DNA of 64,000 bases from the NCBI RefSeq assembly GCF_023015905.1, contig NZ_JALKBD010000013.1, forward strand, positions 1 to 64,000. The letters run 5' to 3'. Position numbers and translations under genes: made by a program. Below are positions 1 to 64,000 of this stretch, piece by piece. Positions within the stretch are counted from its first letter, which is position 1. Each line of letters starts with the position of its first letter. The notes beneath the pieces are model-generated. The model was not told where the DNA came from, searched no databases, and saw only the letters and a list, made by a program, of their open reading frames with translations. The DNA is from Arenibacter sp. F20364. GTDB taxonomy: Bacteria; Bacteroidota; Bacteroidia; Flavobacteriales; Flavobacteriaceae.

Positions 1-58
1 TTGCTTGTGCAGCTACTCCGATAAAAAGAACAAAAATTAAAGTAAAAAGCGTTTTCAT
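1..58 (-). CDS. Exported protein, N-terminus only (cut by window edge)
   Basis: Reading leftwards from an ATG at 58 gives 19 codons before the window ends: a Lys/Thr start, a hydrophobic core (LFTLIFVLFIGVA) and an Ala-Gln-Ala end, i.e. a Sec signal peptide. The mature protein lies outside the window, so its function cannot be stated. The start is seen directly and the signal-peptide reading is an inference from composition. Confidence 0.6.
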   Translation of the reverse strand, partial: MKTLFTLIFVLFIGVAAQA

Positions 59-691
59 GATGCGTTGTTTTGTTATGTAAATTTAACGCCACATGTAGCC
101 CTGTATAGGTCACAATTCGTTTAAACCCCCTTATTTTTCGGTATCTGACAAATCTCCCGATAAAGTGCAACAAATGCTCGATGAGTGAAAACCGGGCTTC
201 AAAACGCTTATCGATGATACAGGTATTTAATCGGTAATTCTTACACAATTTTAAGACCAACCAATTACATTCAATCAAATTTTGTAGTAATAATCCTAAT
301 AATATATAAATGTGCCTGGACAAGCAATTCCGATTAACGCCATTCTTATAATATACGTACATGGCAAGGGGTAGGTGAATTCGTAATAAAGAGCACTAAT
401 CCAAAAATCCTATCTTTTTGGCGGGGTTGCTTCCACATTCACATTTAAAGGGGCCTAGAGGTTTTGAAAAATGTATTTCAAGAATAAAAATGATATTTTA
501 AAACTTTTAACCTACAATTCCGTAAGTAATATTGAAATTTAAACACTAATTCATAAAATAATATCCAAAAGCTGGTTTAGCAAAACTGAAGTACCTTTAT
601 TAGGGCAAGATTTTTGTAGAGATATTTTAGCGGAACCACCTTTGCTGGACCAACAAAAAAATTGAGCACAGTAACATTAAGAAATTTAACT
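59..691. other. AT-rich intergenic region without a recognisable gene
   Basis: About 630 bases between the leftward exported gene and msrA. All frames are broken by frequent stops. No tRNA-like fold, strong hairpin or clear TAnnTTTG box was found. It presumably carries both divergent promoters. A stretch near 150-230 reads as short broken peptide in one frame but matches nothing I recognise. Confidence 0.5.
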
Positions 692-1357
692 ATGAAACTA
701 TTACAGATTACACTACTTACCACTTTGGCGTTTAGCACAATTAGCTGTCAATCCAAGACCAAAGGGGAACAAAAGCATGAAACAATGGCCGAGTTAACGG
801 CAAATGAGCTTCAACAATATGAAACAGCCTATTTTGCCAGTGGTTGTTTTTGGTGTGTGGAGGCCGTTTTTGAAAGTGTTAAAGGAGTAAAGGAAGTGGT
901 CTCCGGTTATTCGGGGGGCAAGGAAAAAAATCCTACTTATGAGGACGTTGGATACGGCAGAACTACCCATGCCGAAGCTGTTGAAGTGTATTACGACCCT
1001 AAAGTAATTTCTTTTGAGACCTTGGTAAAGGTGTTTTTTGGTTCACATGACCCTACTACTTTAAATAGACAGGGGCCGGACAAGGGTGCCCAATATAGAT
1101 CAATTGCCTTCTATAAGAACGAAACTGAAAAGAATATAATTAACGACTACATAGCCCAACTGAAGAAAGAAAAAGTCTATTCAGCACCTATAGTCACGGA
1201 GGTGAAAGCCTTTAATATTTTTTATGACGCCGAAGACTATCACCAGGATTATGAAAAAAACAATCCCAACAATTCCTATATCAGAAACGTTTCCGTACCT
1301 CGGTTAAAACGATTTCAGGCTAAATTTCCCGAATTACTAAAGGATCAGGCTCATTAA
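692..1357 (+). CDS. msrA: Peptide-methionine (S)-S-oxide reductase MsrA, lipoprotein form
   Basis: Reduces the S-epimer of methionine sulfoxide in oxidised proteins. The signature GCFWC is at residues 51-55, with the catalytic Cys at 52. The family segments ending in YHQDY and the GAQYRSI motif follow at the expected spacing. I start at the ATG at 692 rather than the upstream TTG at 662. From 692 the protein begins with a short lipoprotein signal whose lipobox ends in Cys19 (STISC), so the enzyme is probably anchored in the periplasm or outer membrane. No MsrB domain is fused. At 221 residues it has the usual length once the signal is removed. The gene stands alone with its own terminator. 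Confidence 0.93.
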   Translation: MKLLQITLLTTLAFSTISCQSKTKGEQKHETMAELTANELQQYETAYFASGCFWCVEAVFESVKGVKEVVSGYSGGKEKNPTYEDVGYGRTTHAEAVEVYYDPKVISFETLVKVFFGSHDPTTLNRQGPDKGAQYRSIAFYKNETEKNIINDYIAQLKKEKVYSAPIVTEVKAFNIFYDAEDYHQDYEKNNPNNSYIRNVSVPRLKRFQAKFPELLKDQAH

Positions 1358-1450
1358 TTTAGACCCTTATGAAAGTTGTAAACCAATTCTCTGAGGTTTC
1401 ACCTTATATTGACCAACGAGAATAGACAAAATTCGGATTTTATAAATTAG

Positions 1451-1482
1451 GCCGACAGCGATATGCTAGTCGGCTTTTTTTT
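1451..1482 (+). terminator. Rho-independent terminator after msrA
   Basis: Stem GCCGAC (1451-1456) pairs with GTCGGC (1469-1474), with an inner AGC/GCT continuation, followed directly by eight T. It lies about 95 bases past the msrA stop codon. Confidence 0.75.
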
Positions 1483-1589
1483 GGTCGTTTTTTAATGTAA
1501 CAATTGGCCTAAATTTAGTGTGTTAAAGGGATAATTAATCACTTTTTTTATACCTTTCAAGCTCACACATAAAAAATAAGTTTAGAATA

Positions 1590-2981
1590 ATGAAATTACG
1601 ATCAAAAATCTCTTCTACCCTTCTCGCCTCTGTTGTGCTGGCAACCATGGTCATAGGCTGCGAAGGAACGGAAAAGGACAACACCCCATGGGTGAATTTA
1701 TTTGATGGCGAAACCTTGAACGGCTGGAACCAAAAAGGTGGCGTGGCCAAGTATGACGTTGTTGATGGCACTATTGTTGGGACTACTGTTCACAACACTC
1801 CCAACTCCTTTATGACCACCGACGAAATGTATGGGGATTTTATTCTGGAATTGGAATACAAAGTTGATCCGTCGATGAATTCAGGGATACAGATAAGAAG
1901 TAATAGCCTACCTACGTATATGGATGGTCGGGTTCATGGATACCAAGTAGAAATAGATCCTTCGGAAAGGGCCTGGAGTGCCGGTATCTATGATGAAGGT
2001 AGAAGAGGGTGGTTAAACCCTTTGGAGGGTAACCCTAAGGCTCAACAGGCCTTTAAACAAAACGATTGGAATCATTATAGGATCGAGGCCATTGGTGATA
2101 CCATAAAAACTTGGATAAACGATGTACCGGCCTCCTATTTGATCGACGATAAAACGGCGAGTGGCTTTATAGCATTGCAGGTACACGGTATAGGGAAAGA
2201 TAAAAAAGAGGGCACCTCCATAGTTTGGAAAAATGTTAAGATACTTACTGACAACTTGGATACCTATTCCAGAAAGTCTCCTTTGACCCCTATAAACACC
2301 AAGAACAAATTAACCGTGGGGGAAGAAAAGGACGGCTGGAAATTATTATGGGACGGAGAAACTACCAAAGGTTGGAGAGGTGCCCGCTTGGATGATTTTC
2401 CAGAAATAGGCTGGGAAATTAAAGACGGCCTGCTTACCGTATTGGCTTCTGGAGGGGAAGAATCTGCAGCTGGTGGCGATATAGTAACCACAGACCTATA
2501 TGGAGATTTTGAATTAAAAGTCGATTTCAAACTTACCGAAGGGGGCAATAGCGGCATAAAATATTACGTAAATACCGACATTAACAAAGGACCAGGTTCG
2601 TCCATCGGTCTGGAGTATCAAATTCTGGACGATGCCCGCCACCCAGATGCCAAATTGGGCAATCACGATGGTAGTAGAACAGTAGCTTCCCTATATGACC
2701 TGATCCAAGCCGACTTGGACAAACCAATTAATCCTATTGGGGAATGGAATACAGCCCATATCAAATCAATTGACAACCACGTTGAACATTGGTTAAATGG
2801 GACCAAAGTTTTGGAATATGAAAGAAGAAGTGAAGACTATAGGAAATTGGTGTCAGAAAGTAAATACGTAAAATGGCCCAACTTTGGTGAAGCTGAGGAA
2901 GGGCACATCCTGCTGCAAGATCATGGGGATAGGGTATCTTTTAAAAACATCAAAATAAAAAGTATAAACAAAAGCGAATAA
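1590..2981 (+). CDS. Lipoprotein with two DUF1080 (3-keto-disaccharide hydrolase) domains
   Basis: A 463-residue lipoprotein with the lipobox Cys at residue 24 (MVIGC). Two copies of the concanavalin-like DUF1080 fold follow in tandem: about 34-222, opening with NLFDGETLNGW, and about 250-460, opening with LLWDGETTKGW. The family (PF06439) contains enzymes that cleave 3-keto-glycosides, and many members only bind glycans. The stop codon touches the start codon of the next gene, a Tat-exported Gfo/Idh oxidoreductase. This pairing fits a route in which a sugar is oxidised at C3 and the glycosidic bond is then cleaved. The role is inferred from family and context; which of the two domains is catalytic cannot be seen. 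Confidence 0.85.
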   Translation: MKLRSKISSTLLASVVLATMVIGCEGTEKDNTPWVNLFDGETLNGWNQKGGVAKYDVVDGTIVGTTVHNTPNSFMTTDEMYGDFILELEYKVDPSMNSGIQIRSNSLPTYMDGRVHGYQVEIDPSERAWSAGIYDEGRRGWLNPLEGNPKAQQAFKQNDWNHYRIEAIGDTIKTWINDVPASYLIDDKTASGFIALQVHGIGKDKKEGTSIVWKNVKILTDNLDTYSRKSPLTPINTKNKLTVGEEKDGWKLLWDGETTKGWRGARLDDFPEIGWEIKDGLLTVLASGGEESAAGGDIVTTDLYGDFELKVDFKLTEGGNSGIKYYVNTDINKGPGSSIGLEYQILDDARHPDAKLGNHDGSRTVASLYDLIQADLDKPINPIGEWNTAHIKSIDNHVEHWLNGTKVLEYERRSEDYRKLVSESKYVKWPNFGEAEEGHILLQDHGDRVSFKNIKIKSINKSE

Positions 2982-4310
2982 ATGAAAACGAGAAGAGATT
3001 TTATCAAAAAAACGGCAGCTGGAGGTGCCGCCCTTAGCTTGGGCGGATTGGTGATGCCGAGCATGGGTTACAGTAACATTCTAGGAGCCAACGACAAAAT
3101 AAATGTTGCGGTAATTGGGGTAAGAAGTAGGGCTAAGGCCCACTTCGTGGCCATTAACCAGGATCCCAATGCCAAAGTTCTTTATAGTTGTGATGTAGAC
3201 GACAAAATTCTGGAAGAACACAATGTTTGGTGCAAGAAAAACATCGGTTATGTCCCTAAAGTAGAAAAAGACTTTAGAAAAGTGTTGGAGGACAAAAAAG
3301 TAGATGCCGTGTTCATTGCTACACCGGAACACTGGCATGCCCCTATGGCCATCATGGCCTTACAAGCAGGGAAACACGTTTATGTTGAAAAGCCATGTAG
3401 CCACAATCCCCACGAAAATGAGCTCTTGGTTGCCGCCCAAAAGAAATATGGCCTAAAGGTACAAATGGGAAACCAACAGCGTTCCGCCCAAAGTTCCGCA
3501 TTGGCCGTTAAAGAAATCCGTGAAGGAATTATTGGGGAAGTCTACAAAGGTGAGGCCTATTATTCCAGCAATAGGGGTTCTATTGGAATTGGGAATAAAA
3601 TAGAGGTCCCCAATACCTTGGACTGGGATCTATGGCAGGGACCGGCCCCTAGGGAAGATTACCGAGACAATATTCACCCCTATAACTGGCATTGGTTCCG
3701 TACGTGGGGAACAGGAGAAATACACAACAATGGTACCCATGAAATTGATATATGCCGTTGGGCCCTAGGGGTAGACCTTCCTGAAAGTGTAACCTCATTT
3801 GGCGGTAAATATACCTTTAAGGATGATTGGGAGTTTGTGGACAACCAACAAGTGACCTATAAATATGCAGATGATAAATTTATTACCTGGACAGGTCATA
3901 GCCGTGGACTTATTAAACCGGATCAACCTGGCAGGGGAATTACCATTTATGGTAGCAAGGGAATGATAACCCTTAGCCGAAACGATTACAATCTTTATAA
4001 TTTGGATGGCAGCCTGATCAAAAAAGTGGAAGAAGGGGTTGAAAGTGAAACCACCAATACCGTGGGTATGGGCGGCCTGGATGTAAACCACATCCATAAT
4101 TTCTTCAGTGCCATTCGTCAGGACACTTCCCTGAATTCCGATATCAATGATGCCAGCATTTCCACCATGCTCTGTCATTTAGGAAATATTGCACAAAATG
4201 TAGGAAGGACCATCCACATCAACCCTACCACTGGTAAGGTCAAAGATGATGATGAAGCCATGTCTTACTGGAAAAGGGAATACCAAAATGGCTGGGAGCC
4301 AAAATTGTAA
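2982..4310 (+). CDS. Tat-exported Gfo/Idh/MocA family oxidoreductase
   Basis: A 442-residue NAD(P)-dependent dehydrogenase-type protein. Residues 1-30 form a twin-arginine signal (RRDFIKK at 4-10, then a small-residue hydrophobic stretch), so the folded protein with bound cofactor is probably exported. The Rossmann segment begins at about residue 40 (INVAVIGVRSRAKAHF) and the family EKP motif is at 136-138. The usual glycine-rich GxGxxG is worn to GVRSRA, which may change cofactor affinity or selectivity. The ATG follows the previous stop with no gap, so the two genes are probably translationally coupled. A role as a glycoside 3-dehydrogenase partner of the DUF1080 protein is likely. A GH109-like NAD-dependent glycosidase is an alternative. 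Confidence 0.87.
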   Translation: MKTRRDFIKKTAAGGAALSLGGLVMPSMGYSNILGANDKINVAVIGVRSRAKAHFVAINQDPNAKVLYSCDVDDKILEEHNVWCKKNIGYVPKVEKDFRKVLEDKKVDAVFIATPEHWHAPMAIMALQAGKHVYVEKPCSHNPHENELLVAAQKKYGLKVQMGNQQRSAQSSALAVKEIREGIIGEVYKGEAYYSSNRGSIGIGNKIEVPNTLDWDLWQGPAPREDYRDNIHPYNWHWFRTWGTGEIHNNGTHEIDICRWALGVDLPESVTSFGGKYTFKDDWEFVDNQQVTYKYADDKFITWTGHSRGLIKPDQPGRGITIYGSKGMITLSRNDYNLYNLDGSLIKKVEEGVESETTNTVGMGGLDVNHIHNFFSAIRQDTSLNSDINDASISTMLCHLGNIAQNVGRTIHINPTTGKVKDDDEAMSYWKREYQNGWEPKL

Positions 4311-4329
4311 TTCTTAGTTTTCAATTGTA

Positions 4330-4367
4330 AAAAGCGGGGGATTTTCTATCGAAAATCCCCCGCTTTT
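4330..4367. terminator. Strong bidirectional terminator between convergent genes
   Basis: A perfect 17-bp stem (4330-4346 with 4351-4367) and a 4-base TATC loop. Each stem ends in AAAA/TTTT, so it can terminate both the rightward oxidoreductase operon and the leftward sigma-factor operon. Confidence 0.85.
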
Positions 4368-4389
4368 ATTTAATTAAAGTTGGTTGCGA

Positions 4390-5895
4390 TTACTGCAGCA
4401 CCACATCTGTAAACTTGGAATTAATAATGATAGACTTGCCACTAGTCTTGTTCATATAATATCCCTTGTTTAAGGTATTATACCCGTTTTTTGTTTTTGA
4501 GAGTTTAAGTTCTTTTGGGTAGACCAATTCTGAATTGCTACCATTTACCGCAATATTAAAGGCTGTTTTTGGCAATACACACCTAAATTCTGCATTTTGA
4601 AGGTTAATATCCAAATCGGTAAAATCTTTGGAAATAGAATTGATGGACAAAGGGCCGAAATTATTTCTTATATACGCCTTCTGCAATAGATTATCAATGG
4701 TTATATCCGAAAAAGTGGCATTAAGGGTAAGGTTTTCAGCTTCCTTAATATTTACCTTGTCCGAGTAATCCGCCTTTAATTGACCATAGTTCCATTTTTG
4801 TACACTAACTGGCGAATAGGAAGCATCTATATACGTCTTGTCGCCTTCAATGGTTGTGGCCAACAAAGTGGAGTAGGATAATGTAGCATTAAGATTCTTG
4901 GTATTCTCTGCCAGAATAACTTCTCCGTGCCTTACATTCATTTTTATTTTGGTGCCTTTTGGCAATTTTATCTTAATGGTTTTCTTCACCTTTAAATTTT
5001 TATCCCCGCCTTTTTTTACCGAATAAAAAACATTGGGTGCGTTGTACTCCCTTTCTTCCATAACAATGAATTCTCTTTTGCCCCCATTGGTAGTATCGAT
5101 CTCTATGGTAATAGTCCCATTGTCGTTTCTTATATTCATAGCCCTTTGATTATTCTCCATGGCTTTGGACTTTTGTTCTTCTGCTTTCTCCTGAATTTCG
5201 ATTCTTTGCCTTTGCACTTCTTCCAATTTTTCCATTCGCTCTTGGTGTGCACGCTCCCTATTCTTTTCCATCTCGCTCCTTCTTTTATCGATTTCCTCCC
5301 GCTTCAACTCCATCCGTTTACTCCATTCCTCCATCTTTTCCTGATAATCCTTTCCAAATCCCTTATCAAATTCCTTCTTCCATTCTTTTAAATAGGCCTC
5401 CCCATCCTTTTTATAGGCCTCATAATCAAATGGCTGCATATTCATTGGAGGTAAGGGCGGCATTTCCAGCATTTCCGGCAATTCCACCAAAGGAGTAATA
5501 TTATATGCTTCCCCTACCCCATTAAATTGATGTAGAAAATCAATATCATAATCTTCGGTATTGAAAGTGGTGAATTCCTGGTGGCCCAAAGCTGTACTTA
5601 CAGTTATCTTTTTACTGTTTCCTATAATCTTTATAGGTTCCTTTTTAAAATAGTCTACTGCTTCCGCGTCGGAAACATCTTCCAATTCCACCAACGTTAG
5701 GATATCCACTTGGTTCTTGTTCCAAGTTTCAAATTCTATATCGGCATAACTGGTATTTACCTCCAGAACCACATCTGCGGAGACATTAAAATTTTCATGG
5801 AAAGTCTTTGTTTTTTTTTGCGCCCAAATAATATTGGTGCCCGCCATTAACATTATCGTTGCGATAAGCCCTATTGTTTTATATATATTTTTCAT
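4390..5895 (-). CDS. Exported protein with DUF4097-like repeats and a charged helical insert
   Basis: I start at the ATG at 5895, which gives a clean signal peptide ending ...IIWAQ. The longer frame up to 5961 would put a basic tail before it. The mature part begins with a beta-rich segment (NFNVSADVVLEVNTSYADIEF). Next come a Met/Pro stretch and about 90 residues very rich in Glu, Lys, Arg and Met, predicted as a long charged helix. The C-terminal half has repeated short beta motifs resembling DUF4097/head-GIN adhesin-like repeats. It is the last gene of an ECF sigma / anti-sigma operon, so it is probably the envelope component of that system. Molecular function unknown; the family link is by pattern only. 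Confidence 0.7.
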   Translation of the reverse strand: MKNIYKTIGLIATIMLMAGTNIIWAQKKTKTFHENFNVSADVVLEVNTSYADIEFETWNKNQVDILTLVELEDVSDAEAVDYFKKEPIKIIGNSKKITVSTALGHQEFTTFNTEDYDIDFLHQFNGVGEAYNITPLVELPEMLEMPPLPPMNMQPFDYEAYKKDGEAYLKEWKKEFDKGFGKDYQEKMEEWSKRMELKREEIDKRRSEMEKNRERAHQERMEKLEEVQRQRIEIQEKAEEQKSKAMENNQRAMNIRNDNGTITIEIDTTNGGKREFIVMEEREYNAPNVFYSVKKGGDKNLKVKKTIKIKLPKGTKIKMNVRHGEVILAENTKNLNATLSYSTLLATTIEGDKTYIDASYSPVSVQKWNYGQLKADYSDKVNIKEAENLTLNATFSDITIDNLLQKAYIRNNFGPLSINSISKDFTDLDINLQNAEFRCVLPKTAFNIAVNGSNSELVYPKELKLSKTKNGYNTLNKGYYMNKTSGKSIIINSKFTDVVLQ

Positions 5896-5935
5896 CTGTA
5901 CATTTATATTTTTTCTTTTGCAGCGTTTCCTTTTC

Positions 5936-6532
5936 TCAAATACTCGTGAAGGAGTTATCATTATCGGCCTCCGTAACTTGGATTTGTAATTCCTTTAACT
6001 TGTCCCTTAATTTGTGCAACAGTTGTAGTCTCAATTGCAAGTTCTTTATCAAGGCAGTTATGGTTTGGTCATTTGGACCAATTTCATTTAATTCGGTATT
6101 CAACTTTTTATATTCCACATTCAATTCTTCCAATCGTTCCATAAAACTATCTATCAAGGCCTTGTTCCTATCTGATATCTCCAATTGGGACAACTCCAAA
6201 TTTATACTTACCATATAATAATCTTCCACCTTTTTTAAATCAGGGGAAAGATCGCCAAGGGAAATTCCTTCCTGTTTAGGCATTGAGGTACCTTTTTCCA
6301 CGACCGTTGTCTTTATGGGCTCTGGATCATTATCATTCATAAAAATGTAAGTCCCTAAACCAATTAGAACTATTAGTGAGGCAGCAATTTTAAAGATTGG
6401 GAAAGCTGGCTTTTTAGTAACCGGTAGTTCCAGTTCCAATCTTTTTAAAAAACGCTGCTCATGGCCAACCTTCATTGATTCTGTAATTTCAGAACCGGAA
6501 TCCTTGAACATTTCTCTAAGATCTTGCGACAT
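5936..6532 (-). CDS. Single-pass membrane protein, probable anti-sigma factor
   Basis: 198 residues: a cytoplasmic N-terminus (MSQDLREMFKDSGSEI...), one membrane helix at about 46-64 (IFKIAASLIVLIGLGTYIF), and a C-terminal part rich in Leu, Glu, Asn and Lys that looks like periplasmic coiled coil. Its start overlaps the end of the ECF sigma gene by 17 bases, the usual arrangement for a sigma and its membrane-bound inhibitor. There is no clear zinc-finger (ZAS) motif, so the call rests on topology and position. Confidence 0.72.
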   Translation of the reverse strand: MSQDLREMFKDSGSEITESMKVGHEQRFLKRLELELPVTKKPAFPIFKIAASLIVLIGLGTYIFMNDNDPEPIKTTVVEKGTSMPKQEGISLGDLSPDLKKVEDYYMVSINLELSQLEISDRNKALIDSFMERLEELNVEYKKLNTELNEIGPNDQTITALIKNLQLRLQLLHKLRDKLKELQIQVTEADNDNSFTSI

Positions 6533-7058
6533 ACTTACTCCTTTTTAATATTTCCTTTAACTGTCCTTTACCTCTTAATAATCTTGTTCTGCAAGTACTG
6601 GAAGTAATATCCAGTATTTCAGATATTTCATTGTGATCGTACCCCTCCACCAGAAACAACTGCAGTACATATCTATATTTTTCGGGCAATCCTGCTATGG
6701 CCTGGGCTACCTCGTGTACAGTAACCGTCTCCTCTACTGTCCAGTCCTCATCCTCCACAATATGCATGTACCCTTCATTTAATTCCACTGTCTTAAGTTG
6801 CTTTGATTTTAAAAAATCGAGACTTTTGTTTACCACTATCTTTTTTAACCAAGCCCCAAAAGTTACCTCTCCCCTGTATTGGCTTATTTTTTGAAATGCC
6901 TTTATAAACGCCTCCTGAACTATATCTTCCGCATCATCCTCATTTTTTAAAAACCGCATGGCAACACAGAACATGCCCTGACAATACTGATTGTACAGTG
7001 TTAATTGCGCTTTGCGATCGTTACGTTTACATTGTTCTACAATATCAATCTGAAACAT
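6516..7058 (-). CDS. ECF-type RNA polymerase sigma factor
   Basis: Contains sigma-70 region 2 (about 20-85, with EDAEDIVQEAFIKAFQKI for -10 recognition and core binding) and region 4 (about 120-170, with AGLPEKYRYVLQLFLVEGY and the helix-turn-helix NEISEILDITSSTCRTRLLR). The start at 7058 (MFQIDIVEQC) matches the family. The longer frame to 7124 adds residues with no family support. First gene of the operon sigma / anti-sigma / exported protein, which would give envelope-responsive, probably autoregulated transcription. Confidence 0.9.
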   Translation of the reverse strand: MFQIDIVEQCKRNDRKAQLTLYNQYCQGMFCVAMRFLKNEDDAEDIVQEAFIKAFQKISQYRGEVTFGAWLKKIVVNKSLDFLKSKQLKTVELNEGYMHIVEDEDWTVEETVTVHEVAQAIAGLPEKYRYVLQLFLVEGYDHNEISEILDITSSTCRTRLLRGKGQLKEILKRSKYVARS

Positions 7059-7200
7059 TTTGGCCCGTTTCTTTTGTTGATGGGAGGGTTTGGTTACATT
7101 TAAAACATTTCCGACATATCCCAATTACCTAAAGGACGACGGAATGATTGTAATGTTGCAAAAAAGATTATTTTTATCTTAAATCTTTAAAAAAAACACA

Positions 7201-8109
7201 TTGAATCAAGTTACAATAAAAAATGATTTCATTACGCTGACCGTATTGGACTATGGAGCCATCATCCAAAAGTTGATATTAAAAAATAAGGAAGGACGGG
7301 ACACCAATGTGGTGGTCGGATTGGAGGAACCTGAAAAATATCTATCGGACAACAAATCCTTGGGAGCCTGTATTGGCAGATATGCCGGTAGAATATCAAA
7401 AAGTGGTTTTCAAATCAACAATGTCCGCTATCCTATTTTTTCAAAGGATGGGGTTCACCTTCACGGTGGACAACAGGGGTTTGGAAAAAGATATTGGACC
7501 ATAGACCAAGTCCATGATGGGAAAGATCCGTTTGTAAGACTAAGCTATTTAAGTAAGGATTTGGAAGAAGGTTATCCTGGAAACCTAAAATCTACCGTAA
7601 CCTATAAGCTGGTAGGTGCTTCCCTATTCATCGTCCATGAGGCAGTAACAGATAAGGCCACTCCGGTAAACCTGACCAACCACTCTTATTTTAATTTGGA
7701 TGGGGCGGACAAAATAGACCAACACTACTTAAGATTGGCATGCAGCGAATACTTGGAAACCGACGCAAAACTTCTTCCAACCGGTAAAATAGTCTCCGTA
7801 AAAAATTCCAAATACGATTTTCTGCAAATGAAAAAGATTGGAGAAGTTCGTCTGGACACCCCATTTGTACTGGATTCCGGTTCCAAGGAAAATACGATGC
7901 TGGTATCGGAAAAATCAGGGCTTACCATGGAGGTCATTACCAACCAACCTGGAATTGTGGTATATACTCCCCTTGCCTTTGGGGCTATTTGTTTTGAAAC
8001 ACAAAATTTCCCTGACGCTCCCAACCAGCACCAATTTCCCAATAGTATTTTGCAGCCAGGAGAAACCTACCACAATGAGACAGAGTTTAAGTTTGGTTTC
8101 GTAAATTAG
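7201..8109 (+). CDS. galM: Aldose 1-epimerase
   Basis: Interconverts alpha and beta anomers of aldoses such as galactose and glucose. Family landmarks are present: GRYAGRI, the substrate His in HLHGG, the catalytic acid His in NLTNHSYFNL, and the catalytic base Glu in CFETQNFPDAPN. The start is TTG at 7201: the frame is closed by a TAA at 7180-7182 and there is no ATG before the conserved N-terminus (ITLTVLDYGA). It has no signal peptide, so it is cytoplasmic. It is divergent from the sigma-factor operon and followed after 29 bases by the DUF2911 gene. Confidence 0.9.
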   Translation: MNQVTIKNDFITLTVLDYGAIIQKLILKNKEGRDTNVVVGLEEPEKYLSDNKSLGACIGRYAGRISKSGFQINNVRYPIFSKDGVHLHGGQQGFGKRYWTIDQVHDGKDPFVRLSYLSKDLEEGYPGNLKSTVTYKLVGASLFIVHEAVTDKATPVNLTNHSYFNLDGADKIDQHYLRLACSEYLETDAKLLPTGKIVSVKNSKYDFLQMKKIGEVRLDTPFVLDSGSKENTMLVSEKSGLTMEVITNQPGIVVYTPLAFGAICFETQNFPDAPNQHQFPNSILQPGETYHNETEFKFGFVN

Positions 8110-8138
8110 AACAGTTTTTAACAGTAAAATCGGAGGAT

Positions 8139-8699
8139 ATGAAATTTCTTAAATGGTTTTTGGCAGTTGTTGTCGTTCTAATTTTGGCCTTCTTCTTTTT
8201 CGGACGACCCTATTTAATGGAGCAGACCAAAAAGAATAGTCCAGAGAAAACAGCCACCTATAATCAAAATGGAATGGACCTAAACATAAAATACAGCAGT
8301 CCCTTTAAAAAGGACCGTGTTATTTTTGGTGAATTGGTACCCTATGATGTGGTTTGGAGAACTGGGGCCAATGAACCTACCACATTTACTTCGGCCACCA
8401 ATATTACCATAGGGGGCAAAAGTTTGGCTTCCGGAAGTTATGCCCTTTGGACAATACCCGGCAAGGAAAACTGGAGCATTATCCTTAACAGTGAAATTCC
8501 TGAATGGGGAGTAACTATTTTAAGTGGTGGAAAAAAAACAACCAGAAACCCCGAAACCGATGTACTTCAAGTAACCGTCCCTGTACAGCAATTATCACAA
8601 CCCTTAGAGAGTCTTTCCATAGATTTCGAAGAAAATGAACAGCTTTACCTAAGTATTGCCTGGGATAAAACCAAGGTTAGCGTTCCCATAAATGATTAA
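8139..8699 (+). CDS. DUF2911 family membrane-anchored protein
   Basis: 186 residues with an N-terminal membrane anchor or uncleaved signal (KWFLAVVVVLILAFFFF) and a beta-sandwich region with the DUF2911 signature: GELVPYDVVWRTGANE, then GGKSLASGSYALWTIPG and a C-terminal YLSIAWDKTKVSVPI. The family is common in Bacteroidota and has no assigned biochemical function. It probably faces the periplasm. The gene lies 2 bases upstream of the MeaB gene, so the two are likely co-transcribed, although no functional link is known. Confidence 0.85.
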   Translation: MKFLKWFLAVVVVLILAFFFFGRPYLMEQTKKNSPEKTATYNQNGMDLNIKYSSPFKKDRVIFGELVPYDVVWRTGANEPTTFTSATNITIGGKSLASGSYALWTIPGKENWSIILNSEIPEWGVTILSGGKKTTRNPETDVLQVTVPVQQLSQPLESLSIDFEENEQLYLSIAWDKTKVSVPIND

Positions 8700-8701
8700 A
8701 T

Positions 8702-9742
8702 TTGGCAACCAAGAAAAACACTGACGGAAATGGTAATTCTAAAATAAAATCTTTTAGAAAAAAAAATCCGTCCGTAGCGGAATTGGTCCAAGGTATTTTA
8801 AAGGGGGATATAGCAAACTTGGCCAGGGCCATTACCTTGGTGGAAAGTACGAACATTGAACATTATCAAAAATCCAATGAAATAATAGACCATTGTCTGC
8901 CTCATAGTGGCAAAAGTATACGAATAGGCATAACCGGAGTTCCTGGGGTCGGCAAAAGTACCTTCATTGAAACCTTTGGATCCTTCCTCACTGCCCAAGA
9001 AAAAAAAGTAGCTGTACTAGCAGTAGATCCGTCCAGTACAATAAGTAAGGGAAGTATTTTGGGGGACAAGACCCGTATGCAAGAATTGGTCAAGGATAAG
9101 AATGCCTACATTAGGCCGTCCCCTACCGGTCATTCTTTGGGCGGTGTTGCCAGAAAAACGCGAGAAACTATTATCCTCTGTGAAGCCGCCGGCTTCGATA
9201 CCATTTTAGTGGAAACAGTTGGGGTAGGTCAAAGTGAAACGGCAGTTCATGGGATGGTAGATTTCTTTTTATTATTGAAATTGGCCGGGGCTGGAGATGA
9301 ATTACAGGGCATTAAAAGGGGTATAATGGAAATGGCAGATGCCATAGTTATCAACAAAGCGGACGGCAACAACATTGAACAGGCCAACTTGGCCAAAATT
9401 GAATTTACTAAAGCCCTACACCTATTTCCTCCAAAAGATAATGGTTGGACCCCTGAAGTTCTTAGCTGTTCCGCTATTCAGAAAACGGGAATATCGGAAA
9501 TATGGGACCTTATCAAAGCTTATATTAACAATACCCCGGGCAACGACCGCATTATCGCAAAAAGAAGAATACAAAACAAATATTGGCTACTTCAGACCAT
9601 TGAAGACCAACTTAAGCAACAATTTTATCAAAACCCATACATAAAAACCCATCTGGACATTAAAATTAAATTGGTTGTAGATGGTAAAATTTCCCCGTTT
9701 AGGGCCGCCGAAGAATTGTTGGCACTGGCCAAGACACAATGA
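8702..9742 (+). CDS. meaB: MeaB/ArgK-type GTPase, methylmalonyl-CoA mutase chaperone
   Basis: A G3E-family P-loop GTPase that protects and loads cobalamin-dependent methylmalonyl-CoA mutase. The Walker A is GVPGVGKST. The family hallmarks AVDPSS, GSILGDKTRM, RPSPTG and GGVARKTRE follow, then the VETVGVGQSE switch and the guanine-binding NKAD. The C-terminal dimerisation arm is present, so the protein is full length at 346 residues. The start is TTG at 8702, two bases after the previous stop; no in-frame ATG precedes the conserved region. The mutase subunits are not in this window, so the partner must be encoded elsewhere. Confidence 0.93.
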   Translation: MATKKNTDGNGNSKIKSFRKKNPSVAELVQGILKGDIANLARAITLVESTNIEHYQKSNEIIDHCLPHSGKSIRIGITGVPGVGKSTFIETFGSFLTAQEKKVAVLAVDPSSTISKGSILGDKTRMQELVKDKNAYIRPSPTGHSLGGVARKTRETIILCEAAGFDTILVETVGVGQSETAVHGMVDFFLLLKLAGAGDELQGIKRGIMEMADAIVINKADGNNIEQANLAKIEFTKALHLFPPKDNGWTPEVLSCSAIQKTGISEIWDLIKAYINNTPGNDRIIAKRRIQNKYWLLQTIEDQLKQQFYQNPYIKTHLDIKIKLVVDGKISPFRAAEELLALAKTQ

Positions 9743-9884
9743 TCCATCCTTTTGCAGGATGGTTCCATTGGGATTATACAAAATGAAAATTCTGTACACG
9801 GAGATAATTTATCATGATCTGATTCTAACTATACCTCCAAAATAAGATGAAGGGTACAATGACCAATAGGTTAACAAAGATGAT

Positions 9885-9892
9885 TATCTTTG
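9885..9892 (+). promoter_or_regulatory. -7 box before the glycosylation operon
   Basis: TATCTTTG fits the Bacteroidota -7 consensus TAnnTTTG. It would place transcription start about 30 bases before the GT2 start codon. No convincing -33 TTTG at the right spacing. Confidence 0.4.
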
Positions 9893-9931
9893 GCCCTAAA
9901 TTTAATTTGAAAGCGCTTATCCCGGTACATA

Positions 9932-10645
9932 ATGAAATACGAATTCACCATAATTATTCCTGTCTACAATGAAGAAGATAATTTGGAACGTGTTGAAAAG
10001 GAACTTAAGGACTACTTGTCCATTTGTACGAAAAAGGCGAAAGTATTATTCGTAAACGACGGTTCAAAAGATAAGAGCCAGCAATTGATCGAAAGCATTT
10101 GTCAAAGAAACGAGGCCTTTGGCTTTTTGAAATTTGCACAAAACAGAGGCTTGAGCGCAGCGCTTAAAGCTGGCTTTGACTATGTGGATACTCCTTTGTT
10201 GGGTTATATAGATTCTGACCTTCAAACCTCCCCAGAGGATTTTAACCTGCTCTTGGAACATATAGATCAATACGATCTTGTAACCGGGTTTAGGGCGGAC
10301 AGAAAAGATTCTTTCGTAAAAAATGCTTCCTCTACAATAGCCAATGGCATACGCCGCGCTTTTACGCATGACGGAATGGACGATACAGGCTGTCCGTTGA
10401 AGGTAATAAAAACCGATTTCGCCAAAAGAATTCCAATGTTCAAGGGCCTACATCGATTTTTACCCGCCATGATCCTACTGCAAAATGGAACCATTGTCCA
10501 AATTCCCATCCGCCATTTTCCGCGGCTGGCAGGAACTGCTAAGTTTGGCCTTTGGAACAGGTTATTGGGACCTCTAATGGATTGTTTTGCCTATTTATGG
10601 ATGAAGAAAAAATATATTAACTACCAAGTGGATAAAAGAGGGTAA
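9932..10645 (+). CDS. Family 2 glycosyltransferase, GtrB/dolichol-phosphate mannosyltransferase-like
   Basis: 237 residues with the GT-A features of polyprenyl-phosphate glycosyltransferases: FTIIIPVYNEEDNL at the N-terminus, FVNDGSKDKS, RGLSAALKAGFD, and the DxD-type metal site YIDSDLQTSPED. A late segment, PIRHFPRLAGTAKFGLWNR, matches the acceptor-side region of DPM1/GtrB enzymes. Unlike GtrB it has no C-terminal membrane helices. It should make an undecaprenyl-phosphate-linked sugar on the cytoplasmic face. Its stop codon abuts the ATG of the LAB_N gene, and the chain continues to a GT39 enzyme that can use such a lipid-linked sugar. Confidence 0.9.
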   Translation: MKYEFTIIIPVYNEEDNLERVEKELKDYLSICTKKAKVLFVNDGSKDKSQQLIESICQRNEAFGFLKFAQNRGLSAALKAGFDYVDTPLLGYIDSDLQTSPEDFNLLLEHIDQYDLVTGFRADRKDSFVKNASSTIANGIRRAFTHDGMDDTGCPLKVIKTDFAKRIPMFKGLHRFLPAMILLQNGTIVQIPIRHFPRLAGTAKFGLWNRLLGPLMDCFAYLWMKKKYINYQVDKRG

Positions 10646-11284
10646 ATGGCAGATTGGATGGTTTATGCTATTGGCTTTATTGCCCAAATTCTATTTTCCA
10701 GTAGAATGTTGGTGCAATGGGTAATTTCGGAAAAAAACAAAAAAGTACTTACCCCTAGACTTTTCTGGCAATTAAGTTTACTGGCTTCCTTTCTATTGTT
10801 CGTATACGGATGGCTACGTGATGATTTTGCCATTATGTTGGGACAGGCTATTACCTATTTTATTTATATCCGCAATATTCAATTACAAGGTGAATGGACC
10901 AAATTACCCAAGGCCTTCAGGGCATTTCTATGGATATTCCCAGTAATCATCATTATTTATGGATACAATAACAATACCTACGACCTCAAGCAATTTTTTA
11001 GTGAGGACAACATTCCTATCTGGTTACTGTTGTTGGGGAGCATAGCCCAAGTTATTTTCACCTTTCGATTTGTCTATCAATGGATATATTCCGAGAAAAA
11101 GAAGACCTCCAGTCTTCCCTTCGGTTTTTGGTTACTAAGTTTAATCGGGGCCTCCTTAATTCTTACCTATGCTATTTTTAGACGGGACCCCGTCCTTTTC
11201 GCTGGTCATAGTTTAGGTCTCATCGTTTATTTGAGAAATTTATTTATCCTTAAAAATGAAGTTCATGACGTGGTTGAAAAATAA
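10646..11284 (+). CDS. Membrane protein with tandem LAB_N domains
   Basis: Two copies of the LAB_N unit (PF07578, the N-terminal domain of some lipid-A-disaccharide synthases) at about 3-75 and 122-195. Each copy has the pattern Ile-Ala-Gln-x-(Leu/Val)-Phe...Arg...(Val/Tyr)-Gln-Trp...SEK, then a hydrophobic turn with FW and an ILxG-type end. About six membrane helices are predicted. The duplication resembles small multidrug-resistance-like dimers used to flip lipid-linked sugars. Between a GT2 and a GT39 gene, a flippase role for the polyprenyl-phosphate sugar is plausible. The domain call is from sequence; the flippase role is inference. Confidence 0.85.
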   Translation: MADWMVYAIGFIAQILFSSRMLVQWVISEKNKKVLTPRLFWQLSLLASFLLFVYGWLRDDFAIMLGQAITYFIYIRNIQLQGEWTKLPKAFRAFLWIFPVIIIIYGYNNNTYDLKQFFSEDNIPIWLLLLGSIAQVIFTFRFVYQWIYSEKKKTSSLPFGFWLLSLIGASLILTYAIFRRDPVLFAGHSLGLIVYLRNLFILKNEVHDVVEK

Positions 11285-12908
11285 TCCTATCGCCTTGATC
11301 TTGCTGGCGGGAATCTCCATTTTTCTATTTCATTTAAACGTTATTCCCGTTACCATCATGGAAGCTAGAAATTTCATAACCGCGAGGGAAATGATTTCGG
11401 ACGGAAATTGGTTGCTAACTACTATGAACGACCTTCCTAGATATGAGAAACCCCCCTTACCAAGTTGGATCACCGCTATTTTTGGATTTATTTTTGGTGT
11501 GGAAAATGTGGCCACACTTCGATTACCAACAATGTTGATGGCCATTGTTTTAGGGTATGTGGGATATGCCTTCTCCTTAAAAATATTGGGCAATAAATTA
11601 CATGCACTAATAAATGCCCTTATTCTATTAAGTTCGTTCTATATCATCGCAATTACTGTTGAAGCACCATGGGATATATACACCCACGGATTTATGTTAA
11701 CGGCCATTTATTTTTTATATAGTTTTTTTAGCCTACCAGACCACAAATGGAAGAACAGTATACTAGCCGGAGTCTTTATAGGCCTATCCTTTATGAGTAA
11801 AGGACCAGTGTCCCTATATGGCCTTCTATTGCCTTTTCTTTTGGCCTATGGTTTTGTATATACCTATAAGGACTTTGGTGTAAACAGGAAATATATCTCC
11901 TTGCTAGTTATGATACTCTTGGCTCTGGTTGTTGGTGTATGGTGGTTCCTATACGTTCGCCTTGCCGATCCCAATGCTTTTATGGCCATCACTAAAAAAG
12001 AAACAGCCAATTGGTCCAGCTACAATGTGCGACCCTTTTATTATTATTGGAGCTTTTTTGTACAAAGCGGAATATGGACCATTCCAGCTTTAATAGGCCT
12101 TTTATATCCCTATCTTAAAAATAAGGTAAGTGACAAAAAAGCATACCTATTTACCTTTTTATGGACTATTTTTTCGGTAATTTTGCTTTCCATCATCCCG
12201 GAAAAAAAAGCCAGATATCTTGTTCCCGTATTAATTCCACTCGCTTTCAACACAGGGTTTTATGCGGAGTACATCATTGGAAATTTTAAGAGCCAGCTAT
12301 CCCAAAAGGAAAAAATACCCGTGTATTTACATTTTGGATTGATCGGACTAGTAGGAATTTCGTTTCCTTTGGTCGCTTACTTGCTATTAAAGGATGGCCT
12401 GCAACCTTTCTGGGCTTATTATGCCTTATCGTCCTTAGCACTCCTTGCCATAGGTGTTTTAATTATTATTCAGCTAAAAAAGAATAAACTTTTTAACTGT
12501 TTTTTATTGACCGTTTTATTAATAGGTGCTATTAAAACCCTGGCAATGCCTTTGGCCGGAGCCATGGACAAAAATTCCAAGTATAAAAGTATTTCTCTAT
12601 TAAAGGAGACTATGCAAAAAGAGGGAATAAAAACCTATTGCTTTGGGGAAATTGCCCCTGAAATGATCTGGGACTATGGCTCATCGATTCCCGTGCTTAA
12701 AGGGGAGGATGAAATATTGATTCCGGATGGGGAAAAATATGCCGTTTTGGTAGTTCCGCAAGATGAATCTGAATTTAAACGTATATTTGACCCCGAATAT
12801 AACTATACCTTAAAGACCGTATACGACCTCAACTATAACGCGGATCCAGGAACCAGAGGATATAAGAACCGTTTGACAAGTAATTTATATATAGTACAAA
12901 AACGATGA
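11256..12908 (+). CDS. GT39 family membrane glycosyltransferase, ArnT/PMT-like
   Basis: 550 residues with about a dozen membrane helices. The first periplasmic loop has the family motif NVIPVTIMEARNFITAREMI, in which acidic and Arg residues stand where catalytic residues lie in ArnT/PMT enzymes, followed by YEKPPLPSW. These enzymes transfer a sugar from a polyprenyl-phosphate donor to lipid A or protein on the periplasmic side. The frame overlaps the LAB_N gene by 29 bases; an ATG at 11265 is an equally good start. The C-terminal soluble tail (about 440-550) is probably the periplasmic domain. The acceptor is unknown. Confidence 0.88.
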   Translation: MKFMTWLKNNPIALILLAGISIFLFHLNVIPVTIMEARNFITAREMISDGNWLLTTMNDLPRYEKPPLPSWITAIFGFIFGVENVATLRLPTMLMAIVLGYVGYAFSLKILGNKLHALINALILLSSFYIIAITVEAPWDIYTHGFMLTAIYFLYSFFSLPDHKWKNSILAGVFIGLSFMSKGPVSLYGLLLPFLLAYGFVYTYKDFGVNRKYISLLVMILLALVVGVWWFLYVRLADPNAFMAITKKETANWSSYNVRPFYYYWSFFVQSGIWTIPALIGLLYPYLKNKVSDKKAYLFTFLWTIFSVILLSIIPEKKARYLVPVLIPLAFNTGFYAEYIIGNFKSQLSQKEKIPVYLHFGLIGLVGISFPLVAYLLLKDGLQPFWAYYALSSLALLAIGVLIIIQLKKNKLFNCFLLTVLLIGAIKTLAMPLAGAMDKNSKYKSISLLKETMQKEGIKTYCFGEIAPEMIWDYGSSIPVLKGEDEILIPDGEKYAVLVVPQDESEFKRIFDPEYNYTLKTVYDLNYNADPGTRGYKNRLTSNLYIVQKR

Positions 12909-13576
12909 TGAGCATCTTAACTAAAATTGAAAAAATAGGGTACAGTATTTTATTGGCAATTGTCTTGTTTGGTCTTTATTTGGGCCTAAGCGACGATATA
13001 TATTTTGATGTTAACTATGCCCAAGAGGATGGTCCCGTAGAATGGGGAACAGCCATTATGCTACTCGGAATATGCATCCTTTCGCTCTACCATTTATTAA
13101 GGTTGTGGGGCACAAAAAAAATATTATGGAAACTGGGGACTTCCATTTTCGTAGTCTTGTTCCTTTTTGCTGCTGGGGAAGAAATTTCATGGGGTCAACG
13201 AATTTTCGGGGTGGAATCAAGCGAATTTTTTATCGAGAACAATGCCCAAGGGGAAACCAATTTACACAATCTGATGGTGGGCGAAACGAAAATAAACAAA
13301 ATCATCTTCAGCCAGTTATTGTTTCTGGTGATGTTTCTTTATCTATTAGTTACCCCTATACTCTATAGAAAATTTGGTTGGTTTAAGGATTTGGCCAACA
13401 ATTTTGCCGTACCCATTGTAAAATGGCATCATACCATCGCCTTTTTAGTGGTTACCATATTTGTTGCACTTAATCCTGCTAGCCGTACATGGGAAGTGTA
13501 CGAACTGGCATTTGGAGCTATCTTTTTCTTGATTTTTATGGGCCCACTGAACAAAGAAATTTTTGAACGGGAATAA
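12905..13576 (+). CDS. Uncharacterised multi-pass membrane protein
   Basis: 223 residues with about six hydrophobic segments. The most striking motif is FAAGEEISWGQRIFG at about 85-100: two acidic residues next to a conserved Trp-Gly-Gln-Arg at a membrane edge. Further on are NLHNLMVGETKIN and a C-terminal WEVYELAFGA. The gene overlaps the GT39 gene by 4 bases (ATGA), so they are co-translated. Similar EEISWGQR membrane proteins occur in many bacteria without assigned function. Position suggests a role in the same lipid-linked glycan step, but that is inference. Confidence 0.75.
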   Translation: MMSILTKIEKIGYSILLAIVLFGLYLGLSDDIYFDVNYAQEDGPVEWGTAIMLLGICILSLYHLLRLWGTKKILWKLGTSIFVVLFLFAAGEEISWGQRIFGVESSEFFIENNAQGETNLHNLMVGETKINKIIFSQLLFLVMFLYLLVTPILYRKFGWFKDLANNFAVPIVKWHHTIAFLVVTIFVALNPASRTWEVYELAFGAIFFLIFMGPLNKEIFERE

Positions 13577-13621
13577 TCCAAATAAGACAGGGCATTAAGT
13601 TTCTAAGTAGCCAAAAATAGA

Positions 13622-14191
13622 TCAACGATCGTATTTGGCAACCGCCTTTAGAAAGAGCTGAAGAAATAATCCACCCAAAAATGTTCCAATAATCATTCCC
13701 GTTAGCACATCCAACGGAAAATGTACCCCTATATATATTCTGCTATAGGCGACAACTGAAGCCCAAACCATTAGAAAAGCTCCCAAATATTTATAATTTG
13801 TGCGTAATAAGGTGGTAAAGAAAATGGCTACAGCAAAAGAATTGGCGGCATGGGCAGAGAAATAGCCAAATTTTCCGCCACAGGAACTTTTCACCAAACG
13901 CATCAACCCATTTAACTCAGGATCATGACAGGGCCTCAATCGCTGCACGCCATATTTAAAAAAATTGGCCAATTGATCTGTAACCAAAATAAGTACCGCA
14001 ATAGCCACGAGCGTCAATAAAAGACGTTTTAGACCGAAGGCCTTATAGGTAAGAAAGGCCAAAAAGACATAAAGGGGAATTGAACTCCATTTATTGGTCA
14101 TAAAAAGCCAAAAACCGTCCCACCGGGCGGTACCCAAGTTATTGAGGAACAGAAACAGCTCCTTGTCGTATTGTATCAATTGTTCCAACAT
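13622..14191 (-). CDS. PAP2 family membrane phosphatase
   Basis: 189 residues, about five membrane helices. All three acid-phosphatase motifs are visible: KYGVQRLRP (79-87), SAHAANSFA (112-120, with His114 as acid) and SRIYIGVHFPLD (150-161, with the nucleophile His157). Such enzymes dephosphorylate undecaprenyl pyrophosphate, phosphatidylglycerol phosphate or lipid A. The substrate cannot be told from sequence. It ends convergently with the glycosylation operon and is the last gene of a MATE / small protein / PAP2 unit. Confidence 0.9.
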   Translation of the reverse strand: MLEQLIQYDKELFLFLNNLGTARWDGFWLFMTNKWSSIPLYVFLAFLTYKAFGLKRLLLTLVAIAVLILVTDQLANFFKYGVQRLRPCHDPELNGLMRLVKSSCGGKFGYFSAHAANSFAVAIFFTTLLRTNYKYLGAFLMVWASVVAYSRIYIGVHFPLDVLTGMIIGTFLGGLFLQLFLKAVAKYDR

Positions 14192-14194
14192 ACC

Positions 14195-14422
14195 CTACTC
14201 GTCGTAGCGAGAAATTTCCCGGTCATAAAAGGCTGTAGCTTGTTCAATTAAACCCTCGGCTTCGGCTTCCAGATCCTTTTCGTCCTCTTGGGTAAAATCT
14301 TCCAACCATTCTACCTCGTCGTCCTCCAGATTTATAATAAACCTAGGGTATTCGGTATGTACCACGAAAATCGCCGTTGGATAATCCGTATTGTCGCCTA
14401 ATAAAAATTTCGGGAATTCCAT
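14195..14422 (-). CDS. Small acidic conserved protein
   Basis: 75 residues from the ATG at 14422 (MEFPKFLLGDNTDYP). The frame extends to a TTG at 14458, but that adds residues of doubtful value. The protein is strongly acidic (EDDEVEWLEDFTQEDEKDLE) and probably soluble. I recall similar short proteins opening FPKFLLGDN in other flavobacteria, but no function. It ends 3 bases before the PAP2 start codon, which suggests co-translation. Confidence 0.7.
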   Translation of the reverse strand: MEFPKFLLGDNTDYPTAIFVVHTEYPRFIINLEDDEVEWLEDFTQEDEKDLEAEAEGLIEQATAFYDREISRYDE

Positions 14423-14496
14423 AAAATAACCTTTTATATAATTAGTCGGTACCTCCAAATTCCTTCCGTTAGGGTAGATAACGACTTGCCTTTATA

Positions 14497-15885
14497 TTAA
14501 TCTATCTCCTGCAATAACTTTTGGGCAATTAGTTTCTTGGTCAAATAATTAAATCGAATATACAACATTAAAGCGGATGCCGTAAGTCCGGCCAATAAGC
14601 CGATCCATATACCGGTACTCTCCAAAGGAGTATATAATCCCAGATAAAAACTAATGGGAAAGCCTATTACCCAATAAGCTATAAAAGTAATAATAGTCGG
14701 AATCTTTACATCCTGAAGCCCCCTTAAAGCACCTAGGACAACCACCTGCAAGCCATCGGAAATTTGAAATACGGCAGCAACCAATATTAGTTCCGCTGCA
14801 ATCTTGATTACTTCTGTATTGTCCCCAAAATTGGTGGCATCACCAAGGTCCAAATAAATCGTTGGAAGAAAATCGTTTAGAACAACAAAACAAACTGCAA
14901 ATATGACTTCCAATATTAGAGTGAGCAGAAAAATAGATTGCGCAATACGCCTTAATTCCTTAAAATCTGTCAATCCCTTTTGATTTCCAACCCGTATCAT
15001 TGCTGCAACACCTAGGCCCATTCCCACCATAAATGTCATACTACTGAGATTTAAGGCAATCTGGTTGGCCGCTTGGGAATTCTTGCCCAGAACACCACTC
15101 ACCCAAACGGCTGCAGTGAAAATGGCCACTTCAAAGAACATTTGTAAAGCCGAAGGAAATCCGAGGTCAATGATTTTCTTCATGACCTTTTTCTCTATCT
15201 TTCTAAAGTTGAATCCAGTTACATAATCGTGAAATTTCTTTTTGTTTTTGAGCAGTACCCAAAGAAAGATCACCATAATAATACGGGAAACCAAGGTCCC
15301 TACCGCAGCTCCTACGATACCCATTTTAGGAAACCCCCAGGAACCAAAAATAAGGAGGTAATTCAACAGAATGTTCACAAAATTGGCAATGACAGTCGCA
15401 TACATGGGGTACTTAGTCTGGGACAGGCCCTCTGAAAATTGTTTAAACGCTTGGAAAACAATTAGGGGAACCAAAGAAAATGCCACCAAATCCAAATAAG
15501 GCATGGCCAATTCTACCACCTCTGGAGGTTGCTTCATAAGATACATGAGCGGCTTGGCCAACAATATTATACCAAACAGTGAAAATCCCAATACTGTGCA
15601 CAACAACAGGCCATGCTTTAAAGCGCTTTTTCCATCACCAACATTTCCTGCCCCATCGGCCTCTGCAACCAAAGGTGTAATGGCAGTTGAAAATCCTATC
15701 CCCAAGGACATGGCTATAAATACAAAACTGTTCCCCAAGGAGACCGCTGCCAATTCTGCCGTACCCAATTGACCCACCATAATATTGTCGGCAAACTGTA
15801 CAAAGGAATGCCCCAGCATTCCTAGGATTACGGGAAAAGAAAGGGACAGGTTATATCTGAACTCCTTTGTGTATTTCTGTAACAA
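14497..15885 (-). CDS. MATE family efflux transporter
   Basis: 462 residues with 12 predicted helices in two similar halves. Family motifs include FADNIMVGQLGTAELAAVSLGNS in helix 1-2 and GLQVVVLGALRGLQD in the second half. MATE/NorM proteins export drugs or lipid-linked metabolites using Na+ or H+. The start is TTG at 15885, directly before the conserved N-terminus. A matching -7 box lies 20 bases upstream, which supports it. Confidence 0.92.
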   Translation of the reverse strand: MLQKYTKEFRYNLSLSFPVILGMLGHSFVQFADNIMVGQLGTAELAAVSLGNSFVFIAMSLGIGFSTAITPLVAEADGAGNVGDGKSALKHGLLLCTVLGFSLFGIILLAKPLMYLMKQPPEVVELAMPYLDLVAFSLVPLIVFQAFKQFSEGLSQTKYPMYATVIANFVNILLNYLLIFGSWGFPKMGIVGAAVGTLVSRIIMVIFLWVLLKNKKKFHDYVTGFNFRKIEKKVMKKIIDLGFPSALQMFFEVAIFTAAVWVSGVLGKNSQAANQIALNLSSMTFMVGMGLGVAAMIRVGNQKGLTDFKELRRIAQSIFLLTLILEVIFAVCFVVLNDFLPTIYLDLGDATNFGDNTEVIKIAAELILVAAVFQISDGLQVVVLGALRGLQDVKIPTIITFIAYWVIGFPISFYLGLYTPLESTGIWIGLLAGLTASALMLYIRFNYLTKKLIAQKLLQEID

Positions 15886-16269
15886 AACGTTTTAATTAGA
15901 GGGTCAAATATAAGGGTTAGCTTTGGTTTTTAAACAATGGATTTTTTATTAATTAATGCAGTCGCTTTTACGCTAAAAAAGTACCTATACCATACAATTC
16001 GTTCTCGGCAAAAAATTGTAATAGGATATTGCCAATATCAAGAAACAAGCATTTTGTAATGAAGTTCGTTATTTCGTTTTTAACGCATTTCCAGTGTGCA
16101 CGAAAAGTATTTTAAATTGCAAAAATAATATATTACCTTTAAAAGATTATAAAAATTAGGAGCCAAGAGGGCATATTGCTAGGTATTTATTGCAATTTAT
16201 TATAGAGATTTACAACCTATCCTATCGCATTTGTTTAGCGACCTTGATCAACTTTAGAAAATTCAATAA
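15886..16269. other. Intergenic region between divergent MATE and sensor kinase genes
   Basis: About 384 AT-rich bases. The left edge holds the MATE -7 box. I see no gene, tRNA or strong hairpin. A TTTG near 16230 is followed by no good -7 box, so the kinase promoter is not identified. Confidence 0.5.
15905..15912 (-). promoter_or_regulatory. -7 box of the MATE operon
   Basis: Read on the minus strand this is TATATTTG, an exact TAnnTTTG match. The predicted transcription start leaves a leader of about 13 bases before the TTG start codon. Confidence 0.5.
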
Positions 16270-18876
16270 ATGGATAGACTTGAAAGGTCCACAAAAAAAA
16301 GATATCTCATCTTTATTGCCAGTATACTTCTGATACTAATTTTAGCTGTTATCGTTTTCCAAAAGAGGATCGACCTTATAACTTCGGATGTAAGTTTAAT
16401 CAATATCGCAGGAAAGCAACGTATGCTGAGCCAGCGTATCTCCAAGCACGTTTTTACCTTGAACCAGGATCAGGGTATTATGGCCAACAAGGTTTATCTT
16501 GATAGCCTAAGGGCTTTAACCTCGGAATGGGAGAGCAATGAGAAATCCCTCATTTTGGTCAACCAACAACGAAGGGATTCGGAAAGAATAGATTCCTTGT
16601 TCACTGCTGCACGTCCCAAGACCACAAAATTATTGGATGCTGCCCTTCAGATCCTGAACAACCCCAATAATCCGGAGGTACTGCAAACCAGTGCCAATAC
16701 CATTAGGGAGTTGGAATCATCCGTCTTAACGAGCACAGACCAAATTGTGTCGGAATATCAATTCCATGCAGAGAAAAATCTCATCAACCTTGACATATTA
16801 ACTTATTTTCTTGCAATAATTGTTGCGCTGGTAATCATTGGTCAATTTACCCTTATCTTATTACCGCTAATAAAAAATCTTAAGAATAAATCCCAATCCC
16901 TACTGCTTGCCAATGAGGAATTGGCCAATTCCAACAAGGGGATTCAAAAAAAAATGGAGCAGGTGAATGCCTTACAGGCCGATCTAAGGATAAGAGAGGA
17001 ACACAACAAAATATTTATAGACCAAGCTCCTAATGCCATGGCCATGTTCGACAACGACATGAGGTTCCTTGCGGCATCAGATCGATGGAGGAGTGATTAT
17101 CAGCTTACGGACAAACAAATTATCGGCAAATCACTATACGAGATTTTTCCAGACATTGAGGATAAATGGAAAAAGGTGCACAAAAATTGTCTGGCAGGGG
17201 CTGTTCATCATGAAGATGAGACCGAGCATAGTTGGCCAGATGGTCGTGTTCAATGGCTTACCTGGGACATAAGACCTTGGTATGTTTCCTCAGACCAAGT
17301 CGGGGGAATTGTCATATATACTTTGGATGTTACCGGCATAAAAGAACATGAAAATGAAAAACTCCGCATTGAGGAGATTTTGAATGAAACCAACCAAGTT
17401 GCTCGAATTGGAACTTGGGAAGTGGATACTATTAGTGGTAAAATCTATTGGAGCCAAGTAACTTGTGAAATACATGAAGTGCCCCATGATTATGTACCCA
17501 ATCTTGAAACTGCCATTAATTTTTTTAAGGAAGGATACAGTAGGGAAAGGATTCAAAAAGCGGTGGCCAATGCCATTGAAAATGGAACTCCCTATGATCT
17601 AGAAGTAGAATTGATTACCGCCAAAGGTAAAAGCCGTTGGGCACGGGCCATTGGGCATGCCGAAATGGTCAATGGACAATGTATTAGGCTTTATGGAGTA
17701 TTCCATAATATAAATGACATAAAAGTTTCACAAAATGCCCTAAACAAGGCCAATGAAGAGCTTAGGGCTATTTTCAATGCAGGCCCAATTTCCATAATAG
17801 GAACGGACTTGAATGGCATTATAACCCATTTCAACCGAGGGGCGGAAATCTTGTTGCAATATTCCCCTTCCGAAATGATCGGCAAAAAAACGCCGGAAAT
17901 TATTCATTTGCGGCCAGAGATAGAAAAACATGGCGAAAAATTGTCCAGCCTGTTTGGTAAGACTATTAGCGGTTTTGATGTATTTGTGGAACATGCCAGG
18001 CGTGACAGTTATGAATCGATGGAGTGGACCTATGTACGTAAAGATGGTTCCCATTTTCCTGTACAGCTGATTACGACCGCTATAAAAGACGTAAATGGAG
18101 AAATTAACGGATTCTTAGGGGTTGCCACGGACATTTCCGAAACTGTGTACAATCGTAAGAAATTGATCGAAACCAAAGAAAACCTTGAAGTCCTTACCAA
18201 AACACTAAAAAACCAAAATCGGCAATTGGCGGATTTTGCCCATATAACCTCCCATAACTTAAGGTCGCCTGTAGGTAACCTACAAACCTTGTCCAGTTTC
18301 TATAAGGTGGCCGAAAGTGACCAAGAACGAAATGAATTATTTGATAAATTTGAAATTGTAATAGACCACCTCTCCTCTACCTTAAACACTATGGTGGAAG
18401 TAATACAGACTACCGATAACAGTGCTAGGGCAACCAAGGAATTATCTTTTGAAAAAACACTTAACAAAACTGTGGAAATAATCTCAAGTCAGATTTCCCA
18501 ATCCGATGCCATCATTAAAAGTGATTTCTCAAAGGCAGCAACCGTGGTATATAATGATATTTATCTTGATAGTATTTTTCTCAATTTAATTTCCAATGCG
18601 ATCAAATACAAATCCGAGGATAGGGTTCCGGAAATTTATCTGGAATCCAAGATTGATGGGGGTAAGACCATTCTGCAGGTCAGTGATAATGGCCTGGGTA
18701 TAAATATGGAAAGACATGGCCATAAATTATTTGGTCTGAACAAAGTTTTCCACAATCATCCTGAGGCAAAAGGGGTTGGACTATATATGACCAAAATACA
18801 GATCGAAGCCATGGGTGGCTCTATTTCGGCTTCTAGCAAAGTGGGAGTAGGAACCACATTTACTATAGTCTTTTAA
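16270..18876 (+). CDS. Membrane sensor histidine kinase: PilJ-type sensor, three PAS domains
   Basis: 868 residues. Membrane helix at about 11-30. Periplasmic PilJ/NIT-like four-helix sensor at about 35-175, with the signature INIAGKQRMLSQRISKHV. Second helix at about 178-200, coiled coil to 240, then three PAS regions at about 245-360, 370-490 and 495-625. HisKA H-box FAHITSHNLRSP with phospho-acceptor His662; HATPase_c with NLISNAIKYK, SDNGLGI and GVGLYMTK. The PilJ-type domain in other bacteria senses nitrate/nitrite or small molecules. No receiver domain is fused and no response regulator is adjacent, so this is an orphan kinase. Ligand unknown. Confidence 0.92.
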   Translation: MDRLERSTKKRYLIFIASILLILILAVIVFQKRIDLITSDVSLINIAGKQRMLSQRISKHVFTLNQDQGIMANKVYLDSLRALTSEWESNEKSLILVNQQRRDSERIDSLFTAARPKTTKLLDAALQILNNPNNPEVLQTSANTIRELESSVLTSTDQIVSEYQFHAEKNLINLDILTYFLAIIVALVIIGQFTLILLPLIKNLKNKSQSLLLANEELANSNKGIQKKMEQVNALQADLRIREEHNKIFIDQAPNAMAMFDNDMRFLAASDRWRSDYQLTDKQIIGKSLYEIFPDIEDKWKKVHKNCLAGAVHHEDETEHSWPDGRVQWLTWDIRPWYVSSDQVGGIVIYTLDVTGIKEHENEKLRIEEILNETNQVARIGTWEVDTISGKIYWSQVTCEIHEVPHDYVPNLETAINFFKEGYSRERIQKAVANAIENGTPYDLEVELITAKGKSRWARAIGHAEMVNGQCIRLYGVFHNINDIKVSQNALNKANEELRAIFNAGPISIIGTDLNGIITHFNRGAEILLQYSPSEMIGKKTPEIIHLRPEIEKHGEKLSSLFGKTISGFDVFVEHARRDSYESMEWTYVRKDGSHFPVQLITTAIKDVNGEINGFLGVATDISETVYNRKKLIETKENLEVLTKTLKNQNRQLADFAHITSHNLRSPVGNLQTLSSFYKVAESDQERNELFDKFEIVIDHLSSTLNTMVEVIQTTDNSARATKELSFEKTLNKTVEIISSQISQSDAIIKSDFSKAATVVYNDIYLDSIFLNLISNAIKYKSEDRVPEIYLESKIDGGKTILQVSDNGLGINMERHGHKLFGLNKVFHNHPEAKGVGLYMTKIQIEAMGGSISASSKVGVGTTFTIVF

Positions 18877-18968
18877 TAACATCAATACTCTGAATTTAGA
18901 AAGATGAAACTCGTTTAAAAGTTAAAAGACTATTAGACTACAAGCAAAAAATAGCAGTTTGCAAAAAC

Positions 18969-19742
18969 TTAAATGGTTTTGGCCTCCTCCCAAAAAACAT
19001 CCATTTCAGATAGCGTCATATCCTTTAAGGCCTTGCCCTTTTCCTTGGCTTTAGCTTCCAAATATTGAAATCTCTTTATGAATTTCTTATTGGTGCGCTC
19101 AAGAGCATTTTCTGGATTGATATTCAGAAAACGGGCATAATTTACCATAGAAAAAAGTACATCCCCAAACTCGGCCTCCATGGCGTCAAGGTTTCCGTCC
19201 TTAACCTCATCTTGGAATTCTTCCAGTTCTTCCTGTACTTTTTCCCATACCTGTTCCGGCTTTTCCCAGTCGAACCCTACCCCTGCCACCTTATCCTGTA
19301 TCCGGTTGGCCTTTACAAGGGCCGGTAAACCATTGGGAACACCTTCCAAAACACTTTTCTTACCCTCCTTTAATTTTATTCTTTCCCAATTCTGCTTTAC
19401 CTCCTCTTCATTTTCAACCACAACATCCCCATAAATATGCGGATGCCTATTAATGAGCTTCTCACAGATGTCATTGGCAACGTCCGCAATGTCGAAATGT
19501 TGGGTTTCACTCCCTATTTTGGCGTAAAAAACTATGTGCAGCAGAACATCTCCCAATTCCTTTTTAATTTCCTCCAAATCATTGTCCAAAATGGCATCTC
19601 CCAATTCATAGGTTTCCTCAATGGTCAAATGCCTTAGTGTTTGCATGGTCTGCTTTTTGTCCCACGGACATTGTGCCCTTAATTCATCCATTATAGTAAG
19701 AAGGCGATCAAAGGCTAGTAATTGGGATTCCCTAGAATTCAT
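18969..19742 (-). CDS. mazG: Nucleoside triphosphate pyrophosphohydrolase MazG
   Basis: 257 residues with two MazG domains. The first has CPWDKKQT and the metal-binding EETYELGDAI followed by KKELGDVLLHIVF. The second has the parallel EELEEFQDEV...EFGDVLFSMVNYAR. It hydrolyses (d)NTPs to NMP and pyrophosphate and is a house-cleaning enzyme. In many flavobacteria, as I recall, mazG sits beside def and the DUF5606 gene; here those genes lie 16 kb away. Confidence 0.94.
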   Translation of the reverse strand: MNSRESQLLAFDRLLTIMDELRAQCPWDKKQTMQTLRHLTIEETYELGDAILDNDLEEIKKELGDVLLHIVFYAKIGSETQHFDIADVANDICEKLINRHPHIYGDVVVENEEEVKQNWERIKLKEGKKSVLEGVPNGLPALVKANRIQDKVAGVGFDWEKPEQVWEKVQEELEEFQDEVKDGNLDAMEAEFGDVLFSMVNYARFLNINPENALERTNKKFIKRFQYLEAKAKEKGKALKDMTLSEMDVFWEEAKTI

Positions 19743-19758
19743 AAAATTTACTTTTCAA

Positions 19759-19766
19759 CAAAAATA
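19759..19766 (-). promoter_or_regulatory. -7 box of mazG
   Basis: Minus-strand TATTTTTG fits TAnnTTTG and lies 17 bases upstream of the mazG ATG. Confidence 0.42.
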
Positions 19767-19847
19767 CAAAGACCGTATGGTTTCAACTGTCGTATGTTTA
19801 GAGTTTTTTAGTTAACTTTATTTCCTTGCATATCTCACCAAACTATT

Positions 19848-21338
19848 ATGACCAATAAAAGAATTGTTTTTCCTATAGCCTTGATTGGCTTGGTTCTCCT
19901 TGCATGGGGGATCCAACAGGATTTGGGAATATTCCAAGGCCATGGTGATATTGGTGGCGTAAAATATAAAGGCTCTATAAAATTCGATCCTTTGGACAGC
20001 ACTTATACTATTTCGGCAAGTGGAACAAATATGTGGTTCATCAATGACCAACTGCATTATGTTTGGAGAAAGATGTCCGGAGATGTTGCCATTGAAGCGG
20101 ATATTGAGTTCTTGGGCAAAGGTGTGGACCCTCATAGAAAAGCCTGCCTAATTATCCGCCAAAGTCTGGAACCCGGTTCGGCCTATGTGGATGTAGCCGT
20201 TCATGGCGATGGTATGGCTGCCATACAGTACAGGGAAGTGGATGGGGATATAACACGGGAGCTTCAATCCAATATTAAATTTCCCAAAAGAGCACGGATC
20301 GACAAGGTAGGCGACTATCTCTTTATGTCCTTATCCGCAGGGCATGGGGCATTAAAATCTTCTGGAGGGGCCATAAAAGTGCCGTTTAAAGCTCCTTTTT
20401 ATATTGGCCTTGGCGTTTGCTCCCATAACAACGATGTCGTGGAAACCGCAAAATTCTCCAATGTACGCATAGAAAAATTGGATGCTGTGCCAGACTCCCA
20501 TAGGAAATTGGAAAGTACTTTGGAAATTATTCCTATAGCCACTCTGGATAGAAAAGTAATCCTACAATCCGAAAAACGTCTGGATGCACCAAATTGGACT
20601 ACAGATGGAAAAAACCTGCTCTATAACAGTATGGGACTACTTTACCAAATACCAGTTGAAGGAGGTGAACCCAGTTTAATTCCGACCGATTTTGCGAAAA
20701 AAATAAACAACGACCATGGCATTTCGCCTGACGGTAAGATATTGGTGATAAGTGATCAGACCGAAACAGGAAAGTCATTGATCTATACGTTACCCATAGA
20801 AGGTGGGGTACCAAAAAAAATAACTCCCAATGGCCCCTCCTATTGGCATGGATGGTCTCCAGATGGCAAAACTTTGGCCTATTGTGCAGCGCGAAATGGC
20901 AATTATGACGTTTACTCCATTCCCGTTACCGGAGGAGAGGAAACCAGATTGACTTCTGCAGCTGGCTTGGATGACGGACCCGATTACTCGCCTGACGGCA
21001 AATACATTTATTTTAATTCTGACCGTAGCGGGACAATGCAGATCTGGCGTATGAAGCCAGATGGAAGCGAACAGGAACAAATTACAACGGATAATTACAA
21101 CGACTGGTTTGCCCACCCCTCCCCGGACGGCAATTGGTTGGTCTATATCTCTTTTGGTCCCGAGGTTCCCGCAAATTTGCACCCCACCAACAAAGACGTC
21201 ATGCTCCGATTACTAAATCTTGAAACCAACGAAACAAAGATAATTGCCAAATTATTTGGTGGACAGGGGTCTATGAATGTACCTTCTTGGTCACCCGATA
21301 GTAGCCGTTTGGCATTCGTTAGCTATCGCCTAAAATAA
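19848..21338 (+). CDS. Exported TolB-like PD40 beta-propeller protein with LamG-like N-domain
   Basis: 496 residues. After a signal or anchor ([17 protein letters not shown]), residues about 35-215 look like a concanavalin/DUF1349-type sandwich ([18 protein letters not shown]). Residues about 235-490 hold PD40 propeller blades with the repeated core SPDGKxxxxxS: [53 protein letters not shown] and [12 protein letters not shown]. Such proteins bind or sense polymers in the periplasm. They are not true TolB, which belongs with tolQRA/pal, absent here. It heads a series of secreted-protein genes. Confidence 0.82.
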
Positions 21339-21397
21339 TATTAATACAGTTGAAACAGAAATAATCAAAAAACCGAAAAATGTGTTTAAAAATTAAA

Positions 21398-22426
21398 ATG
21401 ACCCTGAAAAAAATAATCTCTTCGTCCCTACTCCTTATGTTTGTTGGTCTGCTACCTGCTCAGCACGTACTGGAAAAGGCCAATACTTTTTTAAATAGTT
21501 TGTCCGACGAGATAAAAGCCAAAACCCTATTTACTTTAGAGGATTCAGAACGCTATAATATGAATTACGTGCCCATTCCAAGAGAAGGGGCCACCTTTCA
21601 TGATTTTAATGAAGCACAGAAAAAGGCAGCCCTGGATTTGCTAAGGGCCTCCTTGAGTGAAGAAGGTTTTCGCAAGTCCCAAGAAATTATGGAACTGGAA
21701 AAAGTACTAAGGATAATAGAAAACGATGATAACGATAAAATGCCCGATGGCAGGCCCAGACGTGACCCCTTAAATTACCACTTTTGTATTTTTGGCAATC
21801 CATCCAAGGACCAACCATGGGGATGGCGATTTGAAGGCCACCATCTTTCCTTAAATTTTACTTCTTCCAATGGTACAATAAGCTCCTCTACCCCTACCTT
21901 TTTTGGTACAAATCCAGGGATTGTCCGCAGCACGAAATACAAAGGCAAGGAAGTACTTAAAAAAGAGGCCAAACTGGGATTTGCACTTGTAAACTCCCTT
22001 AGCAAGGAACAATTGAAAACTGTTTTGTTTACCGATGTTGCCCCAAGCGACATTCTATCATTGACAAAAAGAAAAGCGGAACAGTTGGAACCATTGGGGC
22101 TTTCATACTCCCACCTGTCCCAAAATCAGCAAAAAACTTTCATGGACCTTTTAGAACTTTACCTTAACAATTATGAGCATGAATTTGCAGCCGGGTTTAG
22201 GGACAAAATAAACAAGTCAGGTATAGATAATCTGTATTTTGCCTGGGCGGGAAGCCTACAGCCCGGTAAGGGCCATTACTTCCGAATTCAGGGTCCTACC
22301 TTACTTATTGAATACGACAACACACAGAACAATGCCAATCACGTACACACGGTGGTTCGAGATCTTACGAATGATTATGGGGAGGATGTATTAAAAGCCC
22401 ACTATGAAAAAGACCACCAACATTGA
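21398..22426 (+). CDS. DUF3500 domain protein, exported
   Basis: Starts at the ATG at 21398, giving the signal MTLKKIISSSLLLMFVGLLPAQ; an ATG 18 bases earlier is possible. The body matches DUF3500: FHDFNEAQKKAALDLLRASL, a central NYHFCIFGNPS...WGWRFEGHHLSLNFT, and a C-terminal HYFRIQGPTLLIEYDNTQNN followed by HVHTVVRD. The clustered His residues suggest a metal site, which is inference. The family has no assigned function and is often found near secreted enzymes. Confidence 0.87.
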   Translation: MTLKKIISSSLLLMFVGLLPAQHVLEKANTFLNSLSDEIKAKTLFTLEDSERYNMNYVPIPREGATFHDFNEAQKKAALDLLRASLSEEGFRKSQEIMELEKVLRIIENDDNDKMPDGRPRRDPLNYHFCIFGNPSKDQPWGWRFEGHHLSLNFTSSNGTISSSTPTFFGTNPGIVRSTKYKGKEVLKKEAKLGFALVNSLSKEQLKTVLFTDVAPSDILSLTKRKAEQLEPLGLSYSHLSQNQQKTFMDLLELYLNNYEHEFAAGFRDKINKSGIDNLYFAWAGSLQPGKGHYFRIQGPTLLIEYDNTQNNANHVHTVVRDLTNDYGEDVLKAHYEKDHQH

Positions 22427-22496
22427 TTGATAGAATATTGGCCTTAACCCATAACTTTAATTATCCCCAATTAGTTCTAAGAATTAAATTTATTAA

Positions 22497-23393
22497 ATGA
22501 AAAAAGTTTTAAATGTATTTTTAACAATACCGATTTTGTTCTCCCTGTCCTGCAAATCACTGCGGACTCCTTTGATTGCCGAGGATGCTAAAGTCCGTTT
22601 GGTTGCCACAGATTATTTTTTTACCGAAGGACCGGCGGTAGCCCCCAACGGGGATGTATATTTTACGGACCAGCCCAACGACCGTATCATAAAGTGGTCT
22701 GATAAGGAGAAAGCCGTATCCGTATATATGGAGCCTTCTGGAAGATCTAACGGACTCTATTTTGACCACCAAGGAAATCTATTGGCTTGTGCAGATGATA
22801 AAAATCAACTTTGGAAAATAGATTCCCAAAAAAACATTACGGTCCTGATCGATGATTTTGAAGGCAAAAAATTAAACGGTCCCAACGATCTTTGGGTCGA
22901 CCCCAAGGGCGGTATCTATTTTACCGACCCTTTCTACAAAAGACCATATTGGACAAGAACAGAACAGGAGATAGAACAACAGCGCGTTTACTATCTTACT
23001 CCAGATCATAAGGATATAATCATTGTAGGTGAAGATTTTGTGAAGCCCAATGGTATTATAGGTAATAAGAAAGGTACGCTTTTATACATTGCCGACATAG
23101 GAGATAAAAAGACCTATTCCTATACCATAAACCCAGATGCCAGCCTAAGCAACAAGACCCTTTTTGCCAATATGGGCTCCGATGGCATGACCATGGACAA
23201 CCGGGGGAACGTATATCTGACAGGAAACGGGGTGACCGTTTTTAATTCCAAAGGGGAACAAATATCGCATATTCCTATTGACCAGAAGTGGACGGCCAAC
23301 GTAACCTTTGGAGGCAAAGACCAAAAAACCCTATTTATTACCGCCATGACCTCCTTGTACACTCTAAAAATGAATGTAAAGGGGATTAGATAG
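22497..23393 (+). CDS. SMP-30/gluconolactonase-like lipoprotein
   Basis: 298 residues; lipobox LFSLSC with Cys19. A six-bladed propeller of the SMP-30/Gluconolactonase/LRE family follows. It has FTEGPAVAPNGDVYFTDQPNDRI with the metal-binding Glu, then PSGRSNGLYFDHQGNLLAC, LNGPNDLWVDPKGGIYFTDP (Asn and Asp ligands), and KPNGIIGNKKGTLLYIADIG. These enzymes hydrolyse sugar lactones with Ca2+ or Zn2+. Lipid anchoring places it in the periplasm or outer membrane. It could complement the 3-keto-sugar pair at the left of the window, but they are 18 kb apart. Confidence 0.88.
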   Translation: MKKVLNVFLTIPILFSLSCKSLRTPLIAEDAKVRLVATDYFFTEGPAVAPNGDVYFTDQPNDRIIKWSDKEKAVSVYMEPSGRSNGLYFDHQGNLLACADDKNQLWKIDSQKNITVLIDDFEGKKLNGPNDLWVDPKGGIYFTDPFYKRPYWTRTEQEIEQQRVYYLTPDHKDIIIVGEDFVKPNGIIGNKKGTLLYIADIGDKKTYSYTINPDASLSNKTLFANMGSDGMTMDNRGNVYLTGNGVTVFNSKGEQISHIPIDQKWTANVTFGGKDQKTLFITAMTSLYTLKMNVKGIR

Positions 23394-23520
23394 AACATTA
23401 TTCTATTTAAGTATTTGCAGCAAGTTTACAACTTATACTCTTAAATCCCTGTTTGCAAATGCTTTCATTTAAGCAGCCTCCTATTATTGACATTTAGAAA
23501 AACAATTAAGATAAACTATT

Positions 23521-23844
23521 ATGAAAAAAGGAATGATTAAAGTAAGCGTTTTGTATCCTAACGGAGAAGGCAAAAATTTTGATATGGATTATTATTGCAA
23601 CCAACATGTACAACTGGTTGGGGAATTATTAGGGGATTCTGTAAAGGCCGCAACTGTAGAGAAAGGACTTGGAGGAGCCATTCCTGGATCACCAGCAACT
23701 TATGCTGCTATGGGCAATTTATATTTTGCAACTATGGATTCTTTTCAAAATTCCTTCGGCCCGAATGCGGAAAAAATTATGGCCGACCTTCCCAATTATA
23801 CCAACATTGAACCTGTTGTTCAAATTAGTGACGTAATGTTATAA
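23521..23844 (+). CDS. EthD family protein
   Basis: 107 residues forming a single ferredoxin-like alpha/beta barrel unit of the EthD type: MIKVSVLYPNGEGKNFDMDY followed by CNQHVQLVGELLGD, with the conserved His, and a C-terminal ADLPNYTNIEPVVQISDV. Members are small dimeric proteins, some tied to ether or quinone metabolism, mostly uncharacterised. No signal peptide, so cytoplasmic. It stands alone, convergent with the DUF5916 gene. Confidence 0.87.
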   Translation: MKKGMIKVSVLYPNGEGKNFDMDYYCNQHVQLVGELLGDSVKAATVEKGLGGAIPGSPATYAAMGNLYFATMDSFQNSFGPNAEKIMADLPNYTNIEPVVQISDVML

Positions 23845-23866
23845 AAAGTTAGGAAAGTGTGCCGCC

Positions 23867-26077
23867 CTAATTCACCAAATCGAACATACGGCTATATTTA
23901 ATAATAATACTATTATTTAAGGGGTCACCCTCCCGTACATTGTAATTATAGACCACGAATAGCCCTGTATTGGCACGTTGCAACCAGCCCAATCGCAAAT
24001 TTACCGCCCAGAGCTCATTGGCCGAATTGTTCTGTACCAAACTCTGAACATATAAATTGGGCCTAAAGGAATAGGTCATTTGGCTACGGAAAATATTCGC
24101 GGTAAAATCGCCCACCGGCAATTGATAGTTGTTGTAAAGGTAGATAAAATCAGAATTAAATTTATCGCCCAAGCGAACACTCAGAGTGGCACTTTCTTGG
24201 TACCGCTTACCCCCGAAAGACCCACCGATTACGGAACGAATATTAACGGAAACCGGCTTGCTCTTATTGGTAAAGAAAACCAATTGGGATTCCGAGTGCC
24301 TATAAGTGCCAGGCAGTACGACAACTCCCTCCGAAATTTCAAAAGGATCCAAAACCCCTTCCGTGGTGAGATTTAGCCCGGTATGGATTTCCATACCACT
24401 TTTAAATTCCCAATGATTATCTATATGGGTATAGCTGGTTTCCTGGAATCCATCAAAATTCCAAAAGCTATTATATGAGATATGCGGCCGTAATTCCAAG
24501 ATTACCGAGTTTTCATCTTTGGGCCTATAGTGATATAGCACCCGTGCCTCAGGCTTTCTAAAAGCGGAGCGCTGCAAAAATCCTACTTCGGGATTAAAGC
24601 CCTCGCCAACTTCGGTATACCCCCCTCCTATTTCCCAGCTGTTCCAAACGTAATCTGTTTTTAGTCTAAAGGAATGCTCATTAATAGTATCCATGGGCCC
24701 ATTGGTACGGGCATAAAAACCGGTCATCCTGGCTTTGCGCCCCAGGCCCAGCTTTCCATCTAGGGCCATAGTACTGTTAAAATCATCATCAAGTCCTATG
24801 CCTGAACGATTAATAAACGCCGCCCCCAAGGCGGACCGCCCTTTGAATTCATGGTTAACGCGAGCTACTGTAAAATTATTCTTCTGAATTCCCGCCTCCT
24901 CGACCTCATCGGTAAACATGGTTAAAAGTCCAACATTGGTTCGGTCCAGTTTTCCGGATAATCTGGCCCCTCCAATTATAGGCACTATGTTTCCATCATC
25001 CCCTATCCCGATACGTCTACTAAAAAACAGATCTACTTCCCCAGGACTCCCCACACTGAACAAGCCTGCATTCTCCAAAAAAAACGGTCGCTTCTCTGGA
25101 AAAAACAAATTAAAACGATCCAGGTTTACCTGTTGCTCATCTACCTCCACCTGGGCAAAATCGGTGTTATAGGTAAGGTCCAAGGTAAGACTAGGAGTAA
25201 TACTAAATTTTATATCCCCACCCACCTCAGGGGTAAATTTTGCCTTCGGATCATTGGCTTCAAAATCTTTTGCCAATTGTCCCAGCACATAGGGAATAAC
25301 CTTTAAATTTTTAGGAGTTTTAAGATTTAGGCCCGTAAGGGTGCCGGCCAAGGAAAGTCTATTTAAGTTAAACCCTATGGGCATGGGGGACCAATAAACA
25401 ATTTCATTGGTCTTCCTGATATTTCTGCGAAAATTAATGCCCCAATCCTTCCCTGGCTGAAATCTTATGGTACGCAATGGAATGGCAAATTCTGCACTCC
25501 ATCCTTCGTCGTGCACTGAAGTCCTGACCTTCCACGACCCATCCCAATTTAAATTAAAGCCACCTATGGTCCCGCCTTGTTGCCTATTTGTATTTTGGTT
25601 GCCCTGACCTTCGTTATCTACTTGGGCATCATATTCCACCCCTAGGGAATTGGTTCCAAAAATAAAGCCGTTCTGATTATCCTTATAAGTATCCACTATA
25701 AAAAGAAAGGCATCGGTATTATCCAACAAAGCATCCCTTCTGGCATCGGAAACTACAAGCCCATCAGGGTCCGAATCATAACAGACCACTGCCAAATAAA
25801 AAGTGTGTTCCGTGTAGGCAATTCTTATCTCCGTGCGTTCGCTGGCCATTTGTCCGTAATTGGGTTGACTTTGTAATAAGTCCCCAAATGGTTTTATCTT
25901 TTGCCAAACTTCATCTTTTAAAATATTCCCATCGATCATAGGATCGGTTTCAATGGGAACTGCAACAGCGGTTGGTCGTATTTGGGTGTCATAATCTAAA
26001 ACTGGCGTTTGGGAAAATCCAATTGTAGAAAAGCATAAAACGGCGAAAAGAACAAAATTTTTTTTTTGGTTGGGCAT
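23867..26077 (-). CDS. DUF5916 outer-membrane protein with CBM9-like N-domain
   Basis: 736 residues. Signal peptide 1-22 (ending IGFSQ). Residues about 35-230 form a CBM9-type carbohydrate-binding domain (PMIDGNILKDEVWQKIKPFGD, then YTEHTFYLAVVCYDSD, with ARRDALLDNTDAF). The rest is DUF5916 with alternating aromatic beta strands typical of an outer-membrane barrel, ending in a phenylalanine-containing strand. It has the plug-like signature EVDEQQVNLDRFNLFFPEKRPFF. Function unknown; probably surface glycan or peptide handling. It has no adjacent transport partner. Convergent with the EthD gene. Confidence 0.85.
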   Translation of the reverse strand: MPNQKKNFVLFAVLCFSTIGFSQTPVLDYDTQIRPTAVAVPIETDPMIDGNILKDEVWQKIKPFGDLLQSQPNYGQMASERTEIRIAYTEHTFYLAVVCYDSDPDGLVVSDARRDALLDNTDAFLFIVDTYKDNQNGFIFGTNSLGVEYDAQVDNEGQGNQNTNRQQGGTIGGFNLNWDGSWKVRTSVHDEGWSAEFAIPLRTIRFQPGKDWGINFRRNIRKTNEIVYWSPMPIGFNLNRLSLAGTLTGLNLKTPKNLKVIPYVLGQLAKDFEANDPKAKFTPEVGGDIKFSITPSLTLDLTYNTDFAQVEVDEQQVNLDRFNLFFPEKRPFFLENAGLFSVGSPGEVDLFFSRRIGIGDDGNIVPIIGGARLSGKLDRTNVGLLTMFTDEVEEAGIQKNNFTVARVNHEFKGRSALGAAFINRSGIGLDDDFNSTMALDGKLGLGRKARMTGFYARTNGPMDTINEHSFRLKTDYVWNSWEIGGGYTEVGEGFNPEVGFLQRSAFRKPEARVLYHYRPKDENSVILELRPHISYNSFWNFDGFQETSYTHIDNHWEFKSGMEIHTGLNLTTEGVLDPFEISEGVVVLPGTYRHSESQLVFFTNKSKPVSVNIRSVIGGSFGGKRYQESATLSVRLGDKFNSDFIYLYNNYQLPVGDFTANIFRSQMTYSFRPNLYVQSLVQNNSANELWAVNLRLGWLQRANTGLFVVYNYNVREGDPLNNSIIIKYSRMFDLVN

Positions 26078-26155
26078 TGTGTTTTTAGTTTGTTGGTATT
26101 GGTTTGGCCTAATACTCTAATATAATAACAATTAAGGATTTAATGGAACAATTTT

Positions 26156-26179
26156 TTAATCTTATCTTTAAAAGATTAA
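26156..26179. repeat. Inverted repeat upstream of the serine hydrolase gene
   Basis: TTAATCTT (26156-26163) and AAGATTAA (26172-26179) are exact inverted copies 8 bases apart, ending 12 bases before the ATG at 26192. It could be an operator, or a chance feature of AT-rich DNA. Confidence 0.35.
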
Positions 26180-26191
26180 TCCAAGAAAATC

Positions 26192-27442
26192 ATGAAAAAT
26201 ACAAACGCAATTATAACGCTATTGTTTCTTCTATTAATCCTAGCTGTTCCTGCCAATGGGCAAACTGGTTCAAATACCCTATCAAGTGTAAACATATCGG
26301 GAATTGATAAGGAAAGGTTGAACCGATATGACGATTTTCTTAAAAAAGAAATAAGCGAAAGAAGAATTCCAGGTGCCGTTTCCTATATTATGAGACGGGG
26401 AGAAATTGTTCACGAAACTGCCTATGGATATAGTAGTTTGGCAGATAAGACCCCTATTCGACAAGATCAGTTGTTCCATATCATGTCCATGACAAAGCCC
26501 ATAGTAACAGCAGCGTTTATGATGTTATATGAAGAAGGATATTTTTTCCTTACAGATCCGGTCTCCAAATATTTACCGCAGTTCAAGGATCTAAGGGTAG
26601 CCAAGGATTTGGGGCAAGGGCTAAATAGCGAAACCGAACCCGCCAACAAGGAAATAACCATTAACCATCTTTTAACGCACACCGCCGGGTTTTCACATGG
26701 TCTGGGAGGAACCAAATTGGACAACGAGATTGCTAAAGCACTTTACTCCGAGCCGCATAAGAATATAGAAAGTAGGGTAAACGCTATGCTAGAAATGCCC
26801 TTGATAGGACACCCAGGGGAACAATGGTACTACAGTGCTTCCCCAGATGTCTTGGCATTGCTTATTGAACATTTCTCCGGTATGACCACTGCCAAATTTT
26901 TAAAAGATAGGATATTTGACCCCTTGGACATGAAAGACACTGGGTATAATATATCCAAAGAAAATAGGGGGAGATGGATGCCCGTTCATAATTTGGACAA
27001 ACAAGGGAATCTGATAAATTCCAAAACCCAATTACCTACAGAAGGCAACACCGTTTATGGCGGCACCCACGGCCTTTTTTCAAGTGCCTCCGACTATATG
27101 AAATTTTGCCAAATACTTCTAAATAAAGGGCTATATAAAGGTAAACATTTACTAAGTCCCAAAACCGTGGATATCATGACCATGAACCAAGTAGGCAATC
27201 TATATGAGGCCGCAGGCCAAGGTTTTGGACTAGGTTTTGGTGTCACCACCGATCTAGCTGACAGCAAAGCATTGGGCTCGGTAGGTCAATACTATTGGAG
27301 CGGCGCCTATTGCACCTATTTCTTTATAGACCCAAAAGAAGAACTCATAGTAATCCTAATGAGTCAGCTACAACCTTACAACAATTATTATGGGGAGAAA
27401 ATGAGACAAATGGTTTACCAATCCCTCATCACAAAATACTAA
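26192..27442 (+). CDS. Class C beta-lactamase-like serine hydrolase
   Basis: 416 residues with a signal peptide (ALA-type end near VPANGQ). The penicillin-binding fold motifs are present: nucleophile in SMTK (Ser99, Lys102), the tyrosine motif in WYYSASPD, and a third motif YGGTHGLFSSA in place of KTG. This pattern is typical of class C-like esterases and D-aminopeptidase relatives rather than resistance enzymes. It probably acts on esters or peptides in the periplasm. The stop lies 11 bases before the next start, so it is co-transcribed with the alpha/beta hydrolase. Confidence 0.88.
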   Translation: MKNTNAIITLLFLLLILAVPANGQTGSNTLSSVNISGIDKERLNRYDDFLKKEISERRIPGAVSYIMRRGEIVHETAYGYSSLADKTPIRQDQLFHIMSMTKPIVTAAFMMLYEEGYFFLTDPVSKYLPQFKDLRVAKDLGQGLNSETEPANKEITINHLLTHTAGFSHGLGGTKLDNEIAKALYSEPHKNIESRVNAMLEMPLIGHPGEQWYYSASPDVLALLIEHFSGMTTAKFLKDRIFDPLDMKDTGYNISKENRGRWMPVHNLDKQGNLINSKTQLPTEGNTVYGGTHGLFSSASDYMKFCQILLNKGLYKGKHLLSPKTVDIMTMNQVGNLYEAAGQGFGLGFGVTTDLADSKALGSVGQYYWSGAYCTYFFIDPKEELIVILMSQLQPYNNYYGEKMRQMVYQSLITKY

Positions 27443-27453
27443 TCAACATATCA

Positions 27454-28341
27454 ATGAAAAAAGTTATACTTTTTCTTATTGCCTTGCAATTGCCTCAAAT
27501 GATGATTTCACAGGAAATTGTTTTACTTCCTCACGAAAACAATACTGAGTTAGTTTGGCAAGGGGTTGAAAAAACAACTTATTCCGAACAGTGGCAAACC
27601 GAATTGATTTCCAATGTTTCTACACCGACCCTTCAAATTTTTAGACCAACGCCCTCCCTAAATAATGGAACCTCAGTTGTTATTGCACCCGGTGGTGGAC
27701 TTCGGGTATTGAGTATCAATAGCGAAGGTGTAGATGTTGCAAAATGGTTAAACTCCAAAGGAATTACGGCCTTTGTACTTAAATACAGACTATTGCCAGA
27801 AAATGAAAGTACCCTCCCCAATGAAAATGGAGATAATCAAAATACTTCTTCGGCAATGACAAAAAAAATGGCCATGGTCCTTGACCTGGCAACATCAGAT
27901 GGTTTAAATGCAATGGATTATGTAAGGAGCAATGCAAAATCATTGGGAATCGACTCCAACAAAATTGGATTTATGGGTTTTTCCGCTGGCGGTTCGGTTA
28001 CCTTGGGCGTTACTTTTAATTATACTAAAACCACTAGGCCGGATTTTATAGTTCCGGTCTATCCATGGATGACCGTTTTAGGTACCTATACCGTTCCTTT
28101 GGATGCACCGCCCATGTTTATAATCTGTGCTTCCGATGATCAATTTGACCTGTCCCATGAAAGCGTTGAACTTTACTCTGCCTGGTCGAAGGCGGGAAAG
28201 AACGCTGCATTGCACATGTACTCCAAGGGGGGCCACGGCTTTGGAATGAAAACTCAGAACCTGCCGTCGGACAATTGGATAGCACGGTTTTACGAATGGG
28301 CGCTAGCGGAGAAAATAATTGTTCCCCACCATCAACCCTAA
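27454..28341 (+). CDS. Secreted alpha/beta hydrolase (acetyl-esterase type)
   Basis: The real start is the ATG at 27454, giving the signal MKKVILFLIALQLPQMMISQ; the open frame before it overlaps the previous gene without family support. Catalytic elements: oxyanion turn APGGGLRVL, nucleophile elbow GFSAGG, acid in CASDDQF, and His in KGGHGFG. Relatives include BD-FAE-type and XynB-like esterases that remove acetyl or other groups from plant or algal polysaccharides. The substrate is not certain. Probably in an operon with the serine hydrolase. Confidence 0.88.
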   Translation: MKKVILFLIALQLPQMMISQEIVLLPHENNTELVWQGVEKTTYSEQWQTELISNVSTPTLQIFRPTPSLNNGTSVVIAPGGGLRVLSINSEGVDVAKWLNSKGITAFVLKYRLLPENESTLPNENGDNQNTSSAMTKKMAMVLDLATSDGLNAMDYVRSNAKSLGIDSNKIGFMGFSAGGSVTLGVTFNYTKTTRPDFIVPVYPWMTVLGTYTVPLDAPPMFIICASDDQFDLSHESVELYSAWSKAGKNAALHMYSKGGHGFGMKTQNLPSDNWIARFYEWALAEKIIVPHHQP

Positions 28342-28449
28342 ACCCATGCCCAGCAAGACCGGACTTTACCATCAGCGAACAACCGATGTCCCCGGTCGAA
28401 AATTATTTGATGGAAACAATATTTGTTATAATTTAAACCTTTAAATCAA

Positions 28450-29100
28450 ATGCATTTGAAAAAGCTCACTTATTTATTCCTTTTTTTGGCGTTCCTTGGT
28501 TATGGCCAAAAAACTCCAGCCTTTCAAAATGAGGTCATGGCCATTCAGAAGAAATATGAACCCCTTTGGGACTCCTCAAAAGAAACGATCGTATTTACAG
28601 GTAGTTCTAGCATCAGAATGTGGAAAAACTTGGAATCTATGTTTCCTGATCACCAAATTATAAACTCAGGATTTGGGGGATCCCAATCTTCCGATCTATT
28701 CCGCTATTACAATGAGCTCATTCTAAAATATAATCCCAAAAAAGTCTTTATCTACGAGGGCGATAATGATATTGCCTCCAAAAAAAAGACCAAAGATATT
28801 ATAAAGACGACCCGCGAAATAATACATAAAATAAGGGAAAGAAACAACACAACCCAAGTGGTGATAATAGCCGCAAAACCCAGTATAGCCAGATGGAAGC
28901 TAAAACGAAAATACAAAAGATTAAATAGGGCTTTTAAAAAGCTCTGTAAAGAAGAGAGTGGCTTGGAGTTTGCCAATGTATGGGATGTGATGATGGATGG
29001 AAAGCATGTGCGACAGGATATTTTTATAGGTGATGGACTTCATATGAACAGTAAGGGATACGACCTTTGGTTTTCTGTCATCAACCCCTATATGAATTGA
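28450..29100 (+). CDS. SGNH/GDSL family hydrolase
   Basis: 216 residues; signal peptide ending FLGYGQ. Block I is IVFTGSSSIRMW, with the nucleophile Ser in the GxSSI form instead of GDSL. Block II Gly is in SGFGGSQSSD, block III is IYEGDNDIA (oxyanion Asn), and block V is DGLHMNSKGYDLW with the catalytic Asp and His. This subgroup contains polysaccharide O-acetyl esterases. It lies between an acetyl-esterase-like gene and a GH20 gene, which suggests amino- or acetyl-sugar glycan degradation. That is inference. Confidence 0.88.
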   Translation: MHLKKLTYLFLFLAFLGYGQKTPAFQNEVMAIQKKYEPLWDSSKETIVFTGSSSIRMWKNLESMFPDHQIINSGFGGSQSSDLFRYYNELILKYNPKKVFIYEGDNDIASKKKTKDIIKTTREIIHKIRERNNTTQVVIIAAKPSIARWKLKRKYKRLNRAFKKLCKEESGLEFANVWDVMMDGKHVRQDIFIGDGLHMNSKGYDLWFSVINPYMN

Positions 29101-29146
29101 TCCTTTGTAAAGGAATAACTAAATAACACTAATACAATCAATCTAA

Positions 29147-30766
29147 ATGAAAAAATCAATTCTTTTTAAATCACTGGTAGTTTTGACCGTTTTTACTGCC
29201 TTTGTTGCTTGTCAACAGGAAAAAAAGAAAGTTATCAATTTTCCAATGACGGATCTGTCTGCCGAGAACTTGATTCCCAAACCGCTTAAAATAATACCTA
29301 CCAATACTGCCTTTGGGTTGGATAAAAACACTATCATCTATACCTCACAAAACGCTGATGGTTTTCCAGAAGTTGGTGAGTTTCTATCTGAAAAAATAAA
29401 ATGGCATACAGATTTGGACTTGGCTGTTAACGCAACAATCGACGCTTCTCCCCACCGTATCATTTTTATCAACCAGTCGGATAGCACTGCATTTTCATCC
29501 AAGGAAGGTTACGACCTATATATAACACAAGATTCCATTATTCTAAACGCCAAGACGGCCGAAGGAGCTTTTAGGGGTATACAGACCATAAGACAAATTA
29601 TTCCGGAAACCAGTAATGATACTCTTTCCGAAAATAAGATGTGGTTGATTCCCACAGGTAAGATCACCGACAACCCCAATTTTGAATATAGGGGATCTAT
29701 GTTGGACGTTGCAAGACACTTCTTTAGCGTGGAGGATGTAAAAAAGTATATCGATATATTGGCCTATTATAAAATTAACACGCTTCATTTACATCTTACA
29801 GATGATCAGGGCTGGCGCATAGAGATCAAATCCTGGCCCAAACTTACCGAAATCGGTGGAAGTTCCGAAGTTGGAGGTGGCCCAGGTGGATTTTACACCC
29901 AAGAAGAATATAAGGACATTGTGGCCTATGCTGCCAAACATTTTATTACCATAGTTCCAGAAGTGGATATGCCCGGTCATACCAATGCTGCATCCGTTGC
30001 GTATCCCATCCTTAATGGAAATGGCAAAACACCCAAAATCTATACGGGTACCGAAGTAGGTTTCAGCACTTTTGACGCCAATAAGGATACCGTTTACGCC
30101 TTCATCGACGATGTGGTAAGGGAAATTTCAGCCATTACTCCCGGCCCATATTTTCATGCCGGAGGCGATGAAAGTCATGTTACCAAAAAGAAGGATTTTA
30201 TTCATTTTGTTTCCAAAGTAGACAAAATTGTAAAGAAATACGGCAAAAAAATGATAGGTTGGGATGAAATTGTACACGCTGACATAGATACAAGTGCCAT
30301 TGCCCAATTTTGGGCCAATGAAGAAAATGCCAAACTGGCCGTGGAAAAGGGGCTAAAAGTTATTTTGTCTCCAGGAAAAAAGGCCTATTTGGACATGAAA
30401 TATGATACCCTTTCAAAATACGGACTTAATTGGGCAGGTTTAATTCCTGTAGATACCGGATATGTGTGGACCCCGGAGAGATATGTTCAAGGAATAAACA
30501 AGGAGAACATTTTGGGCATTGAAGCACCACTTTGGTCCGAGACCGTTAGCAATATGGACGAAGTTGAATATTTGGCCTTTCCAAGGATGATCGGTTATTC
30601 CGAACTTAGCTGGAGTGTTGAGGAAAATAGAAATTGGGATAATTACAAGGTAAGATTGGGCAACCAAGCTCCATATTTGGATAAGATGAATGTAAAATAC
30701 TACCCTTCCGAACTCATAGAGTGGAAAAAAAGCAAGTATACCTACAAAACTATTGAAAAGGACTAA
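29147..30766 (+). CDS. GH20 beta-N-acetylhexosaminidase, lipoprotein
   Basis: 539 residues; lipobox FVAC with Cys22. N-terminal GH20b-like domain at about 40-175, then the (beta/alpha)8 catalytic domain from YRGSMLDVARHFF (181). The substrate-assisted pair is Asp341-Glu342 in HAGGDESH. HLHLTDDQGWRIEI and PEVDMPGHTNAA are classical family segments. It removes terminal GlcNAc or GalNAc from chitooligosaccharides, glycans or peptidoglycan fragments at the cell surface. No SusC/D pair is adjacent. Confidence 0.94.
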   Translation: MKKSILFKSLVVLTVFTAFVACQQEKKKVINFPMTDLSAENLIPKPLKIIPTNTAFGLDKNTIIYTSQNADGFPEVGEFLSEKIKWHTDLDLAVNATIDASPHRIIFINQSDSTAFSSKEGYDLYITQDSIILNAKTAEGAFRGIQTIRQIIPETSNDTLSENKMWLIPTGKITDNPNFEYRGSMLDVARHFFSVEDVKKYIDILAYYKINTLHLHLTDDQGWRIEIKSWPKLTEIGGSSEVGGGPGGFYTQEEYKDIVAYAAKHFITIVPEVDMPGHTNAASVAYPILNGNGKTPKIYTGTEVGFSTFDANKDTVYAFIDDVVREISAITPGPYFHAGGDESHVTKKKDFIHFVSKVDKIVKKYGKKMIGWDEIVHADIDTSAIAQFWANEENAKLAVEKGLKVILSPGKKAYLDMKYDTLSKYGLNWAGLIPVDTGYVWTPERYVQGINKENILGIEAPLWSETVSNMDEVEYLAFPRMIGYSELSWSVEENRNWDNYKVRLGNQAPYLDKMNVKYYPSELIEWKKSKYTYKTIEKD

Positions 30767-30879
30767 ATATTCATTAAGTAATACTGTGGGCTATAATCTG
30801 TATATTTAATATATTGTAAGCCCCTAATTATCATATCCTTGCCTGTTTAGCTATTTAACCCAATCTAAATACTAAACAA

Positions 30880-32385
30880 ATGAAGGCTCTTATTCTTGTA
30901 ATTACCCTCCTTTTGGGACAATTTTGCTATCCCAACAGGGAAAACGATTCTTTACCCAAAGCTGAAGTGGCTACCACCATGCAAAGCGTTACCATAAATG
31001 GCAACACCATTTATTTAACGGCAAAGGCAGGTACTTTTGAGGTAAAGGACGAAACCAACAAGCCCATTGCATTAATGGGCTTTACCTATTACACAAGGGA
31101 TTCCAGAAGAGGATTGGCCACCCAAAGGCGACCTATTGTTTTTGCCTTTAACGGTGGTCCCGGGTCATCCTCTTTTTGGTTGCACATGGGTATTTTGGGA
31201 CCCAAAAGAATTGTGGTGGATGACCCAAAATCAACTCCGGCCGCCCCCTACAAAATTGTGAACAACAACTACTCTATCCTTGATATAGCAGATCTAGTAA
31301 TGATTGATCCCGTAGGTACCGGTTTGAGCGTCCCCATAGGTAAAGCTAAGTTTAAAGACTTTTGGGGTGTGGACCAGGATATACGTAGTCTCTCATTATT
31401 TATTACCCAGTTCTTGATTCACAATGACCGTATGAACAGTCCCAAATTCCTACTGGGAGAAAGCTACGGGACTTTTAGGAACGCCGGTTTAATGAATACC
31501 CTGTTGAGCCAAGGTGTGGCCATGAACGGCGTTATTATGGTATCGGCTGTTTTTGATCTTCGCACCTTATTGTTCCCTCCAAATGATGACCTCCCTTATA
31601 TAGTACATTTTCCGACCTATGCCGCAACGGCCTGGTATCATAATAAAATAGACGATAAACCGGAAAACGTCTTTGAGTTTTTAAAAACAGTAAGGTCCTT
31701 TACCGAAAACGAGTATACGCCCGCCCTCTTTAAAGGGGATCGACTTTCGGAAAATGAAAAGGCCAACATTGCCTCCAAGTTAGCGTACTATACCGGTACA
31801 GAAACCAACTACTGGCTCAAAGCAGACCTAAGGGTTACTGCCAGTGAATTTTTTGCTGAATTTTTAAGGGATAAGGGTGAAATAGTGGGCCGATTGGATT
31901 CCCGATTTACAGGAATCAATGAAGATCTACTATCCCAGGAAGGAAGTCATGACCCGCAAAGTTTGGCCATTTCCCCTGCCTACATTAGTGGATTTTTGGA
32001 TTATTTTTATGGCGACTTAAAAGTCAACAAAAATTTATTATACTCGATAACCGCAGGGAGAAGGGACGGATTTAAATGGGATTGGTCCCATAAAGGGAAT
32101 GAAAGATGGGGAGCTTCAGCGGCGATCAACACTGGTATTGATATGGCCACAGCATTATCTAGAGATCCAAATATGAAAGTATTGATCCTAAATGGCATCT
32201 ATGACATTGCCACTGTTTTTTATGGCGTAGAACACAGTATCAACCATTTGGGTCTTAAAAAGGAAATCAGGGACAATATCCTTATGGAATATTATGAGGC
32301 TGGACATATGATGTACACCCACAAGCCATCCATGGAAAAGTTTAAGAAAGATGTTTCCCGATTTATACTAAATGCATCCAAATAA
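30880..32385 (+). CDS. S10 family serine carboxypeptidase-like protein, exported
   Basis: 501 residues with a signal peptide. Motifs of the S10 family: FAFNGGPGSSSFWLHMGILGP (oxyanion region), PVGTGLS, nucleophile in GESYGT (Ser195), Asp in NGIYDIATVF, and His in EAGHMMYTHKPS. It should cleave C-terminal residues from peptides in the periplasm. The gene has its own upstream gap, is not overlapped, and is followed by a GC-rich repeat. Confidence 0.9.
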   Translation: MKALILVITLLLGQFCYPNRENDSLPKAEVATTMQSVTINGNTIYLTAKAGTFEVKDETNKPIALMGFTYYTRDSRRGLATQRRPIVFAFNGGPGSSSFWLHMGILGPKRIVVDDPKSTPAAPYKIVNNNYSILDIADLVMIDPVGTGLSVPIGKAKFKDFWGVDQDIRSLSLFITQFLIHNDRMNSPKFLLGESYGTFRNAGLMNTLLSQGVAMNGVIMVSAVFDLRTLLFPPNDDLPYIVHFPTYAATAWYHNKIDDKPENVFEFLKTVRSFTENEYTPALFKGDRLSENEKANIASKLAYYTGTETNYWLKADLRVTASEFFAEFLRDKGEIVGRLDSRFTGINEDLLSQEGSHDPQSLAISPAYISGFLDYFYGDLKVNKNLLYSITAGRRDGFKWDWSHKGNERWGASAAINTGIDMATALSRDPNMKVLILNGIYDIATVFYGVEHSINHLGLKKEIRDNILMEYYEAGHMMYTHKPSMEKFKKDVSRFILNASK

Positions 32386-32400
32386 ACATAGAGTCAATTT

Positions 32401-32545
32401 CCTCAGGGCAAGCCCGCCTGAATGGGTACGGGCAGGCCTCTCTGCCGACAAGGGCAGGCCCTTGAGGCATCGGAAGAAAACTACTAATCGCATTTCAACG
32501 CCCGCCCGAACGGAACTGGCGGGCCCGCACGAACAAAACGGGCAA
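32401..32545. repeat. GC-rich intergenic repeat with nested inverted repeats
   Basis: About 145 bases of clearly higher G+C than anything nearby. CCTCAGGGC at 32401 pairs with GCCCTTGAGG ending at 32466, enclosing a hairpin built from GCCCGCCTG and CGGGCAGGC. GGGCAGGCC occurs twice within 35 bases. A second element, GCCCGCC...GGCGGGC, lies at 32501-32525. This looks like a REP-type or small mobile repeat with degenerate copies joined together. Copy number elsewhere cannot be checked here. Confidence 0.65.
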
Positions 32546-32586
32546 CCAAGTGTGTGAGCATTCAAATCTCTCCTAAAGAGTAAAAT

Positions 32587-32624
32587 ATAAACCCCGAATA
32601 AATCATGGTCCATTCGGGGTTTAT
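32587..32624. terminator. Bidirectional terminator between convergent genes
   Basis: A 13-bp perfect stem, ATAAACCCCGAAT (32587-32599) with its complement at 32612-32624, and a 12-base loop. The minus-strand side runs into a T-rich stretch, so it best serves the leftward esterase gene. Confidence 0.7.
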
Positions 32625-32649
32625 AATCAATTTGTTTATTGTTAAGGTC

Positions 32650-35229
32650 TTACTCCCATTCAAAATCCCCTTTTTCAATAGACCAATCGTTTCCGAAGAA
32701 ACCAGCGCACTTGACGGCTGAAGTCCCTTGTGCCAATACAGTTTCATCAAAGAGCATTAGATCGGGAAATGTAGTTCCGTTCACCAAATAATGGTTGGCA
32801 TAGGCTGCTTTCATACCCTTTGGTCCCGTTGCCGTTACCACTCCAACACTGGCAAAATCACTATCGGCCCTAGGTACTATAAAATATAAGCCCCAATTGC
32901 TTCCCGTAAGACTTCTATTTCCGAAATTTAATTTACTGTTGAATACTTGGACCGGACTATTTTTTAATAATTTATCCCAAGCCGCATTGTTGGACTTATT
33001 ACCATAAATTACAACATTTCTGTTGGGATAATCTTTGGGAGAAAAGTTGGTGTCCGCGACCAATTCAATATTTCCATTGGCCTTATACCAGAAGGTATCG
33101 GCATCAAACCTAGCCTTGTTGTAATACCAATCGTTCTCCGCTTTAGATCCTTTGGTAGCATAAACGAACACTACATCATTTCTAAAGGCGTCCTTGAACC
33201 CACCGTTCCTATGGGGACCTTTTTCCCACAAGGATGGTTTGGAAACAATTGTCCATACCCCTTCAGATTCCTTGAAAAACATCTTTTCTTGTGATGGTAT
33301 CCCAAATTCTTTTCCGTTTAGCTCTATGCTCTTGATCTCACTAGGCAATTGTGAAAAATCTACCTCCAACAGGGATACATTTTTGGTCTCAATTTTAAAA
33401 ATGGCATCCCATGAAAAATCAAACGAACTAATTTCAAAAGGTATATCTTGCTGGTGGATGGTAATAAAATGTGAGGAAGCAGAAACCCCTGGCGAACCCG
33501 TGCTGAATTCCAAATTTTTTATATCCTTTATTTCTGGAATTGTTCGTGCTTTAAACAAGTTGAAAATAGGATCCCAATCCACACTGTGGTTCCCATACCA
33601 ATGTTTACCTCCAGGATACTCATAATAAGTGAAATCTGGATGAAAGGTACCCAATCGCTCCCTCATATCCCGGGCTAAACGGGTCGGAACAACATTATCC
33701 TTTTCGCCGTGCAATACATATACCCCATGATGCAGATAATTTCGGATCAATTTTACGGTTCTACTCGGGGTTCCCGCTCTTTCAACAATGTTTTCCACTG
33801 CTGTAGGCACTACCTCTGCTGTCATACGTTCAAACAATTTCGGACTAATTCCAAACCGTTCCCGCTGTTCCTCTGTCATTTCCAAAAGCCTTTCTGTTCT
33901 ACTTCCGCGGTACAACAGCAGATCTGGATATCCAGCACATGGTGCAATGGCAGCAAAATGGTCGGGGTAGGTTGCTCCTAAATACCAGGTTCCATGACCT
34001 CCCATGGAATGACCGGTTAAATAAATTTTACTATTGTCCGGTTTAAATAGCCTCTTGCTGTCCGCAAGCACCTCCAGGGCATCCAATCTGCCCCAATCTT
34101 CCCATGCAAACCCGTATGGCCGCCTATTCGTTGGCGCAACCAAGTTCCCCCAATCTTTTTGTTTATAGGCATTTGCCTGATTTACAGCCTCCACGGAAGC
34201 CCCGTGTACCGAAAGAAAAATTGCCCCACCCTCGGTATTTCCACTTTTGTCCGGCGCTACACTATAATATTGAACGCTTTTATCTATATCGCTTATAAAA
34301 GTTCTCTTGTGATGCTTATATTTCGATTTCACATTTAGAGCTAAAGTCTCGGCAGAAACCAGCTGTCCGTTACTTTGTACCAACCCAAGGTCTACATTCA
34401 CCTTGGCCATTGAGGTATCCACCGTAGAAGAAGGAATGGAAAAGGGTATTTTATAGACAGTAAAAGGTGGGATATCGGCTATTTTAGTAGTTAGCTCCTT
34501 TCCGTTCACCTTAGCCTCAATAGCGTATTTCTTCAGCCAATTGCCCGAAGTATTTATGACCCTAATGGCTGCCTTGTACTCCATATCCTCCTCCATTAAA
34601 AGATCGGGAACCGTTAAATCACGGGTAGTAAATTGAACCTCGGCTTTTGGTTCCAATAAGCGCGCGCGAATCCGAGGAAAACGGCCTACTTTTAGAACAA
34701 AAACATTTTTCCCTTTTTTTAATTTCAAAGGAATAAGATTCCAGCCAAAATCATAATGGTCCCCTTCATAGGGATAACCGTTGATGGAAGCCAATGAATG
34801 TCCGGAAGCCTCGAACAAAACCGTTTTTTCCGAACCCGAATTATAGGTGAGATATACATAGCCAGACCTGAGGTCCCGACCTGAAAAGCTATTGCTACTA
34901 TCTACCTTTATTGCGCTCCATTTTAATTCCCTTCCAAAAAAATCAATATCAAAAACTTCACCTTCCCTTACATGGGCATTGGGTTCCATAAGAAATTTAT
35001 CAAAAACCGGATCTTCGGGGAATGACGAGGATTCAAATCCAAAACGTGGAATGGTCAAAGCCAATGCCTTATTAAATACATGAATAACTTTTCCTTCATG
35101 GATATCCTCCACCTTTTCCTTACCAAAATATTCCACAATATTTCCGGTACGTTGTTGCCCAATAAGAACAAAAGGAAGCAGAAGGAGCATTACAAAAACA
35201 ACTGCACTTCTGGTATAAAATTTCGCCAT
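32650..35229 (-). CDS. Large exported alpha/beta hydrolase (prolyl oligopeptidase/esterase-like)
   Basis: 859 residues; signal peptide ending FVLIGQ. An N-terminal beta-rich part to about residue 320 precedes the hydrolase domain. The nucleophile elbow is GHSMGGHGTW (Ser408), the acid is in HGEKDNVVP and the His is in YPGGKHWYGN, as in PHB-depolymerase and esterase D-like enzymes. A further beta domain forms the C-terminal 280 residues. The substrate is unknown; feruloyl/acetyl esters or peptides are possible. Single gene with its own terminator, facing the S10 peptidase gene. Confidence 0.86.
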   Translation of the reverse strand: MAKFYTRSAVVFVMLLLLPFVLIGQQRTGNIVEYFGKEKVEDIHEGKVIHVFNKALALTIPRFGFESSSFPEDPVFDKFLMEPNAHVREGEVFDIDFFGRELKWSAIKVDSSNSFSGRDLRSGYVYLTYNSGSEKTVLFEASGHSLASINGYPYEGDHYDFGWNLIPLKLKKGKNVFVLKVGRFPRIRARLLEPKAEVQFTTRDLTVPDLLMEEDMEYKAAIRVINTSGNWLKKYAIEAKVNGKELTTKIADIPPFTVYKIPFSIPSSTVDTSMAKVNVDLGLVQSNGQLVSAETLALNVKSKYKHHKRTFISDIDKSVQYYSVAPDKSGNTEGGAIFLSVHGASVEAVNQANAYKQKDWGNLVAPTNRRPYGFAWEDWGRLDALEVLADSKRLFKPDNSKIYLTGHSMGGHGTWYLGATYPDHFAAIAPCAGYPDLLLYRGSRTERLLEMTEEQRERFGISPKLFERMTAEVVPTAVENIVERAGTPSRTVKLIRNYLHHGVYVLHGEKDNVVPTRLARDMRERLGTFHPDFTYYEYPGGKHWYGNHSVDWDPIFNLFKARTIPEIKDIKNLEFSTGSPGVSASSHFITIHQQDIPFEISSFDFSWDAIFKIETKNVSLLEVDFSQLPSEIKSIELNGKEFGIPSQEKMFFKESEGVWTIVSKPSLWEKGPHRNGGFKDAFRNDVVFVYATKGSKAENDWYYNKARFDADTFWYKANGNIELVADTNFSPKDYPNRNVVIYGNKSNNAAWDKLLKNSPVQVFNSKLNFGNRSLTGSNWGLYFIVPRADSDFASVGVVTATGPKGMKAAYANHYLVNGTTFPDLMLFDETVLAQGTSAVKCAGFFGNDWSIEKGDFEWE

Positions 35230-35393
35230 AATATAAACTGATTAAGGAATTAGAATATTAATTTCCATAAATAGTTTTCGCATGCACAACAATTTAGACC
35301 AACAACAAAACACAGCAGCTAAATGGAGGACGATTTTTATTTAAGGTGACGTATTTCGGCCTCATGCAGTGGGGAGTAAATAAAGTATAGGGC

Positions 35394-35420
35394 AAAAAAA
35401 AACCTTCGTAAACGAAGGTT
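35394..35420 (-). terminator. Terminator of the ruvX-def-DUF5606 operon
   Basis: AACCTTCG (35401-35408) and CGAAGGTT (35413-35420) form an 8-bp stem with a 4-base loop. On the minus strand it is followed by nine T (35394-35402). It lies 21 bases past the DUF5606 stop. Confidence 0.85.
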
Positions 35421-35441
35421 CTTGCATTGTGTCTGCTAAAT

Positions 35442-35873
35442 CTATTCAATTTCCTTGGAAGCTTCCTCTTCTTTTTCTTCCTCGTCCGCAAACTCTGTAA
35501 TCCCATGCTCATGTAACAAATTATACCATTGAATGATCTTTTTAATATCACTGGCATAAACCCTGTCTTCATCATAATTAGGTAGCACCTCAAACAAATA
35601 TTCCTCCAGTTTTATCTTATCATCTTTATGGCTAACCGCCGTTTTTCCACCATCTTCCTTTTCCTTGATTTTTTCGAATACCACTTTTAACGGTACTTCC
35701 TCTTCCAAAGTATAGATTGCAATCTCAGATAAGACACTTACATTGTTTTTAAAACTTACGGTAACTTTTTTACCATCCAATAAGGATTCTGCCACAAAAC
35801 CTGAACGCGTTTGTGTCAATAATCTAAAAAGACCTGGCTTACCTGCAATTGATAATATTTTATTTAAACCCAT
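35442..35873 (-). CDS. DUF5606 family protein
   Basis: 143 residues. The N-terminal domain MGLNKILSIAGKPGLFRLL followed by SGFVAESLLDGKKV is the conserved DUF5606 core, an SH3-like fold by appearance. The C-terminus (DEEEKEEEASKEIE) is a short acidic tail. Found almost only in Bacteroidota, with no known biochemical role; the constant company of def and ruvX suggests a housekeeping function. Encoded 57 bases downstream of def in the same direction. Confidence 0.88.
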   Translation of the reverse strand: MGLNKILSIAGKPGLFRLLTQTRSGFVAESLLDGKKVTVSFKNNVSVLSEIAIYTLEEEVPLKVVFEKIKEKEDGGKTAVSHKDDKIKLEEYLFEVLPNYDEDRVYASDIKKIIQWYNLLHEHGITEFADEEEKEEEASKEIE

Positions 35874-35930
35874 CTGTTATATTAATTTCAGCGGCAAATA
35901 TGCTACTTTTTGTTTATAATAGAAATTGTT

Positions 35931-36521
35931 TTAACGTGCTTTTTTCATATTGGGAAAGCGCATTCTATATTCCACCTTTATCTTTCCCTTGGAAATATTG
36001 GTCAACCTACCCTTTAAAAGGCGTTTTTTTAAGGAGGATAATTTATCGGTAAACAATATGCCCTCTATATGGTCATATTCATGTTGAATTACCCTGGCCA
36101 AAAGTCCATCGTAGGTTTCCTTATAGGATTTAAAATTTTCATCCATATAGGATATGGTAATGGTATCTTTTCTGGAAACGTCCTCCCGAACATCCGGAAT
36201 ACTAAGGCACCCCTCGTTAAAATCCCATTCCGTACCCGTCTCATCCTCTATACGGGCATTGATAAAAACTTTCCTAAACCCTTTCAATGCGTTTTGCTCC
36301 TCTTCCGTAAGCTCTTCATCCTCCGAAAATGGAGTGGTATCCACTAAAAACAACCTAATGGGAAGGCCAATCTGGGGTGCGGCCAAACCTACCCCATTGG
36401 CATTGTACATCGTGTCCCACATATTGGACACCAATTCCTCAAATTTGGGGTAATCCTGGTCTATATCATCCGCTACCTTTCTAAGTACCGGATCCCCGTA
36501 TGCAACTATAGGTAATATCAT
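35931..36521 (-). CDS. def: Peptide deformylase
   Basis: Removes the formyl group from the N-terminal methionine of new proteins. The three motifs are complete: GVGLAAPQIG (43-52), EGCLSIP (103-109, metal ligand Cys105) and HEYDH (147-151, two His ligands and the catalytic Glu). 196 residues is normal for type 1 enzymes. An insertion rich in Glu at about 66-80 (SEDEELTEEEQNALKG) is common in flavobacterial forms. The start codon lies 1 base after the ruvX stop. Confidence 0.96.
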   Translation of the reverse strand: MILPIVAYGDPVLRKVADDIDQDYPKFEELVSNMWDTMYNANGVGLAAPQIGLPIRLFLVDTTPFSEDEELTEEEQNALKGFRKVFINARIEDETGTEWDFNEGCLSIPDVREDVSRKDTITISYMDENFKSYKETYDGLLARVIQHEYDHIEGILFTDKLSSLKKRLLKGRLTNISKGKIKVEYRMRFPNMKKAR

Positions 36522-36522
36522 A

Positions 36523-36936
36523 CTACTGTTTTCTATTTAAATATGCCTGAAGGATAATAGTGGCGCTAATTTCATCCACTAAGGCCTTATCCCTTCTTTG
36601 TTTTTTATTTAGACCACTATCTATCATGGTCTGAAATGCCATTTTAGAGGTAAAGCGCTCGTCTTGGCGCTCTACCGGAATTTGTGGAAAAACACCTTCC
36701 AAAGTTCTCAAAAAAGGCTTGATCAACTCCTCGGATTCAGACGGAAGGTTGTTCATTTGTTTTGGCTCCCCGACCACAAATCTTTCCACCTTCTCTTCCT
36801 GAACATACTTCCTTAGGAAATTCAAAAGTTGCCTTGTATCAACGGTGGTCAGGCCAGAAGCTATTATTTGCAATTCATCCGTAACTGCAATTCCCGTCCG
36901 TACCTTTCCATAATCCAATGCTACAATCCTTCCCAC
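36523..36936 (-). CDS. ruvX: Putative Holliday junction resolvase RuvX (YqgF)
   Basis: 137 residues with an RNase H-like fold: GRIVALDYGKVRTGIAVTD with the first catalytic Asp, FVVGEPKQMNN, and a C-terminal KALVDEISATIILQAYL with the last acidic residue. The family acts in pre-16S rRNA processing and resolves junctions in some assays. I choose the GTG at 36936. The TTG at 36951 would sit inside the predicted -7 promoter box and would add five residues that the family lacks. Confidence 0.92.
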   Translation of the reverse strand: MGRIVALDYGKVRTGIAVTDELQIIASGLTTVDTRQLLNFLRKYVQEEKVERFVVGEPKQMNNLPSESEELIKPFLRTLEGVFPQIPVERQDERFTSKMAFQTMIDSGLNKKQRRDKALVDEISATIILQAYLNRKQ

Positions 36937-36948
36937 ACAAATTTTTTG

Positions 36949-36981
36949 CAAAAATAAGGGATAAATTGTTATAAGTGCAAA
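36949..36981 (-). promoter_or_regulatory. ruvX: Promoter of ruvX-def-DUF5606
   Basis: On the minus strand TTTG (36978-36981) is followed after 21 bases by TATTTTTG (36949-36956), close to the Bacteroidota consensus TTTG-N19-20-TAnnTTTG. Predicted leader is only a few bases before the GTG start. Confidence 0.5.
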
Positions 36982-37009
36982 AACAAAAGGTTAATTACCC
37001 ACTAGCTCT

Positions 37010-37017
37010 TATATTTG
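37010..37017 (+). promoter_or_regulatory. dapD: -7 box of the dapD operon
   Basis: TATATTTG is an exact TAnnTTTG match, 21 bases before the dapD ATG. It lies back to back with the ruvX promoter in a gap of about 100 bases. Confidence 0.48.
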
Positions 37018-37038
37018 CTAAAATTTGAATTATTTAAG

Positions 37039-37854
37039 ATGAAAGAACTAAGAAAAACAATAGAAACCGCTTGGGAAAATCGGGACCTACTTAAAGAAAC
37101 ACCAACTCAAACCGCTATAAGGGAAGTCATAGATCTTTTGGACAACGGTAAATTGCGCTGTGCAGAACCTACCACGGACGGTTGGCAGATAAATGAGTGG
37201 GTAAAAAAGGCTGTAGTACTTTATTTTCCGATACAAAAAATGGAAACCCTGGAAGCGGGAATCTTCGAATATCATGATAAAATGCCCTTAAAAAGAGGTT
37301 ATGCCGAAAAAGGAATACGCGTTGTTCCCAATGCGGTTGCCAGACACGGATCTTATATTTCCGCTGGTACTATTTTAATGCCTAGTTATGTAAATATCGG
37401 AGCCTATGTAGACGAGGGTACTATGGTAGACACTTGGGCAACCGTAGGTAGTTGTGCACAAATAGGAAAAAATGTCCACCTGAGTGGCGGTGTAGGAATT
37501 GGTGGGGTCCTCGAACCATTACAAGCAGCTCCTGTAATTATTGAAGACAATGCCTTTATTGGATCGAGATGTATTGTTGTGGAAGGTGTACGCGTAGAAA
37601 AGGAAGCCGTCTTGGGAGCAAATGTGGTACTTACAGGCTCAACAAAAATTATAGATGTTACGGGCGACAAACCAGTAGAACGAAAAGGATTGGTACCTGC
37701 AAGGTCTGTGGTTATCCCAGGAAGTTATACCAAAAAATTTCCGGCAGGTGATTATCAAGTGCCCTGTGCCTTGATCATTGGCACCCGAAAAGAGAGCACC
37801 AACAAAAAAACGTCCCTAAATGATGCTCTAAGGGAATACGACGTTGCCGTTTAA
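37039..37854 (+). CDS. dapD: 2,3,4,5-tetrahydropyridine-2,6-dicarboxylate N-succinyltransferase
   Basis: Succinyl transfer step of the lysine / meso-diaminopimelate pathway. Starts at the ATG at 37039 (MKELRKTIETAWENRD), matching the family; the frame extends 24 bases further without support. After the helical N-domain a left-handed beta-helix follows with hexapeptide repeats (PNAVARHGSYISAGTILMPS, then YVNIGAYVDEGTMVD). The signature GSCAQIGKNVHLSGGVGIGG is followed by EDNAFIGSRC. 271 residues is the standard length. The downstream HAD and LicD genes follow with gaps of 10 and 6 bases, so dapD may head that operon. Confidence 0.96.
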   Translation: MKELRKTIETAWENRDLLKETPTQTAIREVIDLLDNGKLRCAEPTTDGWQINEWVKKAVVLYFPIQKMETLEAGIFEYHDKMPLKRGYAEKGIRVVPNAVARHGSYISAGTILMPSYVNIGAYVDEGTMVDTWATVGSCAQIGKNVHLSGGVGIGGVLEPLQAAPVIIEDNAFIGSRCIVVEGVRVEKEAVLGANVVLTGSTKIIDVTGDKPVERKGLVPARSVVIPGSYTKKFPAGDYQVPCALIIGTRKESTNKKTSLNDALREYDVAV

Positions 37855-37864
37855 AATCTAAATA

Positions 37865-38245
37865 ATGAAAACAATTCTTGTAGATGCTTGGAACACATTT
37901 GTTACTATAAACGGGATAGATCGCGATTTGAAGGAATTGCTTGACGCTTTTCCCAATCCCAAAATCATCTTAACAAATGCCAATAAACAAGAATGTATTA
38001 CCTATGGAATTGTAAATATGCCTTATGAGGTCTTTAGTTTGGAACATAATCCCAACAAGACCGATAAGGCATATTTTCTTAAAATGCTGAATCACTTTAA
38101 TTTACAACCGGGTGATGTGCTTTATTTTGAACATAATGAAGATGCCAAAAACTCTGCAATTTCTGTAGGCATAAAGACCTATCACTATAAAAAAGAGGAC
38201 AATCTTGATGGGTTGGATACCTTCCTAAGAAATAATTTAGATTAA
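37865..38245 (+). CDS. Small HAD-like protein
   Basis: 126 residues resembling a minimal HAD-superfamily hydrolase without a cap: motif I at the N-terminus is VDAWNTF (Asp7, where DxDGT/DxWNT is expected), motif II is ILTNA, a Lys lies in NKTDKAYF, and motif IV is YFEHNEDAK. The second Asp of motif I is replaced by Trp, so phosphatase activity is uncertain. It precedes licD by 6 bases, suggesting a role in phosphorylated sugar or alditol metabolism. Function not proven. Confidence 0.7.
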   Translation: MKTILVDAWNTFVTINGIDRDLKELLDAFPNPKIILTNANKQECITYGIVNMPYEVFSLEHNPNKTDKAYFLKMLNHFNLQPGDVLYFEHNEDAKNSAISVGIKTYHYKKEDNLDGLDTFLRNNLD

Positions 38246-38251
38246 GCACAT

Positions 38252-38836
38252 ATGGCCTATAACATAACACTTGAAGGTAAGAATAAAGTTATAGCCGAAA
38301 GAATGCTTCAAAATGTAGCTACCCTATTCAACCAATGTAATATTGATTATTGGATCGAAGGAGGTACCTTATTAGGTATTAGAAGGGAGAACCGACTTTT
38401 ACCCTGGGACAATGATATTGATGTTTCCATTAACCACGATCAAATAGAAAAGCTAGAGGATTTTTACACTAAATTAAGGAATGCCGGATATAGAGTCAGG
38501 ACCAGATATTTTAATAGTACCACTGATTATTTTGCCAAGGGCGATATTCGAATGATCAAAATAAGGGAAAAACGATTTTTTGGACTTTTGAAAGGGGCGG
38601 TTTGTTTGGATGTTTTTATAAAATATCCCAAAAATGGAAATAGCTATTGGGAAATAGACAATAAGACCAAATATGTCCCTACGCAGTTCTACCAATCTTT
38701 TGGAAGCTTGGAATTTAAAGGCTTCCAGTATAAAACCCCCGCCCTAACGGACGAGTATCTTACCTACAGGTATGGAGACTGGCAAACACCTGTAAAGAAT
38801 TGGGATACTTCCAAGGATGACAATGCATTGGCCTAA
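38252..38836 (+). CDS. LicD family phosphotransferase
   Basis: 194 residues with the nucleotidyltransferase-fold LicD core: YWIEGGTLLGIRRENRLLPW, directly followed by DNDIDVSI, the metal-binding Asp pair. LicD proteins transfer phosphocholine or phospho-alditol groups from CDP-activated donors to glycans. The protein is shorter than Haemophilus LicD (about 265), but the core is whole. It ends with a 4-base overlap against the convergent TagD-like gene. Which group it transfers cannot be told. Confidence 0.85.
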   Translation: MAYNITLEGKNKVIAERMLQNVATLFNQCNIDYWIEGGTLLGIRRENRLLPWDNDIDVSINHDQIEKLEDFYTKLRNAGYRVRTRYFNSTTDYFAKGDIRMIKIREKRFFGLLKGAVCLDVFIKYPKNGNSYWEIDNKTKYVPTQFYQSFGSLEFKGFQYKTPALTDEYLTYRYGDWQTPVKNWDTSKDDNALA

Positions 38837-39471
38837 GACTCTATGGCCTGCAGTTGCAATGTTTCTTTTAGAATTGTACTGCTGACATTGGCCGTATAAG
38901 CCACGTATTCCACAGGGCATGTTGTTTTTGGAAACCTTCCTTTCCAATCATCCCCTACCGAGATGGCATCAATATTATATTCATCCACGATACGTTGTTT
39001 ATTTTTATCCACTTGGGGAATAACTTCATCTACATAACTAATGGCCTTTACCAATTTTATTCTTTCCTCGAACGGAATAACAGGCGGTCTACCTTTTTCT
39101 TTTGCTATAAGCTCATCTGTAGAAACACCTACTACTAGGTATCCACACATTTCTTTGGACTTTTTAAGAATGTTGAGATGTCCAAAGTGAAAAATATCAA
39201 AACATCCGGAAGTATACATTTTCTTATACTTTTTGATATTTTTTGCTCTCTTTACCTTTACGGCGAGGGTATTTCCTTTTTTAAGTTTTATGACATAATC
39301 ATTGTCATTAAAAAAGACACTTATATTTCTAACAATTTCCAACATTTCCGCTAGGGCATCTTTACATTCAGACTTACAACTGATCAATAGTTCTACACGA
39401 TCATCTTGGTCCACGTGAAAGTTCCAATTCGGATATTTTAATATTAGAATTTGTAGATAAGCCTCTGTCAT
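38833..39471 (-). CDS. TagD-like cytidylyltransferase with extra N-terminal domain
   Basis: 212 residues from the ATG at 39471; the frame extends 12 codons further. Residues about 85-212 form a glycerol-3-phosphate cytidylyltransferase-like domain: MYTSGCFDIFHFGHLNIL with the HxGH nucleotide site, STDELIAKEKGRPPVIPFEE, and the region AISVGDDWKGRF. It would make CDP-glycerol or a related CDP-alditol. Residues 1-80 are an unidentified alpha/beta segment, not part of TagD (about 129 residues). It faces licD with a 4-base overlap of the 3' ends. Confidence 0.85.
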   Translation of the reverse strand: MTEAYLQILILKYPNWNFHVDQDDRVELLISCKSECKDALAEMLEIVRNISVFFNDNDYVIKLKKGNTLAVKVKRAKNIKKYKKMYTSGCFDIFHFGHLNILKKSKEMCGYLVVGVSTDELIAKEKGRPPVIPFEERIKLVKAISYVDEVIPQVDKNKQRIVDEYNIDAISVGDDWKGRFPKTTCPVEYVAYTANVSSTILKETLQLQAIES

Positions 39472-39803
39472 ATAGTTATAAATCAGTAGAATAGTTAAAG
39501 CCAGCAAAGATAGTCAAACGTTTGGGAGTAAGAATTTATTGTCAATAAATAATTATTTTGGGATAAAACAGCCTCCTAAACTTGGAAATCATGAAAAATA
39601 GAATCTAAAAATTAATTATCCGTTATTAATGCACCATGGCATAATTTTACTGGCATCACTCACCGCCGAAGATAACCTTTTTAGATTTCGGGATACTTTA
39701 ATGGCATATTTTAAGTTATATATATAGTAGGATAAATTCCTACAATAAAGACGCAACTATTTATATAAAATACTATCTAAGCAATAGTCAAATATGTAAT
39801 TAC
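39472..39803. other. AT-rich intergenic region between divergent surface-glycan genes
   Basis: About 330 bases between the leftward cytidylyltransferase and the rightward GT2. No gene, tRNA or terminator seen. A small hairpin, GTAGGA / TCCTAC (39727-39743), is too weak to call. It probably carries both promoters, but no clean TAnnTTTG box stands out. Confidence 0.45.
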
Positions 39804-40598
39804 ATGCCCGATACCAAAGAAAAAATATCTGCTTTAATCATCACCTACAACGAAATGGGTTACATTCAAAAATGCATTGATTCAATTGATTTTGCGGATG
39901 AAATTATAGTTGTGGACTCCTATAGTACAGATGGTACTTATCAGTATCTGAGCGAACATCCCAAGGTAAAAGTTATCCAACATGAATTTGTGAATTACAC
40001 AGCCCAAAAATCCTTTGCCTTAACACAGGCCAGCCATGATTGGGTCCTTTTTCTGGACGCGGATGAAGTTGTTACAAATAAATTAAAGAAAGAGATCAAG
40101 GATAAGGCAAAAAAGGAATCTGATCATTGTGCGTACTGGTTTTATAGGAAATTCATGTTCCAAAACCGTCGTTTGCACTTCAGTGGCTGGCAAACCGATA
40201 AAAATTATCGACTTTTCAGAAAAAGTAAAGCTCGTTTTTGCAACAAAAAAATTGTTCACGAAACGCTTGTCGTTAATGGGACATCGGGAATATTACAGGA
40301 AAAATTGGTGCACTTTTGCTATAAGAACTATAACGACTACAAACAAAAAATGCTAAAATATGGGCGATTAAAAGCCAAAGAGGCATTTTATAAAGAAAAG
40401 AAGTTCTATTATCTTCCATTAATCTTTAAACCTATGTGGAAGTTTTTTCACAACTACGTTCTTAGACTTGGTTTTCTGGACGGAAAAAAAGGTATTACCG
40501 TGTGTTATTTAAATGCCTTGGGCGATTATGAAAGGTATAAGGAATTAAAGCGGCTTTGGAAAAAGAACGAACTTGCCCATTATCTGGCTATGCCATAA
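39804..40598 (+). CDS. Family 2 glycosyltransferase, WaaE/KdtX-like
   Basis: 264 residues. GT-A motifs: ISALIITYNEMGYI, ADEIIVVDSYSTDGT, KSFALTQASHDWVLFLDADE (metal-binding DxD), FSGWQTDKNYRLF and the C-terminal LDGKKGITVCYLNALGDYERY. This pattern is that of LPS inner-core beta-1,4-glucosyltransferases (WaaE/KdtX). It is closely similar, over half of positions by eye, to the C-terminal domain of the fusion protein at 43078. Ends with a 19-base overlap against the convergent GT2 gene. Confidence 0.9.
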   Translation: MPDTKEKISALIITYNEMGYIQKCIDSIDFADEIIVVDSYSTDGTYQYLSEHPKVKVIQHEFVNYTAQKSFALTQASHDWVLFLDADEVVTNKLKKEIKDKAKKESDHCAYWFYRKFMFQNRRLHFSGWQTDKNYRLFRKSKARFCNKKIVHETLVVNGTSGILQEKLVHFCYKNYNDYKQKMLKYGRLKAKEAFYKEKKFYYLPLIFKPMWKFFHNYVLRLGFLDGKKGITVCYLNALGDYERYKELKRLWKKNELAHYLAMP

Positions 40599-41404
40599 TG
40601 AGTCCAAGAACATCTGGAAATTCTGACCTCTTTTCTTATGGCCTTATTTTTAGTGATTGATTCAGAGGTCTTATATCCTCTTTTGTGATCTAAATGCACA
40701 CAAACGGCAGTATACCTCAACTGTTTGGCCTTTATACCACTGTTCCTCAATCTTTCTCCCAACTCCCTGTCTTGTCCCCCATATTGCATTCGTTCATCAA
40801 AACCGTTTACCTTAAGAATATCTCTTTTCCAACCAGAGGAGTTGTGACCGTTCCAACTGGCATTGGTGGGCGTAAGGGAATTTAAGACCTTGGAAACATA
40901 ACCCCTTACCATTAATTTACTGTTCTTGAATTTCTTGGGGATACCATTGGATGTAAGCCAATGTATATTAAAGCAATTTTGCCTTTCAATGTCTTCCTTA
41001 CCGATCAGGGTGGAAATATGCATGGGCAACATATAATATCCCCCGGATAAAAAGTAACCTGGCGCACAATTATGGAGGTGTACTTCCACAAAGTCATTTC
41101 TGGGAATACAGTCCCCATCTGTCATGATTATATATTCGGCACTGCAGGCCTTCAAAGCCTTATTCAATATTTTGGATTTTTGAAAACCCTCATCCTTCTG
41201 CCAAACATGAACAATTTGAAAAGAAACGGCATCCTCCATGACCCGAAGCAACTCCTTGGTCTTAGGACCGGAGCCATCGTCTGCAATGACCACCTCAAAA
41301 TTTTTAAAACTTTGGAAATGAAAACCCCAAAGCACCTTTTCCAACCATTCTTCGGAATTATAAGTACTTACAATAACAGATATCGAAGGGTTGACATTCT
41401 TCAC
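40580..41404 (-). CDS. Family 2 glycosyltransferase with galactosyltransferase-type C-terminus
   Basis: 274 residues from a GTG at 41404 (MKNVNPSISVIVSTYN). GT-A motifs: ISVIVSTYNSEEWL, VVIADDGSGPKT, YIIMTDGDCIPRNDF (DxD-type site) and the late NGFDERMQYGGQDRELGERL of the galactosyltransferase C-terminal family, which covers the acceptor loop. Probably adds a sugar to a surface glycan in the same locus. Its 3' end overlaps the WaaE-like gene by 19 bases; its 5' end is divergent from the TupA-like gene. Confidence 0.88.
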   Translation of the reverse strand: MKNVNPSISVIVSTYNSEEWLEKVLWGFHFQSFKNFEVVIADDGSGPKTKELLRVMEDAVSFQIVHVWQKDEGFQKSKILNKALKACSAEYIIMTDGDCIPRNDFVEVHLHNCAPGYFLSGGYYMLPMHISTLIGKEDIERQNCFNIHWLTSNGIPKKFKNSKLMVRGYVSKVLNSLTPTNASWNGHNSSGWKRDILKVNGFDERMQYGGQDRELGERLRNSGIKAKQLRYTAVCVHLDHKRGYKTSESITKNKAIRKEVRISRCSWTHYGIAR

Positions 41405-41432
41405 CCTCCAAAATTATAAACCTTTATTTACA

Positions 41433-41458
41433 TATCTTTGCGGCCTGCTTTATCTTTG
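41433..41458 (+). promoter_or_regulatory. Two -7 boxes before the TupA-like gene
   Basis: TATCTTTG occurs at 41433-41440 and again at 41451-41458, both exact TAnnTTTG matches. The second would give an almost leaderless mRNA for the ATG at 41468, the first a leader of about 20 bases. Confidence 0.45.
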
Positions 41459-41467
41459 CATTAGGTT

Positions 41468-42376
41468 ATGGTTAAAAAATTATTATTCGGACTTCTTAAG
41501 AAATTTAAATTTCTTCCCCAGAAGACCTTCGTTAAAATTTATTACGAATATTACTCCGGGAAAAAATTGGATTTTGACCAGCCGATCGAATTTTATGAAA
41601 AGATATCCTGGTACAAAGTTTTTTTCAGACCAAAAATATTAAATCAGCTTGTAGATAAATATGCCGTCAAATCTTATGTCGAGGACAAAATTGGAAAGCA
41701 GTTTTTAAATGAAACCTTGGCTGTTTATGAAAAAAGTTCGGAAGTTGATTTTGACAAATTACCCGATCAATTTGTAATCAAGGGTGTCCACGGCTATCAT
41801 TTCAACCTAATTGTAAAGGACAAAAAAAAACTCAATAGAATAAAGGCCAGGTTTCTGCTTAAAAAATGGATGTCCAAAAATCAATATTTCAGAGGCGGAA
41901 AAGAGTGGGCTTACAAAGATGTTAAACCAAGACTAATTGCAGAGAAATATCTAGCGGAATTGGGCAAGGAGGTATTGATCGATTACAAATTTTTTTGCTT
42001 TGATGGTATACCTAAATTCGTTCAAATAGACTTGGATAGAGGAAATACGAATTCTAGATGCTATTATGACATGGACTGGAAGAAACTAGAGCTGTATACC
42101 GAGAAAATTCCATTCTATCCGGAGGAAATTGAAAAGCCTGTAAACTTTGAGGAAATGAAAAATGTAGCCCAGCGATTGGCGGATAAGCTCCCATTTACCA
42201 GGGTAGACCTTTACTCCATAAATGAAAAAACATTGTTTGGTGAAATGACCTTTTACCCTTCTGATGCAAGGAACAGCTTTTTACCCGAGAAATACAACAA
42301 AATAATTGGTGATTACTTTGTTCTACCAGCGATTCCAAAAGGACAAAAATATATAACCAGTCTAGTTACGGACTAG
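41468..42376 (+). CDS. TupA-like ATP-grasp protein
   Basis: 302 residues of the ATP-grasp TupA family. The N-terminal region (FDQPIEFYEKISWYKVFF) and the core segments DQFVIKGVHG, RLIAEKYLAE, IDYKFFCFDGIPKFVQIDLDRG and FTRVDLYSINEKTLFGEMTF are characteristic; the last carries the metal ligands. Named after teichuronopeptide biosynthesis, these proteins are thought to ligate amino acids to sugar acids or glycans. First gene of an operon that continues through LicC-like, TagF-GT2, tsaC and cca genes, with gaps of 18, -4, 9 and 2 bases. Confidence 0.87.
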   Translation: MVKKLLFGLLKKFKFLPQKTFVKIYYEYYSGKKLDFDQPIEFYEKISWYKVFFRPKILNQLVDKYAVKSYVEDKIGKQFLNETLAVYEKSSEVDFDKLPDQFVIKGVHGYHFNLIVKDKKKLNRIKARFLLKKWMSKNQYFRGGKEWAYKDVKPRLIAEKYLAELGKEVLIDYKFFCFDGIPKFVQIDLDRGNTNSRCYYDMDWKKLELYTEKIPFYPEEIEKPVNFEEMKNVAQRLADKLPFTRVDLYSINEKTLFGEMTFYPSDARNSFLPEKYNKIIGDYFVLPAIPKGQKYITSLVTD

Positions 42377-42394
42377 CATTTAATTAAAAAACTC

Positions 42395-43081
42395 ATGAAA
42401 ATTGTCATTTTAGCAGCAGGTATTGGATCAAGACTGGGGAATCCCTTTCCCAAACCATTGACACCTTTAAAAAATGGAAAATGTATCATGGAGATGCAGG
42501 TCAACAATTTGGATGAAACCTTTAACATCCACGATGTAAATGTTGTTGTTGGTTTTAAAAAGGATTTAATAATGGAACGCTTTCCACAACTCACCTATAT
42601 TTACAATCCATTTTTTGATCAGACCAACACTTCCAAAAGCCTTTTAAAAGCCTTAATGAAAAGCAGGGACAAATCTGTACTTTGGCTTAATGGCGATGTT
42701 GTTTTTGACGCAAAACTATTGTCATTCTTAAAGCCTTATATAGATAAAAATCAATCGTTTGTAGCTGTAAACACCAGTAAAGTGGCAGATGAAGAAGTTA
42801 AGTACACTTTAAAAAACAATTTTATAGATCAACTATCCAAGACGGTGAAAAATGGACTTGGAGAAGCAGTGGGCATTAATTTCATCGCGGCCAAGGATAT
42901 AAACAGCTTTATCACAAGGCTAGAAGAATGTGATGACAATGATTATTTTGAAAGAGGGTTGGAAATGGCCATTGAAAAAGACGGCCTTAAAATTAGTGCC
43001 GTGGACATTTCCGATTACAACTGTATGGAAGTCGACTTTAAAGAAGATTTGGATAATGCCAATACCATATTTCGAAAATGA
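42395..43081 (+). CDS. LicC-like nucleotidyltransferase
   Basis: 228 residues, Rossmann-like nucleotidyltransferase: signature MKIVILAAGIGSRLGNPFPK with PLTPLKNGK, then SKSLLKALM, and a metal-binding Asp in VLWLNGDVVFD. It matches the group of choline-phosphate cytidylyltransferase LicC and short sugar-phosphate nucleotidyltransferases. With LicD and TagF-like enzymes nearby, CDP-choline, CDP-ribitol or a similar donor is the likely product. The stop overlaps the next start by 4 bases. Confidence 0.85.
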   Translation: MKIVILAAGIGSRLGNPFPKPLTPLKNGKCIMEMQVNNLDETFNIHDVNVVVGFKKDLIMERFPQLTYIYNPFFDQTNTSKSLLKALMKSRDKSVLWLNGDVVFDAKLLSFLKPYIDKNQSFVAVNTSKVADEEVKYTLKNNFIDQLSKTVKNGLGEAVGINFIAAKDINSFITRLEECDDNDYFERGLEMAIEKDGLKISAVDISDYNCMEVDFKEDLDNANTIFRK

Positions 43082-44898
43082 AGGTAATTTTATTCTGCCA
43101 AAATGCCTATGCCTTTGGCATCCTTGCCCCCATCCGGGATGTACTTCTAGAACAGGGGCATGACTTTATTTGGTACATATCCGGAAAATTATTGGATAAT
43201 TTTCCCTTTAAGAACGAAGATTATACAGTAAGCACTTTAGATTTACAGCTCTATAATAGCGATGCCATTTTCGTTCCGGGAAATGAAGTACCCTATTACT
43301 TACGCGGATTAAAAGTCCAAGTTTTTCACGGACTGGCCGGTGAAAAAAAAGGACATTTCAGGATACGACATTACTTCGATCTTTATCTTACCCAAGGACC
43401 TTATTTCACGCATAGATTCAATAAACTAAAAAAAATACACCAAGATTTTGATGTCATAGAGACAGGTTGGCCAAAATTGGATGTATACAGCTCGGAGAAA
43501 AACAAATATGATTTTGAAAAAAAGGCCATATTGGAGATGTACAATACGGATAAGATTATCCTTTACGCCCCTACCTTCTCCCCTAGCCTTACTTCTGCTC
43601 CGTATTTATTACAGGAAATTAAAAACCTTGCCGAAACGACCGGCTATGTAATCCTAATTAAGTTTCATGACCTCATGGAACAAAAATGGATAAGCGCATA
43701 CAAAGCATTGGCCAATAAGACACCCAATGTACTGTTCAAGGAAGACAAGAACATTATTAAATCCCTTATACAAGCAGATATCTTGGTCAGTGATACTTCT
43801 TCCGTAATTTATGAATTCATACTGTTGAACAAACCGGTAATATCCTTTAAAAATATTGCTGCGAAGGTATTGTGGGACAATTCCCATACCTATACAGGTC
43901 TTACGGAAAAAGTTTTGAATAATTTTAATTTAGACCCCCACGCTGTGGAAAGGGCCTATATAAACATGCAATTTCACCCATACCAAGATGGGAAGTCGGC
44001 CCTTAGAATGGTTAATACGGTTAAAAATTACATTGAAACCCGTGGGGTACCGGAAGAAAGGAAACTGTCTTTGGCCCGAAGGCTGAAGATTAATTCCATG
44101 TTCGGAAAACCGATAAAGAATCCCTTTGATGGTGAAAAGACCAGCAAAATATCCGCTATCCTTATTACCTATAATGAGGATATCCATATTAATGCAGTTT
44201 TGGAAAACGTAAAATTTGCTGATGAAATTATTGTTGTGGACTCTTTCAGTACAGACGGCACCATCCAAAAAATAAAAGAACACCCCAAGGTTAAGTTAAT
44301 CCAACGCCCATTCGTTAATTATACGGATCAAAAATCATTTGCTTTGGAACAAGCGACCAACGATTGGATACTTTTCTTGGATGCGGACGAACGAGTCCCG
44401 GATCTATTAAGAAATGAAATCCTGAAAACCGTGAATTCCTCAAAATCAACAGCCGATGCCTATTACTTTTACAGGACCTTTATGTTCAAGAATAAGGTTT
44501 TGCGCTTTAGTGGTTGGCAAAGCGATAAAAATTATAGATTGTTCAAAAAAAGTAAAGCTCATTTTACACAAGAAAGAATAGTCCACGAAACATTGGTTGT
44601 TGACGGAAAGTCGGATGTGCTTAAAAACAAGCTGATTCATTACTCCTTCAAGAACTACGAAGACTATAAGGGTAAAATGGTAAAGTATGGCCAAATGAAA
44701 GCGGTAGAGGAACTTAAAAAGGACTATGACCCCAACTTTTACCACTTTGTTTTCCGGCCATTTTACAAATTTTTCAACCATTATATTTTAAGATTTGGTA
44801 TACTGGACGGAAAAAAAGGGGTTATCGTCTGCTATCTTAACGCATTGGGCGTGTATTCCCGATACAAGGAATTAAAAAGATTAAGAAATTTAAGATAA
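43078..44898 (+). CDS. Fusion: TagF-like polyol-phosphate transferase and WaaE-like glycosyltransferase
   Basis: 606 residues. Residues about 1-330 match the CDP-glycerol glycerophosphotransferase fold: VFHGLAGEKKGHFRIRHYF, TGWPKLDVY, ILYAPTFSPSLTS, ILIKFHD and ADILVSDTSSVIYEFILL. A short linker leads to a GT2 domain at about 355-606: ISAILITYNEDIHI, ADEIIVVDSFSTDGT, DWILFLDADERVP and FSGWQSDKNYRLF. The second half is a close relative of the GT2 at 39804. One chain could add a sugar and then a polyol-phosphate, or the reverse, to the same acceptor. The fusion is seen directly; its reaction order is unknown. The frame is intact throughout, with no sign of frameshift. Confidence 0.88.
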   Translation: MKVILFCQNAYAFGILAPIRDVLLEQGHDFIWYISGKLLDNFPFKNEDYTVSTLDLQLYNSDAIFVPGNEVPYYLRGLKVQVFHGLAGEKKGHFRIRHYFDLYLTQGPYFTHRFNKLKKIHQDFDVIETGWPKLDVYSSEKNKYDFEKKAILEMYNTDKIILYAPTFSPSLTSAPYLLQEIKNLAETTGYVILIKFHDLMEQKWISAYKALANKTPNVLFKEDKNIIKSLIQADILVSDTSSVIYEFILLNKPVISFKNIAAKVLWDNSHTYTGLTEKVLNNFNLDPHAVERAYINMQFHPYQDGKSALRMVNTVKNYIETRGVPEERKLSLARRLKINSMFGKPIKNPFDGEKTSKISAILITYNEDIHINAVLENVKFADEIIVVDSFSTDGTIQKIKEHPKVKLIQRPFVNYTDQKSFALEQATNDWILFLDADERVPDLLRNEILKTVNSSKSTADAYYFYRTFMFKNKVLRFSGWQSDKNYRLFKKSKAHFTQERIVHETLVVDGKSDVLKNKLIHYSFKNYEDYKGKMVKYGQMKAVEELKKDYDPNFYHFVFRPFYKFFNHYILRFGILDGKKGVIVCYLNALGVYSRYKELKRLRNLR

Positions 44899-44907
44899 TA
44901 AAGTAAT

Positions 44908-45477
44908 ATGAAAGATTTGCTTTTCGAGGTAAACCAATGTTTTGATATTCTCACTAAAGGAGGTCTAATTTTGTATCCTACGGATACGGTCTGGGGAATT
45001 GGCTGTGATGCGACAAATGAAGCGGCCGTAGAAAAAATTTATACCCTAAAGCAAAGATCCAACACCAAAACTATGATCTGTTTGGTGGCCAATGATTTTA
45101 TGCTGGAACAGCATGTTACAACAGTACCGGAGCTGGCCTACGATATATTGGACCTTGCCACCAAACCAACCACTATTGTTTATGAATCCCCTAAGGGAGT
45201 AGCCAAAAATTTAATCGCCAATGACGATACTTTGGCCATTAGGGTAGCAAAAGATCAATTTTGCCAGTATCTGATAAAGAAATTTAAAAAACCCATCGTG
45301 TCTACTTCAGCCAACATAGCCGGACAACCAACTCCTACAAGTTTTAAAGAAATACCGGATGAGATTTTAAAAGGTGTGGACTATATAGTAAATTTGGACC
45401 GCGATAAAATTAACAGCACCCCATCTTCCATTATTATGCTCGGTAATGATGGTACCGTAAAAGTGATCCGAGAGTAA
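44908..45477 (+). CDS. L-threonylcarbamoyladenylate synthase (TsaC/YrdC family)
   Basis: 189 residues of the Sua5/YciO/YrdC fold, making the intermediate for t6A37 in tRNAs reading ANN codons. Motifs: GGLILYPTDTVWGIGCDATNE, KQRSNTKTMICLV, and ISTSANIAGQPTP-type end (STSANIAGQPTP). Only the YrdC domain is present, as in TsaC rather than full Sua5. It lies 9 bases after the surface-glycan fusion gene and 2 before cca. Confidence 0.93.
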   Translation: MKDLLFEVNQCFDILTKGGLILYPTDTVWGIGCDATNEAAVEKIYTLKQRSNTKTMICLVANDFMLEQHVTTVPELAYDILDLATKPTTIVYESPKGVAKNLIANDDTLAIRVAKDQFCQYLIKKFKKPIVSTSANIAGQPTPTSFKEIPDEILKGVDYIVNLDRDKINSTPSSIIMLGNDGTVKVIRE

Positions 45478-45479
45478 GA

Positions 45480-46904
45480 ATGACGAATAAAAACCACGAA
45501 GAAGCCATAAACAACCCGATATTTTCAACCATTTCCGATGCCGCCAAGGAACTTTCATTAGATTCTTACGTAATCGGAGGCTTTGTAAGGGATTATTTAT
45601 TGGAAAGGGGCACTCCAAAAGATATTGATATTGTAGCTATTGGCAGTGGAATAGAATTGGCCAAATTGGTCGCCAAAAAATTACCTGGAAGCTCAGAAGT
45701 TAGCATCTTTAAAAACTTCGGAACCGCCATGATCAAATTTCAAGACATTGAAATTGAATTTGTTGGAGCTAGAAAAGAAAGCTACCATAGGGACAGTAGA
45801 AAACCAGTTGTTGAAAATGGGAGCCTGGAAGATGACCAAAAACGGCGGGATTTTACCATCAATGCCCTGGCAATTTCACTTAACCCCAAGGACTACGGAC
45901 AACTTTTAGATCCATTTGATGGCATTGGGGATTTAAAAAGAAAATTGATCAGAACTCCTTTGGACCCCTCCATAACCTACTCCGATGATCCTTTGCGAAT
46001 GATGCGGGCCATTAGGTTTGCCTCCCAGTTAAACTTTGTTATTCATCCTGAATCCTTACAGGCCATAGTGGACAACAAGGAAAGAATTAAAATTATTTCC
46101 AATGAGCGTATCGTGGACGAATTACATAAAATTTTGTCCAGCAGCAAACCCTCACTTGGATTCTCCCTGTTGCACGAAACCGGTCTGTTACCTTTTATAA
46201 TGCCCGAATTGGTGGCCTTGGAAGGTATTGAGGAAATTGAAGGCCAAAGACATAAGGATAATTTTTGGCACACCTTGGAAGTGGTTGACAATATTTCTGA
46301 GAACACCGATAATGTATGGCTACGTTGGGCCGCCCTTTTGCATGATATTGGCAAGGCCCCTACCAAAAAATTCGATAAAAAAATAGGTTGGACATTCCAT
46401 GCCCATGAATTTGTAGGTTCTAAAATGGTCTACAAACTTTTTAAACGCTTAAGGCTACCTTTAAATGAAAAAATGAAATTCGTCCAAAAAATGGTGCTTA
46501 TGAGTTCCAGGCCCATAGTCCTTTCCGAGGATTTTGTAACCGACTCCGCCGTTCGAAGGCTCATTTTTGATGCGGGCGACCATGTAGAGGATTTAATGAC
46601 CCTTTGCGAAGCGGATATCACTACCAAGAATCCAAAAAAACAAAAAAGGTATAGGAACAATTTTAAAATTGTCCGTCAAAAAATCGAAGAGGTCGAGGAA
46701 CGGGATCACATTAGAAATTTTCAACCCCCCATTAGTGGTGAAGAAATTATGAAAACCTTCAACTTAAATCCTTCCAAGGAAATAGGAATGATCAAGGAAG
46801 CCATTAAGGAAGCTATTTTGGAAGGGGATATCCCCAACGAATACGATGCTGCTTACAACCTAATGTTGGAAAAAGGCAAAGAAATGGGGTTAAGTTTAAA
46901 CTAA
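45480..46904 (+). CDS. cca: CCA tRNA nucleotidyltransferase with HD domain
   Basis: 474 residues. Head domain with the class II signature GGFVRDYLLERGTPKDIDIVA (Asp-Ile-Asp), RKESYHRDSRKP, and RRDFTINALAI. The neck and tail follow, with YSDDPLRMMRAIRFASQL. An HD phosphohydrolase domain begins at about 270 (WAALLHDIGKAPTKK). It adds or repairs the tRNA 3' CCA end. Poly(A) polymerase-like enzymes share this layout, but the HD domain fits bacterial CCA enzymes. Co-transcribed with tsaC, so both serve tRNA maturation. Confidence 0.93.
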   Translation: MTNKNHEEAINNPIFSTISDAAKELSLDSYVIGGFVRDYLLERGTPKDIDIVAIGSGIELAKLVAKKLPGSSEVSIFKNFGTAMIKFQDIEIEFVGARKESYHRDSRKPVVENGSLEDDQKRRDFTINALAISLNPKDYGQLLDPFDGIGDLKRKLIRTPLDPSITYSDDPLRMMRAIRFASQLNFVIHPESLQAIVDNKERIKIISNERIVDELHKILSSSKPSLGFSLLHETGLLPFIMPELVALEGIEEIEGQRHKDNFWHTLEVVDNISENTDNVWLRWAALLHDIGKAPTKKFDKKIGWTFHAHEFVGSKMVYKLFKRLRLPLNEKMKFVQKMVLMSSRPIVLSEDFVTDSAVRRLIFDAGDHVEDLMTLCEADITTKNPKKQKRYRNNFKIVRQKIEEVEERDHIRNFQPPISGEEIMKTFNLNPSKEIGMIKEAIKEAILEGDIPNEYDAAYNLMLEKGKEMGLSLN

Positions 46905-46993
46905 TGCCAATACGACATAATTAGATTTACCAATCAGCTTTTTTACAATACAAAATTAAGACCTACCCAGACCTTAATTAAATAAAAGAGTGG

Positions 46994-47001
46994 TAATTTT
47001 G
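46994..47001 (+). promoter_or_regulatory. -7 box of the heme A synthase gene
   Basis: TAATTTTG fits TAnnTTTG and lies 22 bases before the ATG at 47024. No clear -33 element. Confidence 0.42.
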
Positions 47002-47023
47002 CACTATTCTTTCAAACATCCAA

Positions 47024-48058
47024 ATGCAAAAAAAATTTACAAAAATCGCCAAGATCAGTTTAGTTTTGGTCTACTTGGTAATTGTAGCCGGTGCTGTAGT
47101 GAGAATGACCGGGAGTGGCATGGGATGCCCGGATTGGCCAAAATGTTTCGGTTATTACATTCCACCTACCGATATTGCGGAATTACAATGGCAGCCAGAA
47201 AAGGAATTTAAAAAAGGTCAGGTAATTATTGTAGACGAAGCCTTATGGGTAGCCAAGGAAAGTTTCAGTACATCAGCTACATATGATGCCATTAATTGGG
47301 CGCCTTACACCAAGCATGACTACGCTATCTTTAACCCTTTCCATACTTGGACTGAATTTATTAATAGGTTATTTGGTGCCCTGGCCGGCCTGGGAACCTT
47401 AATAATGGCCATAGCCTCCTTTACCTACTGGAAGCAAGAGAAAAGCATCACTATTCTTTCGTGGGTCGTAGTATTCGCAATGGGTTTCCAAGCATGGCTT
47501 GGGGCCACTGTGGTATATTCCGTTTTGGCCCCGGCCAAAATAACGATACATATGGTCATGGCCTTGTTTATAGTAGCACTGATACTCTACTTGATTCATG
47601 CCACAAGCCTTAAGACAAAGTCTTTAAAGCCGGACAAAATAACTAGAAATCTAATAATCTTCGTGCTTTTAACCACACTGGTGCAAGTAGTATTGGGAAC
47701 CCAAGTAAGACAGTTTGTTGATATACAAACCGACCTTTATGGCGAAAATGCTCCTGACCAATGGCTCAATAATCCAACACTATCATTTTACGTACATCGT
47801 TCGTTTTCCATTATAGTAGTACTGTTAAACCTGTTTCTCGCCATAAGGATTTACAGTTTGAACCTGGGCTATTCCAAAATAAAATGGGTTTTGGCACTCC
47901 TGCTTTTGGAAGTTGTTTCCGGAATGGCCATGTATTATTTGGATTTCCCTTTTGCCACCCAGCCCCTACATCTTGTGTTTGCTTCCGTTTTGTTCAGTTT
48001 TCAATTCTATTTGGTTTTGGAAGCTTTAAATGCTTTTAAAACCATGAAAACTTTGTAA
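47024..48058 (+). CDS. Heme A synthase, COX15/CtaA family
   Basis: 344 residues with eight predicted helices. Heme A synthase motifs: GAVVRMTGSGMGCPDWPKC near the N-terminus with the paired Cys site, and heme-ligand histidines in HTWTEFINRLFGALAG, TIHMVMALF, YVHRSFSIIVV and PLHLVFAS. It converts heme O to heme A for aa3-type cytochrome oxidase. No ctaB is adjacent. A long periplasmic insert (about 55-100) after the Cys motif is usual in flavobacterial forms. Confidence 0.93.
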   Translation: MQKKFTKIAKISLVLVYLVIVAGAVVRMTGSGMGCPDWPKCFGYYIPPTDIAELQWQPEKEFKKGQVIIVDEALWVAKESFSTSATYDAINWAPYTKHDYAIFNPFHTWTEFINRLFGALAGLGTLIMAIASFTYWKQEKSITILSWVVVFAMGFQAWLGATVVYSVLAPAKITIHMVMALFIVALILYLIHATSLKTKSLKPDKITRNLIIFVLLTTLVQVVLGTQVRQFVDIQTDLYGENAPDQWLNNPTLSFYVHRSFSIIVVLLNLFLAIRIYSLNLGYSKIKWVLALLLLEVVSGMAMYYLDFPFATQPLHLVFASVLFSFQFYLVLEALNAFKTMKTL

Positions 48059-48063
48059 CTTTG
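48056..48063 (+). promoter_or_regulatory. -7 box overlapping the heme A synthase stop codon
   Basis: TAACTTTG, an exact TAnnTTTG match, includes the stop codon of the upstream gene and lies 21 bases before the ATG at 48085, giving the next gene its own transcript. Confidence 0.42.
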
Positions 48064-48084
48064 CCTCCACAAAAAAAGTACCCG

Positions 48085-48582
48085 ATGATATACAAAATAC
48101 GGATTATTCTAGATGCAGAGGAAGATATTTTTAGGGATATTGAAATAGAGGATGGCAATTCCATGGAAGACCTTCACAATGCCATTGCCCAAGCTTTTGG
48201 CTTTTTGGGAAATGAAATGGCTTCTTTCTACACCTGTGATGAGGAGTGGAGGCAGGACGAGGAAATTGCCTTATTTGACATGAGTGAAAATGGCTCCGAT
48301 GTACGTTTAATGAACCAGATTCTCTTACAGGACATTCTTACTGAACAATCCCCCAAACTAATTTATGTATATGACTTTTTAAGCATGTGGACCTTCTTTG
48401 TGGAATTGGCCGATATAGTTGAAAAAGAAGATGGGCATGCCTATCCCAATACACTTTTCAGTTTTGGTGAATTGCCGGACTCCCCACCTGAAAAAAAGTT
48501 TGAGGCAGATGAATCTGAATTCGATTTTGACAATACCTTGGATAATTATGAAGATTTGGATTTTGATGAAAACTGGAACTGA
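48085..48582 (+). CDS. Plasmid pRiA4b ORF-3-like protein
   Basis: 165 residues from the ATG at 48085 (MIYKIRIILDAEEDIFRDIE); the upstream TTG at 48061 lies in the promoter box. The conserved fold segments are FRDIEIEDGNSMEDLHNAIA, a central FYTCDEEWRQDEEI, and KLIYVYDFLSMWTFFVEL. The C-terminus is strongly acidic (DFDNTLDNYEDLDFDENW). Found in many bacteria and on plasmids; function unknown. Cytoplasmic. Confidence 0.87.
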   Translation: MIYKIRIILDAEEDIFRDIEIEDGNSMEDLHNAIAQAFGFLGNEMASFYTCDEEWRQDEEIALFDMSENGSDVRLMNQILLQDILTEQSPKLIYVYDFLSMWTFFVELADIVEKEDGHAYPNTLFSFGELPDSPPEKKFEADESEFDFDNTLDNYEDLDFDENWN

Positions 48583-48717
48583 TAATGCCAGTTGCCCCTG
48601 CCTAAAGTGGTAGGATATAATAATTGGCCAATTAAGCGGCCATCTTAGAATACAATTAACTTAGGCCCCCAACAGCGGCTTAAGTACAAGTTAACCCATA
48701 AATATTTTCCAAGATCC

Positions 48718-49776
48718 ATGATCAACTTATACCCTACCCAAATTGAAACAATTTCCATACATCGCGTAGGAAACAAAAATAAAAGCGAAGGTATCTTTCT
48801 GTCGGAAGAACCATTTTCTCTCAACGATGAAACTACGGGACTATTAAAGGAATATTTTTTTAAACCTTTTAGGGAAAAGGAGGAGAATTACTATTATTTT
48901 TCGCATGAATCCGATGTTGAATTTAATGAAGTCTATAAAATTGTTTCCGATATTTTTGAGGAGCCAAGTAGCCTTCACGCCAATTCGAAAAAAATAGCAA
49001 CACAATTATTCGATCAATCGAACCACCCACATATTAAAAGCGGTGAAGTATACGTAGCCTACCTTACCGATCTGATGTTGGATAATGTAAAAGTGAATGC
49101 CGTGGGCATATTCAAAAGCGAGCTTAAACACGATTTTCTTCAATTTCAGGAAAAGGGAAATAGCTTGGATATTTTGGTGCAACAAGGCATCAACATCAAT
49201 AAGCTGGACAAGGGTTGTCTTATTTTCAATACCGATAAGGAAGAAGGTTATAAAGTACTTTCAGTGGATAGTAATCGCTACGACACCAAATACTGGTTGG
49301 AAAATTTTCTAGGAGTGGATGCACTTTCCGACGATAATTTTAAGACCAAAAACTACTTGAAATTCTGTCAGAACTTTGCCAAAGATGTGGTCTTGCCTGC
49401 TGAGGACAAGCAGCAGGAAGTATTGTTTATGAACAGGGCTGTGAATCATTTTGCCAAGAATGACGCTTTTGAAGAAACCAATTTCTTGAACGAAGTCATG
49501 GAAAACCCGGAATTGATACCTGAATTTAAGCACTACAAGGTAGAAAAAGGGCCTAAATATAGTATAGAGGATGTCTCTACTTTTGACATAGCCAATAAAG
49601 CGGTTTCCGACGCCAGAAAAAAAATTAAAAACGTTATTAACTTGGATACCAATATCCAGATAAAACTGGATTTTATCAATCCCGAATCTGCCCAAAAATT
49701 CGTTGAAAAAGGTTGGGACGAGGAACGTCAAATGTACTACTACCTAGTCTACTTCAACAAGGAACAGAAAAGTTAG
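48718..49776 (+). CDS. 37-kDa nucleoid-associated protein (NdpA/YejK family)
   Basis: 352 residues, full length for the NA37 family. Conserved stretches: IHRVGNKNKSEGIFLSEEP near the N-terminus, SGEVYVAYLTDLMLD, VNAVGIFKSELKHDFL, and the central LDKGCLIFN. The family binds the nucleoid in E. coli; the mechanism is not well known. Cytoplasmic, single gene with its own terminator. Confidence 0.88.
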   Translation: MINLYPTQIETISIHRVGNKNKSEGIFLSEEPFSLNDETTGLLKEYFFKPFREKEENYYYFSHESDVEFNEVYKIVSDIFEEPSSLHANSKKIATQLFDQSNHPHIKSGEVYVAYLTDLMLDNVKVNAVGIFKSELKHDFLQFQEKGNSLDILVQQGININKLDKGCLIFNTDKEEGYKVLSVDSNRYDTKYWLENFLGVDALSDDNFKTKNYLKFCQNFAKDVVLPAEDKQQEVLFMNRAVNHFAKNDAFEETNFLNEVMENPELIPEFKHYKVEKGPKYSIEDVSTFDIANKAVSDARKKIKNVINLDTNIQIKLDFINPESAQKFVEKGWDEERQMYYYLVYFNKEQKS

Positions 49777-49834
49777 ATATATCCATTATCTACCAGGTCC
49801 ATGCATTGAACCAAGACCTCGGAGTACAACGCAC

Positions 49835-49866
49835 AAGGCCGAAGTATTAAATCTTCGGCCTTATTT
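49835..49866 (+). terminator. Terminator after the nucleoid-associated protein gene
   Basis: AAGGCCGAAG (49835-49844) and CTTCGGCCTT (49853-49862) make a 10-bp stem with an 8-base loop, followed by a T-rich tract. Confidence 0.85.
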
Positions 49867-49952
49867 TATTTTATGCACAACATCCACCTAAATAACTTTC
49901 AACTGCAGCAATACGGGATTGTAACAATATTCAATTGCAATTATGAAATAGA

Positions 49953-51038
49953 TCAACCTTCAAGATCTATCCTGTTCTCAATAATCTGTTTCACGTTAAC
50001 GTCTTGGTAGTTTCTTTTAACAAAATCCAATGCAAGCGCCAATACTTCCCCCATAGTCTTGCACGTTTTAAAGTCGACATCCGAAGTTAGCTCATATATA
50101 TGTTGGGCCAGGGAGGAAATATTCTCTTCATTGGATATATGATCTGTCTTAACAATAGAAATCAACCGTTTGATACGATTCCCTGAACTCAAAATTCTTT
50201 TGGCCACTATGGAGCGTTCCTCAATCTTGTATTGGTCCACAGAACTACGTTGTAACTTTTCTTTGACCAGCATGACCATTTGATAGTTTTCCTTAAAAAA
50301 CTGTGGTCTATAAACCTTCAGTTTCCCCTCATAACACTGCTGGTCAAAATCTATTGCCCTTATTTTGTAGACTACATGGTCAAAGTCATGGGTAGGAACA
50401 ATGACGTAGTTATAAGATCGCATATCTCCCAATAGTCGGATCATGCAGCGTTCATTGAACTTGACAAATTCTTTCGCCAACTGGGATTTCTCCGATTCCG
50501 TACATTTTGGCAAAAAATCCTTTATAAATACATCCCCCGGAATACCGGCAATATGTTCTTCTATCAAAGTATCCCCATAGACCAAGAAGTTAAGGTTATA
50601 TGGCGATAACATATGCTCTAGTTCCAAGCCATAAATCCTGGAGGCATCGGCCTTTTTTACATAAAAATTGGTAAAGATGTCGTTCAATATGTTCCTTACC
50701 TTAATCCTAAATGGCTTGGAATTCCCAAAGGTGCAGTAATCAACGGAATCTACATTTAAAAATGGAAAGATACTATCGCTGCCATCGTAATGTAGAATAG
50801 AATATATTTTTTTTAAGGCTAAATCAATCTCTGCCCTTTCGAACTCACTGTAATACACACGTACCCAAAGTGTATCCTCCTCGTTGGAATCATAAACCAC
50901 CACCGAACCGGAAAAACGCAATAGGTCATCATAAAAAATTGGAATTTCAATTTTTCTACTATAGTGCTCCAAATAGGCATCCAATCTTTTATTGACTGGA
51001 AATGCAGGCTTTTTCTTGGACATTAATCTTTCAGACAT
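49953..51038 (-). CDS. Protein of unknown function, 361 residues
   Basis: I start at the ATG at 51038 (MSERLMSKKKPAFPVNKRLD); a second ATG lies at 51023 and the frame extends to 51092. No signal peptide or membrane helix. Notable stretches: VVVYDSNEEDTLWVRVYYSEFER, DASRIYGLELEHMLSPYNLN, IPGDVFIKDF and KIRAIDFDQQCYEGKL. The spacing of Glu, Arg-Leu-Gly-Asp and the Ile-Asp-Phe-Asp-Gln segment is faintly kinase-like (catalytic loop and DFD) but far from convincing. I do not recognise the family. It is divergent from the ABC exporter genes, 77 bases apart. Confidence 0.7.
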   Translation of the reverse strand: MSERLMSKKKPAFPVNKRLDAYLEHYSRKIEIPIFYDDLLRFSGSVVVYDSNEEDTLWVRVYYSEFERAEIDLALKKIYSILHYDGSDSIFPFLNVDSVDYCTFGNSKPFRIKVRNILNDIFTNFYVKKADASRIYGLELEHMLSPYNLNFLVYGDTLIEEHIAGIPGDVFIKDFLPKCTESEKSQLAKEFVKFNERCMIRLLGDMRSYNYVIVPTHDFDHVVYKIRAIDFDQQCYEGKLKVYRPQFFKENYQMVMLVKEKLQRSSVDQYKIEERSIVAKRILSSGNRIKRLISIVKTDHISNEENISSLAQHIYELTSDVDFKTCKTMGEVLALALDFVKRNYQDVNVKQIIENRIDLEG

Positions 51039-51115
51039 GGAAAAAACTTTAATTTGTAACAAAATAACGATTTCTTCGTCAAGTAAGTACAAACATTCAA
51101 AAAAACTATCCCATT

Positions 51116-52015
51116 TTGGAAACTATACTGACCGTAAACCACCTCACCAAGAAATTTGGGTATCTAACCGCAGTAAAAGACCTGTCATTTAACATTGAAA
51201 AAGGCAACGTTTACGGTATCTTAGGCCCAAATGGCAGTGGAAAATCGACCACCCTTGGCATCGTCCTGAACGTAGTAAACAGAACGGCAGGTGAGTTTTC
51301 ATGGTTTGGTGGAACCGTTTCCACCCACGCAGCCCTTAAAAAAGTAGGCGCTATTATTGAACGTCCCAATTTCTATCCCTATATGACGGCCATACAAAAT
51401 CTGAAATTGGTCTGCAAAATTAAGGAAGTTTCCCAAGATAAAATTGAAGAAAAATTGGAAATGGTTGGACTATTGGACCGAAAAAACAGTAAGTTCAGAA
51501 CCTATTCATTGGGAATGAAACAGAGACTGGCCATTGCCTCGGCTCTTCTCAACGATCCCGAAATACTAATTTTGGATGAACCTACCAATGGATTAGATCC
51601 TCAAGGCATACACCAAATAAGGGAAATCATAAAAAAAATTGCCTCACAGGGCACTACCATTCTCTTGGCCTCACATTTGCTGGACGAGGTAGAAAAAGTC
51701 TGTAGCCATGTCATTATCCTAAGAAAAGGCGAAAAACTCTATTCGGGCCCGGTAGACCAAATGCTGACCAGTTATGGCTTCTTTGAACTAAGGGCGGTTG
51801 ACGAGGCTGCCTTAGTGACATTTTTGGGCAACCACGCCAGTTTTGGCCCCATTAAGCAGGAAAACGGTTTGATAACAGCAATTTTGAAAGAGGAAATGAA
51901 AGCGACCACTCTAAACAAGGATTTATTTGATAATGGAATTGTGCTCTCCCACTTAGTAAAACGCAAAGAAAGTTTAGAGGAACAATTCCTTAGCCTGACC
52001 AATCATAAGGACTAA
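51116..52015 (+). CDS. ABC transporter ATP-binding protein
   Basis: 299 residues from a TTG at 51116. Walker A GPNGSGKST, Q-loop region, signature YSLGMKQRLAIA, Walker B ILILDEPTNGLDPQG and the H-loop in LLASHLLDEVEKVC. The C-terminal 80 residues form the extra domain seen in ABC-2/CcmA-like exporters of the bacitracin or Nod type. Pairs with the permease 30 bases downstream. Cargo unknown. Confidence 0.92.
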   Translation: METILTVNHLTKKFGYLTAVKDLSFNIEKGNVYGILGPNGSGKSTTLGIVLNVVNRTAGEFSWFGGTVSTHAALKKVGAIIERPNFYPYMTAIQNLKLVCKIKEVSQDKIEEKLEMVGLLDRKNSKFRTYSLGMKQRLAIASALLNDPEILILDEPTNGLDPQGIHQIREIIKKIASQGTTILLASHLLDEVEKVCSHVIILRKGEKLYSGPVDQMLTSYGFFELRAVDEAALVTFLGNHASFGPIKQENGLITAILKEEMKATTLNKDLFDNGIVLSHLVKRKESLEEQFLSLTNHKD

Positions 52016-52045
52016 CCCCAATAACACCCTCAAACGCCTAAAAAT

Positions 52046-52879
52046 ATGTTACGTTTATTACAGATCGAATTTATAAAATTATGGAACAATAACGCGAGTA
52101 AGGTCCTTATCATTTCCTATTTCGTCCTTATCCTCTGCATGGCATTGATAGCCGCCATAAAGTTTGATATTGGCCCCATTCAGTTCCATGTGGCCGAACA
52201 GGGAATTTTCAATTTTCCATACATTTGGCATTTGAACACTTGGATAGCCAGTGGATTGAAGCTCTTTTTTGCCATAATCATTGTATCCATGATGGCCAAC
52301 GAATATAGCAATAAGACCTTAAAACAAAATTTAATAGACGGCCTGAGCAAGAAGGAATTTATAGCCTCAAAATTTCTTACCGTTTTTGCATTTTCGGTCA
52401 TCTCTACCCTTTTTGTTTTTATAGTTTCATTGATCCTAGGACTTTTCTATTCCGATTTTACGGAGGTATCGATTATATTTTCAGAATTGGAATATTTATT
52501 GGCCTATTTTATTAAGATGGTAGGCTTTTTTTCCTTCTGCCTATTCCTTGGTATACTGGTAAAGCGATCTGCCTTTGCCTTAGGTTTTTTAATTATTTGG
52601 TTTGCCATTGAAAATTTGGGTATCAGATTTTTAGTATGGTGGCTGGCCGGCAAGGAAGCTTCTGCCTCGGTTATGAAATTCCTCCCCTTGGAGTCTATGA
52701 GCAACCTGATCAAAGAGCCCGCCTCCAGGTTTAAAGCGGTACAAAGTATGGCCGAGCAAATTGGGGAGCAATTCAACAAGGACTATGCCGTTCATTTTTA
52801 TGAGATTTTGATAGTGGGGTGTTGGACCGTGATTTTCATCTATCTTTCCTATGCATTGCTCAAAAAACGTGATCTATAA
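52046..52879 (+). CDS. ABC-2 type transporter permease
   Basis: 277 residues with six predicted helices, starting MLRLLQIEFIKLWNN, the short amphipathic N-terminus typical of ABC-2 permeases. Segments such as MANEYSNKTLKQNLIDGLSKKEF and the final CWTVIFIYLSYALLKKRDL are characteristic. It forms the membrane half of the exporter encoded with the preceding ATPase. Confidence 0.9.
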   Translation: MLRLLQIEFIKLWNNNASKVLIISYFVLILCMALIAAIKFDIGPIQFHVAEQGIFNFPYIWHLNTWIASGLKLFFAIIIVSMMANEYSNKTLKQNLIDGLSKKEFIASKFLTVFAFSVISTLFVFIVSLILGLFYSDFTEVSIIFSELEYLLAYFIKMVGFFSFCLFLGILVKRSAFALGFLIIWFAIENLGIRFLVWWLAGKEASASVMKFLPLESMSNLIKEPASRFKAVQSMAEQIGEQFNKDYAVHFYEILIVGCWTVIFIYLSYALLKKRDL

Positions 52880-53090
52880 GACACCTATCCAAAAAGCCTC
52901 CATACCCTTGCCATAACTTCCGTAATGGTCTTATAGGGCATAAATGGTCATAAATAGTTGCCAAAGAATCTAAGTATTGCTTGCTATTTCTTAATTTTAG
53001 GACATTAAACGAAGATGATTTTTTTTTGATCATAATCTAGCAATCGAAAAGATCAAATTAAAACTATAGGAGTTCCTGAATTAAGTACAC

Positions 53091-55079
53091 ATGAAATTTA
53101 AAGTTGTTTCCGAATTTAAACCTACAGGTGATCAGCCCCAAGCTATTAAACAATTAAAAGAGGGCCTTGAAGCCGATGAGCGTTATCAAACCCTCTTGGG
53201 GGTAACAGGGTCCGGAAAAACTTTTACCGTTGCCAATGTCATAGAGCAGGTGCAGCGCCCTACCCTGGTATTGGCTCATAATAAAACCTTGGCAGCACAA
53301 TTATACTCGGAATTTAAACAGTTTTTTCCTGAAAACGCCGTTGAATATTTTGTTTCCTACTATGACTACTACCAACCAGAGGCTTACATCCCCACAAGTG
53401 GCACCTACATAGAAAAAGATCTATCCATAAATGAAGATATAGAAAAACTACGCCTGAGTGCCACATCATCCCTATTATCTGGCCGAAGGGATATTTTGGT
53501 TGTGGCCTCCGTTTCCTGCTTGTACGGCATAGGGAATCCCGTAGAATTTCAGAAAAATGTTATAAGTATTGAGAAAGACCAGGTTATTCCAAGGACAAAA
53601 TTCTTACATCAATTGGTACAAAGCTTGTACTCAAGGACGACTGCCGATTTTAGGAACGGAAATTTTAGGGTAAAGGGCGATGTAGTGGACGTCTTTCCGA
53701 GTTATGCCGACCATGCCTTTAGAATTCATTTTTTTGGGGACGAAATTGAGGAAATTGAGGCCTTTGACCCCTACAAGAACAAAATACTGGAAAAATACCA
53801 ACAACTTAATATTTACCCGGCCAATATGTTCGTGACCTCCCCGGATGTACTACAAAATGCCATTCATCTTATTCAAGAGGATATGGTGCTACAGGTGGCC
53901 TATTTTAAGGAAATAGGAAAACACCTGGAAGCAAAACGTTTGGAAGAACGTACGAATTTTGATCTGGAGATGATCCGGGAATTGGGATATTGCTCAGGAA
54001 TCGAAAATTATTCCAGGTATTTGGACGGTAGGGAACCTGGAACCAGACCGTTCTGCTTATTGGATTATTTCCCTAAAGATTATTTGATGGTAGTTGATGA
54101 AAGCCATGTTACCATTCCACAGGTACACGCCATGTATGGTGGCGACCGATCGAGAAAGGAAAACTTGGTGGAGTACGGCTTTAGATTACCTGCAGCCATG
54201 GATAATAGACCGCTAAAATTCGAGGAATTTGAAGCCCTACAAAATCAAGTTATATATGTCAGTGCCACACCCGCAGACTACGAACTGGAATTGAGTCAAG
54301 GGGTTTATGTGGAACAGGTAATAAGACCAACGGGGTTATTGGACCCCACTATTGAAGTACGCCCTAGTTTGAACCAAATTGATGACCTGATAGAGGAAAT
54401 CCAGGTAAGAGTGGAAAAGGATGAACGTACATTGGTCACCACTTTAACCAAACGTATGGCGGAAGAATTGGCCAAATATCTGACTAGAATAAATGTTCGC
54501 TGTCGCTATATACATAGCGATGTAGATACTTTGGAAAGAGTTGAAATAATGCAGGACCTGCGTAAAGGCGTTTTTGATGTACTCATAGGAGTGAATTTAT
54601 TAAGGGAAGGTCTGGATCTACCAGAGGTCTCCCTAGTAGCGATATTGGATGCCGATAAGGAAGGCTTTCTAAGAAGCGCCAGATCCCTCACCCAGACTGT
54701 GGGGCGTGCTGCAAGGAATCTTAATGGAAAAGCAATAATGTATGCGGATAAAATTACCAACAGCATGCAAAAAACAATTGACGAGACGAACTACAGACGG
54801 GAAAAACAAAGCACATATAATCTTGAAAATAATATAACGCCTACCGCGCTAAACAAAAGTCTGGACAGCGTTTTAGCTAAAAATTCTGTCTCCACCTATC
54901 ATTTTGAAAAAGAAGAGATGAAGGCTGCAGAGCCCGACTTATTGTATCTAACCAATGAACAAAAGGAAAAAATGATCAGGGATAAAAGAAAGGCCATGGA
55001 AAAAGCAGCCAAAGACTTGGATTTTATGCAGGCTGCAAAGTTAAGGGATGAAATTAAATTGCTGCAGGAGCAGGAATAA
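53091..55079 (+). CDS. uvrB: Excinuclease ABC subunit B
   Basis: DNA-damage binding and helicase-like subunit of nucleotide excision repair. 662 residues with Walker A GVTGSGKT, the beta-hairpin region YYDYYQPEAY, helicase motif II DESH, VSATPADYE, motif VI QTVGRAARN, and a C-terminal UVR domain (about 625-660, MEKAAKDLDFMQAAKLRDEI) that binds UvrC. Complete and of standard length. It stands alone, so regulation is not evident; no SOS box is recognisable. Confidence 0.97.
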   Translation: MKFKVVSEFKPTGDQPQAIKQLKEGLEADERYQTLLGVTGSGKTFTVANVIEQVQRPTLVLAHNKTLAAQLYSEFKQFFPENAVEYFVSYYDYYQPEAYIPTSGTYIEKDLSINEDIEKLRLSATSSLLSGRRDILVVASVSCLYGIGNPVEFQKNVISIEKDQVIPRTKFLHQLVQSLYSRTTADFRNGNFRVKGDVVDVFPSYADHAFRIHFFGDEIEEIEAFDPYKNKILEKYQQLNIYPANMFVTSPDVLQNAIHLIQEDMVLQVAYFKEIGKHLEAKRLEERTNFDLEMIRELGYCSGIENYSRYLDGREPGTRPFCLLDYFPKDYLMVVDESHVTIPQVHAMYGGDRSRKENLVEYGFRLPAAMDNRPLKFEEFEALQNQVIYVSATPADYELELSQGVYVEQVIRPTGLLDPTIEVRPSLNQIDDLIEEIQVRVEKDERTLVTTLTKRMAEELAKYLTRINVRCRYIHSDVDTLERVEIMQDLRKGVFDVLIGVNLLREGLDLPEVSLVAILDADKEGFLRSARSLTQTVGRAARNLNGKAIMYADKITNSMQKTIDETNYRREKQSTYNLENNITPTALNKSLDSVLAKNSVSTYHFEKEEMKAAEPDLLYLTNEQKEKMIRDKRKAMEKAAKDLDFMQAAKLRDEIKLLQEQE

Positions 55080-55272
55080 AGGGTATCCCACCACTTTCCA
55101 CTTTTAGGTACACAACCCAAAGTTCAGTGTATTAAACTGAAATTTCCCCAAAAAAGAGGGAGATATGTATTGTAATCGCATTTCTATTAACCTATAGCTC
55201 TTGAAACACTGGGCTAACGCATAAAATATAAAACTGACATTTTTTATCATGGATGAGAATTTAACCAAAACA

Positions 55273-55302
55273 AAAAACGCTTCGATTTCTCAAAGCGTTT
55301 TT
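55273..55302. terminator. Terminator between uvrB and hsp20
   Basis: AAAAACGCTT (55273-55282) and AAGCGTTTTT (55293-55302) form a 10-bp stem with a 10-base loop. T-rich on both strands; most likely it ends the leftward hsp20 transcript and may also stop uvrB. Confidence 0.75.
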
Positions 55303-55358
55303 CTAATCAACCAACCAATCTATTATGCATCCAAAGGAACGCACAATCACTTTTAAGC

Positions 55359-55784
55359 TTACCCTATTTCAATCAATCTTTTTGGTTTGGGCAATGCTTC
55401 CTCTTTTTTAGGTAGAACAAACTTTAGGATCCCATCCTCATAGGTCGCATTAATCTTGTCCAAGGATATTGTTTCCGGTAAACTAAATACTCTTTTGAAG
55501 GATGAAAAAGTAAATTCCTTTCGGGTATAACCATCGTCCTCCTTATTTTCTTCACTCTTAACCTCCGAAGAAATGGTAAGAATGTCATTATCGATTTCTA
55601 CATTGAAATCTTCCTTCTTTCTTCCGGGAACGGCCAATTCCAATAGATATTCGCTTTCAGTTTCCTTGACATTGGCAGCGGGTGCACTGTCTTTGAAGTT
55701 ATCTACGCCACCAACCCAATCTGGTCGCAAAATTTCATTCATTAATGAAGGAAACATAACATTATTTCTTTTTACTAGACTCAT
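55359..55784 (-). CDS. Hsp20/alpha-crystallin small heat shock protein
   Basis: 141 residues. The alpha-crystallin domain spans about 35-130: ESEYLLELAVPGRKKEDFNV, IDNDILTISSEVKSEE, FTFSSFKRVFSLPETI, and the signature ATYEDGILKFVLPKKEE. A Leu-Pro-Lys-Pro-Lys tail takes the place of the usual IxI. ATP-independent holdase that stops aggregation of unfolded proteins. Single gene. Confidence 0.93.
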   Translation of the reverse strand: MSLVKRNNVMFPSLMNEILRPDWVGGVDNFKDSAPAANVKETESEYLLELAVPGRKKEDFNVEIDNDILTISSEVKSEENKEDDGYTRKEFTFSSFKRVFSLPETISLDKINATYEDGILKFVLPKKEEALPKPKRLIEIG

Positions 55785-55910
55785 GACTTTTATATTTTAA
55801 GTTATTGTTTAAATTTTCATGAACTAAAGGACAAATGTTATACCGAATCAATTTTTATGTCATTATGGCGCATGTTTAAGCCAACAGTCAGACATTATGT
55901 CATCTTACTG

Positions 55911-56312
55911 CTAATTATTATAGGCTTTGAATATATTGATCAGGACTGCAGGAGGCACCAACTTGTCAGGATAATTGTGCATTACCGTCAATACCTGCTC
56001 AATAGCCGCCTGAGGAAGCCCGAACCCCAGACCTATATTGTGTAGCTGTTCAATTTCGACCAATCGTTGTTCTTGATCCACATTCATGAGCAGTACCAAC
56101 CTGTGAAACTGAAGAATCCGTTCCGCCTCGGATTTAAGTAAGACCTTCCCTACTTTCTTATGAAAAAGGGAATCGAATGTTTCCTTATCGATTTCCAGTT
56201 GCTTGGCCACTCCCAACAAAAAATCATACTCCGAATCCTTGATTTCCTTGTCTGCTTTTGCAAAAGAAATCATTTGGGAAATTATGCCCAGCTTCTCCAT
56301 ATAGGTACTCAT
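55911..56312 (-). CDS. TerB-like domain protein
   Basis: 133 residues, all-helical, resembling the tellurite-resistance TerB fold: MISFAKADKEIKDSEYDFLL near the N-terminus carries the acidic metal-binding pattern (Asp/Glu spaced as in the family), and a second helical part ends ...LPQAAIEQVLTVMH. No other ter genes are near, so the tellurite link is nominal. Cytoplasmic, unknown role. Confidence 0.72.
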   Translation of the reverse strand: MSTYMEKLGIISQMISFAKADKEIKDSEYDFLLGVAKQLEIDKETFDSLFHKKVGKVLLKSEAERILQFHRLVLLMNVDQEQRLVEIEQLHNIGLGFGLPQAAIEQVLTVMHNYPDKLVPPAVLINIFKAYNN

Positions 56313-56436
56313 AAATTACAGTTTAACACTAAGTTACGTTAAATCGGATTGATTTATTGCCTAGCTTCAAGGAAAGTATTCCCAAACTAGCGCCACATCC
56401 TATTTTTTTGTAATATCTTGTGAAAAAATATTTCCT

Positions 56437-56805
56437 ATGACCAATAATGATGTTCTCAAAAAATTAAGGGTTGCCTTAAAATTGCGGGATGATGAAATAG
56501 TAGAAATTTTGAAATTGGTCGATTTTAAAATTTCCAAAAGCGAGCTGGGAGCTTTTTTCAGAAAAGAAGATCACCCCAACTATGTAGAATGCGGAGACCA
56601 AATTTTGCGGAATTTTTTAAACGGATTGGTGATACATTACCGCGGTACTAGGGAGAATCCCAAAGATCCCAAAGTATCTTTGCCCAAACCAAAAAAAGAA
56701 TCCCTTGCCAAAGCTGCTCAAAAACCAAGATTCAAAGAGCAACAAAAAAAGAATATAGACCACGACATAAGTCCGGTAAAATATAAAAACAAAAAAAGGT
56801 CCTGA
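56437..56805 (+). CDS. DUF1456 family protein (YehS-like)
   Basis: 122 residues. One and a half copies of the DUF1456 repeat: MTNNDVLKKLRVALKLRDDE, ILKLVDFKISKSELGAFFRK, then EDHPNYVECGDQILRNFLNG. The last 50 residues are Lys-rich and probably disordered. E. coli YehS has two full repeats, so this is a shorter form. Function unknown. Confidence 0.88.
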   Translation: MTNNDVLKKLRVALKLRDDEIVEILKLVDFKISKSELGAFFRKEDHPNYVECGDQILRNFLNGLVIHYRGTRENPKDPKVSLPKPKKESLAKAAQKPRFKEQQKKNIDHDISPVKYKNKKRS

Positions 56806-56828
56806 CAACCCTAAATTCTTTGACATAA

Positions 56829-56859
56829 AAAAGGCAGCACTATTACAGTACTGCCTTTT
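56829..56859. terminator. Bidirectional terminator between DUF1456 gene and sucC
   Basis: AAAAGGCAG (56829-56837) and CTGCCTTTT (56851-56859) form a 9-bp stem, with one mismatch before a further 3-bp inner stem. A and T tracts on either side serve both convergent genes. Confidence 0.82.
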
Positions 56860-56881
56860 AATTTATTGTATTCTATTGGGC

Positions 56882-58075
56882 TTACGCCAATACTTCCTTC
56901 ACCTTATCAGCTGCTTCTTGAAACTGTACTGCGGAATGCACGGCCAAACCTGAATTATCAATAATTTCCTTGGCCAATTCAGCATTGGTTCCCTGTAATC
57001 TAACAATAATAGGCACCTTTATGGCATCGCCCATATTTTTGTAAGCATCCACTACTCCCTGAGCTACTCGATCACAACGAACAATTCCACCAAAGATGTT
57101 TATCAGGATACATTTAACGGCAGGATCCTTCAAAATAATCCTGAAAGCCTCCTCTACCCTTTTGGCATCAGCGGTTCCACCTACATCCAAAAAGTTGGCT
57201 GGCTCACCACCGGCCATTTTAATAAGGTCCATTGTAGCCATTGCCAATCCGGCACCGTTCACCATACATCCTACATTTCCATCCAAATCTACATAGTTTA
57301 GACCTACGGCCCTTGCCTCTACCTCAATTGCGTTCTCCTCCAATAGATCGCGCATTTCAGCATACTGCTTCCTTCTATAAAGCGCATTATCATCAATGGA
57401 CACTTTGGCATCCACAGCCATAATTTTATCGTCAGAGGTCTTAAGCACAGGGTTTATTTCGAATAAACTTGCATCGCTCTCCACGTAAGCCTTATACAAA
57501 CTGCTAACAAACTTGGTCATTTCCTTAAAAGCTGTCCCGGACAACCCAAGGTTAAAAGCTATTTTCCTCGCCTGAAAAGGCAATAAACCAGTTGCTGGAT
57601 TTATTTCTTCCGTAAAAATAAGGTGTGGTGTTTTGTCTGCCACCTCCTCTATATCCATTCCACCTTCAGTAGAATACATAATCATATTTCTTCCCGCCGC
57701 CCTGTTTAACAAAACGGACATATAAAATTCACTGGTTTCGCTGTCCCCAGGGTAATAGACATCTTCCGCAACCAAAACTTTATGCACTTTCTTACCCTCC
57801 GCAGAAGTTTGCGGAGTAACTAAATTCATCCCGATGATAGACCCTGCAATCTCTTCTACCTCGCGCAAGTTTTTCGCTAATTTAACTCCTCCTCCTTTTC
57901 CACGTCCACCTGCGTGTACCTGTGCTTTAATAACATGCCAACCAGTTCCGGTTTCCTGAGTCAATTGTTTGGCTGCATCTACTGCTTCCTTGGCATTATA
58001 AGCCACTAAACCGCGTTGAATGCGTACTCCAAAGCTCGCTAAAATCTCTTTTCCTTGATATTCGTGAAGGTTCAT
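56882..58075 (-). CDS. sucC: Succinyl-CoA ligase (ADP-forming) beta subunit
   Basis: TCA cycle enzyme converting succinyl-CoA to succinate with ATP (or GTP) formation. 397 residues: N-terminal ATP-grasp with MNLHEYQGKEILASFGV, VHAGGRGKGGGVKLAK, FEINPVLKTSDDK, and a C-terminal CoA-ligase part with NFLDVGGTADAKRVEEAF and INIFGGIVRCDRVAQGV. sucD is not adjacent, which is unusual compared with the E. coli operon but common in Bacteroidota. Confidence 0.96.
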   Translation of the reverse strand: MNLHEYQGKEILASFGVRIQRGLVAYNAKEAVDAAKQLTQETGTGWHVIKAQVHAGGRGKGGGVKLAKNLREVEEIAGSIIGMNLVTPQTSAEGKKVHKVLVAEDVYYPGDSETSEFYMSVLLNRAAGRNMIMYSTEGGMDIEEVADKTPHLIFTEEINPATGLLPFQARKIAFNLGLSGTAFKEMTKFVSSLYKAYVESDASLFEINPVLKTSDDKIMAVDAKVSIDDNALYRRKQYAEMRDLLEENAIEVEARAVGLNYVDLDGNVGCMVNGAGLAMATMDLIKMAGGEPANFLDVGGTADAKRVEEAFRIILKDPAVKCILINIFGGIVRCDRVAQGVVDAYKNMGDAIKVPIIVRLQGTNAELAKEIIDNSGLAVHSAVQFQEAADKVKEVLA

Positions 58076-58103
58076 AAAATTGAAGGTTCTATTTGTTGAG
58101 TTG

Positions 58104-58111
58104 CAAAAATA
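58104..58111 (-). promoter_or_regulatory. sucC: -7 box of sucC
   Basis: Minus-strand TATTTTTG fits TAnnTTTG, 28 bases upstream of the sucC ATG. Confidence 0.42.
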
Positions 58112-58287
58112 GGAAACACAGCGGATTTACCCTAATTAAATAAAACAGAAAAACAACTAGTGCTATCAATATAAATACCAAACAGGCTTATCTAAAGAAA
58201 TTAATAAAATACCAGCCCAAGATTTTCAAATTACATACATTTCGGAATGGCAAAGGTTCCGATCACAGGTCATTGGAAAAACTATTT

Positions 58288-58310
58288 CTATTCCATAATT
58301 CTTGGAATAG
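58288..58310 (-). terminator. Weak terminator after the LON-domain gene
   Basis: CTATTCCA (58288-58295) pairs with TGGAATAG (58303-58310). On the minus strand the stem lies just 9 bases past the stop and is followed by a T-rich stretch. AT-rich stem, so of moderate strength. Confidence 0.5.
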
Positions 58311-58319
58311 GCTTTCCTT

Positions 58320-58958
58320 TTAAATTTTGAAATCCTTAAAATCTATGGGGTCGAAATTCTTGAAATGGCCGTTCATTCCAATCATTTCCTTTGATTGGTT
58401 TACCTGTTTTAAAACTTGAATGGTATTGATTAAATGGGCCTTGATGTATAATAATCGTTCACTTTCATAGGTCATTTTCAGGAGTTTGTATTCTTGTGCA
58501 AGCGAAAGCCCTATTTTATGTATCAATTGATATACATCAAAATTTTCGGTTGTAAGACCCAAAATAGACACATCCATAAGACCATAAAGTTCAATGATAA
58601 GATTAAGCACATTGTCTCTCAAGCTAGTAACGCCGTCATCAAAATACGGTAAAAATTCCACTTCCCCCGCCGCGTACAATTTGCCTTCCATTACTTTTTG
58701 AAAAGTATTTAATTTAAAACTGCGCCGTCCAACGCAAATAATATCCATTTCTCCACTATCGTAAGTTTTAATTATTTCCTTTAATTCCAGTTCCGTTCCG
58801 TATGCCATTTCCCCATCAACATAAACAGGAACCCCAAAATTCATGGGCCTGTCCCTAACATCAGATATCAATTGTTTGTAGCGCTCCTCAAAAATATGAA
58901 GAGCCACTATTTCGCCAGAAAAAAAAACGGACGGCAAAGGGAACATAGGTAACAACAT
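58320..58958 (-). CDS. LON substrate-binding domain protein
   Basis: 212 residues with the PUA-like LON N-terminal domain: MFPLPSVFFSGEIVALHIFE, ERYKQLISDV, and GRRSFKLNTFQKVMEGKLYA. No AAA or protease domain follows, so it is a stand-alone form. A helical C-terminus (120-205) completes it. Similar proteins are often called peptidase S16 domain proteins; role unknown. Either ATG, at 58958 or four codons on, could be the start. Confidence 0.88.
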   Translation of the reverse strand: MLLPMFPLPSVFFSGEIVALHIFEERYKQLISDVRDRPMNFGVPVYVDGEMAYGTELELKEIIKTYDSGEMDIICVGRRSFKLNTFQKVMEGKLYAAGEVEFLPYFDDGVTSLRDNVLNLIIELYGLMDVSILGLTTENFDVYQLIHKIGLSLAQEYKLLKMTYESERLLYIKAHLINTIQVLKQVNQSKEMIGMNGHFKNFDPIDFKDFKI

Positions 58959-58969
58959 AAGTTTTTGTT

Positions 58970-59000
58970 TAAAGTTACAACGGACAGATCAAAAATCAAA
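58970..59000 (-). promoter_or_regulatory. Probable promoter of the LON-domain gene
   Basis: On the minus strand TTTG (58997-59000), 19 bases, then TAACTTTA (58970-58977), one mismatch from TAnnTTTG. Spacing is right for the Bacteroidota housekeeping sigma. Confidence 0.42.
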
Positions 59001-59067
59001 CCTGAACAAAGCAAGAGTTGTTATACATATAACAATGTGTTACATTTTTCAACTATTGCTATATATT

Positions 59068-59099
59068 TTTGCTCGAATACAATAAGTAGTCTAAATTTG
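59068..59099 (+). promoter_or_regulatory. lysA: Promoter of lysA
   Basis: TTTG (59068-59071), a 20-base spacer and TAAATTTG (59092-59099): both elements of the Bacteroidota consensus, with the start codon 17 bases further on. The best promoter match in the window. Confidence 0.65.
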
Positions 59100-59115
59100 C
59101 ATAAAATTTTGAACA

Positions 59116-60357
59116 ATGCGACACAGTGATTTATTAAATATAGCGAAAACTTATGGTGACCCGGTCTATGTATACGATTCTGAAAAAATAATTTCCCAGT
59201 TTCAAAGATTGACCAATGCGTTTAAGGACGTCAAAAAATTACAATTAAATTACGCCACAAAGGCACTTTCAAATATTGCCATTTTAAAATTGATGAACAG
59301 TTTGGGAAGCGGTCTGGATACTGTTTCCATACAAGAGGTTCAATTGGGACTCATGGCGGGTTTTGAGCCTAGCTCTATTATATTTACCCCCAATGGAGTA
59401 TCCTTGGAGGAGATTGAGGAAGCTGCAAAATTGGGGGTTCGTATCAACATTGACAACTTATCCATCTTGGAACAATTTGGCAGCAATCACCCGGATATTC
59501 CTGTTTGTATTAGAATTAATCCCCACGTTATGGCCGGTGGCAATTCTAAAATATCCGTGGGGCATATAGATTCCAAATTTGGTATTAGTATACACCAAAT
59601 ACCCCACTTATTGCGTATTGTTAATCTTACGAATATGAAGGTCAACGGGATACACATGCATACCGGAAGTGACATTTTGGATATTGATGTATTCCTTTAC
59701 GCTTCGGAGATTCTTTTTGAAACAGCCAAAAATTTTCAGGATCTTGAGTTTATAGACTTCGGTAGTGGCTTTAAAGTTCCTTATAAAGAAGGCGATATTG
59801 AAACCAATATTGAGGAACTGGGCAAAAAATTAGGAAAACGTTTCAATACTTTTTGCAAAGAATATGGCAGGGAGCTGACCTTGGCTTTTGAACCAGGTAA
59901 GTTTTTGGTAAGCGAGGCCGGTTTCTTTTTAGCTAAAGTGAACGTGGTAAAGCAGACCACTTCCACCGTTTTTGCCAGTATAGATTCCGGATTTAACCAT
60001 CTTATTCGCCCCATGTTCTATGGCGCCACCCACAGCATAGAGAATATTTCCAATCCTGAAGGGCGTGAACGTTATTATTCCGTAGTGGGCTATATCTGCG
60101 AGACCGATACTTTTGCAAGCAATAAACGCATAAGCGAAATATCTGAAGGCGACATCCTTTGTTTTAAAAATGCCGGTGCCTATTGTTTCACTATGGCCAG
60201 TAATTACAACTCTAGATTTAGACCACCAGAGGTTTTGTGGCATAAAGGAAAAGCCATTTTAATAAGGGAAAGGGAAACTTTTGACGACCTTATTAAAAAC
60301 CAAATAGATGTCAAGGATTTATTTACGGCTGTTAAAGAAAAGGCAATAGCAAAATAA
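59116..60357 (+). CDS. lysA: Diaminopimelate decarboxylase
   Basis: Last step of lysine synthesis, removing CO2 from meso-diaminopimelate. 413 residues of the alanine-racemase-like fold-III PLP family: Schiff-base Lys49 in NYATKALSN, the HxGS motif in IHMHTGSDI, the phosphate-binding glycines in FIDFGSGFKVP, EPGKFLVSEAG, and the ICETDTF (CExxD-like) region contributed to the partner subunit. Together with dapD at 37 kb it shows the succinylase DAP route, though the genes are unlinked. Own promoter. Confidence 0.94.
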   Translation: MRHSDLLNIAKTYGDPVYVYDSEKIISQFQRLTNAFKDVKKLQLNYATKALSNIAILKLMNSLGSGLDTVSIQEVQLGLMAGFEPSSIIFTPNGVSLEEIEEAAKLGVRINIDNLSILEQFGSNHPDIPVCIRINPHVMAGGNSKISVGHIDSKFGISIHQIPHLLRIVNLTNMKVNGIHMHTGSDILDIDVFLYASEILFETAKNFQDLEFIDFGSGFKVPYKEGDIETNIEELGKKLGKRFNTFCKEYGRELTLAFEPGKFLVSEAGFFLAKVNVVKQTTSTVFASIDSGFNHLIRPMFYGATHSIENISNPEGRERYYSVVGYICETDTFASNKRISEISEGDILCFKNAGAYCFTMASNYNSRFRPPEVLWHKGKAILIRERETFDDLIKNQIDVKDLFTAVKEKAIAK

Positions 60358-60374
60358 AATTGCCAAATTTTCGT

Positions 60375-60382
60375 TAGTTTTG
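60375..60382 (+). promoter_or_regulatory. -7 box of the thioredoxin-like gene
   Basis: TAGTTTTG fits TAnnTTTG, 31 bases before the ATG at 60414, just after the lysA stop. It suggests that the gene is transcribed separately from lysA. Confidence 0.4.
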
Positions 60383-60413
60383 ATAATGTTATCGGACTAA
60401 TCCTTTAAAAATT

Positions 60414-60953
60414 ATGGTCTTGAAATTAGTTTCCAAATCATTTTTCAAAATAGTTGTTCTATTAGTGGTTGGCATTTTACCAATAGGTAGTATGGCACAG
60501 GATGTAAAATGGCTTAGTTGGGACGAAGCTGCCAAATTAGTGGAAACCGAGAAAAATCCTAAGAAAATTTTTATCGATGTCTATACCGACTGGTGTGGAT
60601 GGTGTAAAAAAATGGATAAGGATACCTTTCAGAATGCAGAAGTTGCCGAATACATGTCCAAAAACTATTATATGGTAAAGTTGGATGGAGAAGGTAAGGA
60701 ACCTATTGTTTTCAGAGGCAAAACCTTTAAATTTGTTCCTTCGGGCAGAAACGGATATCATGAATTTGCAGCAGCATTGATGCAGGGTAAAATGAGTTAT
60801 CCCACTACAATATTTTTGGATGAACAAATGAATATGCTTTCTCCAGTACCTGGTTATCAAAAGCCAGAACCTTTTCTAAAAATAGCGAAGTATTTTGGTG
60901 AAAATATCCATAAGGAGAAAGACTGGAATACCTACGATAGCGAAAGCAAATAG
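60414..60953 (+). CDS. Exported thioredoxin-like protein
   Basis: 179 residues; signal peptide 1-29 ending SMAQ. The thioredoxin fold has the redox motif WCGWCKKM at about 60, in IFIDVYTDWCGWC, and the cis-Pro in SYPTTIFLDE. Belongs to the thioredoxin_7/DsbD-gamma-like group found in the Bacteroidota periplasm. Probably reduces or isomerises disulfides of exported proteins. Target unknown. Confidence 0.9.
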   Translation: MVLKLVSKSFFKIVVLLVVGILPIGSMAQDVKWLSWDEAAKLVETEKNPKKIFIDVYTDWCGWCKKMDKDTFQNAEVAEYMSKNYYMVKLDGEGKEPIVFRGKTFKFVPSGRNGYHEFAAALMQGKMSYPTTIFLDEQMNMLSPVPGYQKPEPFLKIAKYFGENIHKEKDWNTYDSESK

Positions 60954-60985
60954 TAAAATCTACATTATATCCAAGATAAAGAAAT

Positions 60986-61014
60986 AAAAAAGCCGGCTGT
61001 GACCGGCTTTTTTT
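60986..61014. terminator. Bidirectional terminator between thioredoxin-like gene and guaB
   Basis: AAAAAGCCGG (60987-60996) with CCGGCTTTTT (61003-61012), 10-bp stem, 6-base loop CTGTGA, flanked by A and T tracts. Confidence 0.88.
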
Positions 61015-61045
61015 ATTATCTAAATATATCTACTGCAAGTATAAT

Positions 61046-62518
61046 TTACCTGCTATAGTTGGGTGACTCCTTAGTAATGGTTACGTCATGTGGATGGCTT
61101 TCGTTGATTCCACTCGCGGTAATCTTAACAAATCTTCCAGACTCTTTTAGTGTTTCTATATCCTTGGCCCCACAATAGCCCATTCCAGCACGAAGACCAC
61201 CAATAAACTGATGGATACTTTCGTACAAATCTCCCTTATAAGGAACACGACCAACGATTCCTTCAGGTACCAATTTTTTAATATCATCTTCCACATCTTG
61301 GAAATACCTATCCTTACTACCTTGTTTCATAGCCTCAACAGAACCCATCCCTCTATAGGACTTAAACTTACGCCCTTCATAAATGATAGTCTCTCCCGGA
61401 GATTCTTTTGTTCCCGCCAACAAAGAGCCCAACATTACCGTATCGGCGCCTGCAGCAATGGCCTTAGGTATATCCCCTGTATATCGTATTCCCCCATCTG
61501 CAATAACTGGCACTCCACTACCCTTGATAGCGGCAGAAACTTCCAAAACCGCTGAAAATTGAGGAAAACCTACTCCAGCAACTACCCGGGTTGTACAAAT
61601 AGATCCTGGACCTATTCCAACTTTTACGGCATCGGCTCCCGCCTCTACTAAATACTTGGCAGCTTCTGCTGTGGCAATATTGCCTACAATAACTTCCAAA
61701 TCCGGAAATTTCTTTTTTACCTCCTTTAGAACGGCAACCACACCTTTGGTATGGCCATGCGCAGTATCGATTACAACAGCGTCTACCCCCGCGTTCACCA
61801 GAGCTTCCGCCCTATCCACTGCATCACCGGTAACCCCTAAGGCAGCCGCAACACGCAATCTTCCATACTGATCCTTATTGGCTATTGGCTTCTGGGTAAG
61901 TTTTGTTATATCCCTAAAGGTAATAAGCCCAACAAGTTTGTAGTCCTTATCAACAACGGGTAATTTTTCAATTTTGTTTACCTGCAAAATATCCTCTGCC
62001 TGCTCCAAAGAAGTTCCTTCGGCTACAGTAACTAGATTTTTGGAGGTCATTACCTCGGAAATTGGCCGGTCATTATTTTTTTCGAACCGTAAATCCCTAT
62101 TGGTTACGATACCTATAAGTTTCCCCTTATCATCTACAATGGGTATCCCGCCAATGCTGAATTCTTTCATATTTGCTTTGGCATCCCTCACCTTGGAATT
62201 TAAAGGCAAGGTAACGGGATCTATGATCATACCACTTTCGGCGCGTTTTACCTTGCGTACCTTCAGCGCCTGTTGTTCTATGGTCATGTTCTTGTGCAAT
62301 ACCCCAATACCACCTTCCTGGGCAATGGCAATGGCCATACGGGATTCCGTCACTGTATCCATAGCAGCAGAAACGATGGGAACGTTGATCGTAATGTTTC
62401 TAGTAAATTTTGTTTGAATATTGACTTCCCTAGGAAGTACTTCTGAAAAAGCTGGAACTAAAAGTACGTCGTCGTACGTAAGACCTTCTCCAACAATTTT
62501 GTTTAGGTGAGCTTGCAT
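61046..62518 (-). CDS. guaB: Inosine-5'-monophosphate dehydrogenase
   Basis: Oxidises IMP to XMP with NAD+, the committed step of GTP synthesis. 490 residues: barrel with [20 protein letters not shown], two CBS domains at about 95-205 ([20 protein letters not shown]), [16 protein letters not shown], catalytic loop [15 protein letters not shown] with the active-site Cys, and the flap region [10 protein letters not shown]. Complete. The ATG at 62518 follows a -7 box and a 15-base palindrome. Confidence 0.97.
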
Positions 62519-62541
62519 AGCAATTAAAGATTAATTGCGTG

Positions 62542-62549
62542 CAAATATA
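62542..62549 (-). promoter_or_regulatory. guaB: -7 box of guaB
   Basis: Minus-strand TATATTTG, exact TAnnTTTG, 23 bases upstream of the guaB ATG. The -33 position falls in the palindrome at 62563-62577 and has no TTTG. Confidence 0.48.
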
Positions 62550-62562
62550 CTACATTTAAAGG

Positions 62563-62577
62563 AACTGTAATACAGTT
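62563..62577. promoter_or_regulatory. Palindrome at the guaB -33 position (possible operator)
   Basis: AACTGTA-A-TACAGTT is a perfect 7-base inverted repeat around one base. It lies where the -33 element of guaB is expected, 7 bases beyond the stop of the upstream membrane-protein gene. It could be a repressor site or a weak transcript end. Confidence 0.4.
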
Positions 62578-62583
62578 ATCGTG

Positions 62584-63084
62584 TTAATTGACTGTTACCG
62601 ATTTTTTACACAATTGATAAATCACCAACAGTGCGGCTAAACTGTAGGTCAAGGTCATTAAAAACCCAGAAAAAATGACCACATATTTCATCCATAGCAG
62701 CCCTGTCCACATGAAATATATGCCCCCAAAAGTTAAAACCACCGAGAAGAAAGGTTCAATGGTAAGGAACATTTTTAGCTTTTGTGGTATTTTGGAAAGC
62801 CAAACCAACCCACCAAGCAGAAAAAAAATAAGTGACATGGATAGGATATGGGTATGGATTATGGTAAGCATTTCGCGCTCTCCCTTTTTAAACTTCATAA
62901 CCTCCGCCTCTTCATCCTCCTCATTTCCCAAATAATTTTCCACAATACCATTGGGGGATGCTGTACTGGTTTCAGAAACAAATAGAAGGCCCGTATAAAA
63001 ACCTATGCTCAATACGAGGACAAAGCTTGCAACAAACCATTTTATTCCCTTGGGCAATGTCAGCAATAGACCGTCATAATCCAT
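62584..63084 (-). CDS. Four-helix membrane protein of unknown function
   Basis: 166 residues with helices at about 14-36, 72-94, 107-128 and 132-158. A periplasmic or cytoplasmic acidic loop (YLGNEEDEEAEVMKFKKGER) precedes helix 2, which starts IIHTHILSMSLIFF. The His77/His79 pair at a membrane edge could bind heme or metal. Start codon overlaps the stop of the FMN-binding gene by 1 base (TAATG). I do not recognise a named family. Context suggests electron transfer with its neighbour. Confidence 0.78.
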   Translation of the reverse strand: MDYDGLLLTLPKGIKWFVASFVLVLSIGFYTGLLFVSETSTASPNGIVENYLGNEEDEEAEVMKFKKGEREMLTIIHTHILSMSLIFFLLGGLVWLSKIPQKLKMFLTIEPFFSVVLTFGGIYFMWTGLLWMKYVVIFSGFLMTLTYSLAALLVIYQLCKKSVTVN

Positions 63085-63620
63085 TAAAGTACCTTTTTTT
63101 CTTGAAGAATTCCAATGGTCTGCAACAAACTATCCATTGAGTTGGTCATGGAACGTACCGAAATTGTAGCACCAGAAATACCGTCTATATTGGATTCATG
63201 GCTTACCCTATCCTTTCCTGATTTCCCTGTAAACTGCTCCAACCATCTTTTACTCCCAATTTCACCGCCATACTCCTCACGATATATCAATACTTTTGAA
63301 TGGATGATTTCCAATTTGGGATTAAAGATGACCAGATAATCGAATTTGGCCGTTTTACTTGGCGCCTGATCTACAAAAGCATAACCTAGCAAGGTACTTC
63401 CCTGCATTATTTTGAAGAAATTATCAGCAGTAATTTTGGTTGGAAGTAGTTCGTTGACTGTTTTGGAAACAGAAAAGGACTGCAAGGAATGATTTTCGGT
63501 TTCAAATACCTTTTCCAATTCCTTATCCATTTTCTTTTGAACATTTTTCGGGATTCCAAATCCCAAAATCACCAAAGAAAATACCATAATTAGAACTGTT
63601 TTTCGCTTTCTATAGTTCAT
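63084..63620 (-). CDS. Exported FMN-binding domain protein
   Basis: 178 residues with an N-terminal signal or anchor (TVLIMVFSLVILGFGI). The FMN_bind domain covers about 60-165, with IFNPKLEIIHSKVLIYREE and the covalent flavin site DGISGATISVRSMT, where the Thr of SGAT carries FMN in NqrC/RnfG-type proteins. It needs the ApbE flavin transferase, which is not in this window. Between a porin gene and a membrane protein gene, it is a likely extracytosolic electron carrier. Confidence 0.9.
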   Translation of the reverse strand: MNYRKRKTVLIMVFSLVILGFGIPKNVQKKMDKELEKVFETENHSLQSFSVSKTVNELLPTKITADNFFKIMQGSTLLGYAFVDQAPSKTAKFDYLVIFNPKLEIIHSKVLIYREEYGGEIGSKRWLEQFTGKSGKDRVSHESNIDGISGATISVRSMTNSMDSLLQTIGILQEKKVL

Positions 63621-63703
63621 GCCCCAAATATACTAATTTAGAATCATTTTTAATAATAATCGTCATATTTAGGAGTTGAATTATAAACCTCATTAATTCT
63701 GGA

Positions 63704-64000
63704 TTAAAACCACACCCCTATTCCAAAATTCAGTACATTCTGAAGATCACTACCATCCAATTTATTGGATTTAAACTGATAATCCCCTTTCAATACCACT
63801 CCAGGAGCTAAATGATAGGTAAGGCCTGTAGTTACATCAGTTTTATTATAGGCATCGTTCCTTATCAATGCACCCGCTGTATCGGAATGGGTATCATATT
63901 TTTCGTATCTGGCAAAAGCGAACAGTTTTTGCTCATTACCAGCTGGCAAAAGATTGTAGGCCCCTTCTACGTACCAACCTTGCAAAGCACTACCCAAGTT
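63704..64000 (-). CDS. Porin, C-terminal part (cut by window edge)
   Basis: The last 99 residues are read, to the final strand ...FGIGVWF with its terminal aromatic, the outer-membrane sorting signal. Alternating aromatic strands (YVEGAYNLL, LFAFARYEKYDTH, TDVTTGLTYHLAPGVVLKGD) fit phosphate-selective porin O/P-like barrels. The frame is open to the window end, so the start is beyond. It lies 83 bases upstream of the FMN-binding gene, same strand. Confidence 0.82.
   Translation of the reverse strand, partial: NLGSALQGWYVEGAYNLLPAGNEQKLFAFARYEKYDTHSDTAGALIRNDAYNKTDVTTGLTYHLAPGVVLKGDYQFKSNKLDGSDLQNVLNFGIGVWF

Follow-up and report, generated by a model that had tools for sequence, protein, structure and literature searches.

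Genes for a GT2 enzyme, a tandem LAB_N protein and a GT39 enzyme form a conserved three-gene module in the window (the whole 64,000-nucleotide stretch of Arenibacter sp. F20364 DNA analysed here). On balance, we lean towards a three-component system of extracytoplasmic glycosylation, of the GtrA/GtrB/Gtr or ArnC/ArnEF/ArnT kind, with LAB_N in the flippase slot. In such a polyprenyl-phosphate-sugar system LAB_N probably fills, as a flippase, the place of GtrA. The observations behind this view are the genes and their families, their association across phyla, one fusion of LAB_N to GT39, the separate grouping of the two LAB_N halves, and searches in which no GtrA- or ArnE-like protein was found in this genome.

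Gene order and conservation of the neighborhood

The four open reading frames of the preliminary description exist in the order it gave, with a spacing of 0 bases between GT2 and LAB_N and overlaps of 29 bases (LAB_N/GT39) and 4 bases (GT39/fourth gene). Its start at position 9885 had to be revised, as GT2 begins at 9932, the first start codon (ATG) after an in-frame stop.

Table 1. Coordinates of the module genes, LAB_N domains and adjacent genes in the window
Feature	Position	Strand	Remarks
GT2 gene	9932..10645	+	237 aa; Pfam Glycos_transf_2 7.5e-26; ArnC/GtrB/DPM1-like, without transmembrane helices
Tandem LAB_N gene	10646..11284	+	212 aa; candidate polyprenyl-phosphate sugar carrier
First LAB_N copy	10670..10882	+	Pfam profile match
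Second LAB_N copy	11033..11242	+	Pfam profile match
GT39 (GT-C) gene	11256..12908	+	550 aa; ArnT/PMT-like
Fourth gene (EEISWGQR membrane protein)	12905..13576	+	223 aa; uncharacterised, optional accessory outside the core
PAP2 phosphatase gene	13622..14191	-	PAP2 2e-24; conserved convergent neighbor
MATE gene	14497..15885	-	passes efflux model TIGR00797; beyond PAP2

Among the best 80 of at least 559 relatives, LAB_N is adjoined by GT2 in 77 and by GT39 in 76; 12 of the 80 are Arenibacter, and many of the neighbor counts derive from one bacterial family sharing synteny. The GT2 exceptions comprise a locus with none beside LAB_N (L114), a contig end (L089) and a start-codon artefact of ORF calling (L076). 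No GT39 was found within the retrieved stretches of L095 and L103, and at L056 and L058 it has been pushed away by an inserted GT2+GT39 pair. As the set recurs in relatives with different flanking genes and gene orders, it is not a chance assembly.

In the phylum sample (host excluded), five tandem LAB_N loci in four genomes had GT39 within about 1.4 kb in every case and GT2 adjacent in four. One genome carries a LAB_N-GT39 fusion, a 753-aa ORF with two LAB_N domains and PMT_2, directly downstream of GT2. Plasmid relatives (n = 18, four phyla) show three gene orders and, for the most part, a single-domain LAB_N; GT2 is nearby in 16 of them and GT39 in 17 (15 by profile, 2 by annotation). All three genes are present in plasmid records of Bacteroidota, Pseudomonadota and Fusobacteriota, and the single Bacillota record contains GT2 and LAB_N only. 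LAB_N relatives occupy this type of cluster in at least two further bacterial phyla.

As controls, seven of 17 weak SemiSWEET-like loci were used, two of them slightly above the LAB_N cut-off; none had GT2 or GT39 nearby, even at E 10, and distant enzymes could be missed, since the search profiles were built from the loci of the best 80 relatives. The two controls scanned with Pfam (L180, L181) both exceeded the PQ-loop cut-off. The co-occurrence of GT2, LAB_N and GT39 expected in the preliminary description is thus seen in relatives and plasmids alike. LAB_N tandems standing mainly without these partners were also looked for, and partnerless LAB_N proved rare: GT39 is missing nearby at L095, L103 and L154, and GT2 at L032, L114, L152 and L168.

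The fourth gene is associated with the module, yet optional. It overlaps GT39 by 4 bases and is enriched with LAB_N, occurring in 22 of the 120 genomes whose LAB_N exceeds the cut-off and in 3 of the other 179 (Fisher p 3.6e-7; the genomes are not independent samples). On the other hand, a required member is ruled out, as the gene is found at 40 of the 80 loci (best 80 of at least 559 relatives; 3 of the 40 loci lacking it have less than 4 kb beyond LAB_N) and exists without the module at L156 and L157. Its product in the window has no Pfam or NCBIfam family, 31 members compared with Pfam gave merely weak, scattered matches, and fold searches gave no clear match. In the same 80 loci PAP2 is present in 62, close and convergent in 56, and MATE in 45. 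Both stay near MeaB at the moduleless L156 and L157, and therefore look like syntenic neighbors. No MATE is listed beside LAB_N at 14 annotated plasmid loci, for which the gene table is incomplete.

Assignment of the transferases and of LAB_N

The nearest solved relatives of GT2 are ArnC (2.4e-23) and GtrB sll0501 (5.2e-18), which supports an ArnC/GtrB-like enzyme (GtrB/DPM1-like in the preliminary description), and its sequence suggests an enzyme of the polyprenyl-phosphate sugar synthase type. The NCBIfam ArnC model gave 8.2e-26, yet only 90.8 of 529 bits, and the alignment stops at residue 224 of the 322 of ArnC, where about 100 ArnC residues remain. Hydropathy analysis found no 19-residue hydrophobic segment in the GT2 of the window (maximum 1.09), and no transmembrane segment in GT2 at 75 of the 78 loci having a GT2 match. 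GT39 matched PMT_2 (4.1e-13) and PMT (1.9e-7), both above the Pfam cut-offs, and the ArnT model PRK13279 (1.9e-21; 76.3 of 567 bits, far below the equivalog cut-off). These matches uphold the ArnT/PMT-like assignment, and the enzyme is predicted to take a lipid-linked sugar outside the cytoplasm.

The LAB_N protein contains two copies of PF07578 (195.6 bits, Pfam cut-off 26.7) and passes the MtN3_slv model (27.9 bits, cut-off 23.7), which none of three scanned single-domain LAB_N proteins does. In a profile search against solved chains it matched SemiSWEET-type proteins (best 9.3e-5). The NCBIfam models SemiSWEET_2 and SemiSWEET_3 stayed under their cut-offs (23.4 bits against 80, and 25.3 against 100, respectively) and were outscored by the N-terminus of the LpxB model (8.1e-27); for LAB_N in that position a flippase role is not obvious. 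The PQ-loop family PF04193 gave no match at E 1.

The predicted structure (pLDDT 86, pTM 0.78) has a 3+1+3 helix layout, with long helices at residues 3-31, 38-57, 61-80, 89-108, 125-152, 159-179 and 182-211. The top Foldseek matches of this model were SWEETs, weakly (E 0.027, TM 0.37, rmsd 14.2). VIA-align found PnuC at Z 10.0 (153 residues, rmsd 4.2), level with designed helical repeats, and its lists for the LAB_N and fourth-protein models held no match above unrelated helical proteins. Residues R20, Q24, S28, E29, P37, F40, W41, Y54, R76 and N77, and the residues that correspond to them in the second half, do not vary in a set of 15 single LAB_N domains and 43 halves of each kind, so that the invariant Arg and Glu are present in both halves. 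In a domain tree (45 of 101 domain rows used, several long branches flagged) each half forms one side of a branch, with support of 100/100 and 100/99, which is the pattern that one duplication would give.

Taken together, the profiles and the model suggest placing LAB_N with the SemiSWEET/SWEET superfamily, with invariant arginines in place of the PQ motif, although the fold matches are weak. The EmrE-like dimers suggested earlier did not emerge: profiles and predicted topology indicate SemiSWEET/SWEET instead, and an EmrE-like or ArnE-like protein is ruled out, as no SMR family appeared at E 1 in the Pfam and NCBIfam matches. The family name, which refers to lipid A synthesis, is misleading for this SWEET-superfamily protein.

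No flippase of the GtrA, SMR or Wzx class was found in the cluster, and LAB_N sits between the two transferases, in the place of GtrA or ArnE/F, as had been proposed. A GtrA or ArnE homologue was also sought in the host genome, which yielded no GtrA and one SMR protein, SugE-like (ArnE model, 23.8 of 92 bits). Across 299 genomes a signal of replacement between GtrA and LAB_N is absent (7 carry both; Fisher p 0.50). From 22 genomes with GtrA above the cut-off, 12 loci were retrieved, 7 of them with a GT2 match. These GtrA-adjacent GT2s belong to the same family and are helix-free in 5 of 7, hence LAB_N and GtrA adjoin a similar kind of GT2 and a helix-free GT2 neither singles out LAB_N nor is a speciality of its operons. 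As the 12 GtrA loci gave no significant match to the GT39 profile of the window, the GtrA parallel rests on the GT2 side.

Proposed mechanism and competing explanations

In the proposed system the helix-free GT2 would work on the cytoplasmic side and charge undecaprenyl phosphate with one sugar. LAB_N, acting as two three-helix bundles, would move the loaded lipid across to the outer side, and GT39 would then pass the sugar to an acceptor. The bundles would be supplied by the tandem protein in Bacteroidota and, presumably, by a homodimer of single domains elsewhere. Four elements of this scheme are inferred: that the carrier is undecaprenyl phosphate, that LAB_N flips the loaded lipid, in which direction it does so, and what accepts the sugar. 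There is no support for lipid A in that last role: the published lipid A of Zunongwangia profunda (PMC9470727) shows phosphate or phosphoethanolamine without any additional sugar. The module was observed in Z. pacifica (L113), and loss of a labile group is conceivable. A broader and more tentative reading, possible though we would not presume it, is that LAB_N proteins are a cross-phylum family of SWEET-superfamily polyprenyl-phosphate sugar carriers which replace GtrA and are the bacterial counterpart of MPDU1. This reading would cover single-domain dimers as well as the tandem form, and the neighboring enzymes would correspond in the same way to DPM1 and PMT.

Human DPM1 is anchored by DPM2/DPM3, and LAB_N might similarly be a membrane anchor or organiser of the helix-free GT2, the donor crossing the membrane otherwise or being taken up by GT39 without flipping. 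The missing transmembrane segment in 75 of 78 GT2s, whose match stops where ArnC continues for about 100 residues, the LAB_N at the N-terminus of the LpxB model, and the GT2+LAB_N pairs with no GT39 nearby (L095, L103, L154) are consistent with such a role. However, LAB_N+GT39 without a nearby GT2 also occurs, the one fusion joins LAB_N to GT39 and not to GT2, GtrA-adjacent GT2s are helix-free too in 5 of 7 cases, and the charged residues conserved in both halves seem to exceed the needs of an anchor; we thus consider this explanation unlikely. The fusion would also suit a utilisation factor like MPDU1, which eukaryotes need in order to use dolichol-phosphate-mannose and -glucose; such a factor would present or free the lipid-linked sugar for GT39 with no membrane crossing. 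LAB_N and PQ-loop proteins share one Pfam clan, according to the part of PMC4499210 available. We regard this role as improbable, as LAB_N has Arg-Phe at the Pro-Gln of SemiSWEET 4qnd and its slot is held elsewhere by GtrA, described as a proposed flippase in the accessible literature.

It has also to be considered that the neighboring MATE protein is the flippase and that LAB_N moves free sugar. A MATE-family flippase was proposed for a published three-component pentofuranose system (PMC11127046, available part), and MATE is present at 45 of the 80 best loci. Nevertheless, its persistence with PAP2 in the vicinity of MeaB at loci that lack the module looks syntenic, none is listed beside plasmid-borne LAB_N (gene table incomplete), the protein passes an efflux model, and the SemiSWEET-like control loci lack GT2 and GT39, which makes this explanation highly improbable.

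Comparison with known systems

The preferred reading, with LAB_N as flippase, has its closest parallels in the GtrA/GtrB/Gtr and ArnC/ArnE-ArnF/ArnT systems, in which a polyprenyl-phosphate sugar GT2, a small membrane protein and a GT-C transferase likewise form one cluster. The differences are that the GT2 described here has no C-terminal membrane helices and that the small membrane protein is LAB_N, of the SWEET superfamily, and not GtrA, SMR, MATE or Wzx, the flippase classes named in the literature as far as it was available. According to PMC11127046, GtrA is a proposed flippase, and for polyprenyl-phosphate monosaccharides in general the flippase has mostly been deduced without being demonstrated.

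With SemiSWEET, SWEET and PQ-loop proteins of the MtN3-like clan, LAB_N shares profile similarity and the three-helix unit, which in the tandem form is repeated across a linking helix (3+1+3); its membership of this clan is published (PMC4499210, available part). In contrast to SemiSWEET 4qnd, its second repeat has Arg-Phe for Pro-Gln in the profile alignment, together with the invariant Arg and Glu of both halves, and in contrast to SemiSWEET/SWEET it is constantly accompanied by GT2 and GT39.

In rhizobia, RgtE/RgtF modify lipid A with galacturonic acid by means of a bactoprenyl-phosphate sugar transferase and a lipid-donor transferase, and the system includes the lipid A 1-phosphatase LpxE; we liken it to the present module by description, from partial accounts. 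RgtF is GT39-like and LpxE is PAP2-like. MPDU1, which acts with DPM1 and PMT/ALG, belongs to the clan of LAB_N and is likewise a membrane protein that accompanies these two enzyme classes. That system is, however, eukaryotic, uses dolichol and has a PQ-loop protein, and the likeness to LAB_N is at the level of the clan. MPDU1 is required for the use of dolichol-phosphate sugars by a mechanism unsolved according to the consulted part of a 2014 review (PMC4281381).

In the open-licence literature, no paper was found on LAB_N in lipid A biosynthesis or in a combined search on lipid-A-disaccharide synthase, a link of undecaprenyl to SemiSWEET led only to a mass-spectrometry review by title, and PF07578 only to a plant SWEET paper. 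LAB_N, lipid A biosynthesis and PQ-loop were absent from the main texts checked, in part, on ArnT, GtrA and undecaprenyl phosphate flippases.

If the proposed role of LAB_N is true, the protein would represent a further class of flippase, which can be found via the LAB_N family and would complete many glycosylation clusters, possibly also in a Gram-positive Paenibacillus, where lipid A is not expected. The role of MPDU1 could then be examined in a bacterial setting.

Gene cluster and its surroundings

The four-gene cluster noted in the preliminary description is confirmed, together with its junctions (genes abutting, then overlapping by 29 and 4 bases), which agree with the ORF coordinates; the GT2 gene, placed there at 9885, starts at 9932. 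The module of GT2, LAB_N and GT39 genes is real and wider in distribution than that description knew. Among the matches listed, the closest named relatives are Arenibacter (12 loci, LAB_N protein identity 83-94%).

Genes of the cluster and the adjacent phosphatase gene
Feature	Position	Strand	Basis
GT2	9932-10645	+	ORF reading
Tandem LAB_N protein	10646-11284	+	ORF reading
GT39	11256-12908	+	ORF reading
Membrane protein with EEISWGQR	12905-13576	+	ORF reading
PAP2 phosphatase	13622-14191	-	

Family search of the window identified aldose epimerase, DUF2911 and MeaB genes 5' of the module and, 3' of it on the opposite strand, PAP2, an 87-aa ORF matching no family, and a MATE transporter. The PAP2 phosphatase, which could be an undecaprenyl-pyrophosphate phosphatase or a lipid A phosphatase, lies near the module and convergent with it in 56/80 relatives. 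The MATE gene (45/80 loci) looks like a syntenic neighbour, as it is retained where the module is missing.

The fourth gene, encoding the EEISWGQR protein, had been counted as a module member but proved optional: among the best 80 of at least 559 relatives it adjoins GT39 in 40 loci; no copy was found in the remaining 40, three of them incomplete. Strong copies (E <1e-50) occur in 25 of the 299 genomes of the family, 22/120 with LAB_N versus 3/179 without (Fisher p 3.6e-7, relatedness ignored). In two of these three LAB_N-less genomes (L156 in G298, L157 in G313) the copy stands between MeaB and PAP2, the module's usual site, consistent with either loss of the module or its insertion beside the EEISWGQR gene. 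The gene is therefore associated with the module but separable from it. Distant relatives of the protein sit elsewhere, partly in tandem among GT2 genes; three in tandem, amid several GT2 genes, were seen in loci L164 and L165. No Pfam/NCBIfam family was found for it, and fold searches gave no clear match.

Co-occurrence of GT2, LAB_N and GT39

Within the same selection (best 80 of at least 559), GT2 adjoins LAB_N in 77 loci and GT39 in 76. The exceptions comprise a contig end (L089), a start-codon artefact (L076), absence of GT2 beside LAB_N (L114), two loci where no GT39 was seen (L095, L103) and two where GT39 is displaced by an inserted GT2+GT39 pair (L056, L058). In the latter two, the additional pair separates LAB_N from the window-type GT39, which might mean that two donors share one LAB_N.

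Sampling 118 genomes across the phylum yielded five tandem LAB_N loci outside the host, spread over four genomes (one each in G107, G049 and G076, two in G072), with GT39 within ~1.4 kb in 5/5 and GT2 adjacent in 4/5; in G076, tandem LAB_N and GT39 are fused in one 753-aa ORF, directly downstream of GT2. A LAB_N relative is encoded in 18 plasmid records (Bacteroidota 3, Pseudomonadota 11, Fusobacteriota 3, Bacillota 1), which have GT2 at up to ~4 kb in 16/18 and GT39 in 15/18 by profile, plus two from Hymenobacter by annotation; the sole Bacillota record carries GT2 and LAB_N only. Three gene orders occur (GT2-LAB_N-GT39, LAB_N-GT39-GT2 and GT39-GT2-LAB_N), and LAB_N is single-domain in all 15 non-Bacteroidota records. 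Around seven of 17 weak LAB_N loci, used as a control (~5 kb), no GT2 or GT39 profile match was obtained, even at E 10; two of these loci, scanned with Pfam, encode PQ-loop proteins.

LAB_N protein and the proposed pathway

Besides its two LAB_N domains, the protein scores above the Pfam cut-off for MtN3_slv (SWEET); NCBIfam SemiSWEET models score under theirs, and the LpxB model N-terminus matches at 8.1e-27. A profile built from 43 relatives matched six PDB chains at E <=1 (top 9.3e-5), five carrying the SemiSWEET name and the sixth, 4qnd, being a SemiSWEET too. The AlphaFold2 model (pLDDT 86, pTM 0.78) shows two three-helix units joined by a linking helix, i.e. the SWEET layout; the comparison with EmrE-like dimers suggested earlier fails. 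Foldseek ranked SWEETs top, yet weakly (E 0.027, TM 0.37), and VIA-align placed PnuC (Z 10.0, rmsd 4.2, 153 residues) on a par with designed helical repeats. As the fold searches are weaker, the predicted SWEET-superfamily membership rests on sequence and topology; the MtN3-like clan is described as including LAB_N (PMC4499210).

In the profile alignment, the second LAB_N repeat has Arg-Phe where 4qnd has Pro-Gln. R20, Q24, S28, E29, P37, F40, W41, Y54, R76, N77 and their second-half counterparts are invariant across 43 first halves, 43 second halves and 15 single-domain proteins, and the arginines in predicted helices would suit a lipid phosphate. First halves fall on one side of a branch (support 100/100) and second halves on one side of another (100/99), in a tree with some long-branched rows, as one old duplication would give. 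Such a single-to-tandem duplication resembles the SemiSWEET-to-SWEET step. In Hymenobacter sp. HDW8 (L168) the copies are annotated as two ORFs (3968-4327 and 4331-4636), three bases apart, which may reflect either a split of the tandem gene or an error in sequencing.

Most likely, GT2 would put one sugar onto undecaprenyl phosphate, LAB_N would carry the lipid-linked sugar across the membrane and GT39 would use it outside. The flippase role proposed for LAB_N is the best-supported reading, though an unproven one. The solved structures closest to GT2 are ArnC (2.4e-23) and GtrB sll0501 (5.2e-18). The ArnC alignment stops at residue 224 of 322, hydropathy gave no membrane segment in the window GT2, and the same holds for 75/78 GT2s of the locus set; LAB_N might then be an anchor for a helix-free GT2, which we consider unlikely. 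An MPDU1-like presenting role is less probable still.

LAB_N as flippase can be set beside the middle-step classes described in PMC11127046 and PMC8035078, namely GtrA, SMR, MATE and Wzx, whose flippase activity is said in the former to lack direct demonstration. GtrA was not found in the 5.7 Mb host genome by a search positive in 7/14 control genomes, and the one SMR protein, on another contig, is SugE-like (75.2 of 126 bits; ArnE, 23.8 of 92). Of the 299 genomes, 120 have LAB_N and 22 have GtrA above the respective cut-off, and 7 have both, i.e. without mutual exclusion (Fisher p 0.50). GT2 matches occur in seven of 12 GtrA loci examined, five of the seven GT2s having no membrane helices; LAB_N and GtrA thus neighbour GT2s of similar type, which favours comparable functions for the two. 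None of the 12 has a significant GT39 match, so the third component may differ.

Sugar, acceptor and transferases

UDP-glucose-dehydrogenase-like and epimerase-like genes upstream in Paenibacillus (ORF reading), and dehydrogenase/epimerase-type genes by annotation in Cetobacterium, hint at uronic acids there; 7/14 annotated plasmid loci have a sugar-nucleotide dehydrogenase, dehydratase or epimerase at up to 4 kb. Rhizobial RgtE/RgtF with LpxE, whose functions parallel those proposed for the module, are described as transferring galacturonic acid to lipid A from a lipid donor. Azospirillum lipoferum is reported to have an rgtF-like gene; a plasmid of its strain 4B carries GT2-LAB_N-GT39. The lipid A of Zunongwangia profunda, described as having no added sugar (PMC9470727), argues against lipid A as acceptor in the family (the module was seen in Z. 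pacifica).

Seven of the 14 annotated plasmid loci (L148, L149, L150, L152, L155, L168, L170) encode, at up to 4 kb from LAB_N, a response regulator accompanied by a histidine kinase or ATP-binding protein, which might point to signal-dependent induction of the modification.

The window GT39 matches PMT_2 (4.1e-13) and scores weakly against the ArnT model (76.3 of 567 bits), and is therefore classed by sequence as ArnT/PMT-like, an ArnT assignment not being warranted. A second GT39 of the host genome (L178, contig C103, 6227-7960) is ArnT-like at 2.6e-50, with no GT2 or LAB_N within the 13 kb examined. This more ArnT-like transferase may draw on the same donor that the window module would supply.
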